A stretch of DNA of 58,264 bases from Clostridia bacterium (lineage in GTDB: Bacteria > Bacillota > Clostridia > Oscillospirales > Acutalibacteraceae): positions 1 to 58,264 of the forward strand of contig JAFRUA010000074.1 in assembly GCA_017434855.1 (NCBI GenBank), written 5' to 3'. The notes below the pieces were generated by a model. That model searched no databases. It was given only the letters and a program-made list of their open reading frames with translations, and had not been told where the DNA came from. This document shows positions 1 to 58,264 of the stretch, piece by piece (positions within the stretch are counted from its first letter, which is position 1; each line of letters opens with the position of its first letter). The position numbers and the translations under genes are program-made.

Positions 1-242
1 ACGAGAGGACCGGGATGGACGCACCGCTGGCGCACCAGTTATCATGCCAATGGTACAGCTGGGCAACTAAGTGCGGATCGGATAAACGCTGAAAGCATCT
101 AAGCGTGAAGCCGTCTCCAAGATCAGATATCCCATGGCGTAAGCCAGTAAGACCCCTCAAGGACTATGAGGTTGATAGGCTGCAGGTGTAAGTGTAGTGA
201 TACATTCAGCCAGGCAGTACTAATCGGTCGAGGGCTTGACCA
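1..242 (+). rRNA. 23S ribosomal RNA, 3' end (partial)
   Basis: The first 242 bases match the conserved 3' end of bacterial 23S rRNA: the sarcin-ricin-proximal stretch ACGAGAGGACCGGGATGGAC opens the window, followed by the AAGCATCTAAGCGTGAAGCC block and the terminal GTACTAATCGGTCGAGGGCT. The gene is cut by the window edge, so only the 3' end is present. The exact 3' end is estimated from the usual ending near CTTGACC. No 5S rRNA is recognisable between here and the hairpin at 333-352. Confidence 0.97.
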
Positions 243-332
243 TATTTCCTTGGTTCAAACTACAGTTACCCTCCGCATCAAACACGTTTTTGTTCAGTTT
301 TGAAGGTACATCATATCTTCATTTGGGGAAGG

Positions 333-364
333 GTCTGCCAAGATGTGCAGGCTTTTTCTTTTTT
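333..364 (+). terminator. Intrinsic terminator of the rRNA operon
   Basis: Stem GTCTGC (333-338) pairs with GCAGGC (347-352) around an 8-nt loop and is followed by a T-rich tract. It lies about 90 nt after the 23S end and would close the rRNA transcript. Confidence 0.6.
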
Positions 365-375
365 ATTGTTTTCTC

Positions 376-402
376 TTGCGTTTTCTGCTTTTATATGATA
401 AT
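376..402 (+). promoter_or_regulatory. Possible promoter of the InlB-repeat protein
   Basis: TTGCGT (376-381) and GATAAT (397-402) with a 15-bp spacer stand upstream of the ATG at 439. The spacer is short, so this is a weak call. Apart from this and the terminator, nothing else is visible between the rRNA and the gene. Confidence 0.3.
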
Positions 403-416
403 ATGAATCCATCCAA

Positions 417-2513
417 GTGATCAGAAAGGAGCATCGCTATGAAAAACTGCTTTCTCTGCTGTTGGCCGTGCTGCTGTGCGTGGGCTGCTTTGCTGTGGCG
501 GCGACCCCGGCAAGCGCGACCGTCAACCCGTCAAATTATAAGGTGGGCGACATCATTTCTTACGGCACCTATCCGCAAACGCGCGTCAACGCGACCAATT
601 CGCTCAGGAATGCCGTGGCCAACGCGACGTGGAAAAGTTACGGCTATGTGACCACCAAAAAAACCATTGACATGCAGTACGCTGATGTTGTGGTCAACGG
701 CTGGCGGTACCGCGCTGTGAAGTTTTCCGAATACCGTCCGTTCGACGAGCGGGGCGCATGCACGGAAGACAACTCCTATATGGACGATAACGGTTACACC
801 CCAAACACGACGTATTATTTCCGCTACGATCCGGTGAAATGGCGGGTTCTTGACCCCAACACGGGCCTTTTGATGTGCGAAAAGATCATCGACGCCCAAT
901 GCTTTTCCGAAAGCTTTCTTCTTGATACAAGCAACTTTGAGGTTCATGCCTATCAGGGCAGCAACCGAAAGGTCTATGCCAACGATTACGGAAAATCGTC
1001 GCTGCACAGCTTTGTGAGCTCCGTCATCGCTGCCGTTGCGTTTTCTGCAAACCAGATTGCCAATGTCAAGCAGGTGACGTCAAACAACGAGGCTTCGATC
1101 AGCACCAGCTATACCTATGTTTCGACCAAAGACAAAGTCCTGATCCCCAGCCAGGCCGACGTGCTTTCCACTGCCTGCGGCTTCAGCTCTTCGCGGGATG
1201 CAGACCCCCAGCGTGTGGCTTATGCGACCGATTATGCAAAATGCCAGGGTATCTTGGTATCTGACAACGGCGCCAGCGCATGGTGGCTGCGCACGCCTGC
1301 CGGTGAAACGTATATTTCACAGGTCATTAAGGGCAACGGCCAGTTTTACGGAAAAAAATACAACTGGTGGTATCAATGGTCGATTTGCGGCGTGCGGCCG
1401 ATGATCCATCTGACGCGTCTGGAGCAAAACACCTCGCAGTCGAATTGGCTGAGCTCTTCCGGAAAAGAGGACGCGAACTATACGGAAGTGTATTTTTCAA
1501 GCCAGTCCTTTGAAAACGGCACGGTGACCGGCGGCGGGCTTTATCGGTCCGGTGCTTCGGTTGTCGTCCGCGCGACTCCGGACGCGGGCAAGACCTTTGA
1601 TGGTTGGTACAACATTTCGGGTACCTGTTTATCGACCAGTACGTCCTATACCTTCACGCTTCCGACGAATGTCAGGAGCTATTACCTGAACCCGAAGTTC
1701 CGGAACTATTACAAGGTGACGGTGAACAAATCTCCCGGCGAGGGCGGCACGGTGACCGTGAGCAGTACGGAACCCAGGGTCGGAACGACTGTGGTTTTGG
1801 CGGCTGCGCCTGCGTCCGGCTACAACTTCCTCGGCTGGTACAAAGGCAGCACCAAGGTGAGTTCTGAGCTGGGCTATGTCTTCACTCCGACCGGCGACGT
1901 CACCCTGACCGCGAAATTTGAAAAAGCGACGTCCGGACAGTACACCGTTTCGGTCCGCGCCGAAGGCAACGGCACGGTCAGCGGCGGCGGCAGTTATGCG
2001 GCGGGGTCGACAGCCACTGTCACCGCCAGGTCCGGCAGCGGCGCGCGGTTTGAGGGCTGGTACGAGGGCAGCACCCGGGTATCGACCAGCGCGACCTATC
2101 AATTCACCGTGAACGGCAGCCGCACGCTGACGGCGAAGTTCAGCGGCAACGGTACCGTGGTGCGGCCGGACCAAAACAATGTCACCGTGGTCGCTTCACC
2201 CGCAGAGGGCGGCACGGTTTCGGGCGGCGGCAATGTGCCTGTTGGCGACAGCGTGAACGTCATTGCCACGCCGAACAGCGGCTGGCACTTTGTCGGCTGG
2301 TACATCGGCGACACCAAGGTCTCTGACAGCGCGGGGTACGCCTTTCCCATGGAGAGCGGCAAAACGACCCTGACCGCAAAGTTTGAGCAGGACGGCGCAT
2401 CGTCCGCAACCGTCTGCGCATGGTGCGGCGGCGACCACAGCGAAGGATTCTTCCAGATGATCATCGGCTGGTTCCACGGCATTCTGGCGCTGCTGCTCGG
2501 CGCGCGGTATTGA
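417..2513 (+). CDS. Secreted DUF6273 / InlB B-repeat protein, start region apparently frameshifted
   Basis: The predicted product is a Sec-secreted surface protein of about 690 residues. After a signal peptide (hydrophobic LLSLLLAVLL core, cleavage near ATPASA) come a DUF6273-type domain (about residues 40-345, with the WWLRTP and GVRPMIHL signatures) and four InlB-type B-repeats (about 360-665) with the usual G-W-Y and LTAKF motifs. The C-terminus carries the tail CAWCGGDHSEGFF plus an aromatic helix ending GARY, shared with other secreted proteins in this window. The open frame reaches back to GTG 417, which has no ribosome binding site. A good AAAGGAG (425-431) precedes ATG 439, but that ATG is one base out of frame: ATGAAAAACTG would read MKKLLSLLL if the A-run held six instead of five A. 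The ligand is unknown. Confidence 0.75.
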   Translation: MIRKEHRYEKLLSLLLAVLLCVGCFAVAATPASATVNPSNYKVGDIISYGTYPQTRVNATNSLRNAVANATWKSYGYVTTKKTIDMQYADVVVNGWRYRAVKFSEYRPFDERGACTEDNSYMDDNGYTPNTTYYFRYDPVKWRVLDPNTGLLMCEKIIDAQCFSESFLLDTSNFEVHAYQGSNRKVYANDYGKSSLHSFVSSVIAAVAFSANQIANVKQVTSNNEASISTSYTYVSTKDKVLIPSQADVLSTACGFSSSRDADPQRVAYATDYAKCQGILVSDNGASAWWLRTPAGETYISQVIKGNGQFYGKKYNWWYQWSICGVRPMIHLTRLEQNTSQSNWLSSSGKEDANYTEVYFSSQSFENGTVTGGGLYRSGASVVVRATPDAGKTFDGWYNISGTCLSTSTSYTFTLPTNVRSYYLNPKFRNYYKVTVNKSPGEGGTVTVSSTEPRVGTTVVLAAAPASGYNFLGWYKGSTKVSSELGYVFTPTGDVTLTAKFEKATSGQYTVSVRAEGNGTVSGGGSYAAGSTATVTARSGSGARFEGWYEGSTRVSTSATYQFTVNGSRTLTAKFSGNGTVVRPDQNNVTVVASPAEGGTVSGGGNVPVGDSVNVIATPNSGWHFVGWYIGDTKVSDSAGYAFPMESGKTTLTAKFEQDGASSATVCAWCGGDHSEGFFQMIIGWFHGILALLLGARY

Positions 2514-2517
2514 GCTT

Positions 2518-2542
2518 TTAGCCGTTAGCGGTCAGCAGTCAG
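2518..2542. repeat. Heptanucleotide repeat (TTAGCSG-type)
   Basis: Three to four imperfect copies of a 7-bp unit (TTAGCCG, TTAGCGG, TCAGCAG, TCAG) lie directly after the stop codon of the InlB-repeat gene. Related arrays occur at 22988, 24930 and 38412, each beside a gene end. Confidence 0.6.
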
Positions 2543-2552
2543 AAACATAAAG

Positions 2553-2584
2553 CGAACGCCCTCCTTGCATCAGGGGGACGTTCG
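2553..2584 (+). terminator. Hairpin after the InlB-repeat gene
   Basis: CGAACG (2553-2558) pairs with CGTTCG (2579-2584), and an inner C/G-rich stem continues toward the loop. No strong T-run follows, so it may act together with the next hairpin. Confidence 0.4.
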
Positions 2585-2592
2585 TTGATTGC

Positions 2593-2629
2593 AAAAAAAA
2601 CCGTCGGAGCTTTCCGGCGGATCTTTTTT
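2593..2629. terminator. Bidirectional intrinsic terminator
   Basis: CCGTCGGA (2601-2608) pairs with TCCGGCGG (2613-2620) with one G-T wobble. A T-run follows on the plus strand (2623-2629) and an A-run precedes it (2593-2600), so it can end both the rightward secreted-protein gene and leftward galM. Confidence 0.75.
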
Positions 2630-2642
2630 ATGCACACGGTGG

Positions 2643-3683
2643 TTACACCTTGAAGATCGTCAGGCTGTCGAACGGCTCGCCCGGCTGGAACGTGCACTGC
2701 GGAAAGGCGGGCTGGTTCGGCGTGTCGGGGTAATACTGCGTTTCGAGGCAGAAGCCGAAATGCTTTTGCAGCGCGACGCCGCCCTTGCCGGTTTCGCTGC
2801 CGTCAAGGAAGTTGCCGGTGTAAAGCTGCACGCCGGGCAGGTCGGTATAAACCTCCAGCTTGCGGCCGCTGGCCGGGTCGGTCGCCTTTGCGGCCAGGCG
2901 CAGGGCGCCGGGTTCGCCGCTGATGCAGAAGTTGTGGTCGTACCCGCGGCACTGCGTGAGCTGCTCGTCGGCGGCGGTAATGTCGCGGCCGATCGGCTTT
3001 GCCGTGCGAAAATCAAAGGCTGTGCCGGTCACGTCGCGCAGTTCGCCGGTCGGGATGCTCTGTGCGTCCGTCGGGGTATAGGCGTCGCAGCACAGCATCA
3101 GCTCGGTGCCGAGCACGTCGCCGTTCGCAGCGCCGCCGAGGTTGAAATAGGCGTGGTTGGTGAGGTTCAGCACGGTCGCCTTGTCACTGACAGCGTGGTA
3201 GTGAACTTCCAGCTCGTTGTGGTCGGTCAGCACATACTTCACAGTGACGTCGATGTTTCCGGGAAAGCCTTCGGCGCCGTCCGGCATGTGATGGGCGAAC
3301 TCCACGGCGTTGTCGTCGGTGATGATCGCGGTCCACAGCGCGCTGCTGAATTCGCCGCCGCCGTGCAGGCAGGTGACGCCGTTTTCATTCTTTGTGACGT
3401 TGTACGCTGTGCCGTTGACGGTGAATTTGCCGCCGCACAGCCGGTTCGCGTACGGGCCGATGATCTCGCCGGCATAGGTCGTGGTGGCCAAATGCCCGGC
3501 AATATTGTCAAACCCGACGATGATGTCGCCCTTGACGCCGTCGCGGTCGGGGCAGGTGAAGGCCTGCAGGGTCGCGCCGCGCGTGATGATCGCCGCCGTG
3601 ACGCCGTTGTTGTTTTCGATTTCGTACTGATAAACGGCTCTGCCGTCCGGCAGGGTGTCAAACAAGGTCTTTTTGACGCTCAT
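2643..3683 (-). CDS. galM: Aldose 1-epimerase (galactose mutarotase)
   Basis: The enzyme interconverts alpha and beta anomers of aldoses such as galactose and glucose in the cytoplasm. The 346-residue length is standard for GalM. Visible family motifs are GPYANRL with the following KFTVNG, the LHGGG strand, NLTNHAYFNLGG with the catalytic-type His, GYDHNF, LPGVQLYTGNFLDG and the C-terminal GFCLETQYYPDTPNQPAFP. There is no signal peptide. The ATG is preceded by AGAAAGAAGG. The gene stands alone between two terminator-like hairpins and is not next to other Leloir-pathway genes, so it may serve general sugar use. Confidence 0.93.
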   Translation of the reverse strand: MSVKKTLFDTLPDGRAVYQYEIENNNGVTAAIITRGATLQAFTCPDRDGVKGDIIVGFDNIAGHLATTTYAGEIIGPYANRLCGGKFTVNGTAYNVTKNENGVTCLHGGGEFSSALWTAIITDDNAVEFAHHMPDGAEGFPGNIDVTVKYVLTDHNELEVHYHAVSDKATVLNLTNHAYFNLGGAANGDVLGTELMLCCDAYTPTDAQSIPTGELRDVTGTAFDFRTAKPIGRDITAADEQLTQCRGYDHNFCISGEPGALRLAAKATDPASGRKLEVYTDLPGVQLYTGNFLDGSETGKGGVALQKHFGFCLETQYYPDTPNQPAFPQCTFQPGEPFDSLTIFKV

Positions 3684-3709
3684 GTGGGAACCTTCTTTCT
3701 GAAAGATTG

Positions 3710-3749
3710 CTGTCCGGTACCGGAGCCAACATTCCCCGGTGCCGGACAG
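3710..3749 (-). terminator. Long hairpin between galM and the first zinc-ribbon gene
   Basis: A 14-bp stem (3710-3723 with 3736-3749, one G-T pair) lies just downstream of the leftward gene ending at 3805. The T-tract after it on the minus strand is weak. Confidence 0.5.
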
Positions 3750-3804
3750 GATTGGATGCTGTTATTCTGCTTGTGATTTTTTGATACGGGTCAGGGAGTG
3801 GAAA

Positions 3805-4983
3805 TCATCCGAGGATATTCTCTTCTTCATCCGGTCCGGGTTCTGCCCAACTGTCACTGTCAGTGGCTTCGGACGTATCCGGTGAGGTTTCTGTCATACT
3901 GAATTGAGCCGGCGCCTTTGGTGCCGAAGGCTCGGTTGCAGGGGTTGTCCCTGTCTGATAACTGTTGAGGCCTTCAGGAATGATCTCAAAGATTTTCCAT
4001 TCGCCGCCGATCTTTACCAGCGTGATGCGGATGTTTGCCGTGTTGCCGTCAGCCATTTTTTCGCTGTGTGCCACCATGGTCTTGGCGTCTTCAACTTGTG
4101 GTGCGAAATCCTTGAAGTCATCCATTGCATCTTCATTTTTTGTTGCAGTCAGCGGAAGTTGACTTTTATTGCCATCTTTGAAATCATAGGTCGCACTGCT
4201 TCCGTCCGGCTCCTCAACCGTGTAATTGCCACCATCGAAATAAGCAACCGTAACGCCGATTTTGTTACGATAGACATCATAATCAACAGGGTTGCATGGA
4301 ATTTGGTTCCTTCGGCTGTAGTAAGCGACATAAAACGCTGCATCGACACAGTCTTCTTTTTTCAGTGTATCTTGTTTGAACTCATCGTCCGGTTCGGTTG
4401 CCGGATTCAGCGCTTCGATGCAATAATCAAACAAGGCCTTTTCCGATGCCCGGCGCGGCGGCAAAGCGGTGGTCGGTTCGGTTGTTGTGGTCGGTGTCGG
4501 CGCTGCCTGTGTTGCCTGCGTTGTATTCTTGGCGTCATCTTCACTGCCGCGATTTTTCCACCAGCGGTATCCGATATAGCCGCCGGCGCCAAGCAGCGCG
4601 ACGATCAGCACGATGAGCACGACGATTTTCCAGCCGCCCTTCGCTTTGAACTTGGGCGCGTCGTCCTCTGCTTTGGGCGCCTTTGGCGCTTTGCCGGCTT
4701 TGAGTTTTTTGGTCTTGGTCGGCGTCGGGGCGGGAACGCCGGCGTTCAGCGCGGCGTCTTGTGCGGCCTGGGCGGCGCGCACTTTGTCGACCGGCAGCAG
4801 TTGGGTGGACTGTTCAACGGGAGCGCCCTGATCCGCCGGGGGCGTCGGGTCCTTTTGAGGCGGGGTCTGCTTGCGCAGCCGCGCGGCGGTGTTTGGCCGC
4901 GGCGTGGTGAGCAGCCGGGTGCCGCAGTTCGGGCAGAATGCGGTGCCGTCCGGAAGTTGATTTCCGCAGTGGTTACATGTCAT
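3805..4983 (-). CDS. Zinc-ribbon membrane protein with extracytoplasmic domain (paralog 1)
   Basis: This is a 392-residue membrane protein of unknown function. It opens with a short zinc ribbon (CNHCG at residues 3-7 and CPNCGTRL near 18-25), then a Pro/Lys-rich cytoplasmic linker. A single membrane segment (about 118-138, IVVLIVLIVALLGAGGYIGY) and a Thr/Ala-rich spacer follow. The extracytoplasmic domain of about 180 residues ends in a GGEWKIFEIIPEG motif, and the C-terminus is Asp/Glu-rich. The same plan recurs in the next two genes on this strand, so the three form a tandem paralog set. The ATG follows AAAGGAGCG. Known relatives are generic zinc-ribbon domain-containing proteins; no enzyme signature is visible. 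Confidence 0.75.
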   Translation of the reverse strand: MTCNHCGNQLPDGTAFCPNCGTRLLTTPRPNTAARLRKQTPPQKDPTPPADQGAPVEQSTQLLPVDKVRAAQAAQDAALNAGVPAPTPTKTKKLKAGKAPKAPKAEDDAPKFKAKGGWKIVVLIVLIVALLGAGGYIGYRWWKNRGSEDDAKNTTQATQAAPTPTTTTEPTTALPPRRASEKALFDYCIEALNPATEPDDEFKQDTLKKEDCVDAAFYVAYYSRRNQIPCNPVDYDVYRNKIGVTVAYFDGGNYTVEEPDGSSATYDFKDGNKSQLPLTATKNEDAMDDFKDFAPQVEDAKTMVAHSEKMADGNTANIRITLVKIGGEWKIFEIIPEGLNSYQTGTTPATEPSAPKAPAQFSMTETSPDTSEATDSDSWAEPGPDEEENILG

Positions 4984-5022
4984 AGTGATCGCTCCTTTTC
5001 GGCGCTGATGTATGGGTTAAAA

Positions 5023-6366
5023 TCAGTCGGGCAGTGTAAACTCAGGTTCTTCGTCCTGAGATGTGTCTGTATCCGTTTCCGATGTCGGTTCGTTGGGAAT
5101 AACATTGCCCGGCACCTCAGAGGTCAAGGTGGGTGTTTCGGTGGCTTGTGCGCTGCCCGGTTGTGTGGCTGTGGGCGGCGCCGGTGTTGCGGTCGTACCG
5201 TTGGGCGCGGTTGTCGTTGTTGTGGAGGAATCTGCCGCCTCTGTGGGATCGGATGTGGAAGTAGGCGCTGTCGGTTCTGTCGGTTCTGTTGTAACAACGT
5301 TGCCGTTTTCATCGGTGACAGGCTCTTTCACAATATACTGTGCAAATACTTCCGGATAATCTTCAAATTCGATGGAGAAGATTTTCCACTCGCTGTCGAT
5401 CTTGATGAGCGTTACAAGAATTTCATGTTCACTGACCATGGTGCTCATATACAGCCTTATGGAATCATTGACGTTGACGGTTTGTTGATCTCCCAACTGA
5501 TAGGCGGGCTTAAAATCACTGGGTGAGGAGCTTGCAAATCGCGGACTCTCAATCGTCACTTCGCCCTGCGCCTGGCCAAAATCATAAGTATCGACGCGCG
5601 TGTCAGATTCAATGGCGGTGACAGAAGCGGTTCCGTGCTCAAGATAAGCAAAAACGAAGCCCTTTAAATCTTCAAAGTTTTTGGTGATCGGGGTGAAGTC
5701 GGTCACAAGCTTGGCAGAATCCGCGTGCAGGTCTTTCCAGTACGCAACATAAAAATCATCGCTGACCCAGTCGTTCTCGATCTGTTCCGGCGCCTTATCG
5801 TTCAGTGCCTGCTGGCATTTCAGCGCCAGCTCGGTCGCCTTTTCCATGCTGCTGGGTTCGGCGGCCTGTTCGGTGGCTGTCTCGGTCTGTTCGCCCTTGC
5901 CGTCTTTATCCTTTTTAAAGATCAGGTCCTTGGCAAACATGCCGCCCACAGCGCCCACGATCAGCGCCGCGATGAGCAGCAGCACCACGGCAAATTTCCC
6001 GGCGCCGCCCTTTTTCTTCGGTGCGGGGGCCGGTGTCCGCTTTTGCGGGGCAGGCTTGCGCTTGTTTTGCTGCGCGGCGCGCGACGGCTGGGTTTTCGGC
6101 GCCGGCGCGGTGGGCTGGGTCGGCTGTGCCGTCACGGTGGGTTGATTGGTCACGGCAGGCTGCGGGATCGGCTGCGGCGCCGGCGGTGCAGGCTGATAGA
6201 TCGGCGGCTGCGGCGCGGTGTACGGACCCGGCTGCGGCAGCGGCGTGGTCGCGGTGTCGTCGATGGTGACGGTCTTGGTGTCGTCGTCAGAAAGCATGAT
6301 GTTTCCGCAGTTGGTGCAGAATTGTGCGCCGTCGTGAAGCGGTGCACCGCATTTGTTGCAATTCAT
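5023..6366 (-). CDS. Zinc-ribbon membrane protein with extracytoplasmic domain (paralog 2)
   Basis: The 447-residue product repeats the plan of its neighbour: zinc ribbon (CNKCG and CTNCG within the first 22 residues), a long Pro/Gln-rich linker, one membrane segment (about 128-147, FAVVLLLIAALIVGAVGGMF), then an extracytoplasmic domain ending in SEWKIFSIEFED. A Thr/Pro/Ser-rich low-complexity tail of about 100 residues, as in cell-wall-spanning stalks, closes the protein. ATG is preceded by AAAGGAGCG. The gap to paralog 1 is about 40 bp, so co-transcription is likely. The conserved WKIF motif before the tail is shared with the first copy, suggesting the same fold with diverged surfaces. Confidence 0.75.
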   Translation of the reverse strand: MNCNKCGAPLHDGAQFCTNCGNIMLSDDDTKTVTIDDTATTPLPQPGPYTAPQPPIYQPAPPAPQPIPQPAVTNQPTVTAQPTQPTAPAPKTQPSRAAQQNKRKPAPQKRTPAPAPKKKGGAGKFAVVLLLIAALIVGAVGGMFAKDLIFKKDKDGKGEQTETATEQAAEPSSMEKATELALKCQQALNDKAPEQIENDWVSDDFYVAYWKDLHADSAKLVTDFTPITKNFEDLKGFVFAYLEHGTASVTAIESDTRVDTYDFGQAQGEVTIESPRFASSSPSDFKPAYQLGDQQTVNVNDSIRLYMSTMVSEHEILVTLIKIDSEWKIFSIEFEDYPEVFAQYIVKEPVTDENGNVVTTEPTEPTAPTSTSDPTEAADSSTTTTTAPNGTTATPAPPTATQPGSAQATETPTLTSEVPGNVIPNEPTSETDTDTSQDEEPEFTLPD

Positions 6367-6396
6367 ATCGTTCGCTCCTTTAATTTGATAATGAAA

Positions 6397-7566
6397 TTAT
6401 GAACCCTGGTTGTCTGCCGACATTGACAAAACTCTCCATGCTTTTTCACCTTCAAGTTTTACCAGTGTGGTGCGGACTTTGGCGTCCTTATCCACAGTAA
6501 AGACGCGCACTTCCCGGATGGTGAATGTTTCTTCTTTTTTTCCATCGTCATAGGAGAAGGTCTTTCCGACCAGTTCAGACCGCAGCGCTGCGACGGCGTC
6601 GTCGTTGACTTCCTCGGGGATGATTTTTTCTTTTTCAAAATCTTCCAGTTGATCCGGGTCCCCTTTGCCGAAATCAAAGGTCTGTTCTTCTGCGTACCCC
6701 TTCAGGCCGAAGGTGACTTCTCCGCCTGAAAAGAACAAGAACGCGGTACTGTTTTTGTCGGCGGCATATTTGAGAATGTCTTCTCTGACCTTCTTTATGT
6801 CATTGCCATAGTCTTCTTTGAAAATCTTTTCCCAATCTTTGCCGTTCCTGCTCATTTGATCGATGTAATAGGCACAAAGGAAATTGTCGCTGACCAAAAC
6901 ATCGTTGATGGCGGACTGATCTTCCTCCTCCAGCGCATCCATGCAGGTCAAAACGACTTTTTCCGCGATCCAGTACTGGTGATTGATCTTGTGCTGCCCA
7001 TACAGGAACCACGCGGTGGTGAACCCGCCGCCGGCGCCGATCACCAGCGCAAACACCAGTGCGCAGATCACGATGATGCGGCCGATCTTGCTGTGCTTTT
7101 CGGGTGCTTCGGGGGCTGCGGGCGCGTCCGGAATATATTGCTCCGGCGCAAACGCGTCGGATGCAAACCGATCCGGTGCAAACTGGTCCGGCGTCAGGAT
7201 ATCCTGCGCAGGCAGAGCCTGCCCGCCGTGCTGGTTTTGCGGCGGCTGCGGATAGCCCGGCGCGGGCGAATACTGCGGCTGCTGGGCCTGCTGCGGATAC
7301 GGCCGGCGGTTGGCCGGCGGCTGCTGGCGTGCCGGTTGGCTTTGCGGCGGCGGGGTCTGCCGATACTGCGGCCGTGCCGGCGGCTGGTGATATTGCGGCG
7401 GCCGGTTCGGCGTTTGCGGTTTCACTTCCCGCGGCAGCGCGACCGTTGCCGCGCCCTGGTCGTTCATCGGTTCTGCAGGCGGCGCAGGCGCAGCGCACGA
7501 CGCCCCGCAGATCGGACAAAACAGCGCTTCGTCCGGAATGGACGCGCCGCATTTTTTACAAATCAT
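6397..7566 (-). CDS. Zinc-ribbon membrane protein with extracytoplasmic domain (paralog 3)
   Basis: The start is taken at ATG 7566 (MICKKCGASI) because AAGGAGCG lies just upstream and the zinc ribbon begins there, as in both paralogs; the open frame further upstream overlaps rlmH. The 389-residue product has CKKCG and CPICG cysteine pairs, a Gln/Pro/Tyr-rich linker, one membrane segment (IIVICALVFALVIGAGGGFTT) and an extracytoplasmic domain ending KAWRVLSMSADNQGS. It lacks the long C-terminal stalk of paralog 2. It lies 14 bp downstream of rlmH, so it may be read from the same transcript. Function unknown. Confidence 0.75.
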   Translation of the reverse strand: MICKKCGASIPDEALFCPICGASCAAPAPPAEPMNDQGAATVALPREVKPQTPNRPPQYHQPPARPQYRQTPPPQSQPARQQPPANRRPYPQQAQQPQYSPAPGYPQPPQNQHGGQALPAQDILTPDQFAPDRFASDAFAPEQYIPDAPAAPEAPEKHSKIGRIIVICALVFALVIGAGGGFTTAWFLYGQHKINHQYWIAEKVVLTCMDALEEEDQSAINDVLVSDNFLCAYYIDQMSRNGKDWEKIFKEDYGNDIKKVREDILKYAADKNSTAFLFFSGGEVTFGLKGYAEEQTFDFGKGDPDQLEDFEKEKIIPEEVNDDAVAALRSELVGKTFSYDDGKKEETFTIREVRVFTVDKDAKVRTTLVKLEGEKAWRVLSMSADNQGS

Positions 7567-7580
7567 GATTTTTTCGCTCC

Positions 7581-8063
7581 TTACTTGTGATACTTCGTTC
7601 CGCGCTCGATTTGAACGGCGCGATACAGCTGCTCCAGCAAAATCACACGAAACAACTGGTGCGGAAAGGTCATCGGGCTGACCGACAGCTTCAGGTCGCT
7701 GCGCCGCTTCACAGCGTCTGACAGGCCAAACGACCCGCCGATGATGAAAACAACGCTGCTTTTCCCGCGCAGAGCAAAGTCTGACAACAGGGCGCTGAAC
7801 GCCTCTGACGAAACCGACTTTCCTTCCACACACAGCGCAAAGACGGCTGCATTTTCCGGTACCTTTTCCAGAATCCGCTTTTCTTCCGCAGCCAGGGCGG
7901 CGTCAATCTGCTTTTGCGACGGCGCGTCCGGCAGCTTTTCCGCCGGCAGCTCCACAATGTTGAGTTTGCAGTCTGCCGACAGTCGTTTTTGATATTCGGC
8001 GGCGGCATCGCGCAAATACGGCTCTTTCAATTTTCCGATACAGAGGATGGTGAACGTTTTCAT
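7581..8063 (-). CDS. rlmH: 23S rRNA (pseudouridine1915-N3)-methyltransferase RlmH
   Basis: RlmH methylates N3 of pseudouridine 1915 in helix 69 of 23S rRNA using S-adenosylmethionine. The 160-residue length is typical. Family motifs are visible: the N-terminal ILCIGKLKEPYLRDAAAEY, the SPOUT knot segment VVFIIGGSFGLSDAV, and the C-terminal LSVSPMTFPHQLFRVILLEQLYRA. Eight bases separate it from the upstream MBL-fold gene, an arrangement also common in Firmicutes where walJ and rlmH are neighbours. Confidence 0.95.
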   Translation of the reverse strand: MKTFTILCIGKLKEPYLRDAAAEYQKRLSADCKLNIVELPAEKLPDAPSQKQIDAALAAEEKRILEKVPENAAVFALCVEGKSVSSEAFSALLSDFALRGKSSVVFIIGGSFGLSDAVKRRSDLKLSVSPMTFPHQLFRVILLEQLYRAVQIERGTKYHK

Positions 8064-8071
8064 ACCGCACC

Positions 8072-8866
8072 TCAGAATCGCACAATGTCGTCAAGGTTTT
8101 CTTTCGGATTGACAGTCAAAAGAAAGTCGCGGTCCGCGGCGGCGCCGGCCTCCTGCAGAGCGGCAAGGCTGGTCTGGTATGCCAGCGCGGGGATGTTGTT
8201 TTCGGCGCTCAGGTGGCCCAGAAACAGCCGTGTGGTGCCATGCTCCACCAGCTGCACCGCCACGTCGGCGCACGCTTCGTTGGACAGATGCCCCACGTCA
8301 GACAGAATACGCCGCTTGAGAAAGTACGGGTACGGCCCGTTTTGCAGCATGCCGACGTCGTGGTTGGATTCCAGCATCACCAGGCTGCAGCCCAAAAGGT
8401 TGCGCATGATCTCGTTGGTGACGTGCCCGATGTCGGTTGCGATGGCGACCTTTTGTTCGTCGGGCAGCGTGATGACAAAGCCGCAGCTTTCACTGCTGTC
8501 ATGCGGCGTTTCAAACGCATGGACCAGCAGGTCGCCGACCGTGACGTCGCCGCCGCGTTCCAGCGCGTGCACCGGGAATTTTCCGTTCAGCACGTCGCTT
8601 TCCGCCAATGCGTCCAGCGTGCCCGGCGTGGCATAGACCGGCACACCCAGTCCGGACGCCAGCACGCGCAGCCCGCTGATGTGGTCGCTGTGCTCATGCG
8701 TCACAAGGATGGCGCGGATCGACTTCGGGTCGATGCTGCGGTCGGTCAGCGCGGTGCGGATGCGCTTGGCGCTGACGCCGGCGTCGATGAGCACGCCGCC
8801 CGACGCGGACCCCACAAAGGTCGCGTTGCCGCTGCTGGAAGAAAATAACGAACAAAATCTTGCCAT
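8072..8866 (-). CDS. MBL-fold metallo-hydrolase, WalJ/YycJ type
   Basis: This is a 264-residue metallo-beta-lactamase-fold protein. The metal motif THEHSDH is present near residue 60, with later metal ligands in the TDIGHV segment (about 140) and the LFLGHLSAENN segment. The N-terminus RFCSLFSSSSGNATFV is the hallmark of the YycJ/WalJ group, proposed to coordinate cell division with replication or to act as a 5'-3' exonuclease. ATG 8866 is chosen because TGGAG lies 6 nt upstream; a longer open frame exists but would run through that site. It is followed by rlmH. Confidence 0.88.
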   Translation of the reverse strand: MARFCSLFSSSSGNATFVGSASGGVLIDAGVSAKRIRTALTDRSIDPKSIRAILVTHEHSDHISGLRVLASGLGVPVYATPGTLDALAESDVLNGKFPVHALERGGDVTVGDLLVHAFETPHDSSESCGFVITLPDEQKVAIATDIGHVTNEIMRNLLGCSLVMLESNHDVGMLQNGPYPYFLKRRILSDVGHLSNEACADVAVQLVEHGTTRLFLGHLSAENNIPALAYQTSLAALQEAGAAADRDFLLTVNPKENLDDIVRF

Positions 8867-8875
8867 GTCAAACTC

Positions 8876-8933
8876 CAAAAAAGTCGCGGGCAACTGTGTT
8901 CATTCCATTCGTTGCCCCGCGACGCACAATATT
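8876..8933 (-). terminator. Intrinsic terminator between murA and the MBL-fold gene
   Basis: On the minus strand GTCGCGGGGCAAC pairs with GTTGCCCGCGAC across a loop and is followed by a T-run just before the TGGAG of the next gene. It would end the murA transcript. Confidence 0.7.
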
Positions 8934-8971
8934 CATTCTGTTTCAGCTCGCGAAGGCGGCGCAAACGCGGT

Positions 8972-10261
8972 TCAGCCCGCCGCGTTCGGCTGGGTTCCGT
9001 CCTCACGGATCTCTTTGCGATAGATGTCTGCGCCCAAATCGCGCAGCTTTTCGACATAATCTTCATACCCGCGATCGATAAAGATGATGCTTTCGATCTC
9101 GGTGGTGCCGCGGGCGATCAGCCCCGCGATGATCATGGCCGCGCCCGCGCGCAGGTCGTCGGCGCGCACGGTGGTCCCGGTCAGCTCCGGCACGCCCTGG
9201 AACACGGCGATCTTGCCGTCCACCTGGATGTTGGCGCCCATGCGGGTCAGCTGCGCCACATAGCGGAAGCGGTTGTCCCACACACCCTCCGATACCAGGC
9301 TTGTGCCGTTTGCAACGGTCAAAATGACGCTCATCTGCGGCTGCATGTCGGTTGGGAAGCCGGGGTGCGGCATGGTTTTCAGGTTGCAGCGGCGAAAGAC
9401 CCGCGGTCCCTGCACGCGCACGGAATCGTCATATTCCGTCACGGTCGCGCCGCATTCGATCAGTTTCGCCGAAATGGATTCCAGATGCTTGGGAATGACG
9501 TTTTTGATCAACACGTCGCCGTGGGTCGCGGCCGCCGCCACCATATAGGTCCCGGCCTCGATCTGGTCGGGGATGATGGAATAGGTGCAGCCGTGCAGGG
9601 TCGATACGCCGTGGATCTTGATGACATCGGTGCCCGCGCCGCGGATATCGGCGCCCATGGCGTTCAGAAAGTTTGCGAGGTCCACGATGTGCGGCTCCTT
9701 GGCGGCGTTTTCAATGATGGTCAGCCCGCGCGCCTTGACGGCGGCCAGCATGACGTTGATCGTCGCGCCGACCGACACCTTGTCCATATAGACGGCGCTG
9801 CCGGTCAGGTGCTCGGCATAGGCGTGGATCATACCGTTTTCCACCGCGGCGGTGGCGCCCAAAAGCTCAAAGCCCTTGATGTGCAGATCGATCGGGCGTA
9901 CCCCGAAATCGCACCCGCCGGGCAGCGAGACCTTGGCGCGGTTGTAGCGGCCCAGCAGCGCGCCGATCAGGTAATAGGACGCGCGCAGCTTTTTGGTCAT
10001 TTCATGCGGTACGATATAGGAATTGACCGGCTTGGTGTCGATCTCGATGGTGTGTTTATTGATGTACCGCACGACAGCGCCCATGCTGGTCAGGATGCGC
10101 TCCATGCAGATGACGTCGCTGATGTTCGGGATATTTTCGATCCGGCAGACGTCCTGCGCCAGCAGCGTTGCGGGGATGATGGCGACGGCCGCGTTCTTGG
10201 CGCCGCTGATCTCCACTTCACCGGTCAGGCGGTTGCCGCCGTGAATCACAAGCTTTTCCAA
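8972..10261 (-). CDS. murA: UDP-N-acetylglucosamine 1-carboxyvinyltransferase
   Basis: MurA transfers enolpyruvate from PEP to UDP-GlcNAc, the first committed step of peptidoglycan synthesis. The product is 429 residues when started at TTG 10261, which has AGAGGAG six bases upstream; the open frame reaches 10330 but the extra residues are basic and unlike MurA. Key motifs are GGNRLTGEVEISGAKNA at the N-terminus, the fosfomycin-target Cys in LPGGCDFGVRPIDLHI, and TTVRADDLRAGAAMIIAGL near the C-terminus. The Cys indicates a fosfomycin-sensitive type. It is transcribed alone, between a promoter region with A/T runs and a terminator. Confidence 0.95.
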   Translation of the reverse strand: MEKLVIHGGNRLTGEVEISGAKNAAVAIIPATLLAQDVCRIENIPNISDVICMERILTSMGAVVRYINKHTIEIDTKPVNSYIVPHEMTKKLRASYYLIGALLGRYNRAKVSLPGGCDFGVRPIDLHIKGFELLGATAAVENGMIHAYAEHLTGSAVYMDKVSVGATINVMLAAVKARGLTIIENAAKEPHIVDLANFLNAMGADIRGAGTDVIKIHGVSTLHGCTYSIIPDQIEAGTYMVAAAATHGDVLIKNVIPKHLESISAKLIECGATVTEYDDSVRVQGPRVFRRCNLKTMPHPGFPTDMQPQMSVILTVANGTSLVSEGVWDNRFRYVAQLTRMGANIQVDGKIAVFQGVPELTGTTVRADDLRAGAAMIIAGLIARGTTEIESIIFIDRGYEDYVEKLRDLGADIYRKEIREDGTQPNAAG

Positions 10262-10507
10262 AGTAATCTCCTCTTTCTTCCTGCGCTTTCGCGCGCTCCT
10301 TTTTTGCGCCGCAGCGTCTGCGCGGCACATGATCTATATGAATCGAGATTTGTCGGATTTATTGCCTTGATATTATACCACTTTGTGACAAAAAAAGGAA
10401 CCCTTTTTTTAAAAAAAATGAAAAAGTTGTGATCACAGTGCAACAACTTTGTTGGAAACCATTCCGCAAACCGGCGCGTTTCGGGGGTACGATGCGGGTC
10501 TTCGGTC

Positions 10508-10653
10508 AATGTCAACAACTTAAGAAAACCACATCTTTATAGGCGCCAAACATGGATTGGCAGTTTCTCCGCCTCATCCGTCACGCGCATGGTACAGATT
10601 GCTTTACCGAAAAATGTTTGGGCGCGTGACACCTTCCCCGCCGGCGGGGAAGG
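10508..10653. repeat. Cluster of dispersed intergenic repeat elements
   Basis: The 440-bp gap between murA and mfd holds no gene. It contains three elements that recur elsewhere: a terminal-repeat-like AATGTCAACAACTTAAGA (10508-10525, compare 30378), the palindrome GCCAAACATGGATTGGC (10545-10561, compare 30191 and 35088), and a hairpin element (10572-10653). In the last, CGTCACGCGC faces GGCGCGTGAC and the end is the palindrome CCTTCCCCGCCGGCGGGGAA. Confidence 0.65.
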
Positions 10654-10743
10654 CGAGAAAGGCTGCCATTTACAGTATGCAATACTCAAGAGAATGTTTG
10701 GGCGGCGGAGCTGCGCTTGTGGTTACGGTCACGTTCCCCGCGT

Positions 10744-10797
10744 ACAAAACACCCGCATGAGAAGCGGCATGCTTCCCGCGCGGGTGCATTCTTTTTG
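10744..10797. terminator. Terminator downstream of mfd
   Basis: CACCCGC (10750-10756) pairs with GCGGGTG (10780-10786). TTTTG follows on the minus strand and a T-rich tract on the plus strand, so it may work in both directions. Confidence 0.65.
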
Positions 10798-10821
10798 TTT
10801 TGTTGCGCGTTCATCGCGCTG

Positions 10822-13800
10822 TCAACTGTTCGCTGTCTGCTCCAAGATCTTCAGCACTTCCTTCAGCACCGCGACGTTGCTCTGGTTTTGCAGCCGCACC
10901 GACAGATACGGCCGGTCCTTGGCGGCGCTGACCATGACCCGCCCGCGCAGATAGCGGCCCAGTGCGGCCACATGGCGCGGATCCAGCGTTGTGGTGAAAA
11001 GCAGCAGCATATTGCCGCGCTGCGAAATTTCGGTTATGCCCAGGGCGGCGGCCCGGGCGCGGATGAGGGCGATCTCGATCAGGCCGCGCACGCTTTCCGG
11101 CGGTTCGCCGAAGCGGTCGATCAGCTCGTCGATCACGTCCATGGCGTCGTCCTCCGTGCGCACGCCGGCGATGCGCTGATACATGGCAATGCGGTGGCGC
11201 GCCGCGTCGATGTAGGTTTCCGGAATGTGGGCGTCGATGGCAACGTCGATCAGGCACTCGTCGTCGGTCGTTTTGGCGGGTTCGCCGTGCTCTTCGGCCA
11301 CGGCCTCTGACAGCAGTTGCAGATACAGGTCATAGCCCACGGCCTCCATGTGGCCGTGCTGCTGGGCGCCCAGCACGTTGCCCGCGCCGCGAATCTCCAG
11401 GTCCCGCAGCGCGATGCGAAAGCCGGAGCCGAACTCGGTGTATTCGCGGATGGCGCTCAGGCGACGCTGCGCCTCTTCGGAAAGCTGCTTGTTCGGTTGA
11501 TAGGTGAAATAGGCAAACGCGCGGCGCGCGGAACGGCCCACCCGCCCGCGAATCTGATGCAATTGCGCCAGACCCAGCCGGTCGGCGTTCTCGATGATGA
11601 GGGTGTTGGCGTTCGGTACGTCCACGCCGGTCTCGATGATCGTGGTGCAGACCAGGATGTCGATCTCGTTTTCGAGCAGTTGGCGCCAGATCTCGCTGAG
11701 CTCCTCCTCATTCATCTTGCCGTGCGCGATGCCGATGCGCGCGTCGGGCAGGTGCTGCTTGATCTTGCCGGCGGTGCGCTCGATGGTTTCCACCCGGTTG
11801 TGCAGATAATACACCTGACCGCCGCGGCGAATCTCGCGGTCCATCGCCTCGCACAGCACGCCCATGTCGTGCGGCAGCACATAGGTCTGCACCGGGTGGC
11901 GGTCGGCGGGCGGCATCTCCAGAATGGACATGTCGCGGATACCGGTCATCGCCATGTTGAGCGTGCGCGGAATCGGGGTGGCCGACAGCGTCAGCACGTC
12001 CACCAGCGGAAAGCGCTCCTTGAGCTTCTCTTTCTGCGCCACGCCAAAGCGCTGCTCCTCGTCCACAATGAGCAGGCCGAGGTCCTTGAACTCCACATTC
12101 TTTGCGATGATGGCGTGGGTGCCCACCACCACGTCCACGCTGCCGGCGGCCAGGCGCTTTTTGATTTTGGTCCGGTCGCTTGCTGTGCGAAAGCGCGAAA
12201 GCATTTCGATCTCGATCGGAAAGCCGTCAAAGCGTTTTTTGATCGTTTGATAATGCTGAAAGGCGAGGATCGTGGTCGGGACCAGGATGGCGCACTGCTT
12301 GCCGTCGGCCACGCATTTGAAGGCGGCGCGCAGCGCAACCTCCGTCTTGCCGAAGCCGACGTCGCCGCACAGCAGGCGGTCCATCGGGCAGGGGCGCTCC
12401 ATGTCGGTTTTGATCTCATTGATCGCGGCCAATTGGTCGTCGGTCTCGTCAAACTCAAAGCGGCGCTCAAAGTCGCTTTGCATGTCGATGTCGGGTGAAA
12501 AGGCAAAGCCGGCGGCGTTCAAGCGTTTGGCATAGATCGCGGTGAGCTGGGCGGCCATGTCCTTGACGGCGGCGCGCACGCGCGATTTGGTCTTTTTCCA
12601 TTCGTCAGACCCCAGCCGGTTCAGCTTCACCGGCCGGTCGCTGTCTTTGAGTGAAATATATTTACTCAGCAGGTCCAGTTGGGTGACGGGGATGTACAGC
12701 ACGTCCGTGCCGCGAAAGTTGACCTTGATGAAGTCCTTGGTCTTGCCGTCCACGGTCATGGTCTTGATGCCGTCATAGATGCCGATGCCATGCAGAGCGT
12801 GCACCACATAGTCCCCGCGCTCCAGGTCTGACAGGGCAGAGATCGCCTTGCCCTGCTTGAAGCGGCGGCGGGCTTTTTTCAGCTCGGTCGACGCGCCGGC
12901 CCGCCGGTGAGAAAACAGCGTGAATTTTAATTCCGGGTACGCAAAGCCGCTGCTGAACGTGCCGGCCACCACGCTGACGCGCCCGCGCGGGAATTCGGCC
13001 GGGACCACGGGAAAGTAATGCGAACGAAAGCCCTCGGTCTCCAGGTCATACGCCAGCTCTTTGGCGTTTTTTTCGGTACCGGCGGCGACAACGACGGTGC
13101 TGTCTTTGGTCAGCGCGCTGCCCAGATCCTCGGTCAGATAGGTCAGGGTGCCGTCCCACGGTGCGGCCTGCACGGCGTTCACAGTGACCAGCGCCTTAAC
13201 GGGCACGTCAAAGCTGCCGCGCGCCAGATTGTCAAGAAAAACGGCGCCCGCCGCATAGCGCTGCAGAATCTGCGGCCACGTCAGGCGAAAAACGTCCAGC
13301 GCCCTGGTCAGGCAGCCCTCTTCCAGCGCCAGCTTGACGTCTTCGTTCCACAGTGTCTGCGCCGCGTCAAAGCGCTGCTTGACCCCGGCGGTTTCACTGA
13401 CAAAGAGCAGGCGGTCTTCGGCATAGTCAAAGACCGATTCCGGCGCGTCATAGGCGAGCGCGAGGTACCGGTCCGCACAGGGCAGGCGCACGCCGCTTTC
13501 CAGCTGCGCAATGTCTGCGTTCAGCACGTCGCGGGCCTTGACGCTGCCCCGGCCCTTCACGGCGGCAAGGTGGCGTTTCAACGTTTGCAGCAGCGCGTCG
13601 TCGCTGTCAAACAGCACCTCCGCCGACGGGGTGATCCACACATCGTCCATTTGCTCGGTGCGCCGCTGGGTCTGGGCGTCAAAGGCGCTGATCGAATCCA
13701 CCGTGTCGCCCCAGAATTCCACGCGCAGCGGATGGCTCAGGTGCGGCGGAGACAGGTCCAGAATGCCGCCGCGCAGCGAAAACTGGCCCACGCCCTCCAC

Positions 13801-14295
13801 CTGCTCGGCGCGCACATAGCCGGCGCTGAGCAGCACGGCGATCACGTCTGCGGGCGCGATCTCGTTCCCCACGGTCAGGTGCAGGCTGCGGCGCCGCAGC
13901 TCCTGCCGCGGCAGCGTGCGCTGGCCGGCCGCCTCGATGCTGCAGACCAAAAAGCGGCAAGTGCCGTTCAGCGTGTTGCAAAGCGCGCCGATGCGCTGCT
14001 GCTCATATTCGCGTGAGGCGCTTTCCGTGGAGCGCAGATGGATGTCGCGCGCCGGATACAGCACGGCAGCGCCGGCAAAGGTGTTCAGGTCCTCGCACAG
14101 GCGGGTGGCCGCGCCTTCGTCGGGGCACAGGACCAGCGCCGGTTTGCCCAGCGTTTCGCACAGGGCCGCGATATAGTGCGCCTTGTGAACGGCAGACAGG
14201 CCCAGCACACCCATCGGGAGCGCGTGGCTTTGCAGTGCGGTTTTGACGTTGGTGAACTCTCTGCCGTTTTGCAGCAGGTTGGAAAAGCCGGTCAT
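10822..14295 (-). CDS. mfd: Transcription-repair coupling factor Mfd
   Basis: Mfd is an ATP-dependent translocase that removes stalled RNA polymerase at lesions and recruits UvrA. The product is 1157 residues when started at ATG 14295 (MTGFSNLLQ), which has AAGGAG upstream; a 22-residue extension lacks such a site. Domains in order: UvrB-like N-terminal module (QRIGAL and the PPHLSHPLRVEFWGDTVD region), the RNA polymerase-interacting domain (GDYVVHALHGIGIYDGI), the RecG-like helicase core (Walker A CGDVGFGKTEVA, DEEQRFG, SATPIPRTL, ETGVDVPNANTLI, HQIRGRVGRS) and the C-terminal TRCF domain. It follows lysA on the same strand. Confidence 0.97.
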   Translation of the reverse strand: MTGFSNLLQNGREFTNVKTALQSHALPMGVLGLSAVHKAHYIAALCETLGKPALVLCPDEGAATRLCEDLNTFAGAAVLYPARDIHLRSTESASREYEQQRIGALCNTLNGTCRFLVCSIEAAGQRTLPRQELRRRSLHLTVGNEIAPADVIAVLLSAGYVRAEQVEGVGQFSLRGGILDLSPPHLSHPLRVEFWGDTVDSISAFDAQTQRRTEQMDDVWITPSAEVLFDSDDALLQTLKRHLAAVKGRGSVKARDVLNADIAQLESGVRLPCADRYLALAYDAPESVFDYAEDRLLFVSETAGVKQRFDAAQTLWNEDVKLALEEGCLTRALDVFRLTWPQILQRYAAGAVFLDNLARGSFDVPVKALVTVNAVQAAPWDGTLTYLTEDLGSALTKDSTVVVAAGTEKNAKELAYDLETEGFRSHYFPVVPAEFPRGRVSVVAGTFSSGFAYPELKFTLFSHRRAGASTELKKARRRFKQGKAISALSDLERGDYVVHALHGIGIYDGIKTMTVDGKTKDFIKVNFRGTDVLYIPVTQLDLLSKYISLKDSDRPVKLNRLGSDEWKKTKSRVRAAVKDMAAQLTAIYAKRLNAAGFAFSPDIDMQSDFERRFEFDETDDQLAAINEIKTDMERPCPMDRLLCGDVGFGKTEVALRAAFKCVADGKQCAILVPTTILAFQHYQTIKKRFDGFPIEIEMLSRFRTASDRTKIKKRLAAGSVDVVVGTHAIIAKNVEFKDLGLLIVDEEQRFGVAQKEKLKERFPLVDVLTLSATPIPRTLNMAMTGIRDMSILEMPPADRHPVQTYVLPHDMGVLCEAMDREIRRGGQVYYLHNRVETIERTAGKIKQHLPDARIGIAHGKMNEEELSEIWRQLLENEIDILVCTTIIETGVDVPNANTLIIENADRLGLAQLHQIRGRVGRSARRAFAYFTYQPNKQLSEEAQRRLSAIREYTEFGSGFRIALRDLEIRGAGNVLGAQQHGHMEAVGYDLYLQLLSEAVAEEHGEPAKTTDDECLIDVAIDAHIPETYIDAARHRIAMYQRIAGVRTEDDAMDVIDELIDRFGEPPESVRGLIEIALIRARAAALGITEISQRGNMLLLFTTTLDPRHVAALGRYLRGRVMVSAAKDRPYLSVRLQNQSNVAVLKEVLKILEQTANS

Positions 14296-14318
14296 GGGAA
14301 AGTCTCCTTGCAAATCGT

Positions 14319-14376
14319 AAAAAGCGGCGGACACGACGAAACGCCCCATGTCCAAAAACACAGGGGGATCGTCGGT
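14319..14376 (-). terminator. Possible terminator between lysA and mfd
   Basis: ACGACGAAACGCCCC (14333-14347) faces GGGGGATCGTCGGT (14363-14376). The T-run on the minus strand lies about nine bases beyond the stem, so termination would be weak. Confidence 0.35.
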
Positions 14377-14395
14377 TGTTTTGTTTGTCTATGTT

Positions 14396-15721
14396 TTATA
14401 CGTCCAGATTGGTCAGGTCGTCCAGCGTTTCGCGCTCCACGGCAACATAGTCGCTGCCGTCTTCACGCAGCATCACCGTTGCCGGGCGGGGGATGCGGTT
14501 ATAGTTGGAGCTCATGGCGTAGTTGTAGGCGCCGGTGGTGCAGACCGCGACCAGGTCGCCGCGCCGGATGGACGCCGGGAATACGACGTCCTCCTGAATG
14601 ATGTCGCCGCTTTCGCAGCAGCGCCCGACCAGCGACGCCGGCAGGGTGCACGGCTCGTTCAGTTTCGTCGCCGCCACGCAGGTGTAAGCGGAGCGATACA
14701 GGGCAAAGCGCGGGTTGTCGGTCATGCCGCCGTCGATGGACACATAGTTCTTGTAGCCGGGGATGCGCTTGACCGCGCCGACGGTATATAGTGTCAGGCC
14801 CGCGTCTGCGATGATGCTGCGGCCCGGCTCCATGTGCATCACGGGAACGGGGAATCTGCGCTTTTCACATTGCGCCTTCAGCGCTTCGGAAACGGAGCCG
14901 ATCTTTTCTTTGATGTCAAGGTGCGGGTCGCTTTCGACATATCGCACGCCGTAGCCGCCGCCGAGATTGAGCACGCCGGCGGTGAAGCCGCGCGTGTCGC
15001 GCAGGTCGGCCATGAAGTCGATCATGATGACGGCCGCGCGCTCAAAGACGTCTTCGGCAAAGACCTGAGAGCCGACGTGGCAGTGAAAGCCGCGCAGCTC
15101 CACATGCGGCAGCGACAGCGCCAGCCTGGTGATCGCTTCGGCCTGGCCGGTGGCAATGGCGTTGCCGAATTTGGAATCCACCTTGCCGGTGTTGACCGCC
15201 TCATAGGTGTGGGTGTCGATGCCCGGCGTGATCCGCAGCAAAACGGTTTGGCGCAGATTCCGCTGTGCGGCCTCGCGCTCGATGGCGGCAAGCTCCTCTT
15301 CGTTGTCCGCAACAAAGGTACCCACGCCGTTGTCCATCGCAAAAGCAATGTCAAAATCGGTTTTGTTGTTGCCGTGGAAGAAGGCCTTTGACAGATCAAA
15401 CCCGGCCTTTTTCGCGGTATAGATCTCGCCGATCGAGACCACGTCCACGCCCATGCCCTCTTCGGCCATGATGCGATAAAGCTGCTTGCAGGCGTTGGCT
15501 TTGCTGGCATACAGGGGCAGCGACCCCGCCGGGTAGTACGCCTTGAACGCGTCAAGATAGGTGCGGCAGTTGCGGCGGATGCGCGCTTCGTCCAGAAGAT
15601 AGAGCGGCGTGCCGTATTTTTCCGCCAGGGCGGCGGCGTCATGCCCGGCAAAGCGCAGATGTCCGTTGTCGTCCGCCGTCAGGTTGTCACAGGGGAATGC
15701 GGGAAGGTGATTGCTTTCCAC
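14396..15721 (-). CDS. lysA: Diaminopimelate decarboxylase
   Basis: LysA decarboxylates meso-diaminopimelate to L-lysine using PLP. The 441-residue product shows the family order: YGTPLYLLDEARIRRN, the PLP-lysine segment LPLYASKANACKQLY, HCHVGSQ, the glycine-rich NLGGGYGVRYV, EPGRSIIADAG, and the C-terminal CCESGDIIQEDVVFPASIRRGD with the PLP-site Cys. The start is GTG 15721, with AAAGGA about nine bases upstream. It lies 23 bp downstream of ddh in a two-gene lysine operon. No lysine riboswitch was recognised upstream. Confidence 0.95.
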   Translation of the reverse strand: MESNHLPAFPCDNLTADDNGHLRFAGHDAAALAEKYGTPLYLLDEARIRRNCRTYLDAFKAYYPAGSLPLYASKANACKQLYRIMAEEGMGVDVVSIGEIYTAKKAGFDLSKAFFHGNNKTDFDIAFAMDNGVGTFVADNEEELAAIEREAAQRNLRQTVLLRITPGIDTHTYEAVNTGKVDSKFGNAIATGQAEAITRLALSLPHVELRGFHCHVGSQVFAEDVFERAAVIMIDFMADLRDTRGFTAGVLNLGGGYGVRYVESDPHLDIKEKIGSVSEALKAQCEKRRFPVPVMHMEPGRSIIADAGLTLYTVGAVKRIPGYKNYVSIDGGMTDNPRFALYRSAYTCVAATKLNEPCTLPASLVGRCCESGDIIQEDVVFPASIRRGDLVAVCTTGAYNYAMSSNYNRIPRPATVMLREDGSDYVAVERETLDDLTNLDV

Positions 15722-15744
15722 GTCCTTCAGTCCTTTCTGTTTGA

Positions 15745-16722
15745 TTACAGCATGTGCGCGCGCAGTTCCGGGCCGGTCAGCGGCGACAGGTCCGCCGGCG
15801 CCACGTCAAAGACGGTCTTGCACCCGGTTTCGCCGCGGGCGGCCTTTCTGCACATTGCGCGGGCAAACGCCACCAAAACGCTTGCCGTGAATTCGGGGTT
15901 GGAATCCAGCTTCAGCTTGTATTCGATCACATGGGTGTGTTCTTTGTTCAGCCCGGTCTTGCCGGTGCGGATGACAAAGCCGCCGTGCGGGAGCGAAGCG
16001 TGGTCGCGCTGCATCTCTTCCTTCGTGATGAAGGTCACGGTGGTGTCATAGTCGGCAAAGTAGTTCGGCATCTCTTTGATCTCTTGTTCGATCCGGGCCT
16101 TGTCGGCGCCCTCGGCCGCAACCACATAGCATTCGCGCAGGTGCTTCTGCCGTGCGGTCAGCTCCGGCATGGTGCCGCTGCGAACCGCGTCCAGCGCTGC
16201 CTCGATGGGCACGGTGTATTGCCGCGCGTCCAGCACGCCGTCGATGCGGCGCACCGCGTCAGAGTGCCCCTGGCTGACGCCGCGGCCCCAGAACGTATAG
16301 TCCGCGCCGTCCGGCAGGATCGAAGACGCATACAGGCGGTTCAGCGAAAACATGCCCGGGTCCCACCCGCAGGAAATCAGCGCGATATGGCCGCTCTCTT
16401 TGGCCGCCGCGTCCACCGCGTCAAAGTGCTGCGGAATGTTGGCGTGGGTGTCAAACGAGTCGATGACGTTGAAATCACGCGCAAGCACCGGCGTCATCTT
16501 CGGCAGGTCAGTGGCGCTGCCGCCGCAGATGATGACCAGGTCGATCTTGTCTTTGTACTGCAACAGGTCGGCCGCCGCAAAGACCGGGGCGCCGGTCAGG
16601 GGTTTGACGCTTTCGGGCGTGCGCCGCGTAAAGACGCCGACCAGCTCTGCGTCCCGGGCCTGGCGGATGGCGCACTCCACGCCGCGCCCAAGGTTGCCGT
16701 AGCCGTAAATTGCAAGTTTCAT
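15745..16722 (-). CDS. ddh: meso-Diaminopimelate dehydrogenase
   Basis: Ddh reductively aminates tetrahydrodipicolinate straight to meso-diaminopimelate with NADPH, bypassing the succinylase, acetylase and aminotransferase branches. The 325-residue product has the nucleotide-binding start MKLAIYGYGNLGRGVE and the Ddh signatures IDSFDTHANIP, ISCGWDPGMFSLNRLYA, WGRGVSQGHSDAVRRIDGV and CKTVFDVAPADLSPL. With lysA next to it, the pair covers the last two steps of lysine and cell-wall diaminopimelate supply. Confidence 0.95.
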   Translation of the reverse strand: MKLAIYGYGNLGRGVECAIRQARDAELVGVFTRRTPESVKPLTGAPVFAAADLLQYKDKIDLVIICGGSATDLPKMTPVLARDFNVIDSFDTHANIPQHFDAVDAAAKESGHIALISCGWDPGMFSLNRLYASSILPDGADYTFWGRGVSQGHSDAVRRIDGVLDARQYTVPIEAALDAVRSGTMPELTARQKHLRECYVVAAEGADKARIEQEIKEMPNYFADYDTTVTFITKEEMQRDHASLPHGGFVIRTGKTGLNKEHTHVIEYKLKLDSNPEFTASVLVAFARAMCRKAARGETGCKTVFDVAPADLSPLTGPELRAHML

Positions 16723-16755
16723 TACAGATCAGACCTTTCATATCAATTTCCATCT

Positions 16756-16783
16756 ATTATAATGATTTTTTCTAAAATGTCAA
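16756..16783 (-). promoter_or_regulatory. Promoter of ddh-lysA
   Basis: On the minus strand TTGACA (16783-16778) and TATAAT (16761-16756) stand 16 bp apart, about 35 bp before the ddh ATG. Both hexamers are perfect. Confidence 0.8.
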
Positions 16784-16975
16784 CACTTTAAATTGATAAA
16801 GTATCCCGTCTTTGGAAAAATGTTCATTTTCGGGACTGCCGCCGCCGTGCGCATAATGAACGCCGTTGCCCATTGAAAACAGACAGGCGCACGCGCACGG
16901 TTTGCCGCAAGGCGTCGCCTTTGTGCCGCCCGCTTGAATTTTGCCGGACTTTTTTGAAAATTTTGCTAAATTCTG

Positions 16976-17004
16976 TTGACAGAACTCTGCGAATGTGTTA
17001 GCAT
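16976..17004 (+). promoter_or_regulatory. Promoter of the amino-acid ABC transporter operon
   Basis: TTGACA (16976-16981) is followed after 17 bp by TAGCAT (16999-17004), about 55 bp before the ATG of the binding protein. Confidence 0.55.
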
Positions 17005-17059
17005 AATAAAGCGCCCGGAAGACATTTCCGGAAAGAAACATGAAAAGGAGATTTTCAAC

Positions 17060-17878
17060 ATGAGCAAAAAAATCATCGCATTGGTTCTGGCCCTTTTGAT
17101 GGCGACGCTGTGCTTTGCGCTGGCGGGCTGCAAAAAAGACAAGAATGACGGCGACTCTGATCTTGCCTATATCAAGGGCAAGGGCAAGCTGATCGTCGGG
17201 ATCACCGACTTTGAGCCGATGGATTATCAGGAAAAAGACAGCACGGAATGGACCGGCTTTGACGCAGAGCTTGCGCGGGCCGTTGCCGAAAAGCTGGGCG
17301 TGTCTGTGGAATTCAAAGAGATTTCCTGGAAAATGAAAGAGACCGAGCTGTCGTCCAAAAACATTGACTGCATCTGGAACGGTCTGACCTGGGACGAAGA
17401 GCGTGCCGAAAATATGAGCCTGTCCGATTACTACATGCTGAACCGGCAGGTGCTTGTGGTTAAGGCAGACAATGCCGAAACGCTGAACACGCTGGATGCG
17501 CTCATGTCTGCCAAGCTGACTGCGGAAGAAGGCTCGGCCGGTGAAGAATTTATTAACGAGAATCTGAAGGACGCAACCTACAATGCCGCTGACGCGCAGA
17601 TTGACGCGCTGAAAGAGGTGCTTGCCGGTACCTCCGACGCCTGCATCATCGACTATACCATGGCGTACTACCTGATCAACAAGGAAGGCAGCGATTTCTC
17701 CGGCCTGACGATCCTTGAAGGCGTTGTCAACACGGAGGATGAATACTATTCGGTCGCATTCCGCAAGGGCAGCGACGCCACGGCGGAAGTGAACAGCATT
17801 CTTGCCGCGCTCAAAAAAGACGGCACGGTCAATACCATCGCGGCGAAATACAATCTTCAGGATGCCATTGTCAAATAA
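17060..17878 (+). CDS. Amino-acid ABC transporter substrate-binding lipoprotein
   Basis: This is a 272-residue extracellular solute-binding lipoprotein (SBP family 3, polar amino acid or cystine type). ATG 17060 has AAAAGGAG upstream. The signal peptide ends in the lipobox LAGC, so the mature protein starts at a lipidated Cys. Family motifs are GKLIVGITDFEPMDYQ, WTGFDAELARAVAEKLGV, NIDCIWNGLTWDEERA and KDGTVNTIAAKYN near the C-terminus. It is the first gene of a three-gene operon with permease and ATPase. The exact amino acid cannot be read from the sequence. Confidence 0.92.
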   Translation: MSKKIIALVLALLMATLCFALAGCKKDKNDGDSDLAYIKGKGKLIVGITDFEPMDYQEKDSTEWTGFDAELARAVAEKLGVSVEFKEISWKMKETELSSKNIDCIWNGLTWDEERAENMSLSDYYMLNRQVLVVKADNAETLNTLDALMSAKLTAEEGSAGEEFINENLKDATYNAADAQIDALKEVLAGTSDACIIDYTMAYYLINKEGSDFSGLTILEGVVNTEDEYYSVAFRKGSDATAEVNSILAALKKDGTVNTIAAKYNLQDAIVK

Positions 17879-17955
17879 TAACTGACTGAAAAAATATCAA
17901 ACGGATTTAGAGGCGGCTCGTCTGCCTCTAAATTCGCATATAAGGAGAAAGGATC

Positions 17956-18633
17956 ATGTATAGTTTCAGCGAAGTCAATCTGAAACTGCTGGACGGTTTC
18001 AAGGTCACGCTGGATTTGTTTGCGCTGACATTGATTTTCGGCCTGATTTTGGGGTTGATTATTTCGTTCGGTTCCATGTCGCGCTTTAAACCGCTGTCGT
18101 TTGTGACCAAGGTATTTATCTGGATCATCCGGGGCACGCCGCTGATGCTTCAGATTTTGGTCGTGTTTTATGCGCCCGGGCTGGTGTTCGGTAAGCCGAA
18201 CCTGTTTTCCAATGCGCCGATTATGCTGCGGGACGAACGGTTTATGGCGGCGTTGTTTACCTTTGTGATCAATTATTCCTGCTATTTCTCCGAGATTTTT
18301 CGCGGCGGTATCCAGAGCATCCCGGTCGGTCAGCATGAGGCCGGTCAGGTGCTGGGTCTGTCAAAAACACAAACCTTCTTTCGCGTGATCCTTTTGCAGG
18401 TTGTCAAGCGCATTGTTCCGCCGATGAGCAACGAGATCATCACGCTGATCAAAGACACTTCGTTGGTGCGTGTCATCATGGTGGTGGAAATCATCAAGGT
18501 GGCGGAAAAATTCACCGCCAAGGGAATGATCTGGCCGCTGTTTTATACGGGGCTGTTCTATTTGGTCGCCTGCGGAATCATGACGCTTTTGTTCGGCCTG
18601 ATCGAAAAGAAACTGTCGTATTTCAAGGCGTAA
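17956..18633 (+). CDS. Amino-acid ABC transporter permease
   Basis: A 225-residue HisM/GlnP-type inner-membrane permease. It starts with FSEVNLKLLDGFKVTLDLFALTLIFGLILGL and carries the conserved FIWIIRGTPLMLQILVVFY segment. The EAA-type coupling loop is EAGQVLGLSKTQTFFRVILLQ, which contacts the ATPase. Several hydrophobic helices span the protein. It is preceded by AAGGAGAAAGG and lies between the binding protein and the ATPase, consistent with a homodimeric channel of a polar amino acid importer. Confidence 0.93.
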   Translation: MYSFSEVNLKLLDGFKVTLDLFALTLIFGLILGLIISFGSMSRFKPLSFVTKVFIWIIRGTPLMLQILVVFYAPGLVFGKPNLFSNAPIMLRDERFMAALFTFVINYSCYFSEIFRGGIQSIPVGQHEAGQVLGLSKTQTFFRVILLQVVKRIVPPMSNEIITLIKDTSLVRVIMVVEIIKVAEKFTAKGMIWPLFYTGLFYLVACGIMTLLFGLIEKKLSYFKA

Positions 18634-18645
18634 GGAGGGGGACCC

Positions 18646-19419
18646 ATGGCAATTCTTGAAGTGATTGATCTGCACAAGAGCTTCGGCAAAACCGAGGTGC
18701 TCAAGGGCATCTCCTTCTCCATGGAGCCAGGACAGGTGCTGTCCATCATCGGCTCCTCCGGCAGCGGCAAGACCACGCTGCTGCGCTGCATCAACTTTTT
18801 GGAAACGGCGGACCGCGGAAAAATCCTGCTGGACGGCGACGTGCTGTTTGACGCCGACGGCGAGAAACTGACTGCCGCCGAGCGCCGCGCCCTGCAGCCG
18901 AAGATCGGCCTGGTGTTTCAGCAGTTCAATCTGTTCCCGCAATACAACGTGCTTGACAACGTGACCCTGGCGGTGAAGCTGCGCGCAAAAAAAGAAAAGA
19001 ACGCCGCGTCCCGCAAGGCCATGAACGCCGAGATCGAAGAAAAAGCAATTGCGCTTTTGAACAAAATGGGGCTGGGCGACAAGCTGAAAAACTACCCCTG
19101 CGAGCTGTCCGGCGGGCAGCAGCAGCGTGTGTCCATCGCGCGGGCCATGGCGCTGGAGCCGAAGATTTTATTCTTTGACGAGCCGACCAGCGCGCTGGAC
19201 CCGGAGCTGACCGGCGAAATCCTGAAGGTCATCCGCGCCCTGGCGGCGGAGCACATGACCATGGTCATCGTCACGCATGAGATGAACTTTGCCAAGGAAG
19301 TGTCAGACCACATCGTGTTTATGGACAAGGGCGTCATTGCCGAGGCCGGCCCCGCGGCCGAGCTGTTTGACAATCCGCAGACCGAGCGCCTGCGCAGCTT
19401 CCTGTCCAATTACAACTGA
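18646..19419 (+). CDS. Amino-acid ABC transporter ATP-binding protein
   Basis: A 257-residue GlnQ-type ATPase that energises the preceding permease. Walker A GSSGSGKTT (about 36-44), Q-loop VFQQFNLFP, signature LSGGQQQR, Walker B ILFFDEPTSALDP, and the switch His in IVTHEM are all intact. An insertion of basic residues (RAKKEKNAASRKAMN, about 112-126) follows the Q-loop region and is longer than in typical GlnQ. It starts 12 bp after the permease stop with GGAGGGGG upstream. Confidence 0.95.
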   Translation: MAILEVIDLHKSFGKTEVLKGISFSMEPGQVLSIIGSSGSGKTTLLRCINFLETADRGKILLDGDVLFDADGEKLTAAERRALQPKIGLVFQQFNLFPQYNVLDNVTLAVKLRAKKEKNAASRKAMNAEIEEKAIALLNKMGLGDKLKNYPCELSGGQQQRVSIARAMALEPKILFFDEPTSALDPELTGEILKVIRALAAEHMTMVIVTHEMNFAKEVSDHIVFMDKGVIAEAGPAAELFDNPQTERLRSFLSNYN

Positions 19420-19434
19420 GCCGAATCAAATGCG

Positions 19435-19463
19435 AACCGCTTGCCGTGTGCAGGCGGTTTTTT
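19435..19463 (+). terminator. Terminator of the ABC transporter operon
   Basis: AACCGC (19435-19440) pairs with GCGGTT (19454-19459) and is followed by a T-run. Confidence 0.75.
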
Positions 19464-19484
19464 GTACGCAAAAAAAGCAGCCGT

Positions 19485-19771
19485 CCAAGGGGTGTACTCC
19501 GCAAGGAAGAGCCGCCCGCTCAGTGACTCTTTTCCGCGATAGCTGCTTTAAAAATCCGCGCAAGGCGTCAGCCTTGCGCGGATTTTGTGCATTGTTCTCA
19601 CGAAAAATAGTTCACTGATCGGGTGCAAAGCAGTTTTTGAAGAACAAAAATGTTTCATCAGGCAAAGCTGAAAGCCGCAGGAAACCTGCCGGTTTTCAAG
19701 GTTTGAGGCACAGCGTTTGGGCATTTTTGTCTTCAAAAACCGACGCTTCCTTGCGAAGCACACCCCAAAGG
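19485..19771. repeat. Intergenic element with nested inverted repeats
   Basis: No gene lies between the ABC operon and mgtC-like gene. Outer arms 19485-19509 and 19746-19771 are imperfect inverted repeats (both carry GGGGTGT and GCAAGGAAG or its complement). Inside lie arms 19633-19652 and 19722-19740, and a central 12-bp stem with one bulge (19670-19681 with 19685-19697). The element could be a MITE-like remnant or a structured RNA. Confidence 0.5.
19551..19586. terminator. Perfect 16-bp hairpin
   Basis: AAAATCCGCGCAAGGC (19551-19566) and its exact complement (19571-19586) enclose a 4-nt loop. A/T ends on both sides make it a plausible bidirectional terminator between the convergent ABC operon and MgtC-family gene. 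Confidence 0.65.
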
Positions 19772-19798
19772 CGACTGCGAAAGGATAGGACTGTCTGC

Positions 19799-20539
19799 TT
19801 ACGGATGGATGACCGAAACGCTGATGACCTCTTCCCGATTGCTGAAAAAGCTCAGGATCTCTTTGGTGCTCAGGCGATACGACGCGCGCAGCGAAATGTC
19901 ATAGGAGATTTTTCCGCCCTCTTTTTTTGAGATTTTGGTTTCGACCATGTGGATGGACCATTCCGCCAGTTGAGCGTCCAGTTCCTTTTGAAACGCCTCG
20001 TTTTGCAGGATGGTGAAAGAGATTTGATACAGCGGCATGGAGTCGGCGCCGATGCGGAAGCGGTGCAGCAGGTACTGAAACAGCGCGATGAGCACGGTGG
20101 TCAGGATGCCCAGCACATACATGCCGCCGCCCATGGCCAGGCCGATGCCGCTGGTGGCCCACAGGCCGGCCGCCGTGGTCAGGCCGCTGACAGAGCCACG
20201 GTTTTTGAAAATGACGCCCGCGCCGAGAAAGCTGATGCCGCTGACCACCTGGGCCGCCACACGGGCCGGGTCCGCGTTGCGTGAAATCAACACCTCGCCG
20301 AATGCGGTGCTGGGCACGTCCAGAAAGCCGTATTTTGAAATGATCATAAACAGCGCTGAGGCGCAGCACACGATCATGTGGGTGCGCAGACCCGCACCCT
20401 TGAACCGCCGGGTGCGCTCAAACCCGATGACAGCGCCGCAGGCCACAGCCAGCACGATGCGCAGTGAAAAATCCAGAATCTGAACCCAGGTAAATTTTCC
20501 GAACAGCTCGGAAGAGAGAAAATTCAGAAGGTCGGACAT
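19799..20539 (-). CDS. MgtC/SapB family membrane protein
   Basis: This 246-residue protein has four to five N-terminal membrane helices with the family signatures GAVIGFERTRRFKGAGLRTH, VVSGISFLGAGVIFKNRGSVSGLTTAAGLWATSGIGLA and a soluble C-terminal domain with an ACT-like pattern (residues about 160-246). Family members affect magnesium homeostasis and virulence in some species; here only the fold is inferred. ATG 20539 is chosen (GGAG nine bases upstream); the open frame extends much further but without a ribosome site. It is monocistronic. Confidence 0.9.
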   Translation of the reverse strand: MSDLLNFLSSELFGKFTWVQILDFSLRIVLAVACGAVIGFERTRRFKGAGLRTHMIVCCASALFMIISKYGFLDVPSTAFGEVLISRNADPARVAAQVVSGISFLGAGVIFKNRGSVSGLTTAAGLWATSGIGLAMGGGMYVLGILTTVLIALFQYLLHRFRIGADSMPLYQISFTILQNEAFQKELDAQLAEWSIHMVETKISKKEGGKISYDISLRASYRLSTKEILSFFSNREEVISVSVIHP

Positions 20540-20766
20540 ACCGGTCATCTCCAAAACAAAAAATCCGCATGCGCGGTCCCGATACTTTATTTTATAACAA
20601 AACGCCGAAAAGTTCAACCGTTTTGCAAAAATATTTCCTTGTTTTTTTGTACGCGGGCGACAGGCGCGGCGACCGGAAGAAACCCGCCGCCGATCAAGGC
20701 GCGCAGAGGGGGGGGAGCAGTTCGCAGGCGTCAATTATGGACTGACGAAAGGCTGCAAACTTTTGC

Positions 20767-20795
20767 TTGCAATTTTCGGAAAGATGTGGTATGAT
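20767..20795 (+). promoter_or_regulatory. Promoter A of the secreted mosaic protein
   Basis: TTGCAA (20767-20772), 17-bp spacer TTTTCGGAAAGATGTGG and TATGAT (20790-20795). The spacer is nearly the same as at 35126-35154 (TTTTCGGGAAAGTGTGG), upstream of the other large amidase-like protein, so spacer bases are conserved as well as the hexamers. Confidence 0.75.
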
Positions 20796-20800
20796 GAAGG

Positions 20801-20973
20801 TGCCAAATAAGAACGGACGGGTTTCGTCCGCCACAACAATTGAAAAAGCATGAGAGCGAATGTATATTCCGATGTAAAACCGGGACACTTTTTGTATAAA
20901 AGTGCGTCCCTGACTTCTCGGTTTTAAGCGGGTATACCTTAGCTTTGGATTGTTGTGGAGTTCTTGTTTGGCG
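20801..20973 (+). promoter_or_regulatory. Long structured 5' leader RNA (leader A)
   Basis: A closing stem joins 20801-20814 with 20960-20973. Within it are a perfect 6-bp hairpin (20814-20819 with 20825-20830), a perfect 10-bp stem (20831-20840 with 20949-20958), and an arm with AAAACCG (20876-20882) against CGGTTTT (20919-20925) capped by a GGGACAC/GTGCGTCCC hairpin. The layout is a branched junction about 170 nt long and is followed by an intrinsic terminator. I do not recognise a known riboswitch class in it. Confidence 0.6.
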
Positions 20974-20994
20974 ACATGCGGGACGTTACTTTTG

Positions 20995-21028
20995 ATGCGT
21001 CCTTCATGGGCGCATTTTTTATTTTTCC
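20995..21028 (+). terminator. Intrinsic terminator before the secreted-protein start (leader A)
   Basis: ATGCGTCC (20995-21002) pairs with GGGCGCAT (21008-21015) and is followed by TTTTTATTTTT, only about 25 bp before the ATG. GGACG at 20981-20985 could instead pair with CGTCC at 20998-21002, a possible antiterminator. Confidence 0.65.
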
Positions 21029-21052
21029 AAACAAGAAAGGAGACAAAAGACA

Positions 21053-22984
21053 ATGAAACACACAAAACGAATTCTATCCGTACTGTTGACCGTGGTGCTG
21101 CTCTTAGGCGTGGTGCCGGTGATGAATGTCGGCATGACAGCGAGCGCGGCGAACGGGGTCAAAACAAAACTGGACGTATTTATGCAAAGCTATCCATCCG
21201 GCAGCAGATGGACGGGCAGCTTTGACGGTGGCAGCCAGTGTTATGGCTTCGGGAAAATGGCAATTTACAACGTGTTCGGAAAAAACAGCAGCGGCGGCTA
21301 TAGAAGTTGGACATATGCCGGCGCCAGTACCAGCGGTATGACCTTGGTCGGCTCCGTCACTTCGTTTTCATCCTCCAGCGTGCAGAGCCTGTTGAGCAAT
21401 GCGCGGTGCGGTGATATCCTTCAGTTTAATACAACAAAACAGCACACCATGATTGTTTACGCAGTCAACAGCAGCAGCGTCACCATCTATGACTGCAACT
21501 GGGACAATAACTGCGGGATTTCTCTGCGCGACTGTTCGTTCGGCACATGGTCAAGCAGAAACAGTTCAAAGCTGAGTTTGCTGCGTGCGGATAATTACGA
21601 TGAGGTCAATGGGCAGAGCCTCTCTCCAGTCATCCATGACAATAAAAACGCAGTATCTGTTGGTGAAGAAATTACATTTTGGTATGCAGGACTAACACCG
21701 TGCAGTAAAGTCGAGTTTTGTTTTGAAAAGAATGGTAATGTTTATTACCGTGCTGATTCAACAGCTTCAACAACATTTACAACACATTTTGAAAATGAAG
21801 GTACATATTCCATATTCGCTCGGGGTTACTACAATGGTCAATGGTATGAATCTAACAGAATTACTGTAACAGTATTTAATCCGGAAATCCATGATGATAA
21901 AAACACCGTTTGTGTCGGAGAGAGCATTACGTTTACATATTCCGGGCTGAGGCAATGTGACAAAGTTGAATTCTGTATTGAGTCAAACGGAACATTATCA
22001 CAAACAACGGATTCAACGTCGTCGACAACATGGAAAACCTATTTTACGAATCCGGGAACCTTTCAAGTTTATGTTCGTGGCTATTATGATGGTAACTGGT
22101 GTTGCTCAAGAAAAATAACGGTGAATGTGGTAAATCACAGCTATACCGGCAAAGTCACTACCGCCGCGACCTGTACAACCGACGGCGTAAAAACTTTCAC
22201 CTGCAGATGTGGAAAAAGTTATACTGAAAAGATCAACAAGCTCGGCCACAGCTACGGTGCGTGGACCAAGCTCAACGATACCCAGCACCAGCGCGTGTGC
22301 TCCCGCAACAGCAGCCACGTTGAAAAAGCGAACCACACCTGGAACAGCGGCACAGTAACCAAAGCGGCAACGTGCAGCGCGACCGGCATTCGCACCTACA
22401 CCTGCTCGGTGTGCAGCGGAACGAAGACGGAAACAATTGCCATCAGCAGCAGCAACCACGTCAACACAACGAACGTCACCGCCACCGCATCCACCTGCAC
22501 CGTCAAGGGCTACACCGCCGGTGTGTATTGCAACGACTGTAAGAAATACATCAGCGGCCATCAGGAGCAACCCCTTGCGGCCCACACCCTGACAACCATC
22601 AATCAGCGCAATGCGACCTGTACCGCAGAAGGCTACACCGGCGATCAGTACTGTACCACCTGTAAGCAGACCATCAGCACCGGCACCTCGATTGGCAAGA
22701 CCGCCCACACGCTGACCGTCATCAACCAGCGTGACGCGACCTATGACGCGGAAGGTTACACCGGCGACCAGTATTGCACGACCTGCAAACAGACCATCAC
22801 CACCGGCACGGCCATCCCGAAGCTGGTGCGTCCCACCGACCCCACGCCGACCGATCCGCAGCCCAGCAACCCGCAGCCCAGCGGCGGATGCAAATGGTGC
22901 GGCCAGAACCACGGCGGTGCGTTCGGCTGGCTGGTGAAGCTGTTCCACAACCTGTTTGCGGCGATTTTCGGCGCACGGTATTAA
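21053..22984 (+). CDS. Secreted amidase-like mosaic protein with CxxC repeats and C-terminal tail
   Basis: A 643-residue Sec-secreted protein; ATG 21053 follows AAAGGAG. Order: signal peptide (cleavage near residue 33), an NlpC/P60- or CHAP-like domain (about 40-185) with candidate catalytic C63 (SQCYGF), H131 (KQHTMIVY) and D147/N149, two tandem Ig-like repeats (about 195-360, each starting IHDxKNxVxVGE), several CxxC-bearing repeats (about 365-590), a Pro/Thr linker, and the tail CKWCGQNHGG plus a helix ending FGARY. The Ig-like part (about 21600-22140) is visibly AT-richer than the rest. The last 200 residues are nearly identical to those of the protein at 35497. It could be a cell-wall hydrolase or an antibacterial or host-directed effector. 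Confidence 0.8.
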   Translation: MKHTKRILSVLLTVVLLLGVVPVMNVGMTASAANGVKTKLDVFMQSYPSGSRWTGSFDGGSQCYGFGKMAIYNVFGKNSSGGYRSWTYAGASTSGMTLVGSVTSFSSSSVQSLLSNARCGDILQFNTTKQHTMIVYAVNSSSVTIYDCNWDNNCGISLRDCSFGTWSSRNSSKLSLLRADNYDEVNGQSLSPVIHDNKNAVSVGEEITFWYAGLTPCSKVEFCFEKNGNVYYRADSTASTTFTTHFENEGTYSIFARGYYNGQWYESNRITVTVFNPEIHDDKNTVCVGESITFTYSGLRQCDKVEFCIESNGTLSQTTDSTSSTTWKTYFTNPGTFQVYVRGYYDGNWCCSRKITVNVVNHSYTGKVTTAATCTTDGVKTFTCRCGKSYTEKINKLGHSYGAWTKLNDTQHQRVCSRNSSHVEKANHTWNSGTVTKAATCSATGIRTYTCSVCSGTKTETIAISSSNHVNTTNVTATASTCTVKGYTAGVYCNDCKKYISGHQEQPLAAHTLTTINQRNATCTAEGYTGDQYCTTCKQTISTGTSIGKTAHTLTVINQRDATYDAEGYTGDQYCTTCKQTITTGTAIPKLVRPTDPTPTDPQPSNPQPSGGCKWCGQNHGGAFGWLVKLFHNLFAAIFGARY

Positions 22985-22987
22985 GAG

Positions 22988-23008
22988 CGGTTAGCCGTTA
23001 GCCGTTAG
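22988..23008. repeat. Heptanucleotide repeat (GTTAGCC units)
   Basis: Three near-perfect 7-bp units lie immediately after the stop codon of the secreted protein. Confidence 0.6.
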
Positions 23009-23018
23009 AAATTCAAAC

Positions 23019-23070
23019 GGGGCTGTTGCCTGTCCGCTTTCGCGCACTTGCAACAGCCCCATCCATTTTC
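23019..23070 (+). terminator. Terminator of the secreted mosaic protein gene
   Basis: GGGGCTGTTGC (23019-23029) pairs perfectly with GCAACAGCCCC (23050-23060), followed by a T-rich stretch. Confidence 0.75.
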
Positions 23071-23096
23071 AATTCTCCATTCTTAATTCTTCATTG

Positions 23097-24266
23097 TCAA
23101 TACGTGCCCTTCGTGTCCAGCACGGCGCCGCTTTCGCTTTTGAGCGGGCGGCCGGTCTCGATGCGCTTTTGCAGTTCGCTGAAATACAACTCGTCGTCGA
23201 TCGGCAGCGCCACCGCCTTGCCCAGCCACTGCGACAGCAGCATGGCGTCCATCATCTCCACGCCGTTGATTCCGTCAAAGCCGGAAACCTTCAGCGGCTC
23301 CAGGCCCAGGATCGCGTCGGCGAAGTTGTTGAGGATCTCTTCGTGCTGCCGCGCGGGCGCGTGCTCAAACAGCACGGTCTCGGTCATCTGCGGCGTGCCG
23401 AAGCCGCCCTTGTAGGTGCGGTTGAATTCGCGCTCGTCCACGGCGCTTTCATAGAAGGTCAGCTTTGCGCCGTTTTCACAGACCAGCTTGCCCTTGGTAC
23501 CGAGCACCTCAAACCGGTTGGTCCCCGGGAAGTCGGCGGTGGAGGTGACAAACACGCCCGTCGCCCCGTTCGGGAATTCCATGTACGCCGTGACGTCGTC
23601 TTCGGTCTCGATGTCGTGCCATTTGCCAAAGTGGCAGTGCGCCTGCATTTTGCACGGCAGCATGCCCACCACCCACGGCAGCAGGTCCAGCTGGTGCGGC
23701 GCCTGATTGAACAGCACGCCCCCGCCTTCGCCGCGCCAGGTCGCACGCCACGCGCCGGAATCATAATACGATTGCGAACGGTACCAGTCGGTGATGATCC
23801 AGTTGACGCGCTTGACGTCGCCCAGCTCGCCGGCGGCAATCATTTCGCGCATTTTGCGGTACGCCGCATTGGTGCGCTGATTGAACATGATGGCAAAGAC
23901 CAGCGCGGGGTGCTGCTTCGCGACGGCCAGCATATCCTTGACCTGTTTGGTATAGACGCCGGCGGGCTTGTCGCTCAGGGCGTGCAGGCCGTGGTTCAGC
24001 GCGTCCATCATGATCTGCGGGTGGAAATAGTGCGGCGTGGTGACGATGACGGCGTCCACCGTGCCGCTGTCAAGCAGGGCGGCGTGGGTGGTGAAGCGCG
24101 GGCAGTCAAGCTCCCACTTTTCACACTGCGCGGCCAGCTTTTGTTCGTTTGTGTCACAGACAGCGCCGATGACGGCGTGCGGAACCTTTTTTTCCTTGTG
24201 GATCAGGCGCACATACGCGCTGCCCTGGTTGCCGAAACCGATGATGCCGATGCGGACCGGGTTCAT
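23097..24266 (-). CDS. Gfo/Idh/MocA family oxidoreductase
   Basis: A 389-residue NAD(P)-dependent sugar or inositol-type dehydrogenase. ATG 24266 has AAAGGAGCG upstream. The Rossmann start IGIIGFGNQGSAYVRLIH carries GxGxxG, followed by the family's AVIVTTPHYFHPQIMMDALNHGLHALSDKPAGV, with the conserved Lys-Pro (DKPAG), and a C-terminal domain with QAPHQLDLLPWVVG. The substrate is not predictable. It stands alone between convergent and divergent neighbours; there is no sugar transporter beside it. Confidence 0.9.
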   Translation of the reverse strand: MNPVRIGIIGFGNQGSAYVRLIHKEKKVPHAVIGAVCDTNEQKLAAQCEKWELDCPRFTTHAALLDSGTVDAVIVTTPHYFHPQIMMDALNHGLHALSDKPAGVYTKQVKDMLAVAKQHPALVFAIMFNQRTNAAYRKMREMIAAGELGDVKRVNWIITDWYRSQSYYDSGAWRATWRGEGGGVLFNQAPHQLDLLPWVVGMLPCKMQAHCHFGKWHDIETEDDVTAYMEFPNGATGVFVTSTADFPGTNRFEVLGTKGKLVCENGAKLTFYESAVDEREFNRTYKGGFGTPQMTETVLFEHAPARQHEEILNNFADAILGLEPLKVSGFDGINGVEMMDAMLLSQWLGKAVALPIDDELYFSELQKRIETGRPLKSESGAVLDTKGTY

Positions 24267-24442
24267 AATGATCGCTCCTTTTTTTCTGTACTTTGATGTG
24301 GTACTGCCATTGTAGCACGCTTTGCAAAAAAAGGCAAGAGCGCAGCGCAAAAAGACGCCCGCCGCATGTTCACATTTTGGAACAACGCGGCGGGTTGGAA
24401 GGGGGGCAAAAGAATTGCATCAGGTCTGTTTGCGGCTTGTGT

Positions 24443-24730
24443 TCAGTCCTCGTCCGTTGCGCGGCTGTAGGCGACGGCGCTCAGGCCGGCAGCGATCAGA
24501 ACCACAAAGACGCGGGCGACCGTTTTCAAAATCTGCCAGTCCTCATCCGGAACATCCATGGCGCACAGCAGCATGTCGGTGAGCACTTCGTTGATCGGCA
24601 GCAGGGCGATCAGGGCGATCGCGCAGGTGACGATGGCCACAACCATCTCTTTGCTGAAATGAAACCGGGCGGCTTCGGTGTTCTTTTCAGTTTTATTCAG
24701 GCTGATGTATTGATTGTTCCGGATCGTCAT
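24443..24730 (-). CDS. Small two-helix membrane protein
   Basis: A 95-residue protein of unknown function with two hydrophobic segments (about 32-50 and 71-89) separated by a short acidic loop (MDVPDEDW), ending TDED. It resembles three small genes at 33911-34963 in length, helix spacing, acidic end and the bases around the start. ATG 24730 is preferred: AAAGGA is nine bases upstream, whereas the ATG at 24739 directly abuts the AAAGGA. Confidence 0.6.
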   Translation of the reverse strand: MTIRNNQYISLNKTEKNTEAARFHFSKEMVVAIVTCAIALIALLPINEVLTDMLLCAMDVPDEDWQILKTVARVFVVLIAAGLSAVAYSRATDED

Positions 24731-24876
24731 GCGGCTCATTCCTTTCGCTTGTTCTTTGTGCCGGATCAGCTTACATGCTTATTATAGCCGCCGGTCCGGC
24801 CGGATTGTAGGCGGCGTTTTACATGGAGATGTGAGAGCGGATGGAGGATCAAAGCGCTGTCATCCGGTACCTGACA

Positions 24877-24912
24877 ACCAAAAACGCCCTCCTCTTTTCA
24901 GAGGAAGACGTT
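24877..24912 (-). terminator. Terminator downstream of trxB
   Basis: On the minus strand AACG and TCCTCT pair with AGAGGA and CGTT around a short loop, followed by TTTTTGG. It lies just past the heptanucleotide array that follows trxB. Confidence 0.6.
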
Positions 24913-24929
24913 CGGTTATGATTCTGATT

Positions 24930-24960
24930 GCTAACCGCTAACCGCTAACAGCTAACAGCT
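24930..24960. repeat. Heptanucleotide array overlapping the trxB stop codon
   Basis: Four 7-bp units (GCTAACC, GCTAACC, GCTAACA, GCTAACA) plus GCT. The trxB stop codon TAG and its last codons (Ser-Cys-stop) are encoded inside the array, so changes in copy number would alter the C-terminus or the 3' flank. Confidence 0.7.
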
Positions 24961-25857
24961 TTCCAATTCCCGGATTGCTTCGGTCGCGGCGACCGCCCCA
25001 TCGGCGGCGGCCGTCACCAACTGGCGCACAGTCTTGGCGCGGTTGTCGCCCGCAACATAGACGCCGGGGCATTTGGTATGGCAGTCCTCGCCCGCCACGG
25101 CATAGCCGCCCGCGTCCAGGTCGATCAGGCTGCGGAAGTTCTCATTCTCCGGCACCTGCCCCACCGCGACAAACAGGCCGTTCACGTCGAGCACGCGCGC
25201 TTCACCGGTGGTTTTGTCGGTCACCTCGACGCCCGTCAGGCGCATGTTGTGCAGCAGCTTTGTCACGGTCGCGTTCAGCACCAGCTCGACGTTCTCTTTC
25301 TCCTTCAGGCGGCTGACCAGCGATGCGTCCGCGCGGAAGGCGTCGCGCCGGTGGATCAGATAGACCTTTGCCGCCAGGTCCGCAAGATACAGTGCGTCCT
25401 CCACCGCCGTGTTGCCGCCGCCGACCACGGCGACGACCTTTTTGCGATAGAAGTTTCCGTCGCAGGTGGCGCAGTATGACACGCCGCGGCCGATCAGGGC
25501 GTCTTCGCCGTCGACGCCGAGCTTGCGGTTTTCCGCACCGGTGGCAAGGATGACGGCCTTGGCCTCGTACCGCTGCTTCGGCGTGACAACGGTCTTGACG
25601 TCGCCGTCGATGAGCTCGGTCACCTTTTCAAATCTGATCTCGGCGCCGAGGTCCTTTGCCTGATTGTACAGCGTTGTGGCAAAGTCAAAGCCGGAAATGC
25701 CCGGCGCCACGGGATAGTTTGCAATGTCCGGCGTGTTGATGATCTGGCCGCCGTAGGTCTTTGCCTCCAGCACCAGGGTCGTTTTTTCTGCGCGGCAGGC
25801 ATAGATGGCCGCCGTCAGCCCGGCCGGGCCCGCGCCGACGATGATGATGTCATACAT
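24952..25857 (-). CDS. trxB: Thioredoxin-disulfide reductase
   Basis: TrxB is an FAD-dependent NADPH enzyme that reduces thioredoxin. The 301-residue product shows the FAD motif IIIVGAGPAGLTAAIYA, the redox pair CATC in GVSYCATCDGNFY, the NADPH motif VVGGGNTAVEDALYLA and the C-terminal GVYVAGDNRAKTVRQLVTAAADGAVAA. The usual GDV/GDC-type FAD loop reads AGDNRAK here. It lies 45 bp after the carrier-protein gene on the same strand, so it may be the last gene of the vanW/dltA/dltC-like operon. Confidence 0.95.
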   Translation of the reverse strand: MYDIIIVGAGPAGLTAAIYACRAEKTTLVLEAKTYGGQIINTPDIANYPVAPGISGFDFATTLYNQAKDLGAEIRFEKVTELIDGDVKTVVTPKQRYEAKAVILATGAENRKLGVDGEDALIGRGVSYCATCDGNFYRKKVVAVVGGGNTAVEDALYLADLAAKVYLIHRRDAFRADASLVSRLKEKENVELVLNATVTKLLHNMRLTGVEVTDKTTGEARVLDVNGLFVAVGQVPENENFRSLIDLDAGGYAVAGEDCHTKCPGVYVAGDNRAKTVRQLVTAAADGAVAATEAIRELESC

Positions 25858-25902
25858 GGGATGCGCCTCCTTTTAATAGGTTGCCCTGTGTTTGCGTTTT
25901 CA

Positions 25903-26145
25903 TCAGACGCGCATTCTGCCGGCATTTGCCTGTGCCGCAGCCACAAGCTGCTCGATCCCGGTCACGGTGCGCAATTTGTCGCGGTCAATGCGCGTGGGAT
26001 ACAGCTCCAGTCCCTCGTCCGCAAACGCGGAAAACAGCGAAATGAATGCATAGGAGTCCAGCCAGCCGCCGTCGATCAGGTCCACGTCCGGCGCCAGAAC
26101 CGCGGGGTCTTCACAAAGCTCCAGCAACAGATTTTTCACGTCCAT
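25903..26145 (-). CDS. DltC-like carrier protein
   Basis: An 80-residue acyl/peptidyl-carrier protein. The phosphopantetheine attachment motif is GGWLDSYAF, with Ser about residue 31; DltC proteins have LDSF at this place. It starts at ATG 26145 inside TGATG, overlapping the stop codon of the adenylating enzyme by one base, so it is translationally coupled to it. It would carry the aminoacyl (D-alanyl by family) thioester. No DltB (MBOAT) or DltD is visible nearby, so the acceptor is unknown. Confidence 0.75.
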   Translation of the reverse strand: MDVKNLLLELCEDPAVLAPDVDLIDGGWLDSYAFISLFSAFADEGLELYPTRIDRDKLRTVTGIEQLVAAAQANAGRMRV

Positions 26146-27557
26146 CAAAGGGTCGTCAGCACCTTTCTGTCGATTTTTCCGTTTTCGTTGACCGGCAGTT
26201 CCGGCAGCGCGCGGATACTTTTCGGAATCATATAGGCAGGCAGCCGCGTTTTCAGCGCCGCACGCACCTGCTGAATTGTCATATCATCTTGCAGCACCAC
26301 GAAGGCCTGCAGCATTTTGACCGTGCCCTGCGGCGTTTTTCGCGCAAGTACGGCAGAGCCTTGCACGCCGTCGATCGCGTTGAGCTGCGCCTCGATCTCG
26401 CCCGGCTCGATGCGGTACCCGTTGAATTTGATCTGATCGTCACGCCGCCCCAGGCAATAGAGCTTTCCGTCGCGGATCGTTCCCAGATCGCCGGTGTGAT
26501 AGCTGCGTTCGCCGTGCGCTTCGCGGTATCCGCCGGTCACGCCGCCGAGATAGCCGGAAAAGACACTGTCGCCGGCCAGCACGATCTCGCCGTCTTCGAT
26601 GCGGACCGGCGTGGCCAGATTGTCCGTTGTTCCCACGGGGAGCACCGGCTCCGTCGCCAGAAGTTCCGGCGTGATCCGGATCGCACTGACCGCGCTGGTC
26701 GCTTCGGTCGGGCCGTAAGCGTTGAGCAGGTCCAGCCGCGGAAACGCTTTGAGCAGCCGCTGCGCCAGCGAAGACTCCAGCCGCTCGCCGCAAAGGTAGA
26801 TGCAGCGAAGGGCCGGCAGATGTTCCGCATTGAACGCGGGGTGCAGCAAACAAAGCTGCGCAAATGTCGGCGTCAAAACGGCGACCTGCACCGCCTGCGC
26901 ACGCAGGGTAGAAAAGATTTCTTCACAGTCGGTCGCATGCGCGGGGTCCGGCAGCACCAGTGTGTGCCCGCCGCACAGCGCATAATAGACGTCGGCCACG
27001 CTCAGATCAAAGCTGAGGTTGGCCTGGTGCAGCACACGGCATTGCCGCAGATCGCGCAGCGGCGCCAGACGGCACATCCACCGAAGGAACGATTCCAGAT
27101 TCCCGCAGGAGATCGGCACGCCCTTCGGTTCACCGGTGCTGCCGGAGGTAAAAATGATATAAACCGTGCTGCTTTCCCCGTGCCGCACAGGGAAAGCGCC
27201 ATACTTGGAAAGCTCGGCCGCCGGGCAGCAGTCCACACCGGGCAAAGGCAAAGGCAAATCTGTCAGCGCCAGCGTTGCGCCGGAAAGTGCCGCAATGGTT
27301 TGCAGCCGTTGTTGCGGCGTGTCCGGCCGCACGGGCACATAGGTTCGCCCCGCGATCAGGCAGGCGACCAGCGACACAAAGACGTCCGCCGCGCCGTTGT
27401 CAAGCAGCAGCACGGGCGCCGTTCCCTGGCGCAGCAAATAATCTGCGCGCCGCTGTGCCCGTTCCCAAAGCGCGCCGTAAGAAATGATCTCTTCTTTGCC
27501 CGAAATCGCCGCAGCGTCGGGCTGCCGCCGGGCAAAGGCCTCGATCCGGCTCAGCAT
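26145..27557 (-). CDS. DltA-like amino-acid adenylating enzyme
   Basis: A 470-residue ANL-superfamily ligase close in length to DltA (about 500). Core motifs: IIFTSGSTGEPKGVP (A3), LSFDLSVADVYYAL with the amine-binding Asp position (A4), TPTFAQLCLLHP, NAYGPTEAT (A5), YHTGDLG (A7), GRRDDQIKFNGYRIEPGEIE (A8) and NGKIDRK with the catalytic Lys (A10). These are closer to DltA than to multidomain NRPS modules. It would activate an amino acid and load the carrier encoded next. The start overlaps the stop of vanW by several bases. The substrate cannot be fixed from the sequence. Confidence 0.8.
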   Translation of the reverse strand: MLSRIEAFARRQPDAAAISGKEEIISYGALWERAQRRADYLLRQGTAPVLLLDNGAADVFVSLVACLIAGRTYVPVRPDTPQQRLQTIAALSGATLALTDLPLPLPGVDCCPAAELSKYGAFPVRHGESSTVYIIFTSGSTGEPKGVPISCGNLESFLRWMCRLAPLRDLRQCRVLHQANLSFDLSVADVYYALCGGHTLVLPDPAHATDCEEIFSTLRAQAVQVAVLTPTFAQLCLLHPAFNAEHLPALRCIYLCGERLESSLAQRLLKAFPRLDLLNAYGPTEATSAVSAIRITPELLATEPVLPVGTTDNLATPVRIEDGEIVLAGDSVFSGYLGGVTGGYREAHGERSYHTGDLGTIRDGKLYCLGRRDDQIKFNGYRIEPGEIEAQLNAIDGVQGSAVLARKTPQGTVKMLQAFVVLQDDMTIQQVRAALKTRLPAYMIPKSIRALPELPVNENGKIDRKVLTTL

Positions 27558-28384
27558 TCGTCGTTCCGGATCTGCTCCGGCGGGATCAGGGCGTGGTCAT
27601 ACATCACCTTGGAATGATTGTCGAGCACCAGCTTTTTTTCAACCGTTTCACCGCTGTCACGGTCGATCGTGAGCTGATACACCTGTGAAATGCGGTAATA
27701 GTCGTCGCCCTCTTTCCGGAAGTGGTGGTTCTCTTCCACGATCTTATAGCGATATGGAAACGGCGTTTCACTGCGCAGCTCGCCGCACAGCTCGCCGCCC
27801 TCGATCCACGTCAACAACTGTACGCACTGGTCGGTGGTGTTTTTGAAACGGTAGTCCACATTGTTGTAAAATACCGACGTTCCTGTGCCGAAGGGCACGC
27901 GCCGCCGCTCATCGGGAAACAGCGCGTCGGAATGATGGTGCAGCTCGGTGTCGGTCAGCGGGCTGTTGAGCACCAGCCAGTGCACCATGTTTGCCATCTG
28001 GCAAAGGCCGCCGCCGATGCCCTGACCGACCGCGCCGCGCTTGATGGTCATGCCCGCCAGATACCCGGCCCTGCGGTCGGTTTTTCCGATGGTACGCCAA
28101 AAAGAAAACGTTTCTCCCGGCCGGATGATCAGTCCGTTGACCTTTTCACAGGCCAGGCGGATGTTGGTGACCTTGTTTTCCTGCAGCGTCAGGTCCACAC
28201 CGTGCAGCCGGCGCACCAGAACGGATGTATGGCTTTTCACAATGTTCGGCAGGGGGTCCGCCCGCTTCTCTTTTGCAAACTGTTCTTTTGACATGGCGTC
28301 ACGCAGATTGCGGCGCACGATTTCTTTTTGCAGCGAAAGCCAATAACAGACCGGTCCCCATTCGCAAAACAGTTTTCTGGCCAT
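27551..28384 (-). CDS. VanW family protein
   Basis: A 277-residue VanW-type protein. The conserved core is GETFSFWRTIGKTDRRAGYLAGMTIKRGAVGQGIGGGLCQMANMVHW, with HHHSDALFPDERRRVPFGTGTSVFYNN after it. VanW is an accessory gene of vanB-type clusters with no proven biochemical role, and chromosomal copies are common in Clostridia. There is no clear signal peptide in this version. ATG 28384 follows AAGGAG; an upstream extension lacks a better site. It is the first gene of a coupled operon with the DltA-like and DltC-like genes, which suggests a cell-envelope task. Confidence 0.88.
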   Translation of the reverse strand: MARKLFCEWGPVCYWLSLQKEIVRRNLRDAMSKEQFAKEKRADPLPNIVKSHTSVLVRRLHGVDLTLQENKVTNIRLACEKVNGLIIRPGETFSFWRTIGKTDRRAGYLAGMTIKRGAVGQGIGGGLCQMANMVHWLVLNSPLTDTELHHHSDALFPDERRRVPFGTGTSVFYNNVDYRFKNTTDQCVQLLTWIEGGELCGELRSETPFPYRYKIVEENHHFRKEGDDYYRISQVYQLTIDRDSGETVEKKLVLDNHSKVMYDHALIPPEQIRNDEC

Positions 28385-28447
28385 ATGATCACATCTCTCC
28401 TTCCGGTGCATACCCGGGAACTTATTTTTCACCCGGCAATTTGATTT

Positions 28448-28476
28448 ATTGTATCACAATCCGACATGTTTTTCAA
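28448..28476 (-). promoter_or_regulatory. Promoter of the vanW operon
   Basis: On the minus strand TTGAAA (28476-28471), 17 bp, TACAAT (28453-28448). It is divergent to the radical SAM promoter. Confidence 0.65.
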
Positions 28477-28579
28477 TAGGTCTGCAAGCAAAAAAACAGG
28501 ACCGAAAGCAAAAACAATGAACGGCCGTATCTGCTTCAACGCGCCCGCCCCGGAAGGTGAAATTTTTTGAAAATTGGAC

Positions 28580-28608
28580 TGGACATTTCCATCCCTTTGT
28601 GGTAAAAT
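28580..28608 (+). promoter_or_regulatory. Promoter of the radical SAM gene
   Basis: TGGACA (28580-28585), 17 bp, TAAAAT (28603-28608), followed closely by a strong AAAGGAGGTGATC ribosome site. Confidence 0.6.
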
Positions 28609-28635
28609 AAAAAAGATTGCAAAGGAGGTGATCGC

Positions 28636-30081
28636 GTGCTTTCCAAAAACGAGCTGCAGCGTCAGGCTGCATCCGCCATTCTTGGCCGGTTGCTGCGTTA
28701 TATCGACAAAAATCCGCAGCGCAACATTCTCAAGCTGCTGCGTTTCAGCGAGCTGTTTCTCGGCGGCATCTTCCCGAAAAAATATATGACGGCCATGAAG
28801 CAGGCCGTGCAGGATGAAAACAACGTCTATTACCGCTACGCGATGAACCTGCTGCGCGACACCGATCACGACTTTTTGAAAAAGTTTTTGCTGGCCGCAG
28901 GGCTGGGCGCCGGGGCCCAGGGGACCAAAAAAGTCCGCGCCAACCGCGAGATCCTGCATTGCAATGTTCCCTTCCTGATCCTGATGGACCCGACCAGCGC
29001 GTGCAACTGCCACTGCAAGGGCTGCTGGGCGGCGGAATACGGCCATGCGAACCACCTGTCGCTGGATGAGATGCGCAGTGTGATCGCGCAGGGCAAGGAC
29101 CTTGGCACCCATGTCTATATGTTCACCGGCGGCGAACCGCTGCTGCGCAAAAAAGATCTCATCAAGCTGTGTGAAGAGAACCCGGACTGCGCGTTTCTGG
29201 CATACACCAACGGCACGCTGATCGACGAAGCGTTTTGCGACGAGCTGCTGCGCGTGGGCAATATGACGCTGGCCATCAGCATCGAAGGGACCGAGAAGAC
29301 GACCGACGCCCGCCGCGGCGAGGGCATGTATGACGCGGCGGTCCGCGCGATGAAGCTGCTGCGCAAAAAGGGCGTGCTCTTCGGCATGTCGATCTGTTAC
29401 ACCCGCGCCAATGTGGACATGGTCACCAGCGATGAATTCATGGACAAGATGGTTGACCTCGGCGTCAAATTCGGCTTTTATTTCAACTATATGCCGGTCG
29501 GTTCCCACGCGCCGGTCGATCTGATCCCAACGCCCGAGCAGCGGGAATTCATGTATCGCTGGCTGCGCAAAACGCGCAGCGGAAAAACCGGCAAGCCGCT
29601 GTTCGTCATGGACTTTCAGGACGACGGCGAATACGTCGGCGGCTGCATCGCCGGCGGGCGCAACTATTTCCACATCAACGCCGCGGGCGACATGGAGCCG
29701 TGCGTCTTCATCCACTTTTCCGATTCCAATATCCGTGAAAAGACTCTGCTGGAAGCGCTCAAAAGCGACCTGTTCATGGCATACTATCACAACCAGCCGT
29801 TCAATGACAACCACCTGCGTCCCTGCCCCATGCTGGAAAACCCGCAGTGCCTGCGCAAGATCATCGCGCAGACCGGGGCAAAATCCACAAATCTGGAGGG
29901 CGCCGAAAGTGCCGAGGCCCTGTGCGCCAAATGCGACCGCTTTGCCGCAGCGTGGGCGCCGCTGGCAGACAAACTGTGGAAGACAACGCCGCACCCGGAC
30001 CCGATGACGCAGTTCTATCGCGACAGCGCATGGGGAAAGGAAGAGCTGAAACGCAGCGACGGCAGCGATCACCAAGAATAA
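28636..30081 (+). CDS. Radical SAM protein with SPASM-like C-terminus
   Basis: A 481-residue enzyme started at GTG 28636 behind a near-perfect anti-16S site. The N-terminal about 105 residues are a helical extension. The [4Fe-4S] motif is C123-x3-C127-x2-C130 in SACNCHCKGC, followed by the SAM-binding FTGGEPLLRKKDL. A C-terminal Cys-rich part (GGCIAGGRNYFHINAAGDMEPCVF, then CPM, NPQCLRK and LCAKC) resembles a SPASM or twitch domain holding auxiliary clusters. The substrate is unknown; no precursor peptide was found beside it. It belongs to a group of long radical SAM proteins common in Clostridia. Confidence 0.88.
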   Translation: MLSKNELQRQAASAILGRLLRYIDKNPQRNILKLLRFSELFLGGIFPKKYMTAMKQAVQDENNVYYRYAMNLLRDTDHDFLKKFLLAAGLGAGAQGTKKVRANREILHCNVPFLILMDPTSACNCHCKGCWAAEYGHANHLSLDEMRSVIAQGKDLGTHVYMFTGGEPLLRKKDLIKLCEENPDCAFLAYTNGTLIDEAFCDELLRVGNMTLAISIEGTEKTTDARRGEGMYDAAVRAMKLLRKKGVLFGMSICYTRANVDMVTSDEFMDKMVDLGVKFGFYFNYMPVGSHAPVDLIPTPEQREFMYRWLRKTRSGKTGKPLFVMDFQDDGEYVGGCIAGGRNYFHINAAGDMEPCVFIHFSDSNIREKTLLEALKSDLFMAYYHNQPFNDNHLRPCPMLENPQCLRKIIAQTGAKSTNLEGAESAEALCAKCDRFAAAWAPLADKLWKTTPHPDPMTQFYRDSAWGKEELKRSDGSDHQE

Positions 30082-30116
30082 AACGGACCCGCCTTCATGA
30101 TGAGGGCGGGCGTTTT
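30080..30116 (+). terminator. Terminator of the radical SAM gene
   Basis: AAAACG (30080-30085) and CCCGCC (30088-30093) pair with GGCGGG (30105-30110) and CGTTTT (30111-30116). Confidence 0.75.
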
Positions 30117-30190
30117 GTTGAGGGAATGAGGAGATAAGGGATTAAGGGATTAAGGGGATAAGACAATTGATTTGATGTGACCGACGTAGG

Positions 30191-30209
30191 CGCCAATCAT
30201 TGATTGGCG
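30191..30209. repeat. Short palindrome CGCCAATCATTGATTGGCG
   Basis: A 9-bp-arm palindrome. Related copies occur at 10545-10561 and 35088-35104, all in intergenic DNA and preceded by TAGG or AGGC. Confidence 0.6.
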
Positions 30210-30298
30210 AAAGCACGGCTCGTAGCGCCGGCCAATGGCCGGCCATTTTTGTGCGCAGTGCGCTGCCGAGGCCGCTCAGCGATCAGCAAGCATGACCA

Positions 30299-30621
30299 AC
30301 CTCATCCGTCACGCGCATGAAACGGCATTCGTTTCCCCAAAAGAGATCGGGCGCGTGACACCTTCCCCTTGAGAAGCAATGTCATCAACTTAAGGAAAGT
30401 TTCATAGCCTCCCTCACTGAGGGAGGTGGCCCGAAGGGTCGGAGGGAGTGTCGCGTAAGCGACGGTGACTTTACTCCCTCAGTCACGCGCATGGGACGCT
30501 TCGGAATTTCCGATAGGCTTCGGGGCGCGTGACAGCTCCCTCAAGGAGGGAGCCATAATAAATCCTTAAGTTGATGACATTGCCGCCGGCGGGGAAGGTG
30601 GCGCGAAGCGACGAATGAGGT
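30299..30621. repeat. Outer palindromic repeat element interrupted by a second element
   Basis: CCTCATCCGTC (30300-30310) and GACGAATGAGG (30610-30620) form near-perfect terminal inverted repeats. The flanks of the insertion (GCGCGTGACACCTTCCCC on the left, GCCGGCGGGGAAGG on the right) together reproduce the uninterrupted sequence at 10572-10653. The 30082-30840 gap contains no gene. Confidence 0.7.
30376..30583. mobile_element. MITE-like element with 21-bp perfect terminal inverted repeats
   Basis: GCAATGTCATCAACTTAAGG begins the left arm (30376-30396) and the exact complement forms the right arm (30563-30583). The 208-bp element has no coding capacity and contains internal palindromes (CTCCCTCACTGAGGGAG; TCACGCGC against GCGCGTGA). 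It sits inside the outer repeat. No clear target duplication is visible beyond GC. Confidence 0.7.
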
Positions 30622-30791
30622 GGAAAATGGCCGGCCACTGGTTGCGGATCGCCGGTGGCGATCTTTGCGCAGCAAAAGCAACGACCGACGCGGCAGCGGA
30701 GAACGGCGCTACAAAGCGCAACATCAAAAATTGCGCCTACCCCGAGAAAACGAGGCAGGCGCTTTCAACACAAAGCGATTGTTTTTGATGG

Positions 30792-30817
30792 ACCGGACGC
30801 GGTGATCTGCGTCCGGT
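30792..30817. terminator. Hairpin downstream of the small secreted protein
   Basis: ACCGGACGC (30792-30800) pairs perfectly with GCGTCCGGT (30809-30817). The T-tract is stronger on the plus strand. Confidence 0.5.
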
Positions 30818-30840
30818 TTTGGGTACCCGGAAGCGGGCGT

Positions 30841-31401
30841 TTAGAACTTCGCGCCGAAGAGGGACGCAAGGATGTTGTGAAACCAGCCGATGATCGCCTG
30901 GAAGAAGCCGTTCGAGTGGTCGCCGCCGCACCACGGGCAGACGGATGCAGCCGGTTCGGGCTCGGGTTCAGCGGGCGCTTTCAGTTCGCCGAAATAGCAA
31001 TAAACGTCCGTGCCGAGATCCCAGTTATGCCAAGTGTCGGTATCGGGTGTTGATTTGTCGATTTCCTGGCCGTTGAAGACGATCGTTGCATTATAAAAAT
31101 CATTCCAGTCGGCGTTGGCAATATCAAAGCGGACGCGGGCATAATAGCTTTTGCCGGCCTCAAACGGGGTTGTGACGGTGCCGATCGCGCCATTTTTATC
31201 TCCTTCAAAATACTCAATTTCTTGAACATATTTTGCGTACTTCACGGGAGAAATCGAGATTGTGCCGGTGTCCGCCGTTTCACCGATTTTCGGCTCTTTG
31301 ACGGTGATTGTAATGGTTTCTGCCGCCGACGCGGAGAACGAGATCGCCATGCAGCCGGCGATCATCAGGACCGCAAGAAAAACAGAAAGTGCTTTTTTCA
31401 T
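30841..31401 (-). CDS. Small secreted protein with CxxCGxxH tail
   Basis: A 186-residue Sec-secreted protein. ATG 31401 (MKKALSVFLAVLM) follows AAAAGGAGG; an in-frame extension is rejected because it would run through the promoter. After signal peptide cleavage (near SASA-AE) a single beta-rich domain of about 115 residues contains aromatic and Asn-rich strands (YYARVRFDIANADWNDFYNATIVFNG). A Pro/Glu linker leads to the tail CPWCGGDHSNGFF plus a helix ending FGAKF. It is controlled by a strong promoter with a palindromic operator in its spacer, next to a divergent XRE regulator. Function unknown. Confidence 0.75.
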   Translation of the reverse strand: MKKALSVFLAVLMIAGCMAISFSASAAETITITVKEPKIGETADTGTISISPVKYAKYVQEIEYFEGDKNGAIGTVTTPFEAGKSYYARVRFDIANADWNDFYNATIVFNGQEIDKSTPDTDTWHNWDLGTDVYCYFGELKAPAEPEPEPAASVCPWCGGDHSNGFFQAIIGWFHNILASLFGAKF

Positions 31402-31458
31402 CAGAAAATTCCTCCTTTTGGGTTTTGGTTTGTTTGCCGTTCGCTTTGTGCCGCTCAT

Positions 31459-31487
31459 ATTATAGTAAAAATTTTTACTAAAGTCAA
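31459..31487 (-). promoter_or_regulatory. Promoter of the small secreted protein
   Basis: On the minus strand TTGACT (31487-31482), 17-bp spacer, TATAAT (31464-31459). The palindrome at 31463-31480 fills the spacer. Confidence 0.8.
31463..31480. promoter_or_regulatory. Palindromic operator TAGTAAAAATTTTTACTA
   Basis: A perfect 18-bp palindrome lies between -35 and -10 of the secreted-protein promoter. A further half-site-like TAGTAAATA lies at 31488-31496. The likely binder is the XRE protein encoded 49 bp away. Confidence 0.7.
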
Positions 31488-31505
31488 TAGTAAATATCTG
31501 TACTT

Positions 31506-31513
31506 GCTATAAT
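31506..31513 (+). promoter_or_regulatory. Extended -10 promoter of the XRE regulator
   Basis: TGCTATAAT (31505-31513) is an extended -10 element. No good -35 is present. The start codon is only about 15 bp downstream, so the mRNA may be almost leaderless. Confidence 0.5.
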
Positions 31514-31528
31514 ACTTTCGGTGATACT

Positions 31529-31744
31529 ATGGAGCAAAGCTATGTCAAGATCATACGCGACCTGCGCGAGGACCATGACCTCACGCAGCAGCAGGTGGCC
31601 GATTACCTTGGGACCTCGCAAACCATGTATGCACGGTATGAGCGCGGTGCAAACGAGCTGCCGATCCACCACCTGATCGCGCTGGCAAAACTTTATCGCT
31701 GCTCGACCGACGCCCTGCTCGGGCTTAACGCGCAAAGGAAATGA
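31529..31744 (+). CDS. XRE-family HTH regulator
   Basis: A 71-residue single-domain Cro/CI-type DNA-binding protein: helix-turn-helix LTQQQVADYLGTSQTMYARYERG at about residues 19-41, and the C-terminal IALAKLYRCSTDALLGL typical of XRE repressors. It is divergent from the small secreted protein and separated by the operator palindrome, so autoregulation and repression of the secreted gene are likely. The ATG has no clear ribosome site, which fits a short-leader mRNA. Confidence 0.85.
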   Translation: MEQSYVKIIRDLREDHDLTQQQVADYLGTSQTMYARYERGANELPIHHLIALAKLYRCSTDALLGLNAQRK

Positions 31745-31779
31745 CCCGCCTTCCGGCACAGGAAAGCGGGTCTTATCTT
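31743..31779. terminator. Terminator between the XRE gene and the papain-family gene
   Basis: GACCCGC (31743-31749) pairs with GCGGGTC (31766-31772), followed by TTATCTTT. It separates convergent genes. Confidence 0.65.
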
Positions 31780-31788
31780 TATGGGTTG

Positions 31789-33660
31789 TTATCTGCGGAA
31801 CAGGTTTTGGAAGAACGCAAGGATGCGGTGGAAGAACGCCACGATGCGGTCAAACCCGCCGCCGTGGACCTTGCCGCAGTACGCACAGGCGTCCGGCGGA
31901 ACCAGCGACACACCGCAGACGTCGCAGACCTGGTCGCCGTTTGCGTCGGAATGGCCGGCGGCCGGGACCCGGGACTGCACATCCGCCGCGTCGCAGCCGC
32001 TGCAGAACCGCGCGGTCAGGCCGTCGTCGGTGCAGGTGGGCGCCGTGGTGGTCACGTCGCCCCATGCATGCGTGTGGGCGGACGTCGGCACAGTCATTGC
32101 CTTGATGGGTACATTGCACAGCGAATAAACCGCGCCCGCAAAAATGTTGCGGTTGCCGCAGGTCGTCGCGTCCAGCCATTCGCTGCTGCTGTCCTCTTCC
32201 CACTTCAAAAAGCTCTGGCCGGCCTGCGCGGAATAGATGCGCTCCAGCGGAAGGTTTGCCTCGATCGGAACGGCGATGCCCTTGCCTTCTGCTGCGCGCA
32301 CCACAACAGAGAACACGTCGCCCGCCTGCAGATACGCCTTCTTCGGCAGTACCACAGAGTGGTACCCGGAATAGCGGTCATTCACTTCCACGCTGCAGAC
32401 CAGCTTGCCGCTCTCGGGGTCGGCGGCATTCTTCAGGTGGTTATAGACCTCGATGACAGCCGTCTGGTCGCCGATCATGGTGCTGTAACCCACGCGGTCC
32501 AGATACCCGGTCTCGCTTGCGGTAAAGACGTTCGCGGCGGCGGCATGATCCTCCGGCGCAAAGTCCAGTGCAAACGCGCAGGCAAAGCCGTCGTACTGAT
32601 ATGTTTTGTTATAAGCGTCGGCAGGCAGCGCCGTATAAGCCGTGAAGTCTGACAGGGTCGGCTCTTCATAGGAGATGTAAACATAGCCGTCGGTGACGAT
32701 CTCTACCTCGGTGCCCCAACTGTTTTTCACCAGCCACGCGCCGTTGTTCTGCGGACGGGCTTTTTTAAAGAAGTGGTCGGTCGAATAGTTGTCGTCCCAG
32801 CCGACAATGGTGATCATGTGGTCGCACCGCAGAATGTTGTCGGTCAGGTTCTGATAATACGCCGTGCTCGTCACGCCGTCGATCGTTGTCGTGTTGTAAT
32901 ACTCGTTGGGCGCAAAGGAATAGAACATCGCCGTGACGCTGCCGTGCTCCATGATTGCCTGCTTGATCTCTTCACGCAGCGCCTCGGGGTCCGCATCCTC
33001 AAAGCAGTCGATGGTCTCGCTTTCGGCCAGATGCATCACGCTGACATAGCGGTCCGATTCGTTATAACTCTTTTTGCCGTGGTAATCGCCCGGGAAGGGG
33101 AAATCCGTCTCTTCGGCCATCGAGGTTCCGCGGGCAAGCGCCGCGACCGCCATGTATGCGTTGCCGCCCTCGTTATAGATCTGGCGGAACGTACTTTTCG
33201 TTCCGTCGCCATAGGTCGGGTCGTTTTTATCGGTGGTGCGGCTGTTGGCGGCAAACCACGCCAGATGCGCCTCGGACCAGTCCACGGTGTTGACGTCGGC
33301 CAGGCCCTGACGGATGGCGTCGGTCTCCATTGCAGAAACGGCGGAAAACGCCCAGCAGATGCCGGCGGTGTCCTGATCCTTCACAGATGTGACCAGGCCC
33401 TGCGTGCGGCTGTCATAGGATGCCGGCAGCCGGCCCTTGACACGGGGCAGCGTGCCGCGGACGGGAACATCGGCGGCAACGGGGTTGCCGTCGGCGTCTA
33501 TCCACTGTGTGGCAAAGCCGTTGTCGGCAGTGATCAGGCGATAGAAACCGATGGTTTTGCCGGGCGCTTCTTCGGCAGAAAACGCGCTGGTTGCCGGGAA
33601 CAGCAAAACCAGCAGACAAAGCAAAACGCCGAGCATCGCGTGCGGAACATGTTTTTTCAT
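31789..33660 (-). CDS. Secreted papain-family (C1) cysteine protease with CxxCGxxH tail
   Basis: A 623-residue Sec-secreted protease. ATG 33660 follows AAGGAG. After the signal peptide (cleavage near residue 28) the C1 domain has the catalytic triad: C102 in GICWAFSAVSAME, H281 in CDHMITIVGWDD and N313 in WLVKNSWGTE. A lectin-like beta domain follows (about 345-480, with YDGFACAFALDFAPEDHAAAANVF), then CxxC-type segments (CTDDGLTARFCSGC, CDVCG) and the tail CAYCGKVHGGGFD plus a helix with the basic end NLFRR. It probably digests peptides or surface proteins outside the cell. It lies convergent to the XRE gene and divergent from small membrane-protein genes. Confidence 0.9.
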   Translation of the reverse strand: MKKHVPHAMLGVLLCLLVLLFPATSAFSAEEAPGKTIGFYRLITADNGFATQWIDADGNPVAADVPVRGTLPRVKGRLPASYDSRTQGLVTSVKDQDTAGICWAFSAVSAMETDAIRQGLADVNTVDWSEAHLAWFAANSRTTDKNDPTYGDGTKSTFRQIYNEGGNAYMAVAALARGTSMAEETDFPFPGDYHGKKSYNESDRYVSVMHLAESETIDCFEDADPEALREEIKQAIMEHGSVTAMFYSFAPNEYYNTTTIDGVTSTAYYQNLTDNILRCDHMITIVGWDDNYSTDHFFKKARPQNNGAWLVKNSWGTEVEIVTDGYVYISYEEPTLSDFTAYTALPADAYNKTYQYDGFACAFALDFAPEDHAAAANVFTASETGYLDRVGYSTMIGDQTAVIEVYNHLKNAADPESGKLVCSVEVNDRYSGYHSVVLPKKAYLQAGDVFSVVVRAAEGKGIAVPIEANLPLERIYSAQAGQSFLKWEEDSSSEWLDATTCGNRNIFAGAVYSLCNVPIKAMTVPTSAHTHAWGDVTTTAPTCTDDGLTARFCSGCDAADVQSRVPAAGHSDANGDQVCDVCGVSLVPPDACAYCGKVHGGGFDRIVAFFHRILAFFQNLFRR

Positions 33661-33910
33661 AGGACATCTCTCCTTATAGGGTGTTGCTGTATTCTCATTA
33701 TAGTCGCTCGTGCCCGGGAAGTCAATCAACGGGTTGCTTTGTGACCAAAAATTTACAAAGCCGCCAAGAGATGGACAAAATGAGGCGCGCGTGGAGGGAG
33801 AGGGGCTCTGGAAAAACCCGGCTACAGCCCGGTGCGCTGCGCTGCTATAATGAACTTGCAAGCGAACGAAACGCGCTGGCCCCACATGGAAAGGAAGGAT
33901 CGTGAACCGC

Positions 33911-34234
33911 ATGACAACCCGGAAGTATCAGGCAATGCGCGCCGCCGTTGCGCGGGACGTTGCCGCAAACAACACCCGCCCGGCTGCCGACGCATCCGAC
34001 AGTCTGCCGGCCCTGACGCCGCAGGACATCATCGCCATTCTTGTGTTTCTGGCTGTGCTGCGCGTGCTGTTCCCGGTCAGCAGGATTTTGACAGCGATGG
34101 CGCTTGATTTGTCGGCGCTTTCAGATCACGCGCTGACGCTGCTGCAATCCGCAGCCAACCTGACCATCATTGTTCTGTCCGCCGCCGCAGCCGTGCTGAC
34201 GCGCTGCCTGATCGCCCGCCGCAGAAAAAGATGA
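33911..34234 (+). CDS. Small two-helix membrane protein (cluster copy 1)
   Basis: A 107-residue protein of unknown function with two predicted membrane helices (about 40-60, IIAILVFLAVLRVLFPV, and 78-98, NLTIIVLSAAAAVLT) and a basic C-terminus RRRKR. The start could be GTG 33902 or ATG 33911; ATG is preferred because GAAGGA is too close to the GTG. The sequence GGATCGTG before the ATG recurs in copy 2 and, slightly changed, in copy 3. Confidence 0.6.
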   Translation: MTTRKYQAMRAAVARDVAANNTRPAADASDSLPALTPQDIIAILVFLAVLRVLFPVSRILTAMALDLSALSDHALTLLQSAANLTIIVLSAAAAVLTRCLIARRRKR

Positions 34235-34300
34235 TCGACCGGAAAGCACAGGCAGCCGCAACGAATAAAGATATCATTACGAGAAAGGATCGTGACACGC

Positions 34301-34645
34301 ATGGAAGCATGGGAATACCAAAACATTCAGTCAAAAATTCAGGAAGAAAGCAACAATAATCTGCTTCGTGAGATGCACAGAATGCAACAGGAAGCCGCAT
34401 CCACCTCTTCGGGTGGGGGGCTGAGTCCGCGTGCGATCATCGCTGCTCTGATTGGACTGGCCGTGTGCGGGCTGATGATGCCGCTCGCTTTTCTTCTGCC
34501 GCTTACACTCGGCGCGGCCCTTGATCTGTCTGCAAATGTGACCGGAATTCTGATTCCCCTTGCGGGCGGAGTCGTAATCGTACTCAGCGTGATCATCGCT
34601 GTCTGCATTTACAATAAAATGCAGAAAAAGGATCTTGGCAACTGA
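34301..34645 (+). CDS. Small two-helix membrane protein (cluster copy 2)
   Basis: A 114-residue protein with an N-terminal polar helix rich in Gln/Glu/Asn (residues 1-35), then two membrane segments (about 45-70, IIAALIGLAVCGLMMPLAFLL, and 82-105, GILIPLAGGVVIVLSVIIAV) and a basic end. AAAGGATCGTG precedes the ATG as in copy 1, 66 bp downstream of it. Function unknown; the tandem suggests duplication and divergence. Confidence 0.6.
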   Translation: MEAWEYQNIQSKIQEESNNNLLREMHRMQQEAASTSSGGGLSPRAIIAALIGLAVCGLMMPLAFLLPLTLGAALDLSANVTGILIPLAGGVVIVLSVIIAVCIYNKMQKKDLGN

Positions 34646-34681
34646 ACAATCATGGAATGTAACGGAAGAATCGTGACCGAT

Positions 34682-34963
34682 ATGACCGCACAAATGCACC
34701 CGACACTGACCCCCGCCCAAAGCGCCCCCGACACAGCCAACCGAATAAAATCCGAGCCGATTCTTGCCGCGGCCGCCATTGCATTGCTGGTGTTTGCCGC
34801 TGCGGTCGTTCTGGTTCACAGCCTGGCCCCGCAGGTCTGCGCTGCCATGGCCCTTTCGGCTGCCGACTGCGTGGTGCTGAAAACCGTCGCCTATTTGTTT
34901 GCCGCTGTGATCGCGTTTGCCGCGGGGACCGAGCTGTATTGGAAAACCCCCGACGAAGACTGA
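34682..34963 (+). CDS. Small two-helix membrane protein (cluster copy 3)
   Basis: A 93-residue protein with helices at about 30-48 (LAAAAIALLVFAAAVVLVH) and 65-84 (TVAYLFAAVIAFAAGTEL), ending TPDED. It is the closest relative of the protein at 24443-24730, which ends ATDED. GGAAGAATCGTG lies before the preferred ATG, matching the pattern in copies 1 and 2; GTG 34673 and ATG 34652 are alternative starts. Confidence 0.55.
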   Translation: MTAQMHPTLTPAQSAPDTANRIKSEPILAAAAIALLVFAAAVVLVHSLAPQVCAAMALSAADCVVLKTVAYLFAAVIAFAAGTELYWKTPDED

Positions 34964-34986
34964 GCCGCATGTCATAAGCCCCTTCA

Positions 34987-35019
34987 CCGCCGTTCCTGCC
35001 GGAGCGGCGGCCGCTTTTT
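34987..35019 (+). terminator. Terminator after the small membrane-protein cluster
   Basis: CCGCCG (34987-34992) pairs with CGGCGG (35005-35010), then CCGCTTTTTG. Confidence 0.65.
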
Positions 35020-35087
35020 GTACGCGCCGGACCGCCGCACTGCCGTGGGGTCCGCGCCGCCGCTGCAGCGCCCTTCACTCCATAGGC

Positions 35088-35104
35088 GCCAATCATGGAT
35101 TGGC
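35088..35104. repeat. Short palindrome GCCAATCATGGATTGGC
   Basis: Third copy of the small palindrome also seen at 10545 and 30191. It lies about 20 bp before promoter B. Confidence 0.55.
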
Positions 35105-35125
35105 AAACGGAGATGAAAGTTTTCC

Positions 35126-35154
35126 TTGCAATTTTCGGGAAAGTGTGGTAAGAA
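35126..35154 (+). promoter_or_regulatory. Promoter B of the second secreted mosaic protein
   Basis: TTGCAA (35126-35131), 17-bp spacer TTTTCGGGAAAGTGTGG, TAAGAA (35149-35154). The hexamer and spacer match promoter A at 20767-20795. Confidence 0.75.
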
Positions 35155-35159
35155 GAAAC

Positions 35160-35286
35160 TGCCACATAATTATCGGTTCACCGAGTTATCGTCAAGCGAA
35201 GACCATGCGTGTATTTATATCTCTTTTGGTAAGAATACAGGCTCGCTTTCATGCATGGTTTTTGCTTGACTGATAATTGTGTGGCA
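35160..35286 (+). promoter_or_regulatory. Long structured 5' leader RNA (leader B)
   Basis: A 15-bp closing stem joins 35160-35174 with 35272-35286. A small hairpin (CGG 35174-35176 with CCG 35181-35183) follows, then an 18-bp imperfect stem (35191-35208 with 35253-35270) capped by GTATT/AATAC. The order closing stem, small hairpin, long arm is the same as in leader A though the sequences differ. A terminator follows. Confidence 0.6.
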
Positions 35287-35312
35287 ACAATGGAGCCATG
35301 TGTTTTTACAGG

Positions 35313-35347
35313 TGCGTGGTTTCTTTGCGGCCACGCATTTTTCTTTT
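35313..35347 (+). terminator. Intrinsic terminator before the second mosaic protein (leader B)
   Basis: TGCGTGG (35313-35319) pairs perfectly with CCACGCA (35331-35337), followed by TTTTTCTTTT. It lies 150 bp before the ATG, inside the transcribed leader. Confidence 0.7.
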
Positions 35348-35496
35348 ACGGAATAATAAACACCGTTCATCCCGAAAAACCGACCGTTCATCCGAAATGG
35401 ATTGTAATTCGATGGAAAAATATGTATACTGAAAAGTACAAAACGGACTTTGCAGGGCAACCTGTGAAAATAATTTTTACGGAGGTAGAAACCAAA

Positions 35497-38289
35497 ATGA
35501 AGACCATCAAACGAACCTTTGCAGTGCTGCTGACACTGCTCATGCTTATGAGTGCCGTGCCGGTGGGTGTGGTGAATGTCGCAGCTGCAGACAATCCCAT
35601 AAAAACGATTCTTGACCGGGTGGAAAGTGTTTATAGTGCCGGAACTTATTTTACCGCAAACAGAAAAGCTTGTAATCACGCTAGCACAACAACATGTAAC
35701 AACTGCAAACTGGCAACGATTCTGGACAGTGCTGACTGCAAAACAATCAAGAGATATAGCAACAGCACTTACAATGCAAATACATGGACTTGTTTTTCCT
35801 TTGCCTCGTTCTGCTTTACTCAATGTTTTGGGAAATCATATGTAAGCGATAACTATAACAAGACGATAGATTCCAATGATTTGTTTGGAACTAGAACAGA
35901 TTTTTCAAATCAAAGTGTTGAATTAAAAAAACAGTTTTTCAGTTATGGAAAAATCGGTGATATTATCAAATGCTTCCGTTATGCAAAAGGTGATGACGGA
36001 AAATACCATTACTATCATAAACACTCTATGGTTTTTATCAGTGCAGATAGCACCGGGGTAACAGTATTTGATGCGAACGTTGGTGGTAATGATTCTCATA
36101 CAGGAACCGTTAGAAAAGCAAAGATTAAATATGAAAATATTAAACATTACAATATAGAAATTCTTCATGCAAAGAATTATAGTGCGGTTGCAGGACAGGC
36201 AGTGGTCACAGTAACCTTTAATGGCAATGGCGGTACACCAACGGCTTCAAGCAGAGATTATATTGTTGGTGAGGAATATGGAACGTCTTTTCCAACTGCA
36301 CTAAGGAACGGCTATTCGTTTGATGGATGGTATACTTCTGCAAGCGGAGGAACAAAGTGTTATATTTCTGACAAGGCGTCATCAAATGTGAAAACGCTTT
36401 ATGCTCATTGGTCAAAGAATAATACTGGAGCGCTTAAAGTTGGTCATATATATAAAATATACAATAAAAATAGTGGATTACCATTACAAACGAATAGTGA
36501 TGGTGCAGGAGCCTATGTTTGTCAAAGAGCAGAAGCGACAACGGCAAATCAGCTGTGGCGGGTGACATATGCAGATGCAAACGGATACTATAAATTTGAA
36601 TCGTTGCAGGGGCTTAATGCTTTAAATATGAACGGAACACCTGGGCATGGTTATCGGAATCTTCTTCAGATTTCAACACCTAATAATTCTGACGCGCAAA
36701 TATTTTCTTTGGTTAAACGAGAGGACAAGGCGGGAAGTAGTGGTTATTATTCCATACATTGTAAAAGCTCAGGGATGGTCATCGATGTAAAAGGTGCTTC
36801 AAAAGAGGCGGGTGCAAATCTTCAACAATATTTCCCACATTTTGGAGGTGCACAACTTTTCTGCTTTGTTGAACAGACGGATCGCAGAGTGTTTTTCTTT
36901 GATAATCATAATAACAATTATTTACCATCGCCCAGAGAAGTTTATAATCAAATCGGGTCTACCACTCCAACGAATCATTACAGTTCAAGAGATACCTCTT
37001 ATGTTACGGTAACAATCAACCCAACAGAAGACAGTTTGATTATCAAGCAATTGAAAGCGGGTTCAACCACGCAGGGTGCGATTGCGGGTGATATGAAGTG
37101 GCCGGCAACTCTAAACGGATCCTATGCATATGATGTTTGTGAATTGAATGACAGCACAATGACACTGCATTTCAAGGCGAAGTCTTCTGTGGCAGGGGCA
37201 AAGATGCATTTTCGCTGGGGCTATACAACGAATTGGTATTCTGTTGCATTGACAACTGGCTGGGCGGATTACACAATTGATTTGCCGAGAGATCGACGGA
37301 GCGGAGGCAATTTACACCCAGTGATTGATAAGGCTTGTACAGTTGAGATCAAAGATATTTCGATGTATGAGAAAGGTGTAACAGATGTTTATATCGGTGA
37401 TACGGATACCTTCTCAGTTGTAAGGGTTGACGGAAACGTTAATAGCGCCACAAGCTGTTATACTCCGTTGCCGACCAGAACAAAAGCAGGCTATACGTTT
37501 GACGGCTGGTACACTAAACGCGTCGGTGGAACAAAGGTTGCAAATGGAAATGATTACTTCGATGTTTCATCTTTGACCGGTCACATTAACCTTTATGCCC
37601 ACTGGGTGAAAAACACGCCTGTCCATGTTCATACTTATACCTCTGCTGTTACAAAAGCGGCAACCTGTTCCGCAACCGGTGTGCGCACTTATACCTGCTC
37701 CTGTGGTGACAGCTACACGGAAACCATTGTTAAAAACCCGTCCAACCACGTCAACACAACGAACGTCACCGCGACCGCCTCGACCTGCACCGTCAAGGGT
37801 TACTCCGCCGGCGTGTATTGCAACGACTGCAAGAAATACATCAGCGGCCATCAGGAGCAACCCCTTGCCGCTCACACGCTGACGACCATCAACCAGCGCA
37901 ATGCCACCTGCACCGCAGAGGGCTATACCGGCGACCAGTATTGCACCACCTGCAAACAGACGATCACCACCGGTACCTCGATTGGCAAGACCGCCCACAC
38001 GCTGACCGTCATCAACCAGCGTGACGCGACCTATAACGCAGAAGGTTACACCGGCGACCAATACTGTACCACATGCAAGCAGACGATCAGTACCGGCACG
38101 ACCATTCCAAAGCTGGAAAAGCCAACCGACCCCACGCCCACCGACCCCACGCCGACCGACCCGATACCGGTTGATCCACAACCCGACAACCTCTGCCCAT
38201 GGTGCGGCCAGGTTCATGAAGGCTTCATCCAGATGCTTATTGCTTTCTTCCACAATATCTTTGCCGCCATCTTCGGCGCAAGGTATTGA
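35497..38289 (+). CDS. Large secreted amidase-like mosaic protein with ricin-like domain and CxxCGxxH tail
   Basis: A 930-residue Sec-secreted protein; ATG 35497 follows GGAGG, while longer open frame upstream is leader RNA. Order: signal peptide (cleavage near 30), NlpC/P60- or CHAP-like domain (about 35-235) with candidate C99 (WTCFSF), H176 (YHKHSMVFI) and D192/N194, plus an extra C59/C67/C70 cluster. Next come an InlB B-repeat (about 240-310), a ricin-type beta-trefoil (about 315-465, GHIYKIYNKNSGLPLQ), a carbohydrate-binding-like beta-sandwich (about 505-630), a second InlB repeat, CxxC repeats and the tail CPWCGQVHEG with a helix ending FGARY. The first two thirds are AT-rich, the C-terminal third GC-rich, so it is a mosaic. 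The role may be cell-wall cleavage with glycan binding. Confidence 0.8.
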   Translation: MKTIKRTFAVLLTLLMLMSAVPVGVVNVAAADNPIKTILDRVESVYSAGTYFTANRKACNHASTTTCNNCKLATILDSADCKTIKRYSNSTYNANTWTCFSFASFCFTQCFGKSYVSDNYNKTIDSNDLFGTRTDFSNQSVELKKQFFSYGKIGDIIKCFRYAKGDDGKYHYYHKHSMVFISADSTGVTVFDANVGGNDSHTGTVRKAKIKYENIKHYNIEILHAKNYSAVAGQAVVTVTFNGNGGTPTASSRDYIVGEEYGTSFPTALRNGYSFDGWYTSASGGTKCYISDKASSNVKTLYAHWSKNNTGALKVGHIYKIYNKNSGLPLQTNSDGAGAYVCQRAEATTANQLWRVTYADANGYYKFESLQGLNALNMNGTPGHGYRNLLQISTPNNSDAQIFSLVKREDKAGSSGYYSIHCKSSGMVIDVKGASKEAGANLQQYFPHFGGAQLFCFVEQTDRRVFFFDNHNNNYLPSPREVYNQIGSTTPTNHYSSRDTSYVTVTINPTEDSLIIKQLKAGSTTQGAIAGDMKWPATLNGSYAYDVCELNDSTMTLHFKAKSSVAGAKMHFRWGYTTNWYSVALTTGWADYTIDLPRDRRSGGNLHPVIDKACTVEIKDISMYEKGVTDVYIGDTDTFSVVRVDGNVNSATSCYTPLPTRTKAGYTFDGWYTKRVGGTKVANGNDYFDVSSLTGHINLYAHWVKNTPVHVHTYTSAVTKAATCSATGVRTYTCSCGDSYTETIVKNPSNHVNTTNVTATASTCTVKGYSAGVYCNDCKKYISGHQEQPLAAHTLTTINQRNATCTAEGYTGDQYCTTCKQTITTGTSIGKTAHTLTVINQRDATYNAEGYTGDQYCTTCKQTISTGTTIPKLEKPTDPTPTDPTPTDPIPVDPQPDNLCPWCGQVHEGFIQMLIAFFHNIFAAIFGARY

Positions 38290-38319
38290 TGCCCCCTCCG
38301 TCATCGCTGCGCGATGCCA

Positions 38320-38350
38320 CCTCCCCCGCTGAAGCAGGGGAGGCTTTTCT
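38320..38350 (+). terminator. Terminator of the large mosaic protein gene
   Basis: CCTCCCC (38320-38326) pairs with GGGGAGG (38337-38343), followed by CTTTTCTTG. Confidence 0.7.
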
Positions 38351-38411
38351 TGTTGCCGCTCGTTTGGGTGGCGGGGGTTTTTTTTCCGTCGCCGATCTGT
38401 TCCCCGCGTAC

Positions 38412-38448
38412 TAATCGCTAACAGCTAATCGCTAACCGCTAACCGCTG
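38412..38448. repeat. Heptanucleotide array (GCTAAYC units)
   Basis: Five 7-bp units with TAATCGC, TAACAGC and TAACCGC variants lie between the mosaic protein terminator and the ZIP transporter gene. Confidence 0.65.
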
Positions 38449-38501
38449 TCCCGTCACCCCTTTGCTGCTTTTCGCATAGACTGCCGCAGGGAGGGGTGCG
38501 T

Positions 38502-39245
38502 ATGCAAGTGGTCATCGGGTGCCTGCTGCCGTTCATCGGCACCACCGGCGGTGCGTGCGCCGTGTTTTGCCTGCGGCGGCCGCTGCGCGGACAAATGCAG
38601 GGGGTGCTGCTCGGGCTTTCGTCGGGCGTGATGGTCGCGGCGTCGGTCTGGTCGCTGCTGCTGCCGGCGCTGGAGCTGGGGCGCGGCACGTTCTCGTGGG
38701 TTCCCGCCTGCGCCGGAACGCTGCTCGGGGTGGGCGGTTTGCTTTGGCTGGACGGCTTTGTCGGCCGGCTGCAGTGCGTGTCCGGCTGCGGCGCGCGGCA
38801 GCGGCTGCTGCTGTCGCTGGCCGTGACGCTGCACAACATTCCGGAGGGCTTGGCGGTGGGCGCGGCGTTTGCCGGGGTCCTGCGCGGCGAACCGATGGCG
38901 GCGGCCATGGCGCTGTCGCTCGGCGTCGCACTGCAAAACATCCCGGAGGGCGCGATCATTGCGCTGCCGCTTGCCGGGGCGGGGATGCGCCGCGGGCGGG
39001 CGTTTTTGTGCGGAACTCTTTCCGGCGCGGTGGAGCCGGCGGCCGCGGCGGTGACTTTGCTGCTGTCGGCGCTGGTGGGGCGGCTTTTGCCGTACCTGTT
39101 GGCGTTTGCGGCGGGGGCGATGCTGTGCGTCACGGCGGGGGAGCTGCTGCCTGAAGCGCAGGCGGAGGGAAAAAACAACGCGGCGGTGCTGGCGTTCGGC
39201 GTCGGCTTTTGCCTGATGATGACGATGGACGTGGCGCTGGGATAA
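38502..39245 (+). CDS. ZIP-family metal transporter
   Basis: A 247-residue polytopic membrane protein. The two signature helices carry HNIPEGLAVG and QNIPEGAII, the metal-site motifs of ZIP family members (GufA/ZupT-like group); a third helix has SGAVEP. It would import or move divalent cations such as zinc or iron. ATG 38502 follows GGGAGG. The short his-rich loop of many ZIPs is absent. It is monocistronic. Confidence 0.88.
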   Translation: MQVVIGCLLPFIGTTGGACAVFCLRRPLRGQMQGVLLGLSSGVMVAASVWSLLLPALELGRGTFSWVPACAGTLLGVGGLLWLDGFVGRLQCVSGCGARQRLLLSLAVTLHNIPEGLAVGAAFAGVLRGEPMAAAMALSLGVALQNIPEGAIIALPLAGAGMRRGRAFLCGTLSGAVEPAAAAVTLLLSALVGRLLPYLLAFAAGAMLCVTAGELLPEAQAEGKNNAAVLAFGVGFCLMMTMDVALG

Positions 39246-39283
39246 GGCTTTGTTTTTTTCTTGTGCTGCAATCGTCGAATCAA

Positions 39284-39312
39284 TTGACAGAACCGGCAAA
39301 GCGTGCTAAAAT
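39284..39312 (+). promoter_or_regulatory. Promoter of the rpiB-like operon
   Basis: TTGACA (39284-39289), 17 bp, TAAAAT (39307-39312), about 55 bp before the ATG. Confidence 0.8.
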
Positions 39313-39367
39313 AGAACGAACCGTTTCAATAAAAGAGCGGCGCATTTTGACCTTGGAGGGCAATCAC

Positions 39368-39841
39368 ATGAAACTTGTCATCGGAAGCGACAAATCCGGC
39401 TTCAACCTGAAAGAGAGCATCAAGGCGTATCTTGCGGCGGAAAACATTCCCGTGGACGATCTCGGCACGACCGATCTGGACCACGTCAAGCCCTATTACG
39501 TTGTGGCGTCCGAAATCGCCCCGCTGGTGCAGAACGGGACCTATGACCGCGCGATTCTGATCTGCGGCACGGGCGCGGGCGTCAGCGTTGTTGCCAACAA
39601 GCACAGGGGCGTTTATGCCGTGGCGTGCGAAAGCCTGTATGCCGCAAAGATGGCGCGCGCCATCAATGACGCCAACATCCTTTGCATGGGCGGCTGGATC
39701 GTGGCGCCGGAAATGGGCATCGAGATGACGAAAGCCTTTTTGCATACCGACTTTTTGCAGGACCTGGAGGACTGGCGGCAGGCGTTTTTGACCAACGCGA
39801 AAAAAGAAGTTGCCGCTGTGGAGGACAAGCTCTATGATTGA
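39368..39841 (+). CDS. RpiB/LacA/LacB family sugar-phosphate isomerase
   Basis: A 157-residue protein of the RpiB/LacAB fold: MKLVIGSDKSGFNLKESI at the N-terminus, DRAILICGTGAGVSVVANKHRGVYAV with the catalytic CGTG Cys, and NDANILCMGGWIVAPEMG. It isomerises a pentose or hexose phosphate (ribose-5-P or a related sugar). ATG 39368 has GGAGGG upstream. Its stop overlaps the next gene's start by 8 bp (ATGATTGA), so it is coupled to the alcohol dehydrogenase. Confidence 0.88.
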   Translation: MKLVIGSDKSGFNLKESIKAYLAAENIPVDDLGTTDLDHVKPYYVVASEIAPLVQNGTYDRAILICGTGAGVSVVANKHRGVYAVACESLYAAKMARAINDANILCMGGWIVAPEMGIEMTKAFLHTDFLQDLEDWRQAFLTNAKKEVAAVEDKLYD

Positions 39842-40928
39842 TGCGTTCCGCTCTTATCTTCCGGTGGACGTTCACTTCGGCTGCGGCGCGCTTTCCGAAT
39901 TGCCGGACCTGCTGTCGTCCATCGGCAGCGACGCCATGGTGCTGGTCTGCGACCGGTTCTTTGCCGATTTCGGCGCCGAACTGCAAAAAAAGACGCCGGC
40001 CATTGCCGCCGTGTTCAGCGATGTGGAGCCGAATCCTCAGCTTTCCGGTGTGGAAACCGTGGTGCAGCTTTTGAAAGCGACCGGCGCCACGGCGGTGGCG
40101 GCCATCGGCGGCGGCAGCGCCATCGACACGGCAAAATTTGCCGCGGCCTGTGCCTTCAGCGACCGTACCCCGGCGGAGCACTTTGACGGCGCGCCGTTTC
40201 CGAAAGCGCACGCCGCCATCATCGCCGTTCCCACCACGGCCGGCACGGGCAGCGAGGTGACGGGTGTGTCCGTCATCAGCCGCGGCAGCGAAAAAAAGAC
40301 GACCCACAACCCGGCGTTTTATCCCACGGCCTGCATCGTGGACCCGGAGCTGACCTTCACCGTTCCGGCAAAGACAACGCTGATGACCGGCCTGGATGCC
40401 TTTACTCACGCCATCGAGGCGTTCTGGAGCGTGAACCACACCCCGGTCACGGACCTGTTTGCCGTGGAGGCGCTCAAGGCGATCGTGCCGCACCTGGAGG
40501 CGTCGTACAAAACCGGCGACAAAGACGCGCGCGTCGCCATGGCCTACGGTTCATTGATGGCGGGCCTTGCGTTTTCAACGGCAAAGACCGCCGCCTGCCA
40601 CGCCTGCAGCTATCCGCTGTCGAGCTATCATCACCTGCCGCACGGCGAAGCCTGCGCCTTTACGCTGGACAGCTTCATTCGCCTGAATGCCGACGACCGG
40701 CTGGAAGAACTGGCCTGGACGCTCGGCTTTGAAAGCTGCGACGAACTGGCAAACGAGATCGCCCGGCTGAAGCGCGAGGGCGGGCTGCGCACACGCCTTG
40801 CCGATCTGGACGGCAACGCGGACATTGACCGCCTGGCCAAAGAGAGCAACGCCCACATGCTGATGCGCAACAATCCCGTGCAGTTCACAGACGAAGCGCT
40901 GCGCGCGATGTTTGCCGCGCTGGAATAA
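39834..40928 (+). CDS. Iron-containing alcohol dehydrogenase family protein
   Basis: A 364-residue NAD(P)-dependent group III dehydrogenase. The nucleotide site IGGGSAIDTAKFAA, PTTAGTGSEVT, and the metal ligands in GLDAFTHAIEAFWS and CSYPLSSYHHLPHGEAC are present. ATG 39834 is inside the end of the isomerase gene. With a sugar-phosphate isomerase beside it, it may act on a polyol or hydroxy-phosphonate-type substrate, but this is a guess. Confidence 0.9.
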   Translation: MIDAFRSYLPVDVHFGCGALSELPDLLSSIGSDAMVLVCDRFFADFGAELQKKTPAIAAVFSDVEPNPQLSGVETVVQLLKATGATAVAAIGGGSAIDTAKFAAACAFSDRTPAEHFDGAPFPKAHAAIIAVPTTAGTGSEVTGVSVISRGSEKKTTHNPAFYPTACIVDPELTFTVPAKTTLMTGLDAFTHAIEAFWSVNHTPVTDLFAVEALKAIVPHLEASYKTGDKDARVAMAYGSLMAGLAFSTAKTAACHACSYPLSSYHHLPHGEACAFTLDSFIRLNADDRLEELAWTLGFESCDELANEIARLKREGGLRTRLADLDGNADIDRLAKESNAHMLMRNNPVQFTDEALRAMFAALE

Positions 40929-40940
40929 CAAATTCTGTTC

Positions 40941-40970
40941 GGGTACTGCCGTGCGCGGTACCCTTGTTTT
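40941..40970 (+). terminator. Terminator after the alcohol dehydrogenase
   Basis: GGGTAC (40941-40946) pairs with GTACCC (40958-40963), followed by TTGTTTT. Confidence 0.6.
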
Positions 40971-40990
40971 GATATTGAAGGGGAGGCTCT

Positions 40991-42076
40991 ATGCGATCAT
41001 TTTCTCGTCACAAGGTCATGACGGCGGTTTCTGCCGTTGTTGTCATCGCGATCCTTTGCGGTGCGATCTATGTTGTGCGGCTGAACAATGCCCTCAGCGG
41101 CGCGTTCAAAAAGGCGGACTATCTGCCGGACCGTGTGCCGCTGTCCACCGCTGCGACCAAACCGACCAAAACGCCGAATACCACCGACCCGGAGACGGAC
41201 GACATCACCGACCTGTCGCTGGAATCCGAAGTGTCGCAGCAATTGCTGGACGCCGACGCCCTGATTCGCCTGAATCTGGACGACAGCAAGATCTGGCGCA
41301 GCGACAAGGTGTTCAACGTCGTGCTGTTCGGTTATGACTACGGCAGCAAGAACTATCCCTACGGCCGGTCCGACGCCATGCTGGTTGTGTCGATCAACCG
41401 GACCGCCAAAAAGCTGCGCCTGATCTCACTGTCGCGGGCGGCCTATGTTGCCATTCCGGGTTATGCCAACACCCGGCTGAGCCATGCGCACGGCTACGGC
41501 GGCCCGGACCTTGCCATCCGCACGATCGAAAACAACTATAAATTCCGTGTGGACAACTTTGCGGGTTGTTCGTTTGAATCGTTTCAAAAAATCATCGACG
41601 CTTTCGGCGGTGTGAAGCTGACGCTCACGGCAAAGGAGGCGAAGGTCCTGCGCGCCCATTTTGACGGCTTTGCGGGCGCCGGTACCTACAAACTGAACGG
41701 CGAACAGGCGCTGCTGTATGCCCGCACGCGCAAGATCGACACCGACCGCGACCGCACCGGCCGCCAGCGCAAGGTGCTGTTTGCGCTTTTGAAAAAGGTG
41801 CAGCGTATGACGCCGACCCGGATCACCGCGCTGCTGGATGAGATTTTGCCCTATGTGCAGACGGACTTCAGCGAGCAGGCGCTGCGCGCCCAGATGGCGC
41901 AGCTTCCGCAGTATCTTGGCTATGAACGCTCACAGTACATTGTGCCGGCCAAGGCGACGCGGCTGGTGCTGCGTGACGATTTTGAGGTCATGCTGCTGGA
42001 CTGGCCCTATGAGATCGATACGCTGCACGAGCTGATGTATGAAGACGTCATCCCGGAGTATGAGGAAAAACGATGA
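40991..42076 (+). CDS. LytR-CpsA-Psr (LCP) family protein
   Basis: A 361-residue membrane-anchored LCP phosphotransferase, which attaches undecaprenyl-linked glycopolymers such as teichoic acids to peptidoglycan. One N-terminal helix (about 10-30), a Thr/Pro-rich spacer, then the LCP core: VLFGYDYGSKNYPYGRSDAMLVVSINRTAKKLRLISLSRAAYVAIPG with the conserved Asp/Arg residues, the KINDAFGG-type segment IIDAFGGVKLTL, and LNGEQALLYARTRKIDTDRDRTGRQRKVL. It follows a terminator and overlaps rlmD by 4 bp (ATGA). Confidence 0.92.
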   Translation: MRSFSRHKVMTAVSAVVVIAILCGAIYVVRLNNALSGAFKKADYLPDRVPLSTAATKPTKTPNTTDPETDDITDLSLESEVSQQLLDADALIRLNLDDSKIWRSDKVFNVVLFGYDYGSKNYPYGRSDAMLVVSINRTAKKLRLISLSRAAYVAIPGYANTRLSHAHGYGGPDLAIRTIENNYKFRVDNFAGCSFESFQKIIDAFGGVKLTLTAKEAKVLRAHFDGFAGAGTYKLNGEQALLYARTRKIDTDRDRTGRQRKVLFALLKKVQRMTPTRITALLDEILPYVQTDFSEQALRAQMAQLPQYLGYERSQYIVPAKATRLVLRDDFEVMLLDWPYEIDTLHELMYEDVIPEYEEKR

Positions 42077-43467
42077 AAAAATCAGCGCTTCCCCTGAAGA
42101 AAAATGACAATGTTGAGCTGACGGTCACCGCCCTCACCGCGCAGGGCAGCGGCGTCGGCCGCTATGCGGGCATGGCCGTGTTTGTGGACGGCGCCGCCGT
42201 GGGCGACCGGCTGCTGGTGCACATCATTCTGGTCAAGGCCAGCTATGCCGTCGGCATCATCCAAAAGATCCTGACGCCGTCCGACACGCGCATCGCGCCG
42301 GCCTGCCCGGTGTTTTCTCAGTGCGGCGGGTGCGCATACTGCCATATCCGATATGACGCCGAGCTGGAGGCAAAACGCCGGCGCGTGGAGGACGCGCTGC
42401 AGCGCATCGGCGGGCTGGACATTTCGGTTCCTGCGATTTTGAGTCCGGGGGAGACGCGGCGGTACCGCAACAAGGCGCAGTTCCCGGTGGGCCTTTCCCG
42501 CAACGGCAGGACCGAGATCGGCTTTTACGCCCGGCGCAGCCATCGCATTGTGGACTGCCGCGACTGTGCGCTGCAGCCGGCAGAGTTTGCGCCGCTGCTG
42601 AACGTCATTGCCCGCTGGGCGGCGGAATACGGCGTTTCAATCTATGACGAAACAACCGGCCGCGGGGCGCTGCGCCACATCTATCTGCGCAAGGGCTTTG
42701 CCACCGGGCAGCTCATGGTCTGTCTGGTTGCGGCGACCGACCGCCTGCCGCGGCTGGACATGCTGTGCGACCGGCTGACGGCAGAAAACAAAAACATTGT
42801 GAGCATCCTTTTGAACATCAACCCCGGTCGGACCAATGTCGTTCTGGGCGACCGGTGCGTCACGATCTTCGGCGCCGACGCCATCGAGGACGAATTGCGC
42901 GGGCTGCGCTTTCGCATTGCGCCGCAGTCGTTCTTCCAGGTCAACCCCGCCGGGGCAGAGCTGCTGTATCGCAAGGCGGCCGACTTCGCCGCGCTGACGG
43001 GCCATGAAACGCTGCTGGACCTTTACTGCGGCACGGGGACGATCGGCCTGTCCATGGCGGCAAAGGCAAAGCAGGTCATCGGCGTAGAGGTGGTACCCGA
43101 GGCGATCGAAGACGCAAAAGAAAACGCCGCGCGCAACGGGATTACGAACGCCCGCTTTTTCTGCGCGGACGCCTCCGGCGCGGCAGCGGCTCTGCTGCAG
43201 GAAGGCCTGCGTCCCGACGTCGTGGTGCTTGACCCGCCGCGCAAGGGCTGCAGCCCGGACGTCATCGACGCGGTGGCGCAGATGGGCCCCGACCGCGTGG
43301 TGTACGTGTCCTGTGACCCGGCCACGCTTGCGCGCGACTGCAAAGCGTTTGGCGAGAAGGACTACCATGTGAGCGACACCGTGGCGGTGGATATGTTCCC
43401 AAGAACGGTGCATGTCGAATCCGTTGTAAAACTGATTCGACAATGCATTGCGCCTGTCGGCGCGTGA
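42073..43467 (+). CDS. rlmD: 23S rRNA (uracil-C5)-methyltransferase RlmD family
   Basis: A 464-residue TrmA/RumA-type enzyme that methylates uracil C5 in 23S rRNA. Order: TRAM domain (about 5-65), Fe-S ligands C78, C84, C87 and a later Cys in HRIVDCRDC, and the SAM fold with LLDLYCGTGTIGLSMA. The catalytic region VVVLDPPRKGCSPDVI and YVSCDPATLARD contains the nucleophile Cys. The stop codon (43465-43467) lies inside the first unit of the adjoining 18-bp repeat array, so the array meets the coding region directly. RlmCD-type dual specificity is possible. Confidence 0.93.
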   Translation: MKKSALPLKKNDNVELTVTALTAQGSGVGRYAGMAVFVDGAAVGDRLLVHIILVKASYAVGIIQKILTPSDTRIAPACPVFSQCGGCAYCHIRYDAELEAKRRRVEDALQRIGGLDISVPAILSPGETRRYRNKAQFPVGLSRNGRTEIGFYARRSHRIVDCRDCALQPAEFAPLLNVIARWAAEYGVSIYDETTGRGALRHIYLRKGFATGQLMVCLVAATDRLPRLDMLCDRLTAENKNIVSILLNINPGRTNVVLGDRCVTIFGADAIEDELRGLRFRIAPQSFFQVNPAGAELLYRKAADFAALTGHETLLDLYCGTGTIGLSMAAKAKQVIGVEVVPEAIEDAKENAARNGITNARFFCADASGAAAALLQEGLRPDVVVLDPPRKGCSPDVIDAVAQMGPDRVVYVSCDPATLARDCKAFGEKDYHVSDTVAVDMFPRTVHVESVVKLIRQCIAPVGA

Positions 43468-43552
43468 ATTGGCCTAACGGCATGAATTGGCCTGACGGCA
43501 TGAATTGCCTGACGGCATGAATTGCCCTGACGGCATGAATTGGCCTGATGGC
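43464..43552 (+). repeat. Tandem array 1 of a 17/18-bp repeat
   Basis: Five units of ATGAATTGGCCTGACGGC and 17-bp variants ATGAATTGCCTGACGGC. Each contains GCCTGACGGC (mini-palindrome GCC/GGC) and an ATG. Unit 1 overlaps the rlmD stop codon. Confidence 0.85.
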
Positions 43553-43657
43553 ATGAATTGCCCCGCGGGGCATCAAGGCGCAATTCAAATCACGGAGCGA
43601 AGCGAGAAATCATGGCGCAGCCAAATCATGACGGCAAAGCCGTCAATTCATAAAGAA
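43553..43657 (+). repeat. 105-bp tail sequence, copy 1
   Basis: Identical to 45006-45110. It begins ATGAATTGCCCCGCGGGGCA and ends with a GACGGCAAAGCCGTC hairpin followed by AATTCATAAAGAA. It is open in the frame of the gene that follows at both copies. Confidence 0.85.
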
Positions 43658-43666
43658 GGTTTTACA

Positions 43667-44038
43667 ATGTCTGACAATCAATTGGTAATGCTCTCAAAAT
43701 TTTTTGCAGTATCCATAATCAATCTTTGCGAAACGATGAGAGAACGCAAAAAAGCATCTGCAATCATAAATCAGCTTCTCCGAAGCGGCACAAGTATCGG
43801 TGCAAATATACACGAGGCGAATTACGCTTCCAGTAAAGCGGATTTTATCAATAAGTTTCAAATCGCTTTAAAAGAGTGTTATGAAACCGATTACTGGCTT
43901 GAGATATTCCATAATTCAAAAATGATCTCAGATGAAGAATACTCAAATATGTTTTCGCAGTGCAGTAAAATCCGAAAGCTTTTGATCGCTTCCATAACCA
44001 CCGCCAAGAAAAATGCGGCGCAACAGACGAAACCATGA
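43667..44038 (+). CDS. Four-helix-bundle protein (S23/IVS type)
   Basis: A 123-residue helical protein of the family first seen in intervening sequences of 23S rRNA genes and related to the Avd accessory protein of diversity-generating retroelements. The signature IINQLLRSGTSIGANIHEANYASSKADFINKFQIALKECYETDYWLE is complete. The start is ATG 43667 by family length; the reading frame is also open upstream into the repeat array. Base composition is AT-richer than the flanking genes. Function in this group is unknown; no reverse transcriptase is nearby. Confidence 0.85.
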   Translation: MSDNQLVMLSKFFAVSIINLCETMRERKKASAIINQLLRSGTSIGANIHEANYASSKADFINKFQIALKECYETDYWLEIFHNSKMISDEEYSNMFSQCSKIRKLLIASITTAKKNAAQQTKP

Positions 44039-44086
44039 ACAAGGTGTTCGCAAAGATGCTCAAAAAGCCTGACTGCGAGGTGAACC

Positions 44087-44638
44087 ATGAAACTTGTTTT
44101 TATCATAGGTGACACAGCCGTTGGAAAAATGACGGTTGGTCAGGAATTGATGAAGCTTACGGATCTGCGACTTTTTCATAATCACATGACGGTTGAGCCT
44201 GTGATAGAGATCTTTGGTCATTATGACAGAAAGACGATCTCGGAGATGCGCGAGGTCATCTTCAGGAACTTTGCGTCTTCCGGTCATTACGGAATGATTT
44301 TCACATACATGTGGGCATTTGATTTGAAAGAAGACTGGGATTATATCGAACACGTGAAAGAAATATTCAAACCATATAACACAGAGTTCTACTATGTGGA
44401 ACTGATCGCGCCGCAAGAGGTAAGATTGCAAAGGAACGCAACGAAAAACAGACTTGACCACAAAGCGTCCAAAAGAGATATCGAACGATCGAATCAGCGT
44501 TTGATCAATGACGATAAGAACTACAGATGCGTGAGCTTTGAAGGTGAAATCACCTTTGATAACTATCTCAGGATCGACAACGCGGATAAAGAGCCCGAAG
44601 AAGTTGCGAGGATGATAAAAAAAGTATTTGATCTGTGA
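44087..44638 (+). CDS. P-loop kinase-like protein
   Basis: A 183-residue P-loop NTPase: Walker A GDTAVGKMT at residues 8-16, then a His/Asn-rich segment (LFHNHMTVEPVIEIF), a lid-like basic region (RLQRNATKNRLDHKASKRD) and a short C-terminal domain. It resembles shikimate kinase-like or nucleoside-kinase-like proteins of unknown substrate. It follows the four-helix-bundle gene by 48 bp and shares its AT-rich composition, suggesting joint acquisition. Confidence 0.7.
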   Translation: MKLVFIIGDTAVGKMTVGQELMKLTDLRLFHNHMTVEPVIEIFGHYDRKTISEMREVIFRNFASSGHYGMIFTYMWAFDLKEDWDYIEHVKEIFKPYNTEFYYVELIAPQEVRLQRNATKNRLDHKASKRDIERSNQRLINDDKNYRCVSFEGEITFDNYLRIDNADKEPEEVARMIKKVFDL

Positions 44639-44758
44639 GTTCCGGTTTATTGATACCGTAGCATCGATTCGAGCCCCCTCCAACCGGTCAACGGCATATT
44701 CCTGACGTCGATGGTCGAGACCATAATGTGGATATGAGCGGTTTTATTTACGCTGTTA

Positions 44759-45005
44759 ATGAATTGCCTGACGGCATGAATTGCCTGACGGCCATGAATT
44801 GCCTGACGGCATGAATTGCCTGACGGCATGAATTGCCTGACGGCATGAATTGCCTGACGGCCATGAATTGGCCTGACGGCATGAATTGGCCTGACGGCAT
44901 GAATTGGCCTGACGGCATGAATTGCCTGACGGCATGAATTGCCTGACGGCCATGAATTGGCCTGACGGCATGAATTGGCCTGACGGCATGAATTGGCCTG
45001 ACGGC
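44759..45005 (+). repeat. Tandem array 2 of the 17/18-bp repeat
   Basis: Fourteen units, mixing 17-bp ATGAATTGCCTGACGGC with 18-bp ATGAATTGGCCTGACGGC and ATGAATTGCCTGACGGCC. The last block repeats a 17-18-18-18-18 pattern, as if multi-unit blocks were copied. The stretch 44639-44758 before it holds no gene I can recognise. Confidence 0.9.
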
Positions 45006-45110
45006 ATGAATTGCCCCGCGGGGCATCAAGGCGCAATTCAAATCACGGAGCGAAGCGAGAAATCATGGCGCAGCCAAATCATGACGGCAAAGCCGTCAAT
45101 TCATAAAGAA
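45006..45110 (+). repeat. 105-bp tail sequence, copy 2
   Basis: Exact copy of 43553-43657, ending 48 bp before the ATG of the GH109-like gene. The frame is open from the array through the tail into that gene. Confidence 0.85.
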
Positions 45111-45158
45111 AATGCAGATCATTCACCATTCAACACAATTTCAAGGGGGGATCGCCGG

Positions 45159-46412
45159 ATGAAACAATACAACGTGGGCGTGATCGGGCTCGGCAGCCGC
45201 GGCGGCTGGTGGGTCGGCAGTATGCTGGCTGATCTGGATTACGTCGAGATCACCGGCCTGTGCGACGTCTATGAAGACCGGATCGAGGCGTCGAAAAAGG
45301 CGCTGCGCAAAAAGGGCCGTCCCGTGCCGCCGGTGCTGACGCAGGACTGGCGTGCGCTGATCGACGCGCCGGACGTGGAGGTCGTGCTGGTCTTTTCGTC
45401 GTGGGGCAATCATGTCGAAGCCGCGATCCGCGCGCTGCGGGCGGGAAAGCCCGTGGCCATCGAGGTCGGCGGCGCATCCGGCATTGAGGAATGCCGGGCG
45501 CTGGTGGAGGCGCAGGAACAGACCGGGACCCCGTTCATGCTGCTGGAAAACTGCTGCTACGGTGAGTACGAGCTCATGGCGCTGAATATGGCGCGGCACG
45601 GGCTGTTCGGCGACATTGTGCACTGTGACGGCGGCTATCTGCATGATCTGCGCGACGAGATCGGCCGCGGCAACGAAACCCGCCACTACCGCTTCAACGA
45701 GTACCTGACCGGCAACCGGGAAAACTATCCGACCCATGAGATCGGGCCGATCGCAAAGATCCTGGGCATCAACAACGGCAACCGCTTTGTTTCGCTTGTG
45801 TCGGTCGCGTCCCGCGCCGCCGGGCTCCATGCCTATATCGAGGCGCACGCGGACCTGCGGAAAAAGTACGCCGAAACGGTATTCCGGCAGGGCGACATCG
45901 TGAAGACCGTGATCACCTGCGCCGACGGGTCCACCGTGGCCCTCACGCTGGACACGACCCTGCCGCGTTACTACAGCCGAGGCCTTTGCGTGCGCGGCAC
46001 AAAGGGGTTTTACGAGGAGGCCACGCAGTCGGTATTCCTGGACGGCGAAAAGTATGGCGGCGCGGAATGGGACTGGGCGCCGCAGTTCGGCAACCGAAAG
46101 AAATATCTCAAGCGGTGGGACCACCCGATCTGGAAGCGCTACCGTCGCCGCGGGGTGAAGGAACAGGGCCACGGCGGCATGGACTTTTTGGTGATCGACG
46201 CCTTTTTCGAGGCGCTTGACAAGGGCCTGCCGATGCCGATCGACGTCTATGACGCGGCAACATGGATGGCGATTTCCGCCCTCAGTGCCGAATCCATCAA
46301 AAACGGCTCGCAGTCCGTACCGTTTCCGGACTTCACCCACGGCGCGTGGAAGACACAGCGCGAGGAACCGGACTGGAAATACCGTCTGGAGCCGGACCGG
46401 CAGGAAGACTGA
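45159..46412 (+). CDS. GH109-like NAD-dependent glycosidase (Gfo/Idh/MocA fold)
   Basis: A 417-residue Gfo/Idh/MocA-fold protein. The Rossmann start VGVIGLGSRGGWWVG carries GxGxxG. The family-typical segments EVGGASGIEECRALVEAQE, FMLLENCCYGEYELMALNMARHGLFGDIVHCDGGYLHDLR, and YPTHEIGPIAKILGINNGNRFVSLVS match the pattern of GH109 alpha-N-acetylgalactosaminidases, which use NAD+ redox chemistry. There is no signal peptide, so it would act on imported sugars. ATG 45159 follows AAGGGGGG. It opens an operon that also has a GH4 enzyme, another NAD-dependent glycosidase family. Confidence 0.75.
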   Translation: MKQYNVGVIGLGSRGGWWVGSMLADLDYVEITGLCDVYEDRIEASKKALRKKGRPVPPVLTQDWRALIDAPDVEVVLVFSSWGNHVEAAIRALRAGKPVAIEVGGASGIEECRALVEAQEQTGTPFMLLENCCYGEYELMALNMARHGLFGDIVHCDGGYLHDLRDEIGRGNETRHYRFNEYLTGNRENYPTHEIGPIAKILGINNGNRFVSLVSVASRAAGLHAYIEAHADLRKKYAETVFRQGDIVKTVITCADGSTVALTLDTTLPRYYSRGLCVRGTKGFYEEATQSVFLDGEKYGGAEWDWAPQFGNRKKYLKRWDHPIWKRYRRRGVKEQGHGGMDFLVIDAFFEALDKGLPMPIDVYDAATWMAISALSAESIKNGSQSVPFPDFTHGAWKTQREEPDWKYRLEPDRQED

Positions 46413-46447
46413 TTTTTCTTATTTCCAACGAGATCCAGGAGGATGAA

Positions 46448-47206
46448 ATGTACAAATATTTTGAAATCAACGAACAGGGTCACAACGTCCGCTGCAAAAT
46501 CTACTGCAACGAAAAGGTCACGCCCCAAAAAGCGGTGATCTTCGGTACGGGCTTTTCCGGCCACAAGGACAACCGCGCCGCAGAGGGCTTTGCGCAGAAG
46601 GCGCTGTCAAAGTATAAGGACCTGATCGTGGTCGTGTTCAACTGGCCGGCACATGCGGACGACGTGAAGAAAAAGCTGGTCCTTGCCGACTGCGGAACCT
46701 ATCTGGATCTGGTGATCCATACAGTCAGGACAAAATACGGCGTGCAGGAGCTGTACGCCTATGCCACCAGTTTCGGCGGTTACCTGATGCTCAAATACAT
46801 CTCGGAACACGAAAATCCGTTCCGAAAGATCGCCCTGCGCTGCCCGGCGGTGGATATGTACGCCGTTCTGTCCGGAACCATCATGGGGACCGACGCGTAT
46901 GAAAAGGTCAGGAAGGGGAAGAACGTCGAGGTCGGCTTTGACCGGAAGATCACGGTCACGCATGCGTTCCTGGAATCGCTGAAAGCCAACGACCTGCGCG
47001 GGCGCGATTTTTCCGCCGAGGCGCAGAACATTCTGATCCTGCACGGAACGGCGGATGAGGTCGTCCCCTTTGAGAGCGGCCGGTCGTTCGCGCTGCAGCA
47101 GGGCATCCGCTTTATTCCCGTGGAGGGCGCCGACCACCGATTCCAGAACCCCGTGCATATGAGCGCTGCCAATCAGGAGGTTCTGCGGTTCTTTGCGTTT
47201 CACTGA
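46448..47206 (+). CDS. Alpha/beta hydrolase
   Basis: A 252-residue alpha/beta-hydrolase-fold protein. The nucleophile elbow reads YATSFGG (Ser about residue 109), the acid is in LHGTADEVVP, and the base His in EGADHRFQNP. The oxyanion region is FGTGFSGHKDN. It is cytoplasmic by lack of signal. AGGAGGATGAA precedes ATG 46448, 35 bp after the GH109-like gene. It may remove acyl or acetyl groups from sugars. Confidence 0.85.
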   Translation: MYKYFEINEQGHNVRCKIYCNEKVTPQKAVIFGTGFSGHKDNRAAEGFAQKALSKYKDLIVVVFNWPAHADDVKKKLVLADCGTYLDLVIHTVRTKYGVQELYAYATSFGGYLMLKYISEHENPFRKIALRCPAVDMYAVLSGTIMGTDAYEKVRKGKNVEVGFDRKITVTHAFLESLKANDLRGRDFSAEAQNILILHGTADEVVPFESGRSFALQQGIRFIPVEGADHRFQNPVHMSAANQEVLRFFAFH

Positions 47207-47232
47207 ATCGCGCACATTTGAAAGGAGGTCCC

Positions 47233-47598
47233 ATGGTGGACGGACAGATTCTGCAATCAACCATTTATATCGGCCTGAACGACGCGGAAACGGGCGTTCA
47301 GAAATTCAACACGGAGAAATACCTTTCCATTCTGAAAAACGTCTGCCGCAGCTATGAGGCCGCGTTTTCCGTACACACGATCAACGGCGGCTATTTTCAC
47401 GAGGACGGCCGCTATACCGAAGAGAACACGCTTGCCCTGATGCTGACGGACGTCCCAAAGACGGTCGTGACAGAGATTGCGAAGGACTTGTGCGCGTTCT
47501 TTCATCAGGAAAGCGTGATGGTCATTTCGTCGCCCTGCGAGGTCGTCTTCGTGCAGGAGCGGCTGAACGAGGAAGCGTCAGAAGAAACATTCACATAA
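47233..47598 (+). CDS. Conserved hypothetical protein in glycosidase operon
   Basis: A 121-residue protein with no motif I can name. It has a beta-alpha pattern like a small ferredoxin-type or ACT-like fold (QSTIYIGLNDAE, SYEAAFSVHTINGGYFHEDGRY, VMVISSPCEVVFVQERL). ATG 47233 follows AAAGGAGG. It lies between the hydrolase and the GH4 gene, 25 bp from the latter, and so probably serves the same pathway. Confidence 0.6.
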   Translation: MVDGQILQSTIYIGLNDAETGVQKFNTEKYLSILKNVCRSYEAAFSVHTINGGYFHEDGRYTEENTLALMLTDVPKTVVTEIAKDLCAFFHQESVMVISSPCEVVFVQERLNEEASEETFT

Positions 47599-47623
47599 AC
47601 CGTTATTGAAAGGAGCAGCCACA

Positions 47624-48943
47624 ATGAAAATCACATTCATGGGTGCGGGGAGCACGGTCTTTGCCCGCAACGTCATCGGCGACTGCATGTGCACCGAAGC
47701 GCTCAAAGACAGCGTGTTTGCGCTGTATGACATCGACGCCGAGCGGCTGGAGGAAAGCCGCACCATTCTGGAGGCGATCCGCAAAGCCAAGGGCGGCTGC
47801 GGCAAAATCGAGTGCTATGTCGGCGTTGAAAACCGCAAGGACGCCCTGCGCGGCGCAGCCTTTGTGGTCAACGCCATCCAGGTCGGCCTGTATGACCCCT
47901 GCACGATCATTGACTTTGAGGTACCGAAAAAGTACGGCCTGCGTCAGACGATCGGCGACACGCTCGGCATCGGCGGCATCATGCGCGCCCTGCGCACCAT
48001 TCCGGTGCTCAAGGACTTTGCCGACGATATGGCCCAGGTCTGCCCGGACGCGCTGTTTCTCAACTATGTCAACCCGATGGCCATGCTGACCGGTTACATG
48101 CTGCGCTATACGCCGATCAAAACCGTCGGCCTGTGCCACAGCGTGCAGGTCTGCAGCCGCGACCTTTTGAAAAAGCTGGATATGGAAGACCGGCTGGAGG
48201 GCCGCAGGGAACGGATCGCCGGCATCAACCACATGGCGTGGCTGCTGGAGATCAAAGATAAAAACGGCGCGGACCTCTATCCTGAGATCAAATCGCGTGT
48301 GGCTGCCTATATGGAGCAGCCCGACGCGAACGACAGGGTGCGCATGGATTACATCCGCAACTTCGGCTATTACTGCACAGAATCCAGCGAGCACAACGCC
48401 GAATACAACATGTTCTATATCAAATCGAAATACCCCGAGCTGATCGACCGCTTCAACATTCCGCTGGATGAATACCCGCGCCGCTGCATCAACCAGATCG
48501 AGCGCTGGAAACAGGATTATGCCGATATGATGGAAAAAGGCGTGCGGGAGCACGAACGCTCCAACGAGTATGCGTCGCACATTATGGAGGCCATCGTGAC
48601 CGGCGTTCCGTATGAGATCGGCGGCAACGTGCTGAACACCGGCGGCCTGATCTCCAACCTGCCCCGGGAGGCGTGCGTGGAGGTGCCCTGCCTTGTGAAC
48701 GGATCCGGCGTGCACCCCTGCCGCGTGGGGGCGCTGCCGGTGCAGTGCGCCGCGATGAACATGACCAATATCAACGTGCAGCTTTTGACGATCGAAGCCG
48801 CCGTGACCGGCAAAAAAGAGCATATCTATCAGGCGGCGATGCTGGACCCCCACACCGGCAGCGAGCTGGATATCGACACCATCAGGCGGATGGTGGACGA
48901 CTTGATCGAAGCGCACGGCGACTTTTTGCCGACGTATCATTGA
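47624..48943 (+). CDS. GH4 family alpha-glycosidase (MelA-like)
   Basis: A 439-residue GH4 enzyme, which uses NAD+ and a divalent metal to hydrolyse alpha-galactosides or related sugars. The NAD motif ITFMGAGSTVFARNVIGD, the NPMAMLT loop, the metal-binding Cys in GLCHSVQ and His in GINHMAW are visible, and the length fits alpha-galactosidase/glucuronidase members. ATG 47624 follows AAAGGAGCA. Cytoplasmic. Next to a GH109-like enzyme, it fits breakdown of alpha-linked Gal/GalNAc glycans; that is inference. Confidence 0.9.
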   Translation: MKITFMGAGSTVFARNVIGDCMCTEALKDSVFALYDIDAERLEESRTILEAIRKAKGGCGKIECYVGVENRKDALRGAAFVVNAIQVGLYDPCTIIDFEVPKKYGLRQTIGDTLGIGGIMRALRTIPVLKDFADDMAQVCPDALFLNYVNPMAMLTGYMLRYTPIKTVGLCHSVQVCSRDLLKKLDMEDRLEGRRERIAGINHMAWLLEIKDKNGADLYPEIKSRVAAYMEQPDANDRVRMDYIRNFGYYCTESSEHNAEYNMFYIKSKYPELIDRFNIPLDEYPRRCINQIERWKQDYADMMEKGVREHERSNEYASHIMEAIVTGVPYEIGGNVLNTGGLISNLPREACVEVPCLVNGSGVHPCRVGALPVQCAAMNMTNINVQLLTIEAAVTGKKEHIYQAAMLDPHTGSELDIDTIRRMVDDLIEAHGDFLPTYH

Positions 48944-48956
48944 GGGGAAAATCATC

Positions 48957-49790
48957 ATGCAGATCAATGACCCCAGGATCGACGCCGGCAATGCCTTTGA
49001 CTGGGACCGGACGTCGGCGGATTACGCGCAGTACCGGGACGTCTATCCGCCGGTCTTTTATCAAAAGATTACAGACCGGGGCCTTTGCGTTGCCGGCCAG
49101 ACGGTGCTGGACCTTGGCACCGGCACGGGCGTGCTGCCGCGCAATCTGTACCGTTACGGCGCAACGTGGACCGGCACGGATCTGTCCGTTCCGCAGATCG
49201 AGCAGGCGAAGCGCCTGTCGCACGCGGCGGGGATGAACATTGCCTATGCGGCCGTGGCTGCCGAACATCTGACGTACCCCGAGCGCAGCTTTGACGTGAT
49301 CACGGCCTGTCAGTGCTTCTGGTACTTTGACCACGAGACCGTTGCGCCGGTGCTGTGGAGGCTGCTGAAAGAAGACGGCCGGCTGCTGCTGCTTTATCTG
49401 GCGTGGCTGCCGGATGAGGATGCGATTGCCGGCAAAAGCGAAGCGCTGGTACTGCGCTTCAACCCGGTGTGGACCGGCGCGCACGAATCCCGTCACCCGA
49501 TCGACGTGCCAAAGCCTGTTTTGCGGTATTTTGAGATTGCGGACCGTGAGGAATATGACCTGCGCATCCCCTTCACGCGGGAAAGCTGGCACGGCCGGAT
49601 GAAAGCCTGCCGCGGCACGGGCGCGTCCCTTTCGCCGGCGGCGCTGGCGCAGTGGGAAGCAGCGCACAAGGCGATGCTGGCCGCCGAAGCGCCGGACCGC
49701 TTTGAGGTGCTGCACTACGCGGCGCTGACCGTACTGAAAAAGCGCGAAACACCGCGCGCCGTTGAAGGAGATGATAAACCATGGTTTTAG
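48957..49790 (+). CDS. Class I SAM-dependent methyltransferase
   Basis: A 277-residue methyltransferase. The SAM site is VLDLGTGTGVLPRNLY (motif I) with acidic TGTDLS at the end of strand 2, and FDVITACQCFWYFD as motif IV region. There is no obvious substrate domain. It starts 13 bp after the GH4 gene and overlaps the next gene by 10 bp, so it belongs to the same operon. Confidence 0.88.
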   Translation: MQINDPRIDAGNAFDWDRTSADYAQYRDVYPPVFYQKITDRGLCVAGQTVLDLGTGTGVLPRNLYRYGATWTGTDLSVPQIEQAKRLSHAAGMNIAYAAVAAEHLTYPERSFDVITACQCFWYFDHETVAPVLWRLLKEDGRLLLLYLAWLPDEDAIAGKSEALVLRFNPVWTGAHESRHPIDVPKPVLRYFEIADREEYDLRIPFTRESWHGRMKACRGTGASLSPAALAQWEAAHKAMLAAEAPDRFEVLHYAALTVLKKRETPRAVEGDDKPWF

Positions 49791-51532
49791 AAACAATCAA
49801 CGGGCCGGCAGACGTCAAAGCCTTGCAGCCGGCGCAGCTGCAGACCCTTGCCGACGAGGTGCGCGAAGCATTGATCGGGCGGCTGAGCCGGACCGGCGGC
49901 CATGTCGGCTCCAACCTTGGCGTGGTGGAACTGACGGTGGCGCTGCACAGGGTCTTTTCGTCGCCGCAGGATAAGATCGTCTGGGATGTTTCACATCAAT
50001 GCTATGCGCACAAGATTCTGACCGGGCGCAAAGCGGCATATCTGGACCCTGCGCATTTTCACGATGTCACAGGTTTTACCAACCCGCGGGAAAGCGAACA
50101 CGATTGTTTTAAGGTCGGCCACACGGCAACCTCGGTTTCGCTTGCGCTGGGGCTTGCCAAGGGGCGCGACGCGGCCGGCGGCACCGAAAACATCATCGCC
50201 GTGATCGGCGACGGCGCGCTGGGCGGCGGCGAGGCATACGAGGGTCTCAACACCGCCGGGGCGTACAAAAAGAACCTGATCATTATTCTGAACGACAACG
50301 ATCAAAGCGTTGCGGAAAATCACGGCGGACTGTATGCCTGCCTGAAAGCCCTGCGCGCGACCGGCGGAAACAGCGAAAACAATTTTTTCCGCGCCCTCGG
50401 CCTGGACTATCGGTATCTGGACGACGGCCATGATGTGCTGCGGCTGGTCGCCTTGCTGGAAAGCGTTCGCGATATTGACCACCCGATCGTGCTGCACATC
50501 CGCACGATCAAGGGAAAGGGTCTGCCCTATGCCGAGACCGACCGGGAAAACTGGCACTCCGCCGGCCCGTTTCATGTGGCGGACGGCAGCCCGAAAAACG
50601 GACCGCCGAAATATGACACCACGGTGCACGACAGCCTGACCGCATTGCTGGAACGCGACAAAACCGCAGTGGTCCTGACGGCGGGAACGCCGCGGGCGCT
50701 CGGCTTTGTGGGAGAAGACCGGGCTGCGTGGGAACGCACGGGCCGCTTTGTGGACGTCGGAATCGCGGAAGAAAACGCCATGGCCATGGCCAGCGGCATT
50801 GCGCGGTACGGGGGAACGGCTGTGTTCGGCGTGTATGCCCCGTTCCTGCAGCGGGCATATGACCAGTTGTCTCACGACCTTTGTCTCAACAACAACCCGG
50901 CGACCGTTCTGGTCCTTTTGCCGGGCGCGTTCGGCATGAAATCCGACACACATCTCGGACTGTGTGACATCCCGATGCTGACGCATGTGCCAAACCTTGT
51001 GTATCTGGCGCCCGAAACGCGGGAAGAGTATCTGGAGATGTTCCGCTATGCCACGACGCAAAAACAGCACCCGACGGCGATCCGCGTGCCGGTTCGGTTC
51101 TATTCCCGCGAAAACAAAGACGAAACGACATTCCTGCCCGGCCGTGCAAAGGTGCTGCGCAAGGGCAGCGGCACGGCGCTGATCGCGGTGGGTGCGCTGC
51201 TTCCCATGGCGCTGGACGCGGCGGACGCTTTTGAAAAGGAGACCGGGCGGCCGCTGACGGTGATCAACCCCTGCTTTCTGTCGGGTGTGGACGAGGTGCT
51301 GCTGAACGCGCTGAAAAAAGATCACCGCCTGGTTGTGACCATGGAGGACGGGGAGCTTGACGGCGGCTACGGTCAGCGGGTCGCGTCGTTTTACGGTTCG
51401 AGCGGCCTTCGGGTCATCAACCTTGGCATTTCAAAAGCGTTCCATTCCGACTTCCGCGCCGACGCATTGCTGGAAGCGCACGGAATGAGCGTGCAAAAAA
51501 TCATTCATCTGATTCAGACACAGGAGGGTTGA
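49781..51532 (+). CDS. 1-Deoxy-D-xylulose-5-phosphate synthase-like TPP enzyme
   Basis: A 583-residue thiamine-diphosphate enzyme of the DXS family. Visible are GGHVGSNLGVVELTVALH, DVSHQCYAHKILTGR, FKVGHTATSVSLALGLA, the TPP-binding IGDGALGGGEAYEGLN with NDNDQSV, and DVGIAEENAMAMASGIA with VYAPFLQRAYDQ in the pyrimidine domain. Canonical DXS proteins are about 620 residues with slightly different motifs, so this is a short, diverged member. Its place among glycosidase, radical SAM and ADP-ribosylglycohydrolase genes, not isoprenoid genes, suggests a specialised ketol transfer. Confidence 0.8.
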   Translation: MVLETINGPADVKALQPAQLQTLADEVREALIGRLSRTGGHVGSNLGVVELTVALHRVFSSPQDKIVWDVSHQCYAHKILTGRKAAYLDPAHFHDVTGFTNPRESEHDCFKVGHTATSVSLALGLAKGRDAAGGTENIIAVIGDGALGGGEAYEGLNTAGAYKKNLIIILNDNDQSVAENHGGLYACLKALRATGGNSENNFFRALGLDYRYLDDGHDVLRLVALLESVRDIDHPIVLHIRTIKGKGLPYAETDRENWHSAGPFHVADGSPKNGPPKYDTTVHDSLTALLERDKTAVVLTAGTPRALGFVGEDRAAWERTGRFVDVGIAEENAMAMASGIARYGGTAVFGVYAPFLQRAYDQLSHDLCLNNNPATVLVLLPGAFGMKSDTHLGLCDIPMLTHVPNLVYLAPETREEYLEMFRYATTQKQHPTAIRVPVRFYSRENKDETTFLPGRAKVLRKGSGTALIAVGALLPMALDAADAFEKETGRPLTVINPCFLSGVDEVLLNALKKDHRLVVTMEDGELDGGYGQRVASFYGSSGLRVINLGISKAFHSDFRADALLEAHGMSVQKIIHLIQTQEG

Positions 51533-51534
51533 CG

Positions 51535-52419
51535 ATGAACATTCAAAGCCTGTCGGTCTGCGTACCGGCGAAACGCTGCATCAACGACTGTGTGTTTTGC
51601 TGCAGCAAAATGCACACGGCGGATTATGACGACCGCTTCACCGACGTGTGCTCCTATTCCTTTTATGCGGACGATTTGCGCAAGCGACTGGCGTATGCAA
51701 GAGAAAACGGATGCAACACCTGTATGCTGACCGGCAACAACGAGCCGCAGCAAAACCGGGAATTCCTGCGCGTATTCAGCGAGATCAACAAGCATCTTCC
51801 GTCGCCGTTTCTGAACATTGAGATGCAGACCTCCGGCGCGTTCATTGACGAAGAGTTTCTGGACTTCTTCAAAAACTCCGTGGGCCTGACGACCGTCGCT
51901 GTCTCGGTCGCCTGCCTTGACGACGACGAAGCCAACCGCGAGATGATCCGCACAAAAGATATGCGTCTGTGTCTGGCGTCATTTTGCAAGGCCGTCAAAC
52001 GGCGCAACATGAACCTGCGCATCTGTTTGAATATGAACGACGGCATCCTGGCGCACCATGCCTTTACGCCGCGCAGCGTGGTTGACCTTTGCGGCGCGCT
52101 GGGCGCCGACCAGATCACCTTTCGCGCGCTTTGGGCGCCGGATGCGGACACGCCGCAGGGCGAATGGATCAGCCGCCATGTGACCGGAACGACCACCGGT
52201 TTCATCGAAGCGCTGAAACAAGACATCAAGGCGCGCGGGCGCTATCTCGATACGCTGGAATACGGTGCGGACCGTTATGATTACGAGGGCTTCTCGGTCG
52301 TGGTCGATGAGGACTCCATGTCGCAGGAGGCGCAGAAAACGGCGGTCAAATATCTGATCCTGCGGCCGAACGGCCACCTGTATTCCAAATGGGACAGCAA
52401 AGCGAGCCTAATCTTTTGA
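51535..52419 (+). CDS. Radical SAM protein
   Basis: A 294-residue radical SAM enzyme with C15-x3-C19-x2-C22 (KRCINDCVFCC) at the very N-terminus, an MLTGNNEPQQN segment in place of the usual GGEP, then a TIM-barrel with LRICLNMNDG. No auxiliary cluster domain is seen. ATG 51535 has AGGAGG upstream and sits 2 bp after the DXS-like stop. It belongs to a group of unassigned radical SAM proteins; the substrate is unknown. Confidence 0.85.
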   Translation: MNIQSLSVCVPAKRCINDCVFCCSKMHTADYDDRFTDVCSYSFYADDLRKRLAYARENGCNTCMLTGNNEPQQNREFLRVFSEINKHLPSPFLNIEMQTSGAFIDEEFLDFFKNSVGLTTVAVSVACLDDDEANREMIRTKDMRLCLASFCKAVKRRNMNLRICLNMNDGILAHHAFTPRSVVDLCGALGADQITFRALWAPDADTPQGEWISRHVTGTTTGFIEALKQDIKARGRYLDTLEYGADRYDYEGFSVVVDEDSMSQEAQKTAVKYLILRPNGHLYSKWDSKASLIF

Positions 52420-52432
52420 CGGGGGATAACGA

Positions 52433-53500
52433 ATGAATGCAGATATGATTCACAACCGCATCGCGGGCTGCCTGCTGGGCGGCGCATTGGGCGACGCGCT
52501 CGGCTATCCGGTGGAGTTTGACCGATGGTCAGATATTGAATCAAAGTTCGGGCATGACGGCATCTGTGATCTTGTGCCCGACGGCGGGGCGGCCCGTGTC
52601 TCTGACGATACCCAGATGACGCTGTTTACGGCGGAAGGGCTCGTGCTCGGCTATGCCGACGCAAGGCGGCGCAATGCTGTTATGGATGTGGCGGACGCGG
52701 TCTGGCAAAGCTATCTTTGCTGGCTGCAGACGCAGGGGCATCACGCTGCGTCGCGCTGGGATGCGGCCAGCCGACTGCGGACGGTGCCGGAACTGAACCG
52801 CTGCCGCGCGCCCGGCAATACCTGCCTGTCCGCGCTGCTGTCCGGCAGAATGGGAACGCCCGACGCGCCGCTCAATCACAGCAAAGGCTGCGGCGGCGTC
52901 ATGCGCACCGCGCCGCTGGGCTTTTTCCCGCCCGGGGTGCTGCCCGGCACGCCGCTCGGCAACGGCGCCGCGGCGGCCGCCATCACCCACGGGCACCCGC
53001 TGGGCTGGCTGCCGGCGGCGGTGCTGTCTGACCTTGTGTACCGCTGTGTCTTTCTGCCGGGCATCCGCCTTCGGACACATGTGGAATCGTCGCTGACCGT
53101 GGCGAACCGGGCCTACGGAAGCATCCCGGAAATGAAAACGCTGGACGACCTGCTGCGCCGGGCAATCCGGTTGGCCGAAGAAACAGTAACTTGTGCGGAA
53201 CATAATTCGGAGCATGAAAGGATCGCATCCCTCGGCGAGGGCTGGGTCGGCGAAGAGGCGCTGGCCGTCGCCGTCTATGCCGCGCTGCGCTATGAGGACC
53301 CGAGGCTTTCTTTGATCGCGGCCGTGAATCACAGCGGCGACAGCGATTCCACCGGTGCGATCGCCGGCAACATCATCGGCGCGTATTTCGGCGCCACTGC
53401 GCTGCCTGCGGATTGGCTCTCAAAGCTGGAACTGACGGATGTGATCCGGGATACGGCGGACCAATGCTTTAAAATTTTGCAAAACACTTGCATTCGCTGA
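52433..53500 (+). CDS. ADP-ribosylglycohydrolase family protein
   Basis: A 355-residue ARH/DraG-type enzyme. The metal site residues appear in SDDTQMTLFTAEGL (57-70) and in HSGDSDSTGAIAGNIIGAYFG near the C-terminus; GCLLGGALGDALGYPVE opens the fold. Relatives hydrolyse ADP-ribosyl-protein bonds or other ADP-ribose or nucleoside-linked substrates. It is the last gene of the operon, 13 bp after the radical SAM gene. No ADP-ribosyltransferase is in this window, so the substrate is open. Confidence 0.9.
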   Translation: MNADMIHNRIAGCLLGGALGDALGYPVEFDRWSDIESKFGHDGICDLVPDGGAARVSDDTQMTLFTAEGLVLGYADARRRNAVMDVADAVWQSYLCWLQTQGHHAASRWDAASRLRTVPELNRCRAPGNTCLSALLSGRMGTPDAPLNHSKGCGGVMRTAPLGFFPPGVLPGTPLGNGAAAAAITHGHPLGWLPAAVLSDLVYRCVFLPGIRLRTHVESSLTVANRAYGSIPEMKTLDDLLRRAIRLAEETVTCAEHNSEHERIASLGEGWVGEEALAVAVYAALRYEDPRLSLIAAVNHSGDSDSTGAIAGNIIGAYFGATALPADWLSKLELTDVIRDTADQCFKILQNTCIR

Positions 53501-53516
53501 GATTCTATGATAGAAT
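53488..53516 (+). promoter_or_regulatory. Promoter C of the cobalamin-leader operon
   Basis: TTGCAT (53488-53493), 17 bp, TAGAAT (53511-53516). It overlaps the stop codon of the preceding gene. Confidence 0.65.
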
Positions 53517-53536
53517 AAAAACAACAACTGAATCGA

Positions 53537-53687
53537 AAAAGACACAGTTTGAAAAGTTGTGCGCTGAGTAGAGAAGGAATCCGGTTCGAGTCCGGAGCAA
53601 CCGCCATTTCTGTGTTTGCCGCGGTTCGGTATGCGCTTTTCTGCCTACCGAAACGCTCGGCAAGAGTCAGACCCTTTTGTGTCTTTT
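53537..53687 (+). promoter_or_regulatory. Cobalamin-riboswitch-like 5' leader
   Basis: A closing stem pairs AAAAGACACA (53537-53546) with TGTGTCTTTT (53678-53687). The core GGAATCCGGTTCGAGTCCGG (53576-53595) followed by AGC..CCGCCA and CTGTG (53596-53614) follows the order of the cobalamin consensus (GGGAAtccGGTGcgAgTCCGGaGC..CCGCaACTGT). AGTCAGACC (53665-53673) resembles the 3' consensus AGYCAGgAgACC. A 7-bp hairpin (53625-53631 with 53646-53652) lies between. GGTT replaces the usual GGTG. The downstream operon encodes a DUF4430 (transcobalamin-like) protein, which supports the call. Confidence 0.5.
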
Positions 53688-53702
53688 GGTTTTTGTGCTT
53701 TG

Positions 53703-53747
53703 GCGTGAAGAGGAACCGTGACGTCCCCCTTCACGCTTGATTTTTTT
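53703..53747 (+). terminator. Intrinsic terminator in the cobalamin-like leader
   Basis: GCGTGAAG (53703-53710) pairs with CTTCACGC (53729-53736), followed by TTGATTTTTTT, just 17 bp before the ATG. This is the expected expression platform. Confidence 0.7.
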
Positions 53748-53763
53748 GAAAAGGAGAATGACC

Positions 53764-56619
53764 ATGAAACATGCATTCAAAACCCCGCTTGCCCTGCTGC
53801 TGACGCTGCTGATGCTGCTCGGCACGCTGCCGTTCGCGCTTGCGGGCGGCCCGGTGCACATCGCAACGGTCGAAGACTTTGCCGCCTTTGTTGCGGGCGA
53901 CGCGGCTGCCGACGCCATCCTGGACGCCGACATCGACCTTGGCGAATGGACCACCGCGTTCACGGACGGCTACAGCGGCACGTTTGACGGGAACGGTCAC
54001 ACGATCACCTATACCAAAACCAACCCGACCGGCAACTTTCACAGCCTGTTCAAGGTCTTGAATGCGGGCGGCGTCATCAAAAACCTGACCGTCGGCGGCA
54101 GCATGACGTTCAATGCGGCACGGACCTACAACGCCGCGTTCGTGTATGAAAATCACGGCACCATCGAAAACTGCGTCAACGAAATGTCGATCAGCTATCC
54201 CAGCGGCACAAAGAACTGCCAGTACAGCGCGGGCATTGCCGCGAAGAACTACGGCACTGTAAAAGACTGCACCAACAATGGGGCCATCAGCGTGCGCAAT
54301 TACGCCGGCGGCATCGTAGCGCAAAACATGGGCGGCACCGTTTCCGGCTGCGTCAACAACGGCAGCATCACCGCGACCAACGCTGCCGGTTATGCGGGCG
54401 GCATCATCGCGGCCATTGGCGCGGCGAGCAGTGACGACGTCAATTTAATCGAAAACTGCGTCAACAACGGCGCGGTCACCGGCGGCACCGGCGACTATGG
54501 CTATGCGGGCGGCATCGTCGGCCAGATCAATATCGCGTCGAGCTATGCCACCTATACGTCCCGTCCGGCGATCACGATCAGGGGCTGTTCCAACACCGGC
54601 ACCCTGTCTGCGGGCGGCGGAACGGATGACATCGTCGCCAAAAACAACATTCCCGACAACAGCACGCTGACGGTCGAAGCGGGGACCCCCGCGCACGTCC
54701 ACACCTATGACGACGGCGTTGAGACCACGCCCGCCACCTGCGGCAAAGACGGCGTGATGACCTTCACCTGTACCTCCTGCGACGAGGGAACCGAGGGCCA
54801 CACCTATACCGAGCCGATCCCCGCCACCGGCAAGCACACGCCCGGCGAATGGCAGATCGACACCAACGAATCCTCCGACGCGTTTTTCCTGTACTGCACC
54901 GTCTGCGGTCAGTTGCTTGATTCCGACGACAGCGGCGCGGTCATGTTCATGGAGCACGCAAAACAGGCGCTTGCCGACCACTGGTTCCGCCTGAAGCCGA
55001 CCTTCGGCGAAGATACGAATGTCAACGACATGATTTCCACCGCGCTGGAAAAGTACGGCTATCAGGGCATCACCGTCAGCGTTGCGTTCGCCGAGAACCC
55101 GGACGACGGCACGGCGGCCATTGCCGACGACGGCACGGTCACCTATTTCTATGCCGACCCGTCGGGGTATCGTCCGCTGTGGTTCGCGTCCATCCCCGTG
55201 ACCTTCACCTTTGCGAAGGGCGGCAAGACCACGACCTATGCGGCGACCGCCACCGTGAACTGGGATGCCGACAAAGCCCGGAACGCCATCGAGACCCAGG
55301 TCGCGTCCAGAGTGACGGCCGACGCCATCAAGGGCAACAACGAATCGCTGGACGCCCTGACGACCGAGCTGAAGCTGCCGAAGGCCGTGCTTGACGACAA
55401 CGGCGAGCAGATCCTCTGGTCGCTTGTCAGTTGGGAAAGCAGCCGCCCCGGCGTGCTGCTGATCAGCGATTCGGATCAGAGTTCTGCCGACACCCTGTTT
55501 GCGCCGTACCGCGGCATCCTGCGCCGCCCGATGAACGACGTTGACGTCACGCTGACCGCGACGTTCAGCTTCCAGCGCACGGGCTATGACGAAGCGCCCA
55601 TCACCGTGACAAAGACCTTTGACGTGACGGTCAAGGGCACCGGCGACGAGCTCAGAGCCTGGATGCAGCAGGAGCTTGATGAAAAATACACCACGGACAA
55701 GCTGACTTACATCGGCACCAAAGCCCCGGTCGACCCGGCGAACGTCACCTATGACGTTCAACTGCTGCTGCCGAAAACGGCGGGCATCACCAATCCGCAG
55801 AGCTATGCCTTCACCGTGACGTCAGGCGACGAAGAAACGATCTCCATCCTCGGCGCGCGTGCGTGGGTTTACCGTCCGCTGCCGGGCGAGGACGCGAAAG
55901 ACGTGACGTTGACGGTTACAATGGCGCACAAGGACTACAGCGACCTGTCCGTGACAAAGGAGATCACCCTGACCGTTGCCCCGATCACCGAGGCGGAGCT
56001 GGCCGCCCAGACCGCCCTGATGGAGCGTGCCAAGGCCGCGCTGTTTGACGGATTCAACAACAGCGCCAACGAGAGCGCCGCCGCCGTGACCGCGAACCTG
56101 TCCGCGTTCTATGGCGTGATCGAGGATGAAACCGGCAGTCTGCAGTGGCAGTATACCTATCAGGACCAGACCGACACGGGCATCAGCGCCGTTGCGCTCG
56201 ATCCCTTCCATCCGTCGGAGCAGTGGGATCGGTTCCAGTCCTCCGACCCGGACGTCATTACGCATGAAAATCTGCTTGTGACGCCGCAGAAGGAAAACAC
56301 CACCGTCACGATCTACGCCTGTCTGTCCAGCACTGCGTTTGAGCGCTATGCCGAGCGGTACCCGGACGACCCGCGCTTTGACAAGCTCTATCGGCAGAAC
56401 GTCGCGGTGGAGGTCACCGTGCCCGGCACCGATCCGACGCCCGATACGCCCGATACGCCGGATACGCCGGATACGCCGGAAGACGACGGCGCCTGCGCGC
56501 TTTGCGGCCGGACGCACGCAGACAAGTTCCCCGGCCGGCTGGTTGCCGCGCTGCACCGCCTGATCCTGAAGGTCCGCGACTGGTTCTCCGACATCGGCCG
56601 GCGGCTGTTCAACCGCTGA
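53764..56619 (+). CDS. Secreted GLUG-repeat / Ig-like surface protein with CxxCGxxH tail
   Basis: A 951-residue Sec-secreted protein; ATG 53764 follows AAGGAG. Order: signal peptide (about 1-27), a beta-helix of GLUG-type repeats (about 30-310, with FDGNGHTITY, GGVIKNLTVGGSM and repeated YAGGIVxxx), a CxxC segment (about 325-380), several atrophied Ig-like domains (about 390-890), a DTP-repeat linker and the tail CALCGRTHADKFP with a longer amphipathic helix ending RRLFNR. It is the first gene behind the cobalamin-like leader and 15 bp from the DUF4430 gene. It may be a cell-surface scaffold or adhesin for corrinoid or glycan binding. Confidence 0.8.
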   Translation: MKHAFKTPLALLLTLLMLLGTLPFALAGGPVHIATVEDFAAFVAGDAAADAILDADIDLGEWTTAFTDGYSGTFDGNGHTITYTKTNPTGNFHSLFKVLNAGGVIKNLTVGGSMTFNAARTYNAAFVYENHGTIENCVNEMSISYPSGTKNCQYSAGIAAKNYGTVKDCTNNGAISVRNYAGGIVAQNMGGTVSGCVNNGSITATNAAGYAGGIIAAIGAASSDDVNLIENCVNNGAVTGGTGDYGYAGGIVGQINIASSYATYTSRPAITIRGCSNTGTLSAGGGTDDIVAKNNIPDNSTLTVEAGTPAHVHTYDDGVETTPATCGKDGVMTFTCTSCDEGTEGHTYTEPIPATGKHTPGEWQIDTNESSDAFFLYCTVCGQLLDSDDSGAVMFMEHAKQALADHWFRLKPTFGEDTNVNDMISTALEKYGYQGITVSVAFAENPDDGTAAIADDGTVTYFYADPSGYRPLWFASIPVTFTFAKGGKTTTYAATATVNWDADKARNAIETQVASRVTADAIKGNNESLDALTTELKLPKAVLDDNGEQILWSLVSWESSRPGVLLISDSDQSSADTLFAPYRGILRRPMNDVDVTLTATFSFQRTGYDEAPITVTKTFDVTVKGTGDELRAWMQQELDEKYTTDKLTYIGTKAPVDPANVTYDVQLLLPKTAGITNPQSYAFTVTSGDEETISILGARAWVYRPLPGEDAKDVTLTVTMAHKDYSDLSVTKEITLTVAPITEAELAAQTALMERAKAALFDGFNNSANESAAAVTANLSAFYGVIEDETGSLQWQYTYQDQTDTGISAVALDPFHPSEQWDRFQSSDPDVITHENLLVTPQKENTTVTIYACLSSTAFERYAERYPDDPRFDKLYRQNVAVEVTVPGTDPTPDTPDTPDTPDTPEDDGACALCGRTHADKFPGRLVAALHRLILKVRDWFSDIGRRLFNR

Positions 56620-56634
56620 TAAAGGGGGACGATT

Positions 56635-57522
56635 ATGAAGCTTCGACGGATTCTCAGCATCGTTCTGCTGTGTGTGCTGCTGTGTACGGCGGTGCCGCTG
56701 CAGGGCATGGCGCTGCACACCGACGACTTTCAGGTCATCATCAGCATGGAGGGCCTGACGCTGGGCCAGGGCTTTTATGTGACGCCGACAAAATACACGA
56801 TGGACGAGATCAACGCCCTGCTGGCGCCGCAGGGCTTCGGCCCCTTCACCAAGCGAAACCTGACGGTGGCGATGGCGACGCTCGCCATGCTGCGCGACAA
56901 AAATCTGACCGCACACTTCAACGCCCGGTGGGACAAGAACATCGCCTATCTGACCGGCGTGGAAGACATCGACAAGGGCACGGTGAATATCCCGGCCGTC
57001 ATCACGCAAAACGGCGGCCCGTCCAACCGGACCGTTCGGAAAAACGCCGACCGCTCGCTGGATGAAATGGACTATACCGACCAATCCGGCTGGATGGTCA
57101 CGGTCAATGACTTTATGATCAGCGACAACATTGCAAAGTTCGGGCTGGAAAACAACAACACCCCGCGCAACAAAGGCTTTCAGGATTACGGCAACACCTA
57201 TGTCATCCGCTGGCAATTCACCCTTTGGGGCTATGGGCTGGACCTTGGCTTCAAGCTGCCGGGCTGGGACGCGACGCCCTATTTTACCCACGCAAACAAG
57301 GATGCGCTCTATGCCGCCTATGCGACCGGGACCGACGCCGATGCCAAAGCAAAGCTGCTGCCTGTGATGGAAAACCTGACCGCCGCCCAGACCGAGGTTG
57401 ACGCCGCACTGGACGCCTATGAGCATCCCGCCCAGCCGGAACCGGAGCAACTGAATTTCTTCCAGCGTCTGCTCGCGTTCTTCCGCAATCTGCTGCACAA
57501 ACTGTTCCCGTTCATCAAATAA
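56635..57522 (+). CDS. Secreted DUF4430-like (transcobalamin C-terminal-like) protein
   Basis: A 295-residue secreted protein; signal peptide about 1-26. The centre fits the DUF4430 pattern: SMEGLTLGQGFYV, then DQSGWMVTVNDFMISD and NTYVIRWQFTLWGYGLDLGF, which mirror the sGWmyyVNg and D-x-I-R-W-x-y-T-x-x-x-G-x-D-L segments. DUF4430 resembles the cobalamin-binding C-terminal domain of transcobalamin. It ends in an aromatic basic amphipathic helix (LNFFQRLLAFFRNLLHKLF) but lacks the CxxCG part of the tail. Cotranscribed with the GLUG protein. The ligand is inferred, not shown. Confidence 0.7.
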   Translation: MKLRRILSIVLLCVLLCTAVPLQGMALHTDDFQVIISMEGLTLGQGFYVTPTKYTMDEINALLAPQGFGPFTKRNLTVAMATLAMLRDKNLTAHFNARWDKNIAYLTGVEDIDKGTVNIPAVITQNGGPSNRTVRKNADRSLDEMDYTDQSGWMVTVNDFMISDNIAKFGLENNNTPRNKGFQDYGNTYVIRWQFTLWGYGLDLGFKLPGWDATPYFTHANKDALYAAYATGTDADAKAKLLPVMENLTAAQTEVDAALDAYEHPAQPEPEQLNFFQRLLAFFRNLLHKLFPFIK

Positions 57523-57536
57523 AAAGCAAAGCAAAC

Positions 57537-57571
57537 AGGACCGCCCGCGGCCGATGGCCAAAGGCGGTCCT
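57537..57571 (+). terminator. Hairpin after the DUF4430-like gene
   Basis: AGGACCGCC (57537-57545) pairs perfectly with GGCGGTCCT (57563-57571). The T-tract is weak. Nothing else is recognisable in 57572-57750. Confidence 0.55.
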
Positions 57572-57750
57572 TGCTGTGCGTTCGGGTTCGGTTCATTTTC
57601 GATCCTTGCAAGGTCTTGCAATTTCAAAAAAAAGAAGCATCCATTACGATTCTGTAATGAACACTTCTCCTGTGAAAGACCGCGTAAAAGTGCGCCAAGG
57701 CATAGAAAGAACGCAAAAAAGTATACCAATGGGGAATTCGTTCATTGGAA

Positions 57751-58053
57751 TCATTTGCCTCTTTTTCGGTTATCTGCGGTATCCTGAACCGCCTTTGACA
57801 GCCATTCGGCATCGACATAGTCTAAAGGTATTACCAGTTCCTGTATTTTGTCTTCAGGGCATGGTCTTTTGATCTCTTTTGGCAGGTATGTAAGCCCAAC
57901 CTCACGCAGGGAAAGAACACTGTCATGTATCCAACCAATGGCCTGGCCATCACAGTAAAGGCAATAACAACCAAACATCTTTTTTGTTTTGACATTCAGA
58001 TCTCTGAGCCGATTCATCCATTCCGCTACAACGGAGTCCTCTTCATATGGCAT
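57751..58053 (-). CDS. TfoX N-terminal domain protein
   Basis: A 100-residue protein with the TfoX/Sxy N-domain pattern VKTKKMFGCYCLYCDGQAIGWIHDSVLSLR. In this family the domain is often stand-alone and its role in Firmicutes is unclear; in gamma-proteobacteria it acts in competence regulation. ATG 58053 follows GAGGTG; GTG 58059 is an alternative. The gene is AT-richer than the secretome operon beside it and lies convergent to it. Confidence 0.8.
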   Translation of the reverse strand: MPYEEDSVVAEWMNRLRDLNVKTKKMFGCYCLYCDGQAIGWIHDSVLSLREVGLTYLPKEIKRPCPEDKIQELVIPLDYVDAEWLSKAVQDTADNRKRGK

Positions 58054-58105
58054 ATTCACACCTCATCAAGTCTCAGAATAATTACAAATATTATACCAGA
58101 AAAGT

Positions 58106-58261
58106 ATGAATGACTCAACCATACAGCGCAGCTTTGCCGATTCCAAAGAATTATTCGGACTACGCTATTGCAAAATGCGTGGTCTTTCCAAGGTTGCAGA
58201 ACAATGTTTGCTTACCGCCGCCGCACAAAATATGAAGAAAATCGCCATGTGCTGTGGGTAA
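58106..58261 (+). pseudogene. Remnant of a DDE transposase C-terminus (IS1182-like)
   Basis: A 51-codon frame reads [21 protein letters not shown] and then [18 protein letters not shown], the typical C-terminus of IS1182/IS5-type transposases (family end ...[19 protein letters not shown]). The upstream catalytic domain is absent, so it is a truncated copy. It marks a past insertion at the window edge. Confidence 0.75.
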
Positions 58262-58264
58262 AAC

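Follow-up and report, generated by a model that had tools for sequence, protein, structure and literature searches.

Two predicted exported proteins, one with GLUG-like repeats and one resembling transcobalamin, lie behind a leader with the features of a cobalamin riboswitch in the 58,264-nt stretch of DNA analysed here (the window), and a first-pass annotation had read them as a B12-repressed surface system for corrinoid capture. The locus raises the question of whether the leader senses corrinoids, what the two proteins have to do with these and in which direction the switch works. The promoter-like boxes and the aptamer elements are arranged as follows.

53488-53493 and 53511-53516 (+): promoter-like -35 box TTGCAT and -10 box TAGAAT with a 17-base spacer, by eye
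53539..53547 (+): P1 5' strand AAGACACAG, pairing 9/9 with 53677-53685
53548..53571 (+): subtype signature TTTGAAAAGTTGTNNNCTGAGTA in the P2 region, with invariant or almost invariant columns across an alignment of 36 leaders, most of which were retrieved by a pattern containing most of this signature
53574..53619 (+): aptamer core, with P3 5' side, P4, P5/L5 and start of P6, from the RF00174 alignment
53580-53596 (+): P4 with a T-loop-like L4, from the RF00174 alignment
53601-53606 (+): L5 CCGCCA, from the RF00174 alignment
53620..53664 (+): peripheral hairpin that varies among family members, from the fold and an alignment of 9 leaders
53665..53685 (+): AGTCAGACC junction, P3 3' side (CCTT, 53673-53676) and P1 3' strand, from the RF00174 alignment
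53677-53685 (+): P1 3' strand TTGTGTCTT, from its pairing with 53539-53547

The search with the Rfam cobalamin model that the first-pass annotation had proposed gave a mixed outcome: RF00174 aligned at full length to 53529-53694 with 18.7 bits in a covariance-model search (E 0.0079 in a 341-base search, 0.0148 genome-wide), but this is under the gathering score of 31.5 bits, and an Rfam search at gathering thresholds reported nothing at this leader. It is the sole credible RF00174 match of its genome; the only other one at E <= 10 (C49, 12.5 bits) was rejected as coding-looking sequence. In sister species of the host genus, some leaders of the same subtype score 76-84 bits, over the cut-off (G003:C4, G011:C32, G005:C18, G033:C32 and G012:C17), and these, with the full-length match, bear out the earlier description of the leader as cobalamin-riboswitch-like. 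A subtype model built here from 36 sequences, this leader itself among them, found only 53529-53694 in the host genome at E <= 10. A pattern scan of public genomes located at least 119 stretches with the subtype, and such leaders occur in many gut and rumen Clostridia, ahead of B12-uptake-like operons; Cuneatibacter caecimuris and Ruminococcus bicirculans are among the carriers.

With RF00174 the leader shares P1, P3, P4 with the T-loop-like L4, P5/L5, P6, the AGTCAG junction and the L5-L13 complementarity, and it differs in carrying the conserved TTTGAAAAGTTGTNNNCTGAGTA where a plain P2 hairpin would be, in its L4 (GGTTCGAG) and in the short junction before P3. The P1 and P4 helices are kept by compensating changes: P4 pairing is maintained through double changes at four of its five pairs (36 sequences), and for 42 distinct pairs of P1 strands none of 1000 permutations fitted as well as the strands' own partners, so that the closing stem noticed at first pass is confirmed. 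The core was rightly called close to the cobalamin consensus, both GGAATCCGGTTCGAGTCCGGAGCAACCGCCATTTCTGTG and AGTCAGACC being found in the leader. The promoter stood in part, as its boxes can be recognized by eye but were not reported by a consensus promoter scan; at the corresponding place, TTGACT or TTGATT is seen in several sister leaders. The leader is, in our judgement, almost certainly a corrinoid riboswitch.

The genes behind leaders of this subtype uphold the proposed link to corrinoid capture. A DUF4430 or transcobalamin-type toroid gene was found downstream in 49 of the 60 unique leader loci with at least 3 kb downstream, against one of 59 upstream; the operon profiles were built partly from proteins of the counted loci, and with the 11 source loci excluded the downstream count was 38 of 49. 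Taken separately, the downstream counts were 42 for DUF4430, 43 for the toroid, 30 for ECF and 54 for any of them (31, 35, 22 and 43 in the 49 loci without profile sources), compared with 1, 1, 6 and 6 in the 59 upstream controls. Both DUF4430 and toroid profiles are matched by 26 ORFs behind subtype leaders, and 26 of the 37 RF00174 matches of the host genus have a Pfam DUF4430 match within 6 kb on the same contig. A PDB sequence search with the toroid family returned 11 matches, for the most part to cyclases, squalene-hopene cyclases among them, and no B12 carrier. A beta-propeller was noted in one relative (L107).

In the window, the leader is followed by these coding features.

53764..56619 (+): exported 951-aa protein; ORF with GLUG-like repeats and a signal-like N-terminus, both by eye
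56635..57522 (+): exported 295-aa protein, divergent DUF4430; ORF with a signal-like N-terminus by eye
57055..57249 (+): DUF4430-like segment, residues 141-205 of the 295-aa protein (SGWM.TVN ... IRWQFTL ... G.DLG)
57442..57504 (+): C-terminal helix, residues 270-290 in the structure model of the 295-aa protein, a possible surface-retention tail

On the strength of these N-termini the two proteins can still be described as secreted, in the sense of a predicted export; neither was matched in an NCBIfam search at E <= 0.01. The label of GLUG protein fared less well, since the repeats are visible by eye but Pfam Glug (PF07581) gave no match at E <= 0.1, and aBig_2 matches residues 525-624 instead. 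Glug is matched by proteins of relatives behind same-subtype leaders (L037 and L183). Orthologues of the 951-aa protein, 72% (G027) and 64% (G029) identical, stand behind homologous leaders. Its structure model, made from a three-row alignment, was unusable (pLDDT 49.9). The protein may be a surface scaffold or holder, and it is the position of its gene that suggests a role in capture.

The 295-aa protein is a divergent DUF4430 protein, similar to the transcobalamin beta-domain. Comparison with DUF4430 by hhalign gave 96.6% (E 6.5e-10), and the three best PDB matches of its structure model (pLDDT 85.7) in Foldseek were 3kq4, 2pmv (intrinsic factor) and 4kki (haptocorrin), with weak E-values (0.06-0.16) and 7-8% identity. 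The first-pass assignment is thereby sustained, though Pfam DUF4430 (PF14478) scored only 15.9 bits (E 0.019), short of its cut-off of 23.8. The protein has the beta-like part only, without an alpha/alpha toroid. PDB sequence searches yielded nothing at E <= 1 with the family of this protein and, with classical DUF4430, seven weak matches, all at E 0.15 or above, of which none is a B12 carrier by name. As to the suggestion that a shared tail or helix keeps the proteins at the surface, a helix was modelled at residues 270-290, the tail has weak matches on other ORFs of the genus (E 7.6e-4 to 0.008), and three ORFs with a similar tail lie in the host genome; surface retention by such a tail is plausible.

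No ECF genes were found downstream of the leader in the window; they lie instead at C19 of the host genome, in an operon whose products are a toroid, a DUF4430 and an EcfT-like protein together with a fusion of ATPase and S-component. ECF-ribofla_trS matches this fusion protein above its cut-off, and the Pfam matches of EcfT and toroid are below cut-off only. Rfam found no cobalamin riboswitch at this operon (E <= 1, across 18 kb), and a riboswitch there was rejected because neither Rfam nor the subtype model matches. The host genome encodes a MetH-like protein and has no match to CobS or CbiC. It is very likely that the two-gene locus serves corrinoid capture: the DUF4430 protein would bind the corrinoid, perhaps jointly with the C19 toroid protein, and would pass it to the ECF transporter at C19.

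The direction of the switch depends on two further elements.

53688..53717 (+): P13 hairpin, GGTTTTT (53688-53694) pairing with AGGAACC (53711-53717)
53702..53747 (+): intrinsic terminator, stem 53702-53710/53729-53737, then TGA and TTTTTTT (53741-53747)

P13 has an energy of -4.8 kcal/mol with 7 pairs, or -5.8 with 10 when the outer pairs are added, and TGGCG in L13 (53701-53705) is complementary over five bases to CGCCA of L5 (53602-53606). The search patterns located no expression platform in 13 of 134 leaders, in some of them because of a contig end; the remaining 121 all have an L5-L13 run of 4 or 5, a count that is so partly by construction because the patterns contained that motif. The terminator already noticed is corroborated by a hairpin at 53702-53737 of -16.9 kcal/mol followed by TGA and seven T. 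A terminator scan, whose sites were overall no more than in shuffles, did not list it because its loop limit was 3-8. The terminator 5' arm overlaps L13 and is the P13 3' arm, so that the two hairpins are mutually exclusive. In silico, P13 appears in transcripts ending at 53718-53722 and is displaced by the terminator from 53728 on, the constrained energies being -61.1 for P13 vs -70.1 kcal/mol for the terminator.

Among 94 unique platforms, 92 were usable in a pair-probability test and 91 in the arm-permutation test that took its place. In the former, which outdid shuffles only modestly and made a weak control, 82 of 92 leaders had the shared arm paired downstream (P>0.5), vs 49% of shuffles, and 60 of 92 had it paired early with the P13 5' side (>0.3), vs 45%; the studied leader reached only 0.28 downstream. 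In the latter, none of 5000 arm permutations was as good in energy for the pairing of the terminator with the shared arm, and covariation support for P13 was weak (158 to 492 of 5000 as good). At least six P13 pairs together with at least eight terminator arm pairs were found in 63 of 91 leaders. When P13 duplexes were swapped with 24 variant arms, out-of-register pairings dominated.

Since P13 and the terminator have one arm in common, 3' in P13 and 5' in the terminator, as in the activating cobT switch of Alkalihalobacillus halodurans (PMC10653944), corrinoid is predicted to activate rather than repress the two genes; we lean towards this sign, and the statement that they are B12-repressed finds no support in a platform whose P13/L13 and terminator share nucleotides. 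With no corrinoid the strong terminator would form and the genes would be off, while bound corrinoid would allow the L5-L13 kissing loop to stabilize P13, which would then act as an antiterminator and turn the genes on. Before the cobT switch no corrinoid riboswitch had been shown to activate, those known before 2023 being repressing (PMC10653944), and in one open-access library this was the only report of activating corrinoid riboswitches that we found since 2023.

That corrinoid represses is conceivable but, we think, rather doubtful. In the studied leader, GAATC (53530-53534) just 5' of P1 can pair with GGTT of the P13 5' arm, and the predicted terminator state contains this extended P1; if corrinoid favoured it, the switch would repress, binding closing the extended P1 and capturing GGTT, with loss of the antiterminator P13 and formation of the terminator. 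Repression would follow the rule for the earlier corrinoid riboswitches, B12 transporters are common targets (PMC3766115), and AAYC 5' of P1 is present in the studied leader, G027, G029, G032, G004b and G017, and in most of the closest relatives of the studied leader. However, this element occurs in just 16 of 105 leaders, and the extended P1 is no family trait because G021a, L140 and L176 keep P13 even though an insert resembling a hairpin separates it from P1 (by eye). Repression would, moreover, leave the L5-L13 kissing loop without a role in the bound state.

It is unlikely that the aptamer has changed its ligand to an incomplete or different corrinoid (e.g. cobinamide or a non-B12 cobamide) or to something else. 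The junction between AGTCAG and P3 tunes corrinoid selectivity. By eye, the studied leader, G027 and L163 have this junction 1-2 bases shorter than the remaining leaders listed, which would fit such a change, but the genes next to leaders of this subtype suggest corrinoids in general. In A. halodurans, on the other hand, the activating switch responds most strongly to cobinamide (PMC10653944). A changed ligand is compatible with either sign of regulation. Decay of the riboswitch, with corrinoid sensing lost and both genes merely attenuated or constitutive, is improbable, as the low RF00174 score, the junction before P3 that looks shortened by eye and the TGA between terminator stem and T-run are outweighed by the retention of a fully paired P1 (9/9), P4, L5-L13 complementarity and P13 and by the sister G027, which shows the same divergent form ahead of orthologous genes and has T directly after its terminator stem.

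The best explanation overall, and one that we hold with reasonable if limited confidence, is that a riboswitch of this subtype controls two exported proteins aiding corrinoid capture by a B12 auxotroph. More broadly, we would give an even chance to the reading that a widespread subclass in gut and rumen Clostridia uses a P13 stabilized by the kissing loop as an antiterminator to switch ON, with corrinoid, feed-forward capture operons for toroid/DUF4430 carriers and ECF transporters. On this reading, and at the same level of belief, only the accessory surface pair would be under the switch in the host, the C19 core having no recognizable riboswitch; equally balanced is its further proposal that toroid and DUF4430, fused or split, correspond in Gram-positive bacteria to the B12 carriers of vertebrates. 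In the one open-access library searched, we found no description of the leader with a DUF4430/toroid system, nor a bacterial B12 system in titles and abstract openings on DUF4430. With transcobalamin-like surface proteins and ECF transporters under a single riboswitch subtype, this locus and those of its relatives form a concrete system that can be tested. If the subtype activates, corrinoid activation, so far known first from cobT, would reach the uptake genes of many species, and the usual view that a B12 leader implies repression by B12 would be overturned, which matters for regulons drawn from gut metagenomes.

Among known switches, the leader resembles A. halodurans cobT (PMC10653944) in its shared P13 and terminator arm and in the complementarity to L5, which in cobT is that of UGGC in L13; the likeness is one of layout, with no alignment of the leaders, and the subtype, unlike cobT, precedes surface-protein and ECF operons. 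The repressing metE riboswitch of Priestia megaterium (PMC10653944) is similar in its L5-L13 kissing loop and terminator control and differs in that its P13 can stand beside the terminator, antitermination being left to a third hairpin. Four of 10 host-genus leaders folded (L039, L042, L058 and L061) have separate P13-like and terminator hairpins like metE, by eye; in the other six the layout is less clear by eye. The DUF4430-like segment and the best PDB fold matches relate the second protein to intrinsic factor, haptocorrin and transcobalamin, a distant likeness at the identities and E-values given above, and unlike these vertebrate carriers it lacks a toroid; the toroid partners encoded at C19 and by relatives are similar to toroids of the squalene-hopene-cyclase class. 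In Bacteroides, surface proteins feed a B12 transporter in the BtuG/BtuB system (PMC6977713), as proposed here, whereas our locus belongs to Gram-positive-type cells with DUF4430/toroid proteins. The ECF-type transporter recalls cobamide uptake in Lactobacillus delbrueckii, and the same source suggests variations of the known B12-uptake machinery in at least some Gram-positive gut bacteria (PMC6977713).

Genome G000, to which the window belongs as the entire contig C69, comprises 2.74 Mb in 77 contigs. At Rfam gathering thresholds the sole match in the window (1-243) was to the 3' end of 23S rRNA, the contig starting within that bacterial gene. In a search by E-value threshold, the cobalamin riboswitch model RF00174 aligned end to end with 53529-53694 (18.7 bits, E 0.0079), and across the genome this leader was the only credible match (E 0.0148). 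Such a score would not by itself settle the identity, which rests on related leaders. RF00174 was found above cut-off in 17 of the 34 genomes of the genus compared, and the leaders on G003:C4, G005:C18, G011:C32, G012:C17 and G033:C32 carried the unusual signature of the window (TTTGAAAAGTTGTNNNCTGAGTA, CAACCGCCATT) and scored 76-84 bits. In addition, compensating changes in P1 and P4 were present across leaders. Sequence comparison places the window leader, below the Rfam cut-off, in a corrinoid-riboswitch subtype tied to transcobalamin-like capture systems. The element to which the first-pass annotation had ascribed surface corrinoid capture is real, and its field was rightly guessed. No published description of the subtype or of the capture system was found in the open-access literature searched. 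The locus is arranged as follows.

Upstream of the promoter-like site: ADP-ribosylglycohydrolase-like gene
Between that gene and the leader: promoter-like site
Between the promoter-like site and the first exported-protein gene: leader, about 230 bases
53688-53694 with 53711-53717: helix P13, enclosing L13
53764-56619, + strand: exported protein 1
56635-57522, + strand: exported protein 2
After the second exported-protein gene, reverse strand: ORF with a weak TfoX_N match, the contig end lying beyond

Since a reverse-strand ORF and the contig end follow, the two-gene operon seems to stop at the 56635-57522 gene.

To characterize the genes behind subtype leaders, trimmed profiles were run on the sequence downstream of each unique leader for which 3 kb or more was available. 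Among 60 such loci, 42 had DUF4430 (either kind) downstream, 43 had a transcobalamin-type toroid and 30 had ECF components; 54 had one or more of these and 6 had none. The upstream control on both strands (n=59) yielded 1, 1, 6 and 6 for DUF4430, toroid, ECF and any, respectively. As 11 of the 60 loci had contributed sequences to the profiles, the counts were repeated for the other 49 (DUF4430 31, toroid 35, ECF 22, any 43). Twenty-six ORFs from all loci matched the toroid and DUF4430 profiles together, L128, L136, L152 and L180 among them having given sequence to the DUF4430 profile. The operon was complete in four close relatives (L031, L032, L034 and L035), running from the leader through a window-type DUF4430 protein, a toroid, a lipoprotein-like DUF4430 protein and an EcfT-like protein to an ATPase/S component; only L031 had a GLUG-like protein between the leader and the window-type DUF4430 protein. 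By manual reading of match lists, 26 of the 37 RF00174 matches in the genus lay no more than 6 kb from a match to Pfam DUF4430 on their contig.

A pattern derived from the signature retrieved at least 119 stretches in public genomes. Among the 80 matches listed, titles were mostly of MAGs of Clostridia, Oscillospiraceae, Ruminococcaceae and Lachnospiraceae, together with the isolates Ruminococcus bicirculans and Cuneatibacter caecimuris and two contigs from a MAG labelled Alistipes. Of 197 genomes surveyed in the order, 22 had matches to the subtype model (E <= 0.01), some of them weak; these covered 17 of 111 genera, and the window's genome had a single match. At least two more types of cobalamin leader occur in the genus (L057, L058, L061, L066 and L039-L044), one short (about 115-145 bases) and one classical, and a DUF4430 reading frame of some 140-180 aa often adjoins them.

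The second exported protein scored 15.9 bits against Pfam DUF4430, under the cut-off of 23.8, but a profile built from 13 relatives matched classical DUF4430 with 96.6% probability, spanning the motifs SGWM...TVN and RW.(F/Y)T. When its AlphaFold model (pLDDT 85.7) was compared with the PDB, the top three entries were intrinsic factor (3kq4, 2pmv) and haptocorrin (4kki), with weak E-values (0.06-0.16); according to PMC4350170, DUF4430 denotes a domain located C-terminally in TCN proteins. The domain also opens larger proteins behind subtype leaders (L180, L136, L152, L128). The Phe-rich C-terminal helix of the second exported protein (residues ~256-294) has weak matches on other ORFs of the genus, including G000:C39:28323-28427 and G000:C19:123915-123995 in its own genome, and is possibly a common surface-retention tail. 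The first protein displayed aBig_2 and, by eye only, GLUG-like repeats; we infer its role from its position, which orthologues share in G027 and G029.

Regarding the sign of regulation, L13 (TGGCG) is complementary to L5 (CGCCA) in the window, and in silico P13 was present in transcripts ending at 53718-53722, whereas from 53728 the terminator claimed the same bases; in the full-length RNA, constrained energies were -70.1 (terminator) versus -61.1 kcal/mol (P13). Over 91 unique platforms, support was strong for terminator pairing of the shared arm (of 5000 permutations, none equalled it in energy and 0 to 1 in pairs) and weak for P13 pairing (158 to 492 of 5000 equally good). Variants in L121, L148 and L162 seemed by eye to be compensated in both hairpins. 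Procknow et al. (PMC10653944) showed activation by one corrinoid riboswitch whose P13 and terminator exclude each other, and repression by another in which P13 promotes the terminator. Under this rule the subtype should activate, and the B12 repression previously proposed is not to be assumed. The main doubt is that an extended P1, which in the window's own leader group would pair GAATC with GGTT, could take the 5' arm of P13 and reverse the sign. The P13-like and terminator hairpins appeared by eye to be separate in L039, L042, L058 and L061, among 10 other cobalamin leaders of the genus folded.

Further complementarities were observed in these RNAs. RNAalifold on 36 leaders predicted two conserved ones within the aptamer, 53540-53547 with 53610-53617 (P1 5' strand with CTGTRTTT) and 53556-53560 with 53597-53601 (GTTGT with RCAAC), which may represent another fold that the RNA adopts without ligand. 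The P13 3' arm had two or more distinct complementary segments in 52 of 93 leaders. The second, about 80 bases past the shared arm (e.g. in G003, L129 and L130), was GTTGTACTCTTT in many of 14 leaders inspected, transcribed after the terminator and without a following T-run. In many relatives the aptamer GCAACCG (53597-53603) recurs within the arm that P13 (3') shares with the terminator (5') (GTGCAACCGAT), as if the two segments mimicked one another.

The window's genome encodes a MetH-like protein with B12-binding domains and, at 97.9% completeness, had no match to CobS or CbiC, so the bacterium should require external corrinoid. Its contig C19 encodes a toroid protein that ends in an LPXTG-like sequence, a DUF4430 protein that begins like a lipoprotein, an EcfT-like protein, and a protein that combines two ABC ATPase domains with a match to an ECF S component scoring above the cut-off. 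Since this operon had no recognisable riboswitch, the switch seems limited in this species to the accessory surface pair; in the sister genome G027, the counterpart of the operon does carry a subtype leader (L100/L163).

Other proteins were also observed behind subtype leaders. The toroid-like L172:2751-5603 (- strand, 951 aa) had a dockerin match (23.1 bits, cut-off 22.9) hinting at docking on a scaffold. In several relatives a small ORF of about 95-110 aa separates the leader from the genes of the exported proteins: at L107:7999-8283 (- strand), where its product has a match to Pfam HNH_repeat (homing endonuclease associated repeat), and similarly in L108, L063, L151, L161 and L180. The leader of G003 is followed, as its first large gene, by one for a 446-aa protein (L107:6655-7992, - strand) whose N-terminus is signal-like and which matches beta-propeller models (PQQ_2). 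BtuG, a beta-propeller, captures B12 in Bacteroides, and the G003 protein could be a parallel solution.
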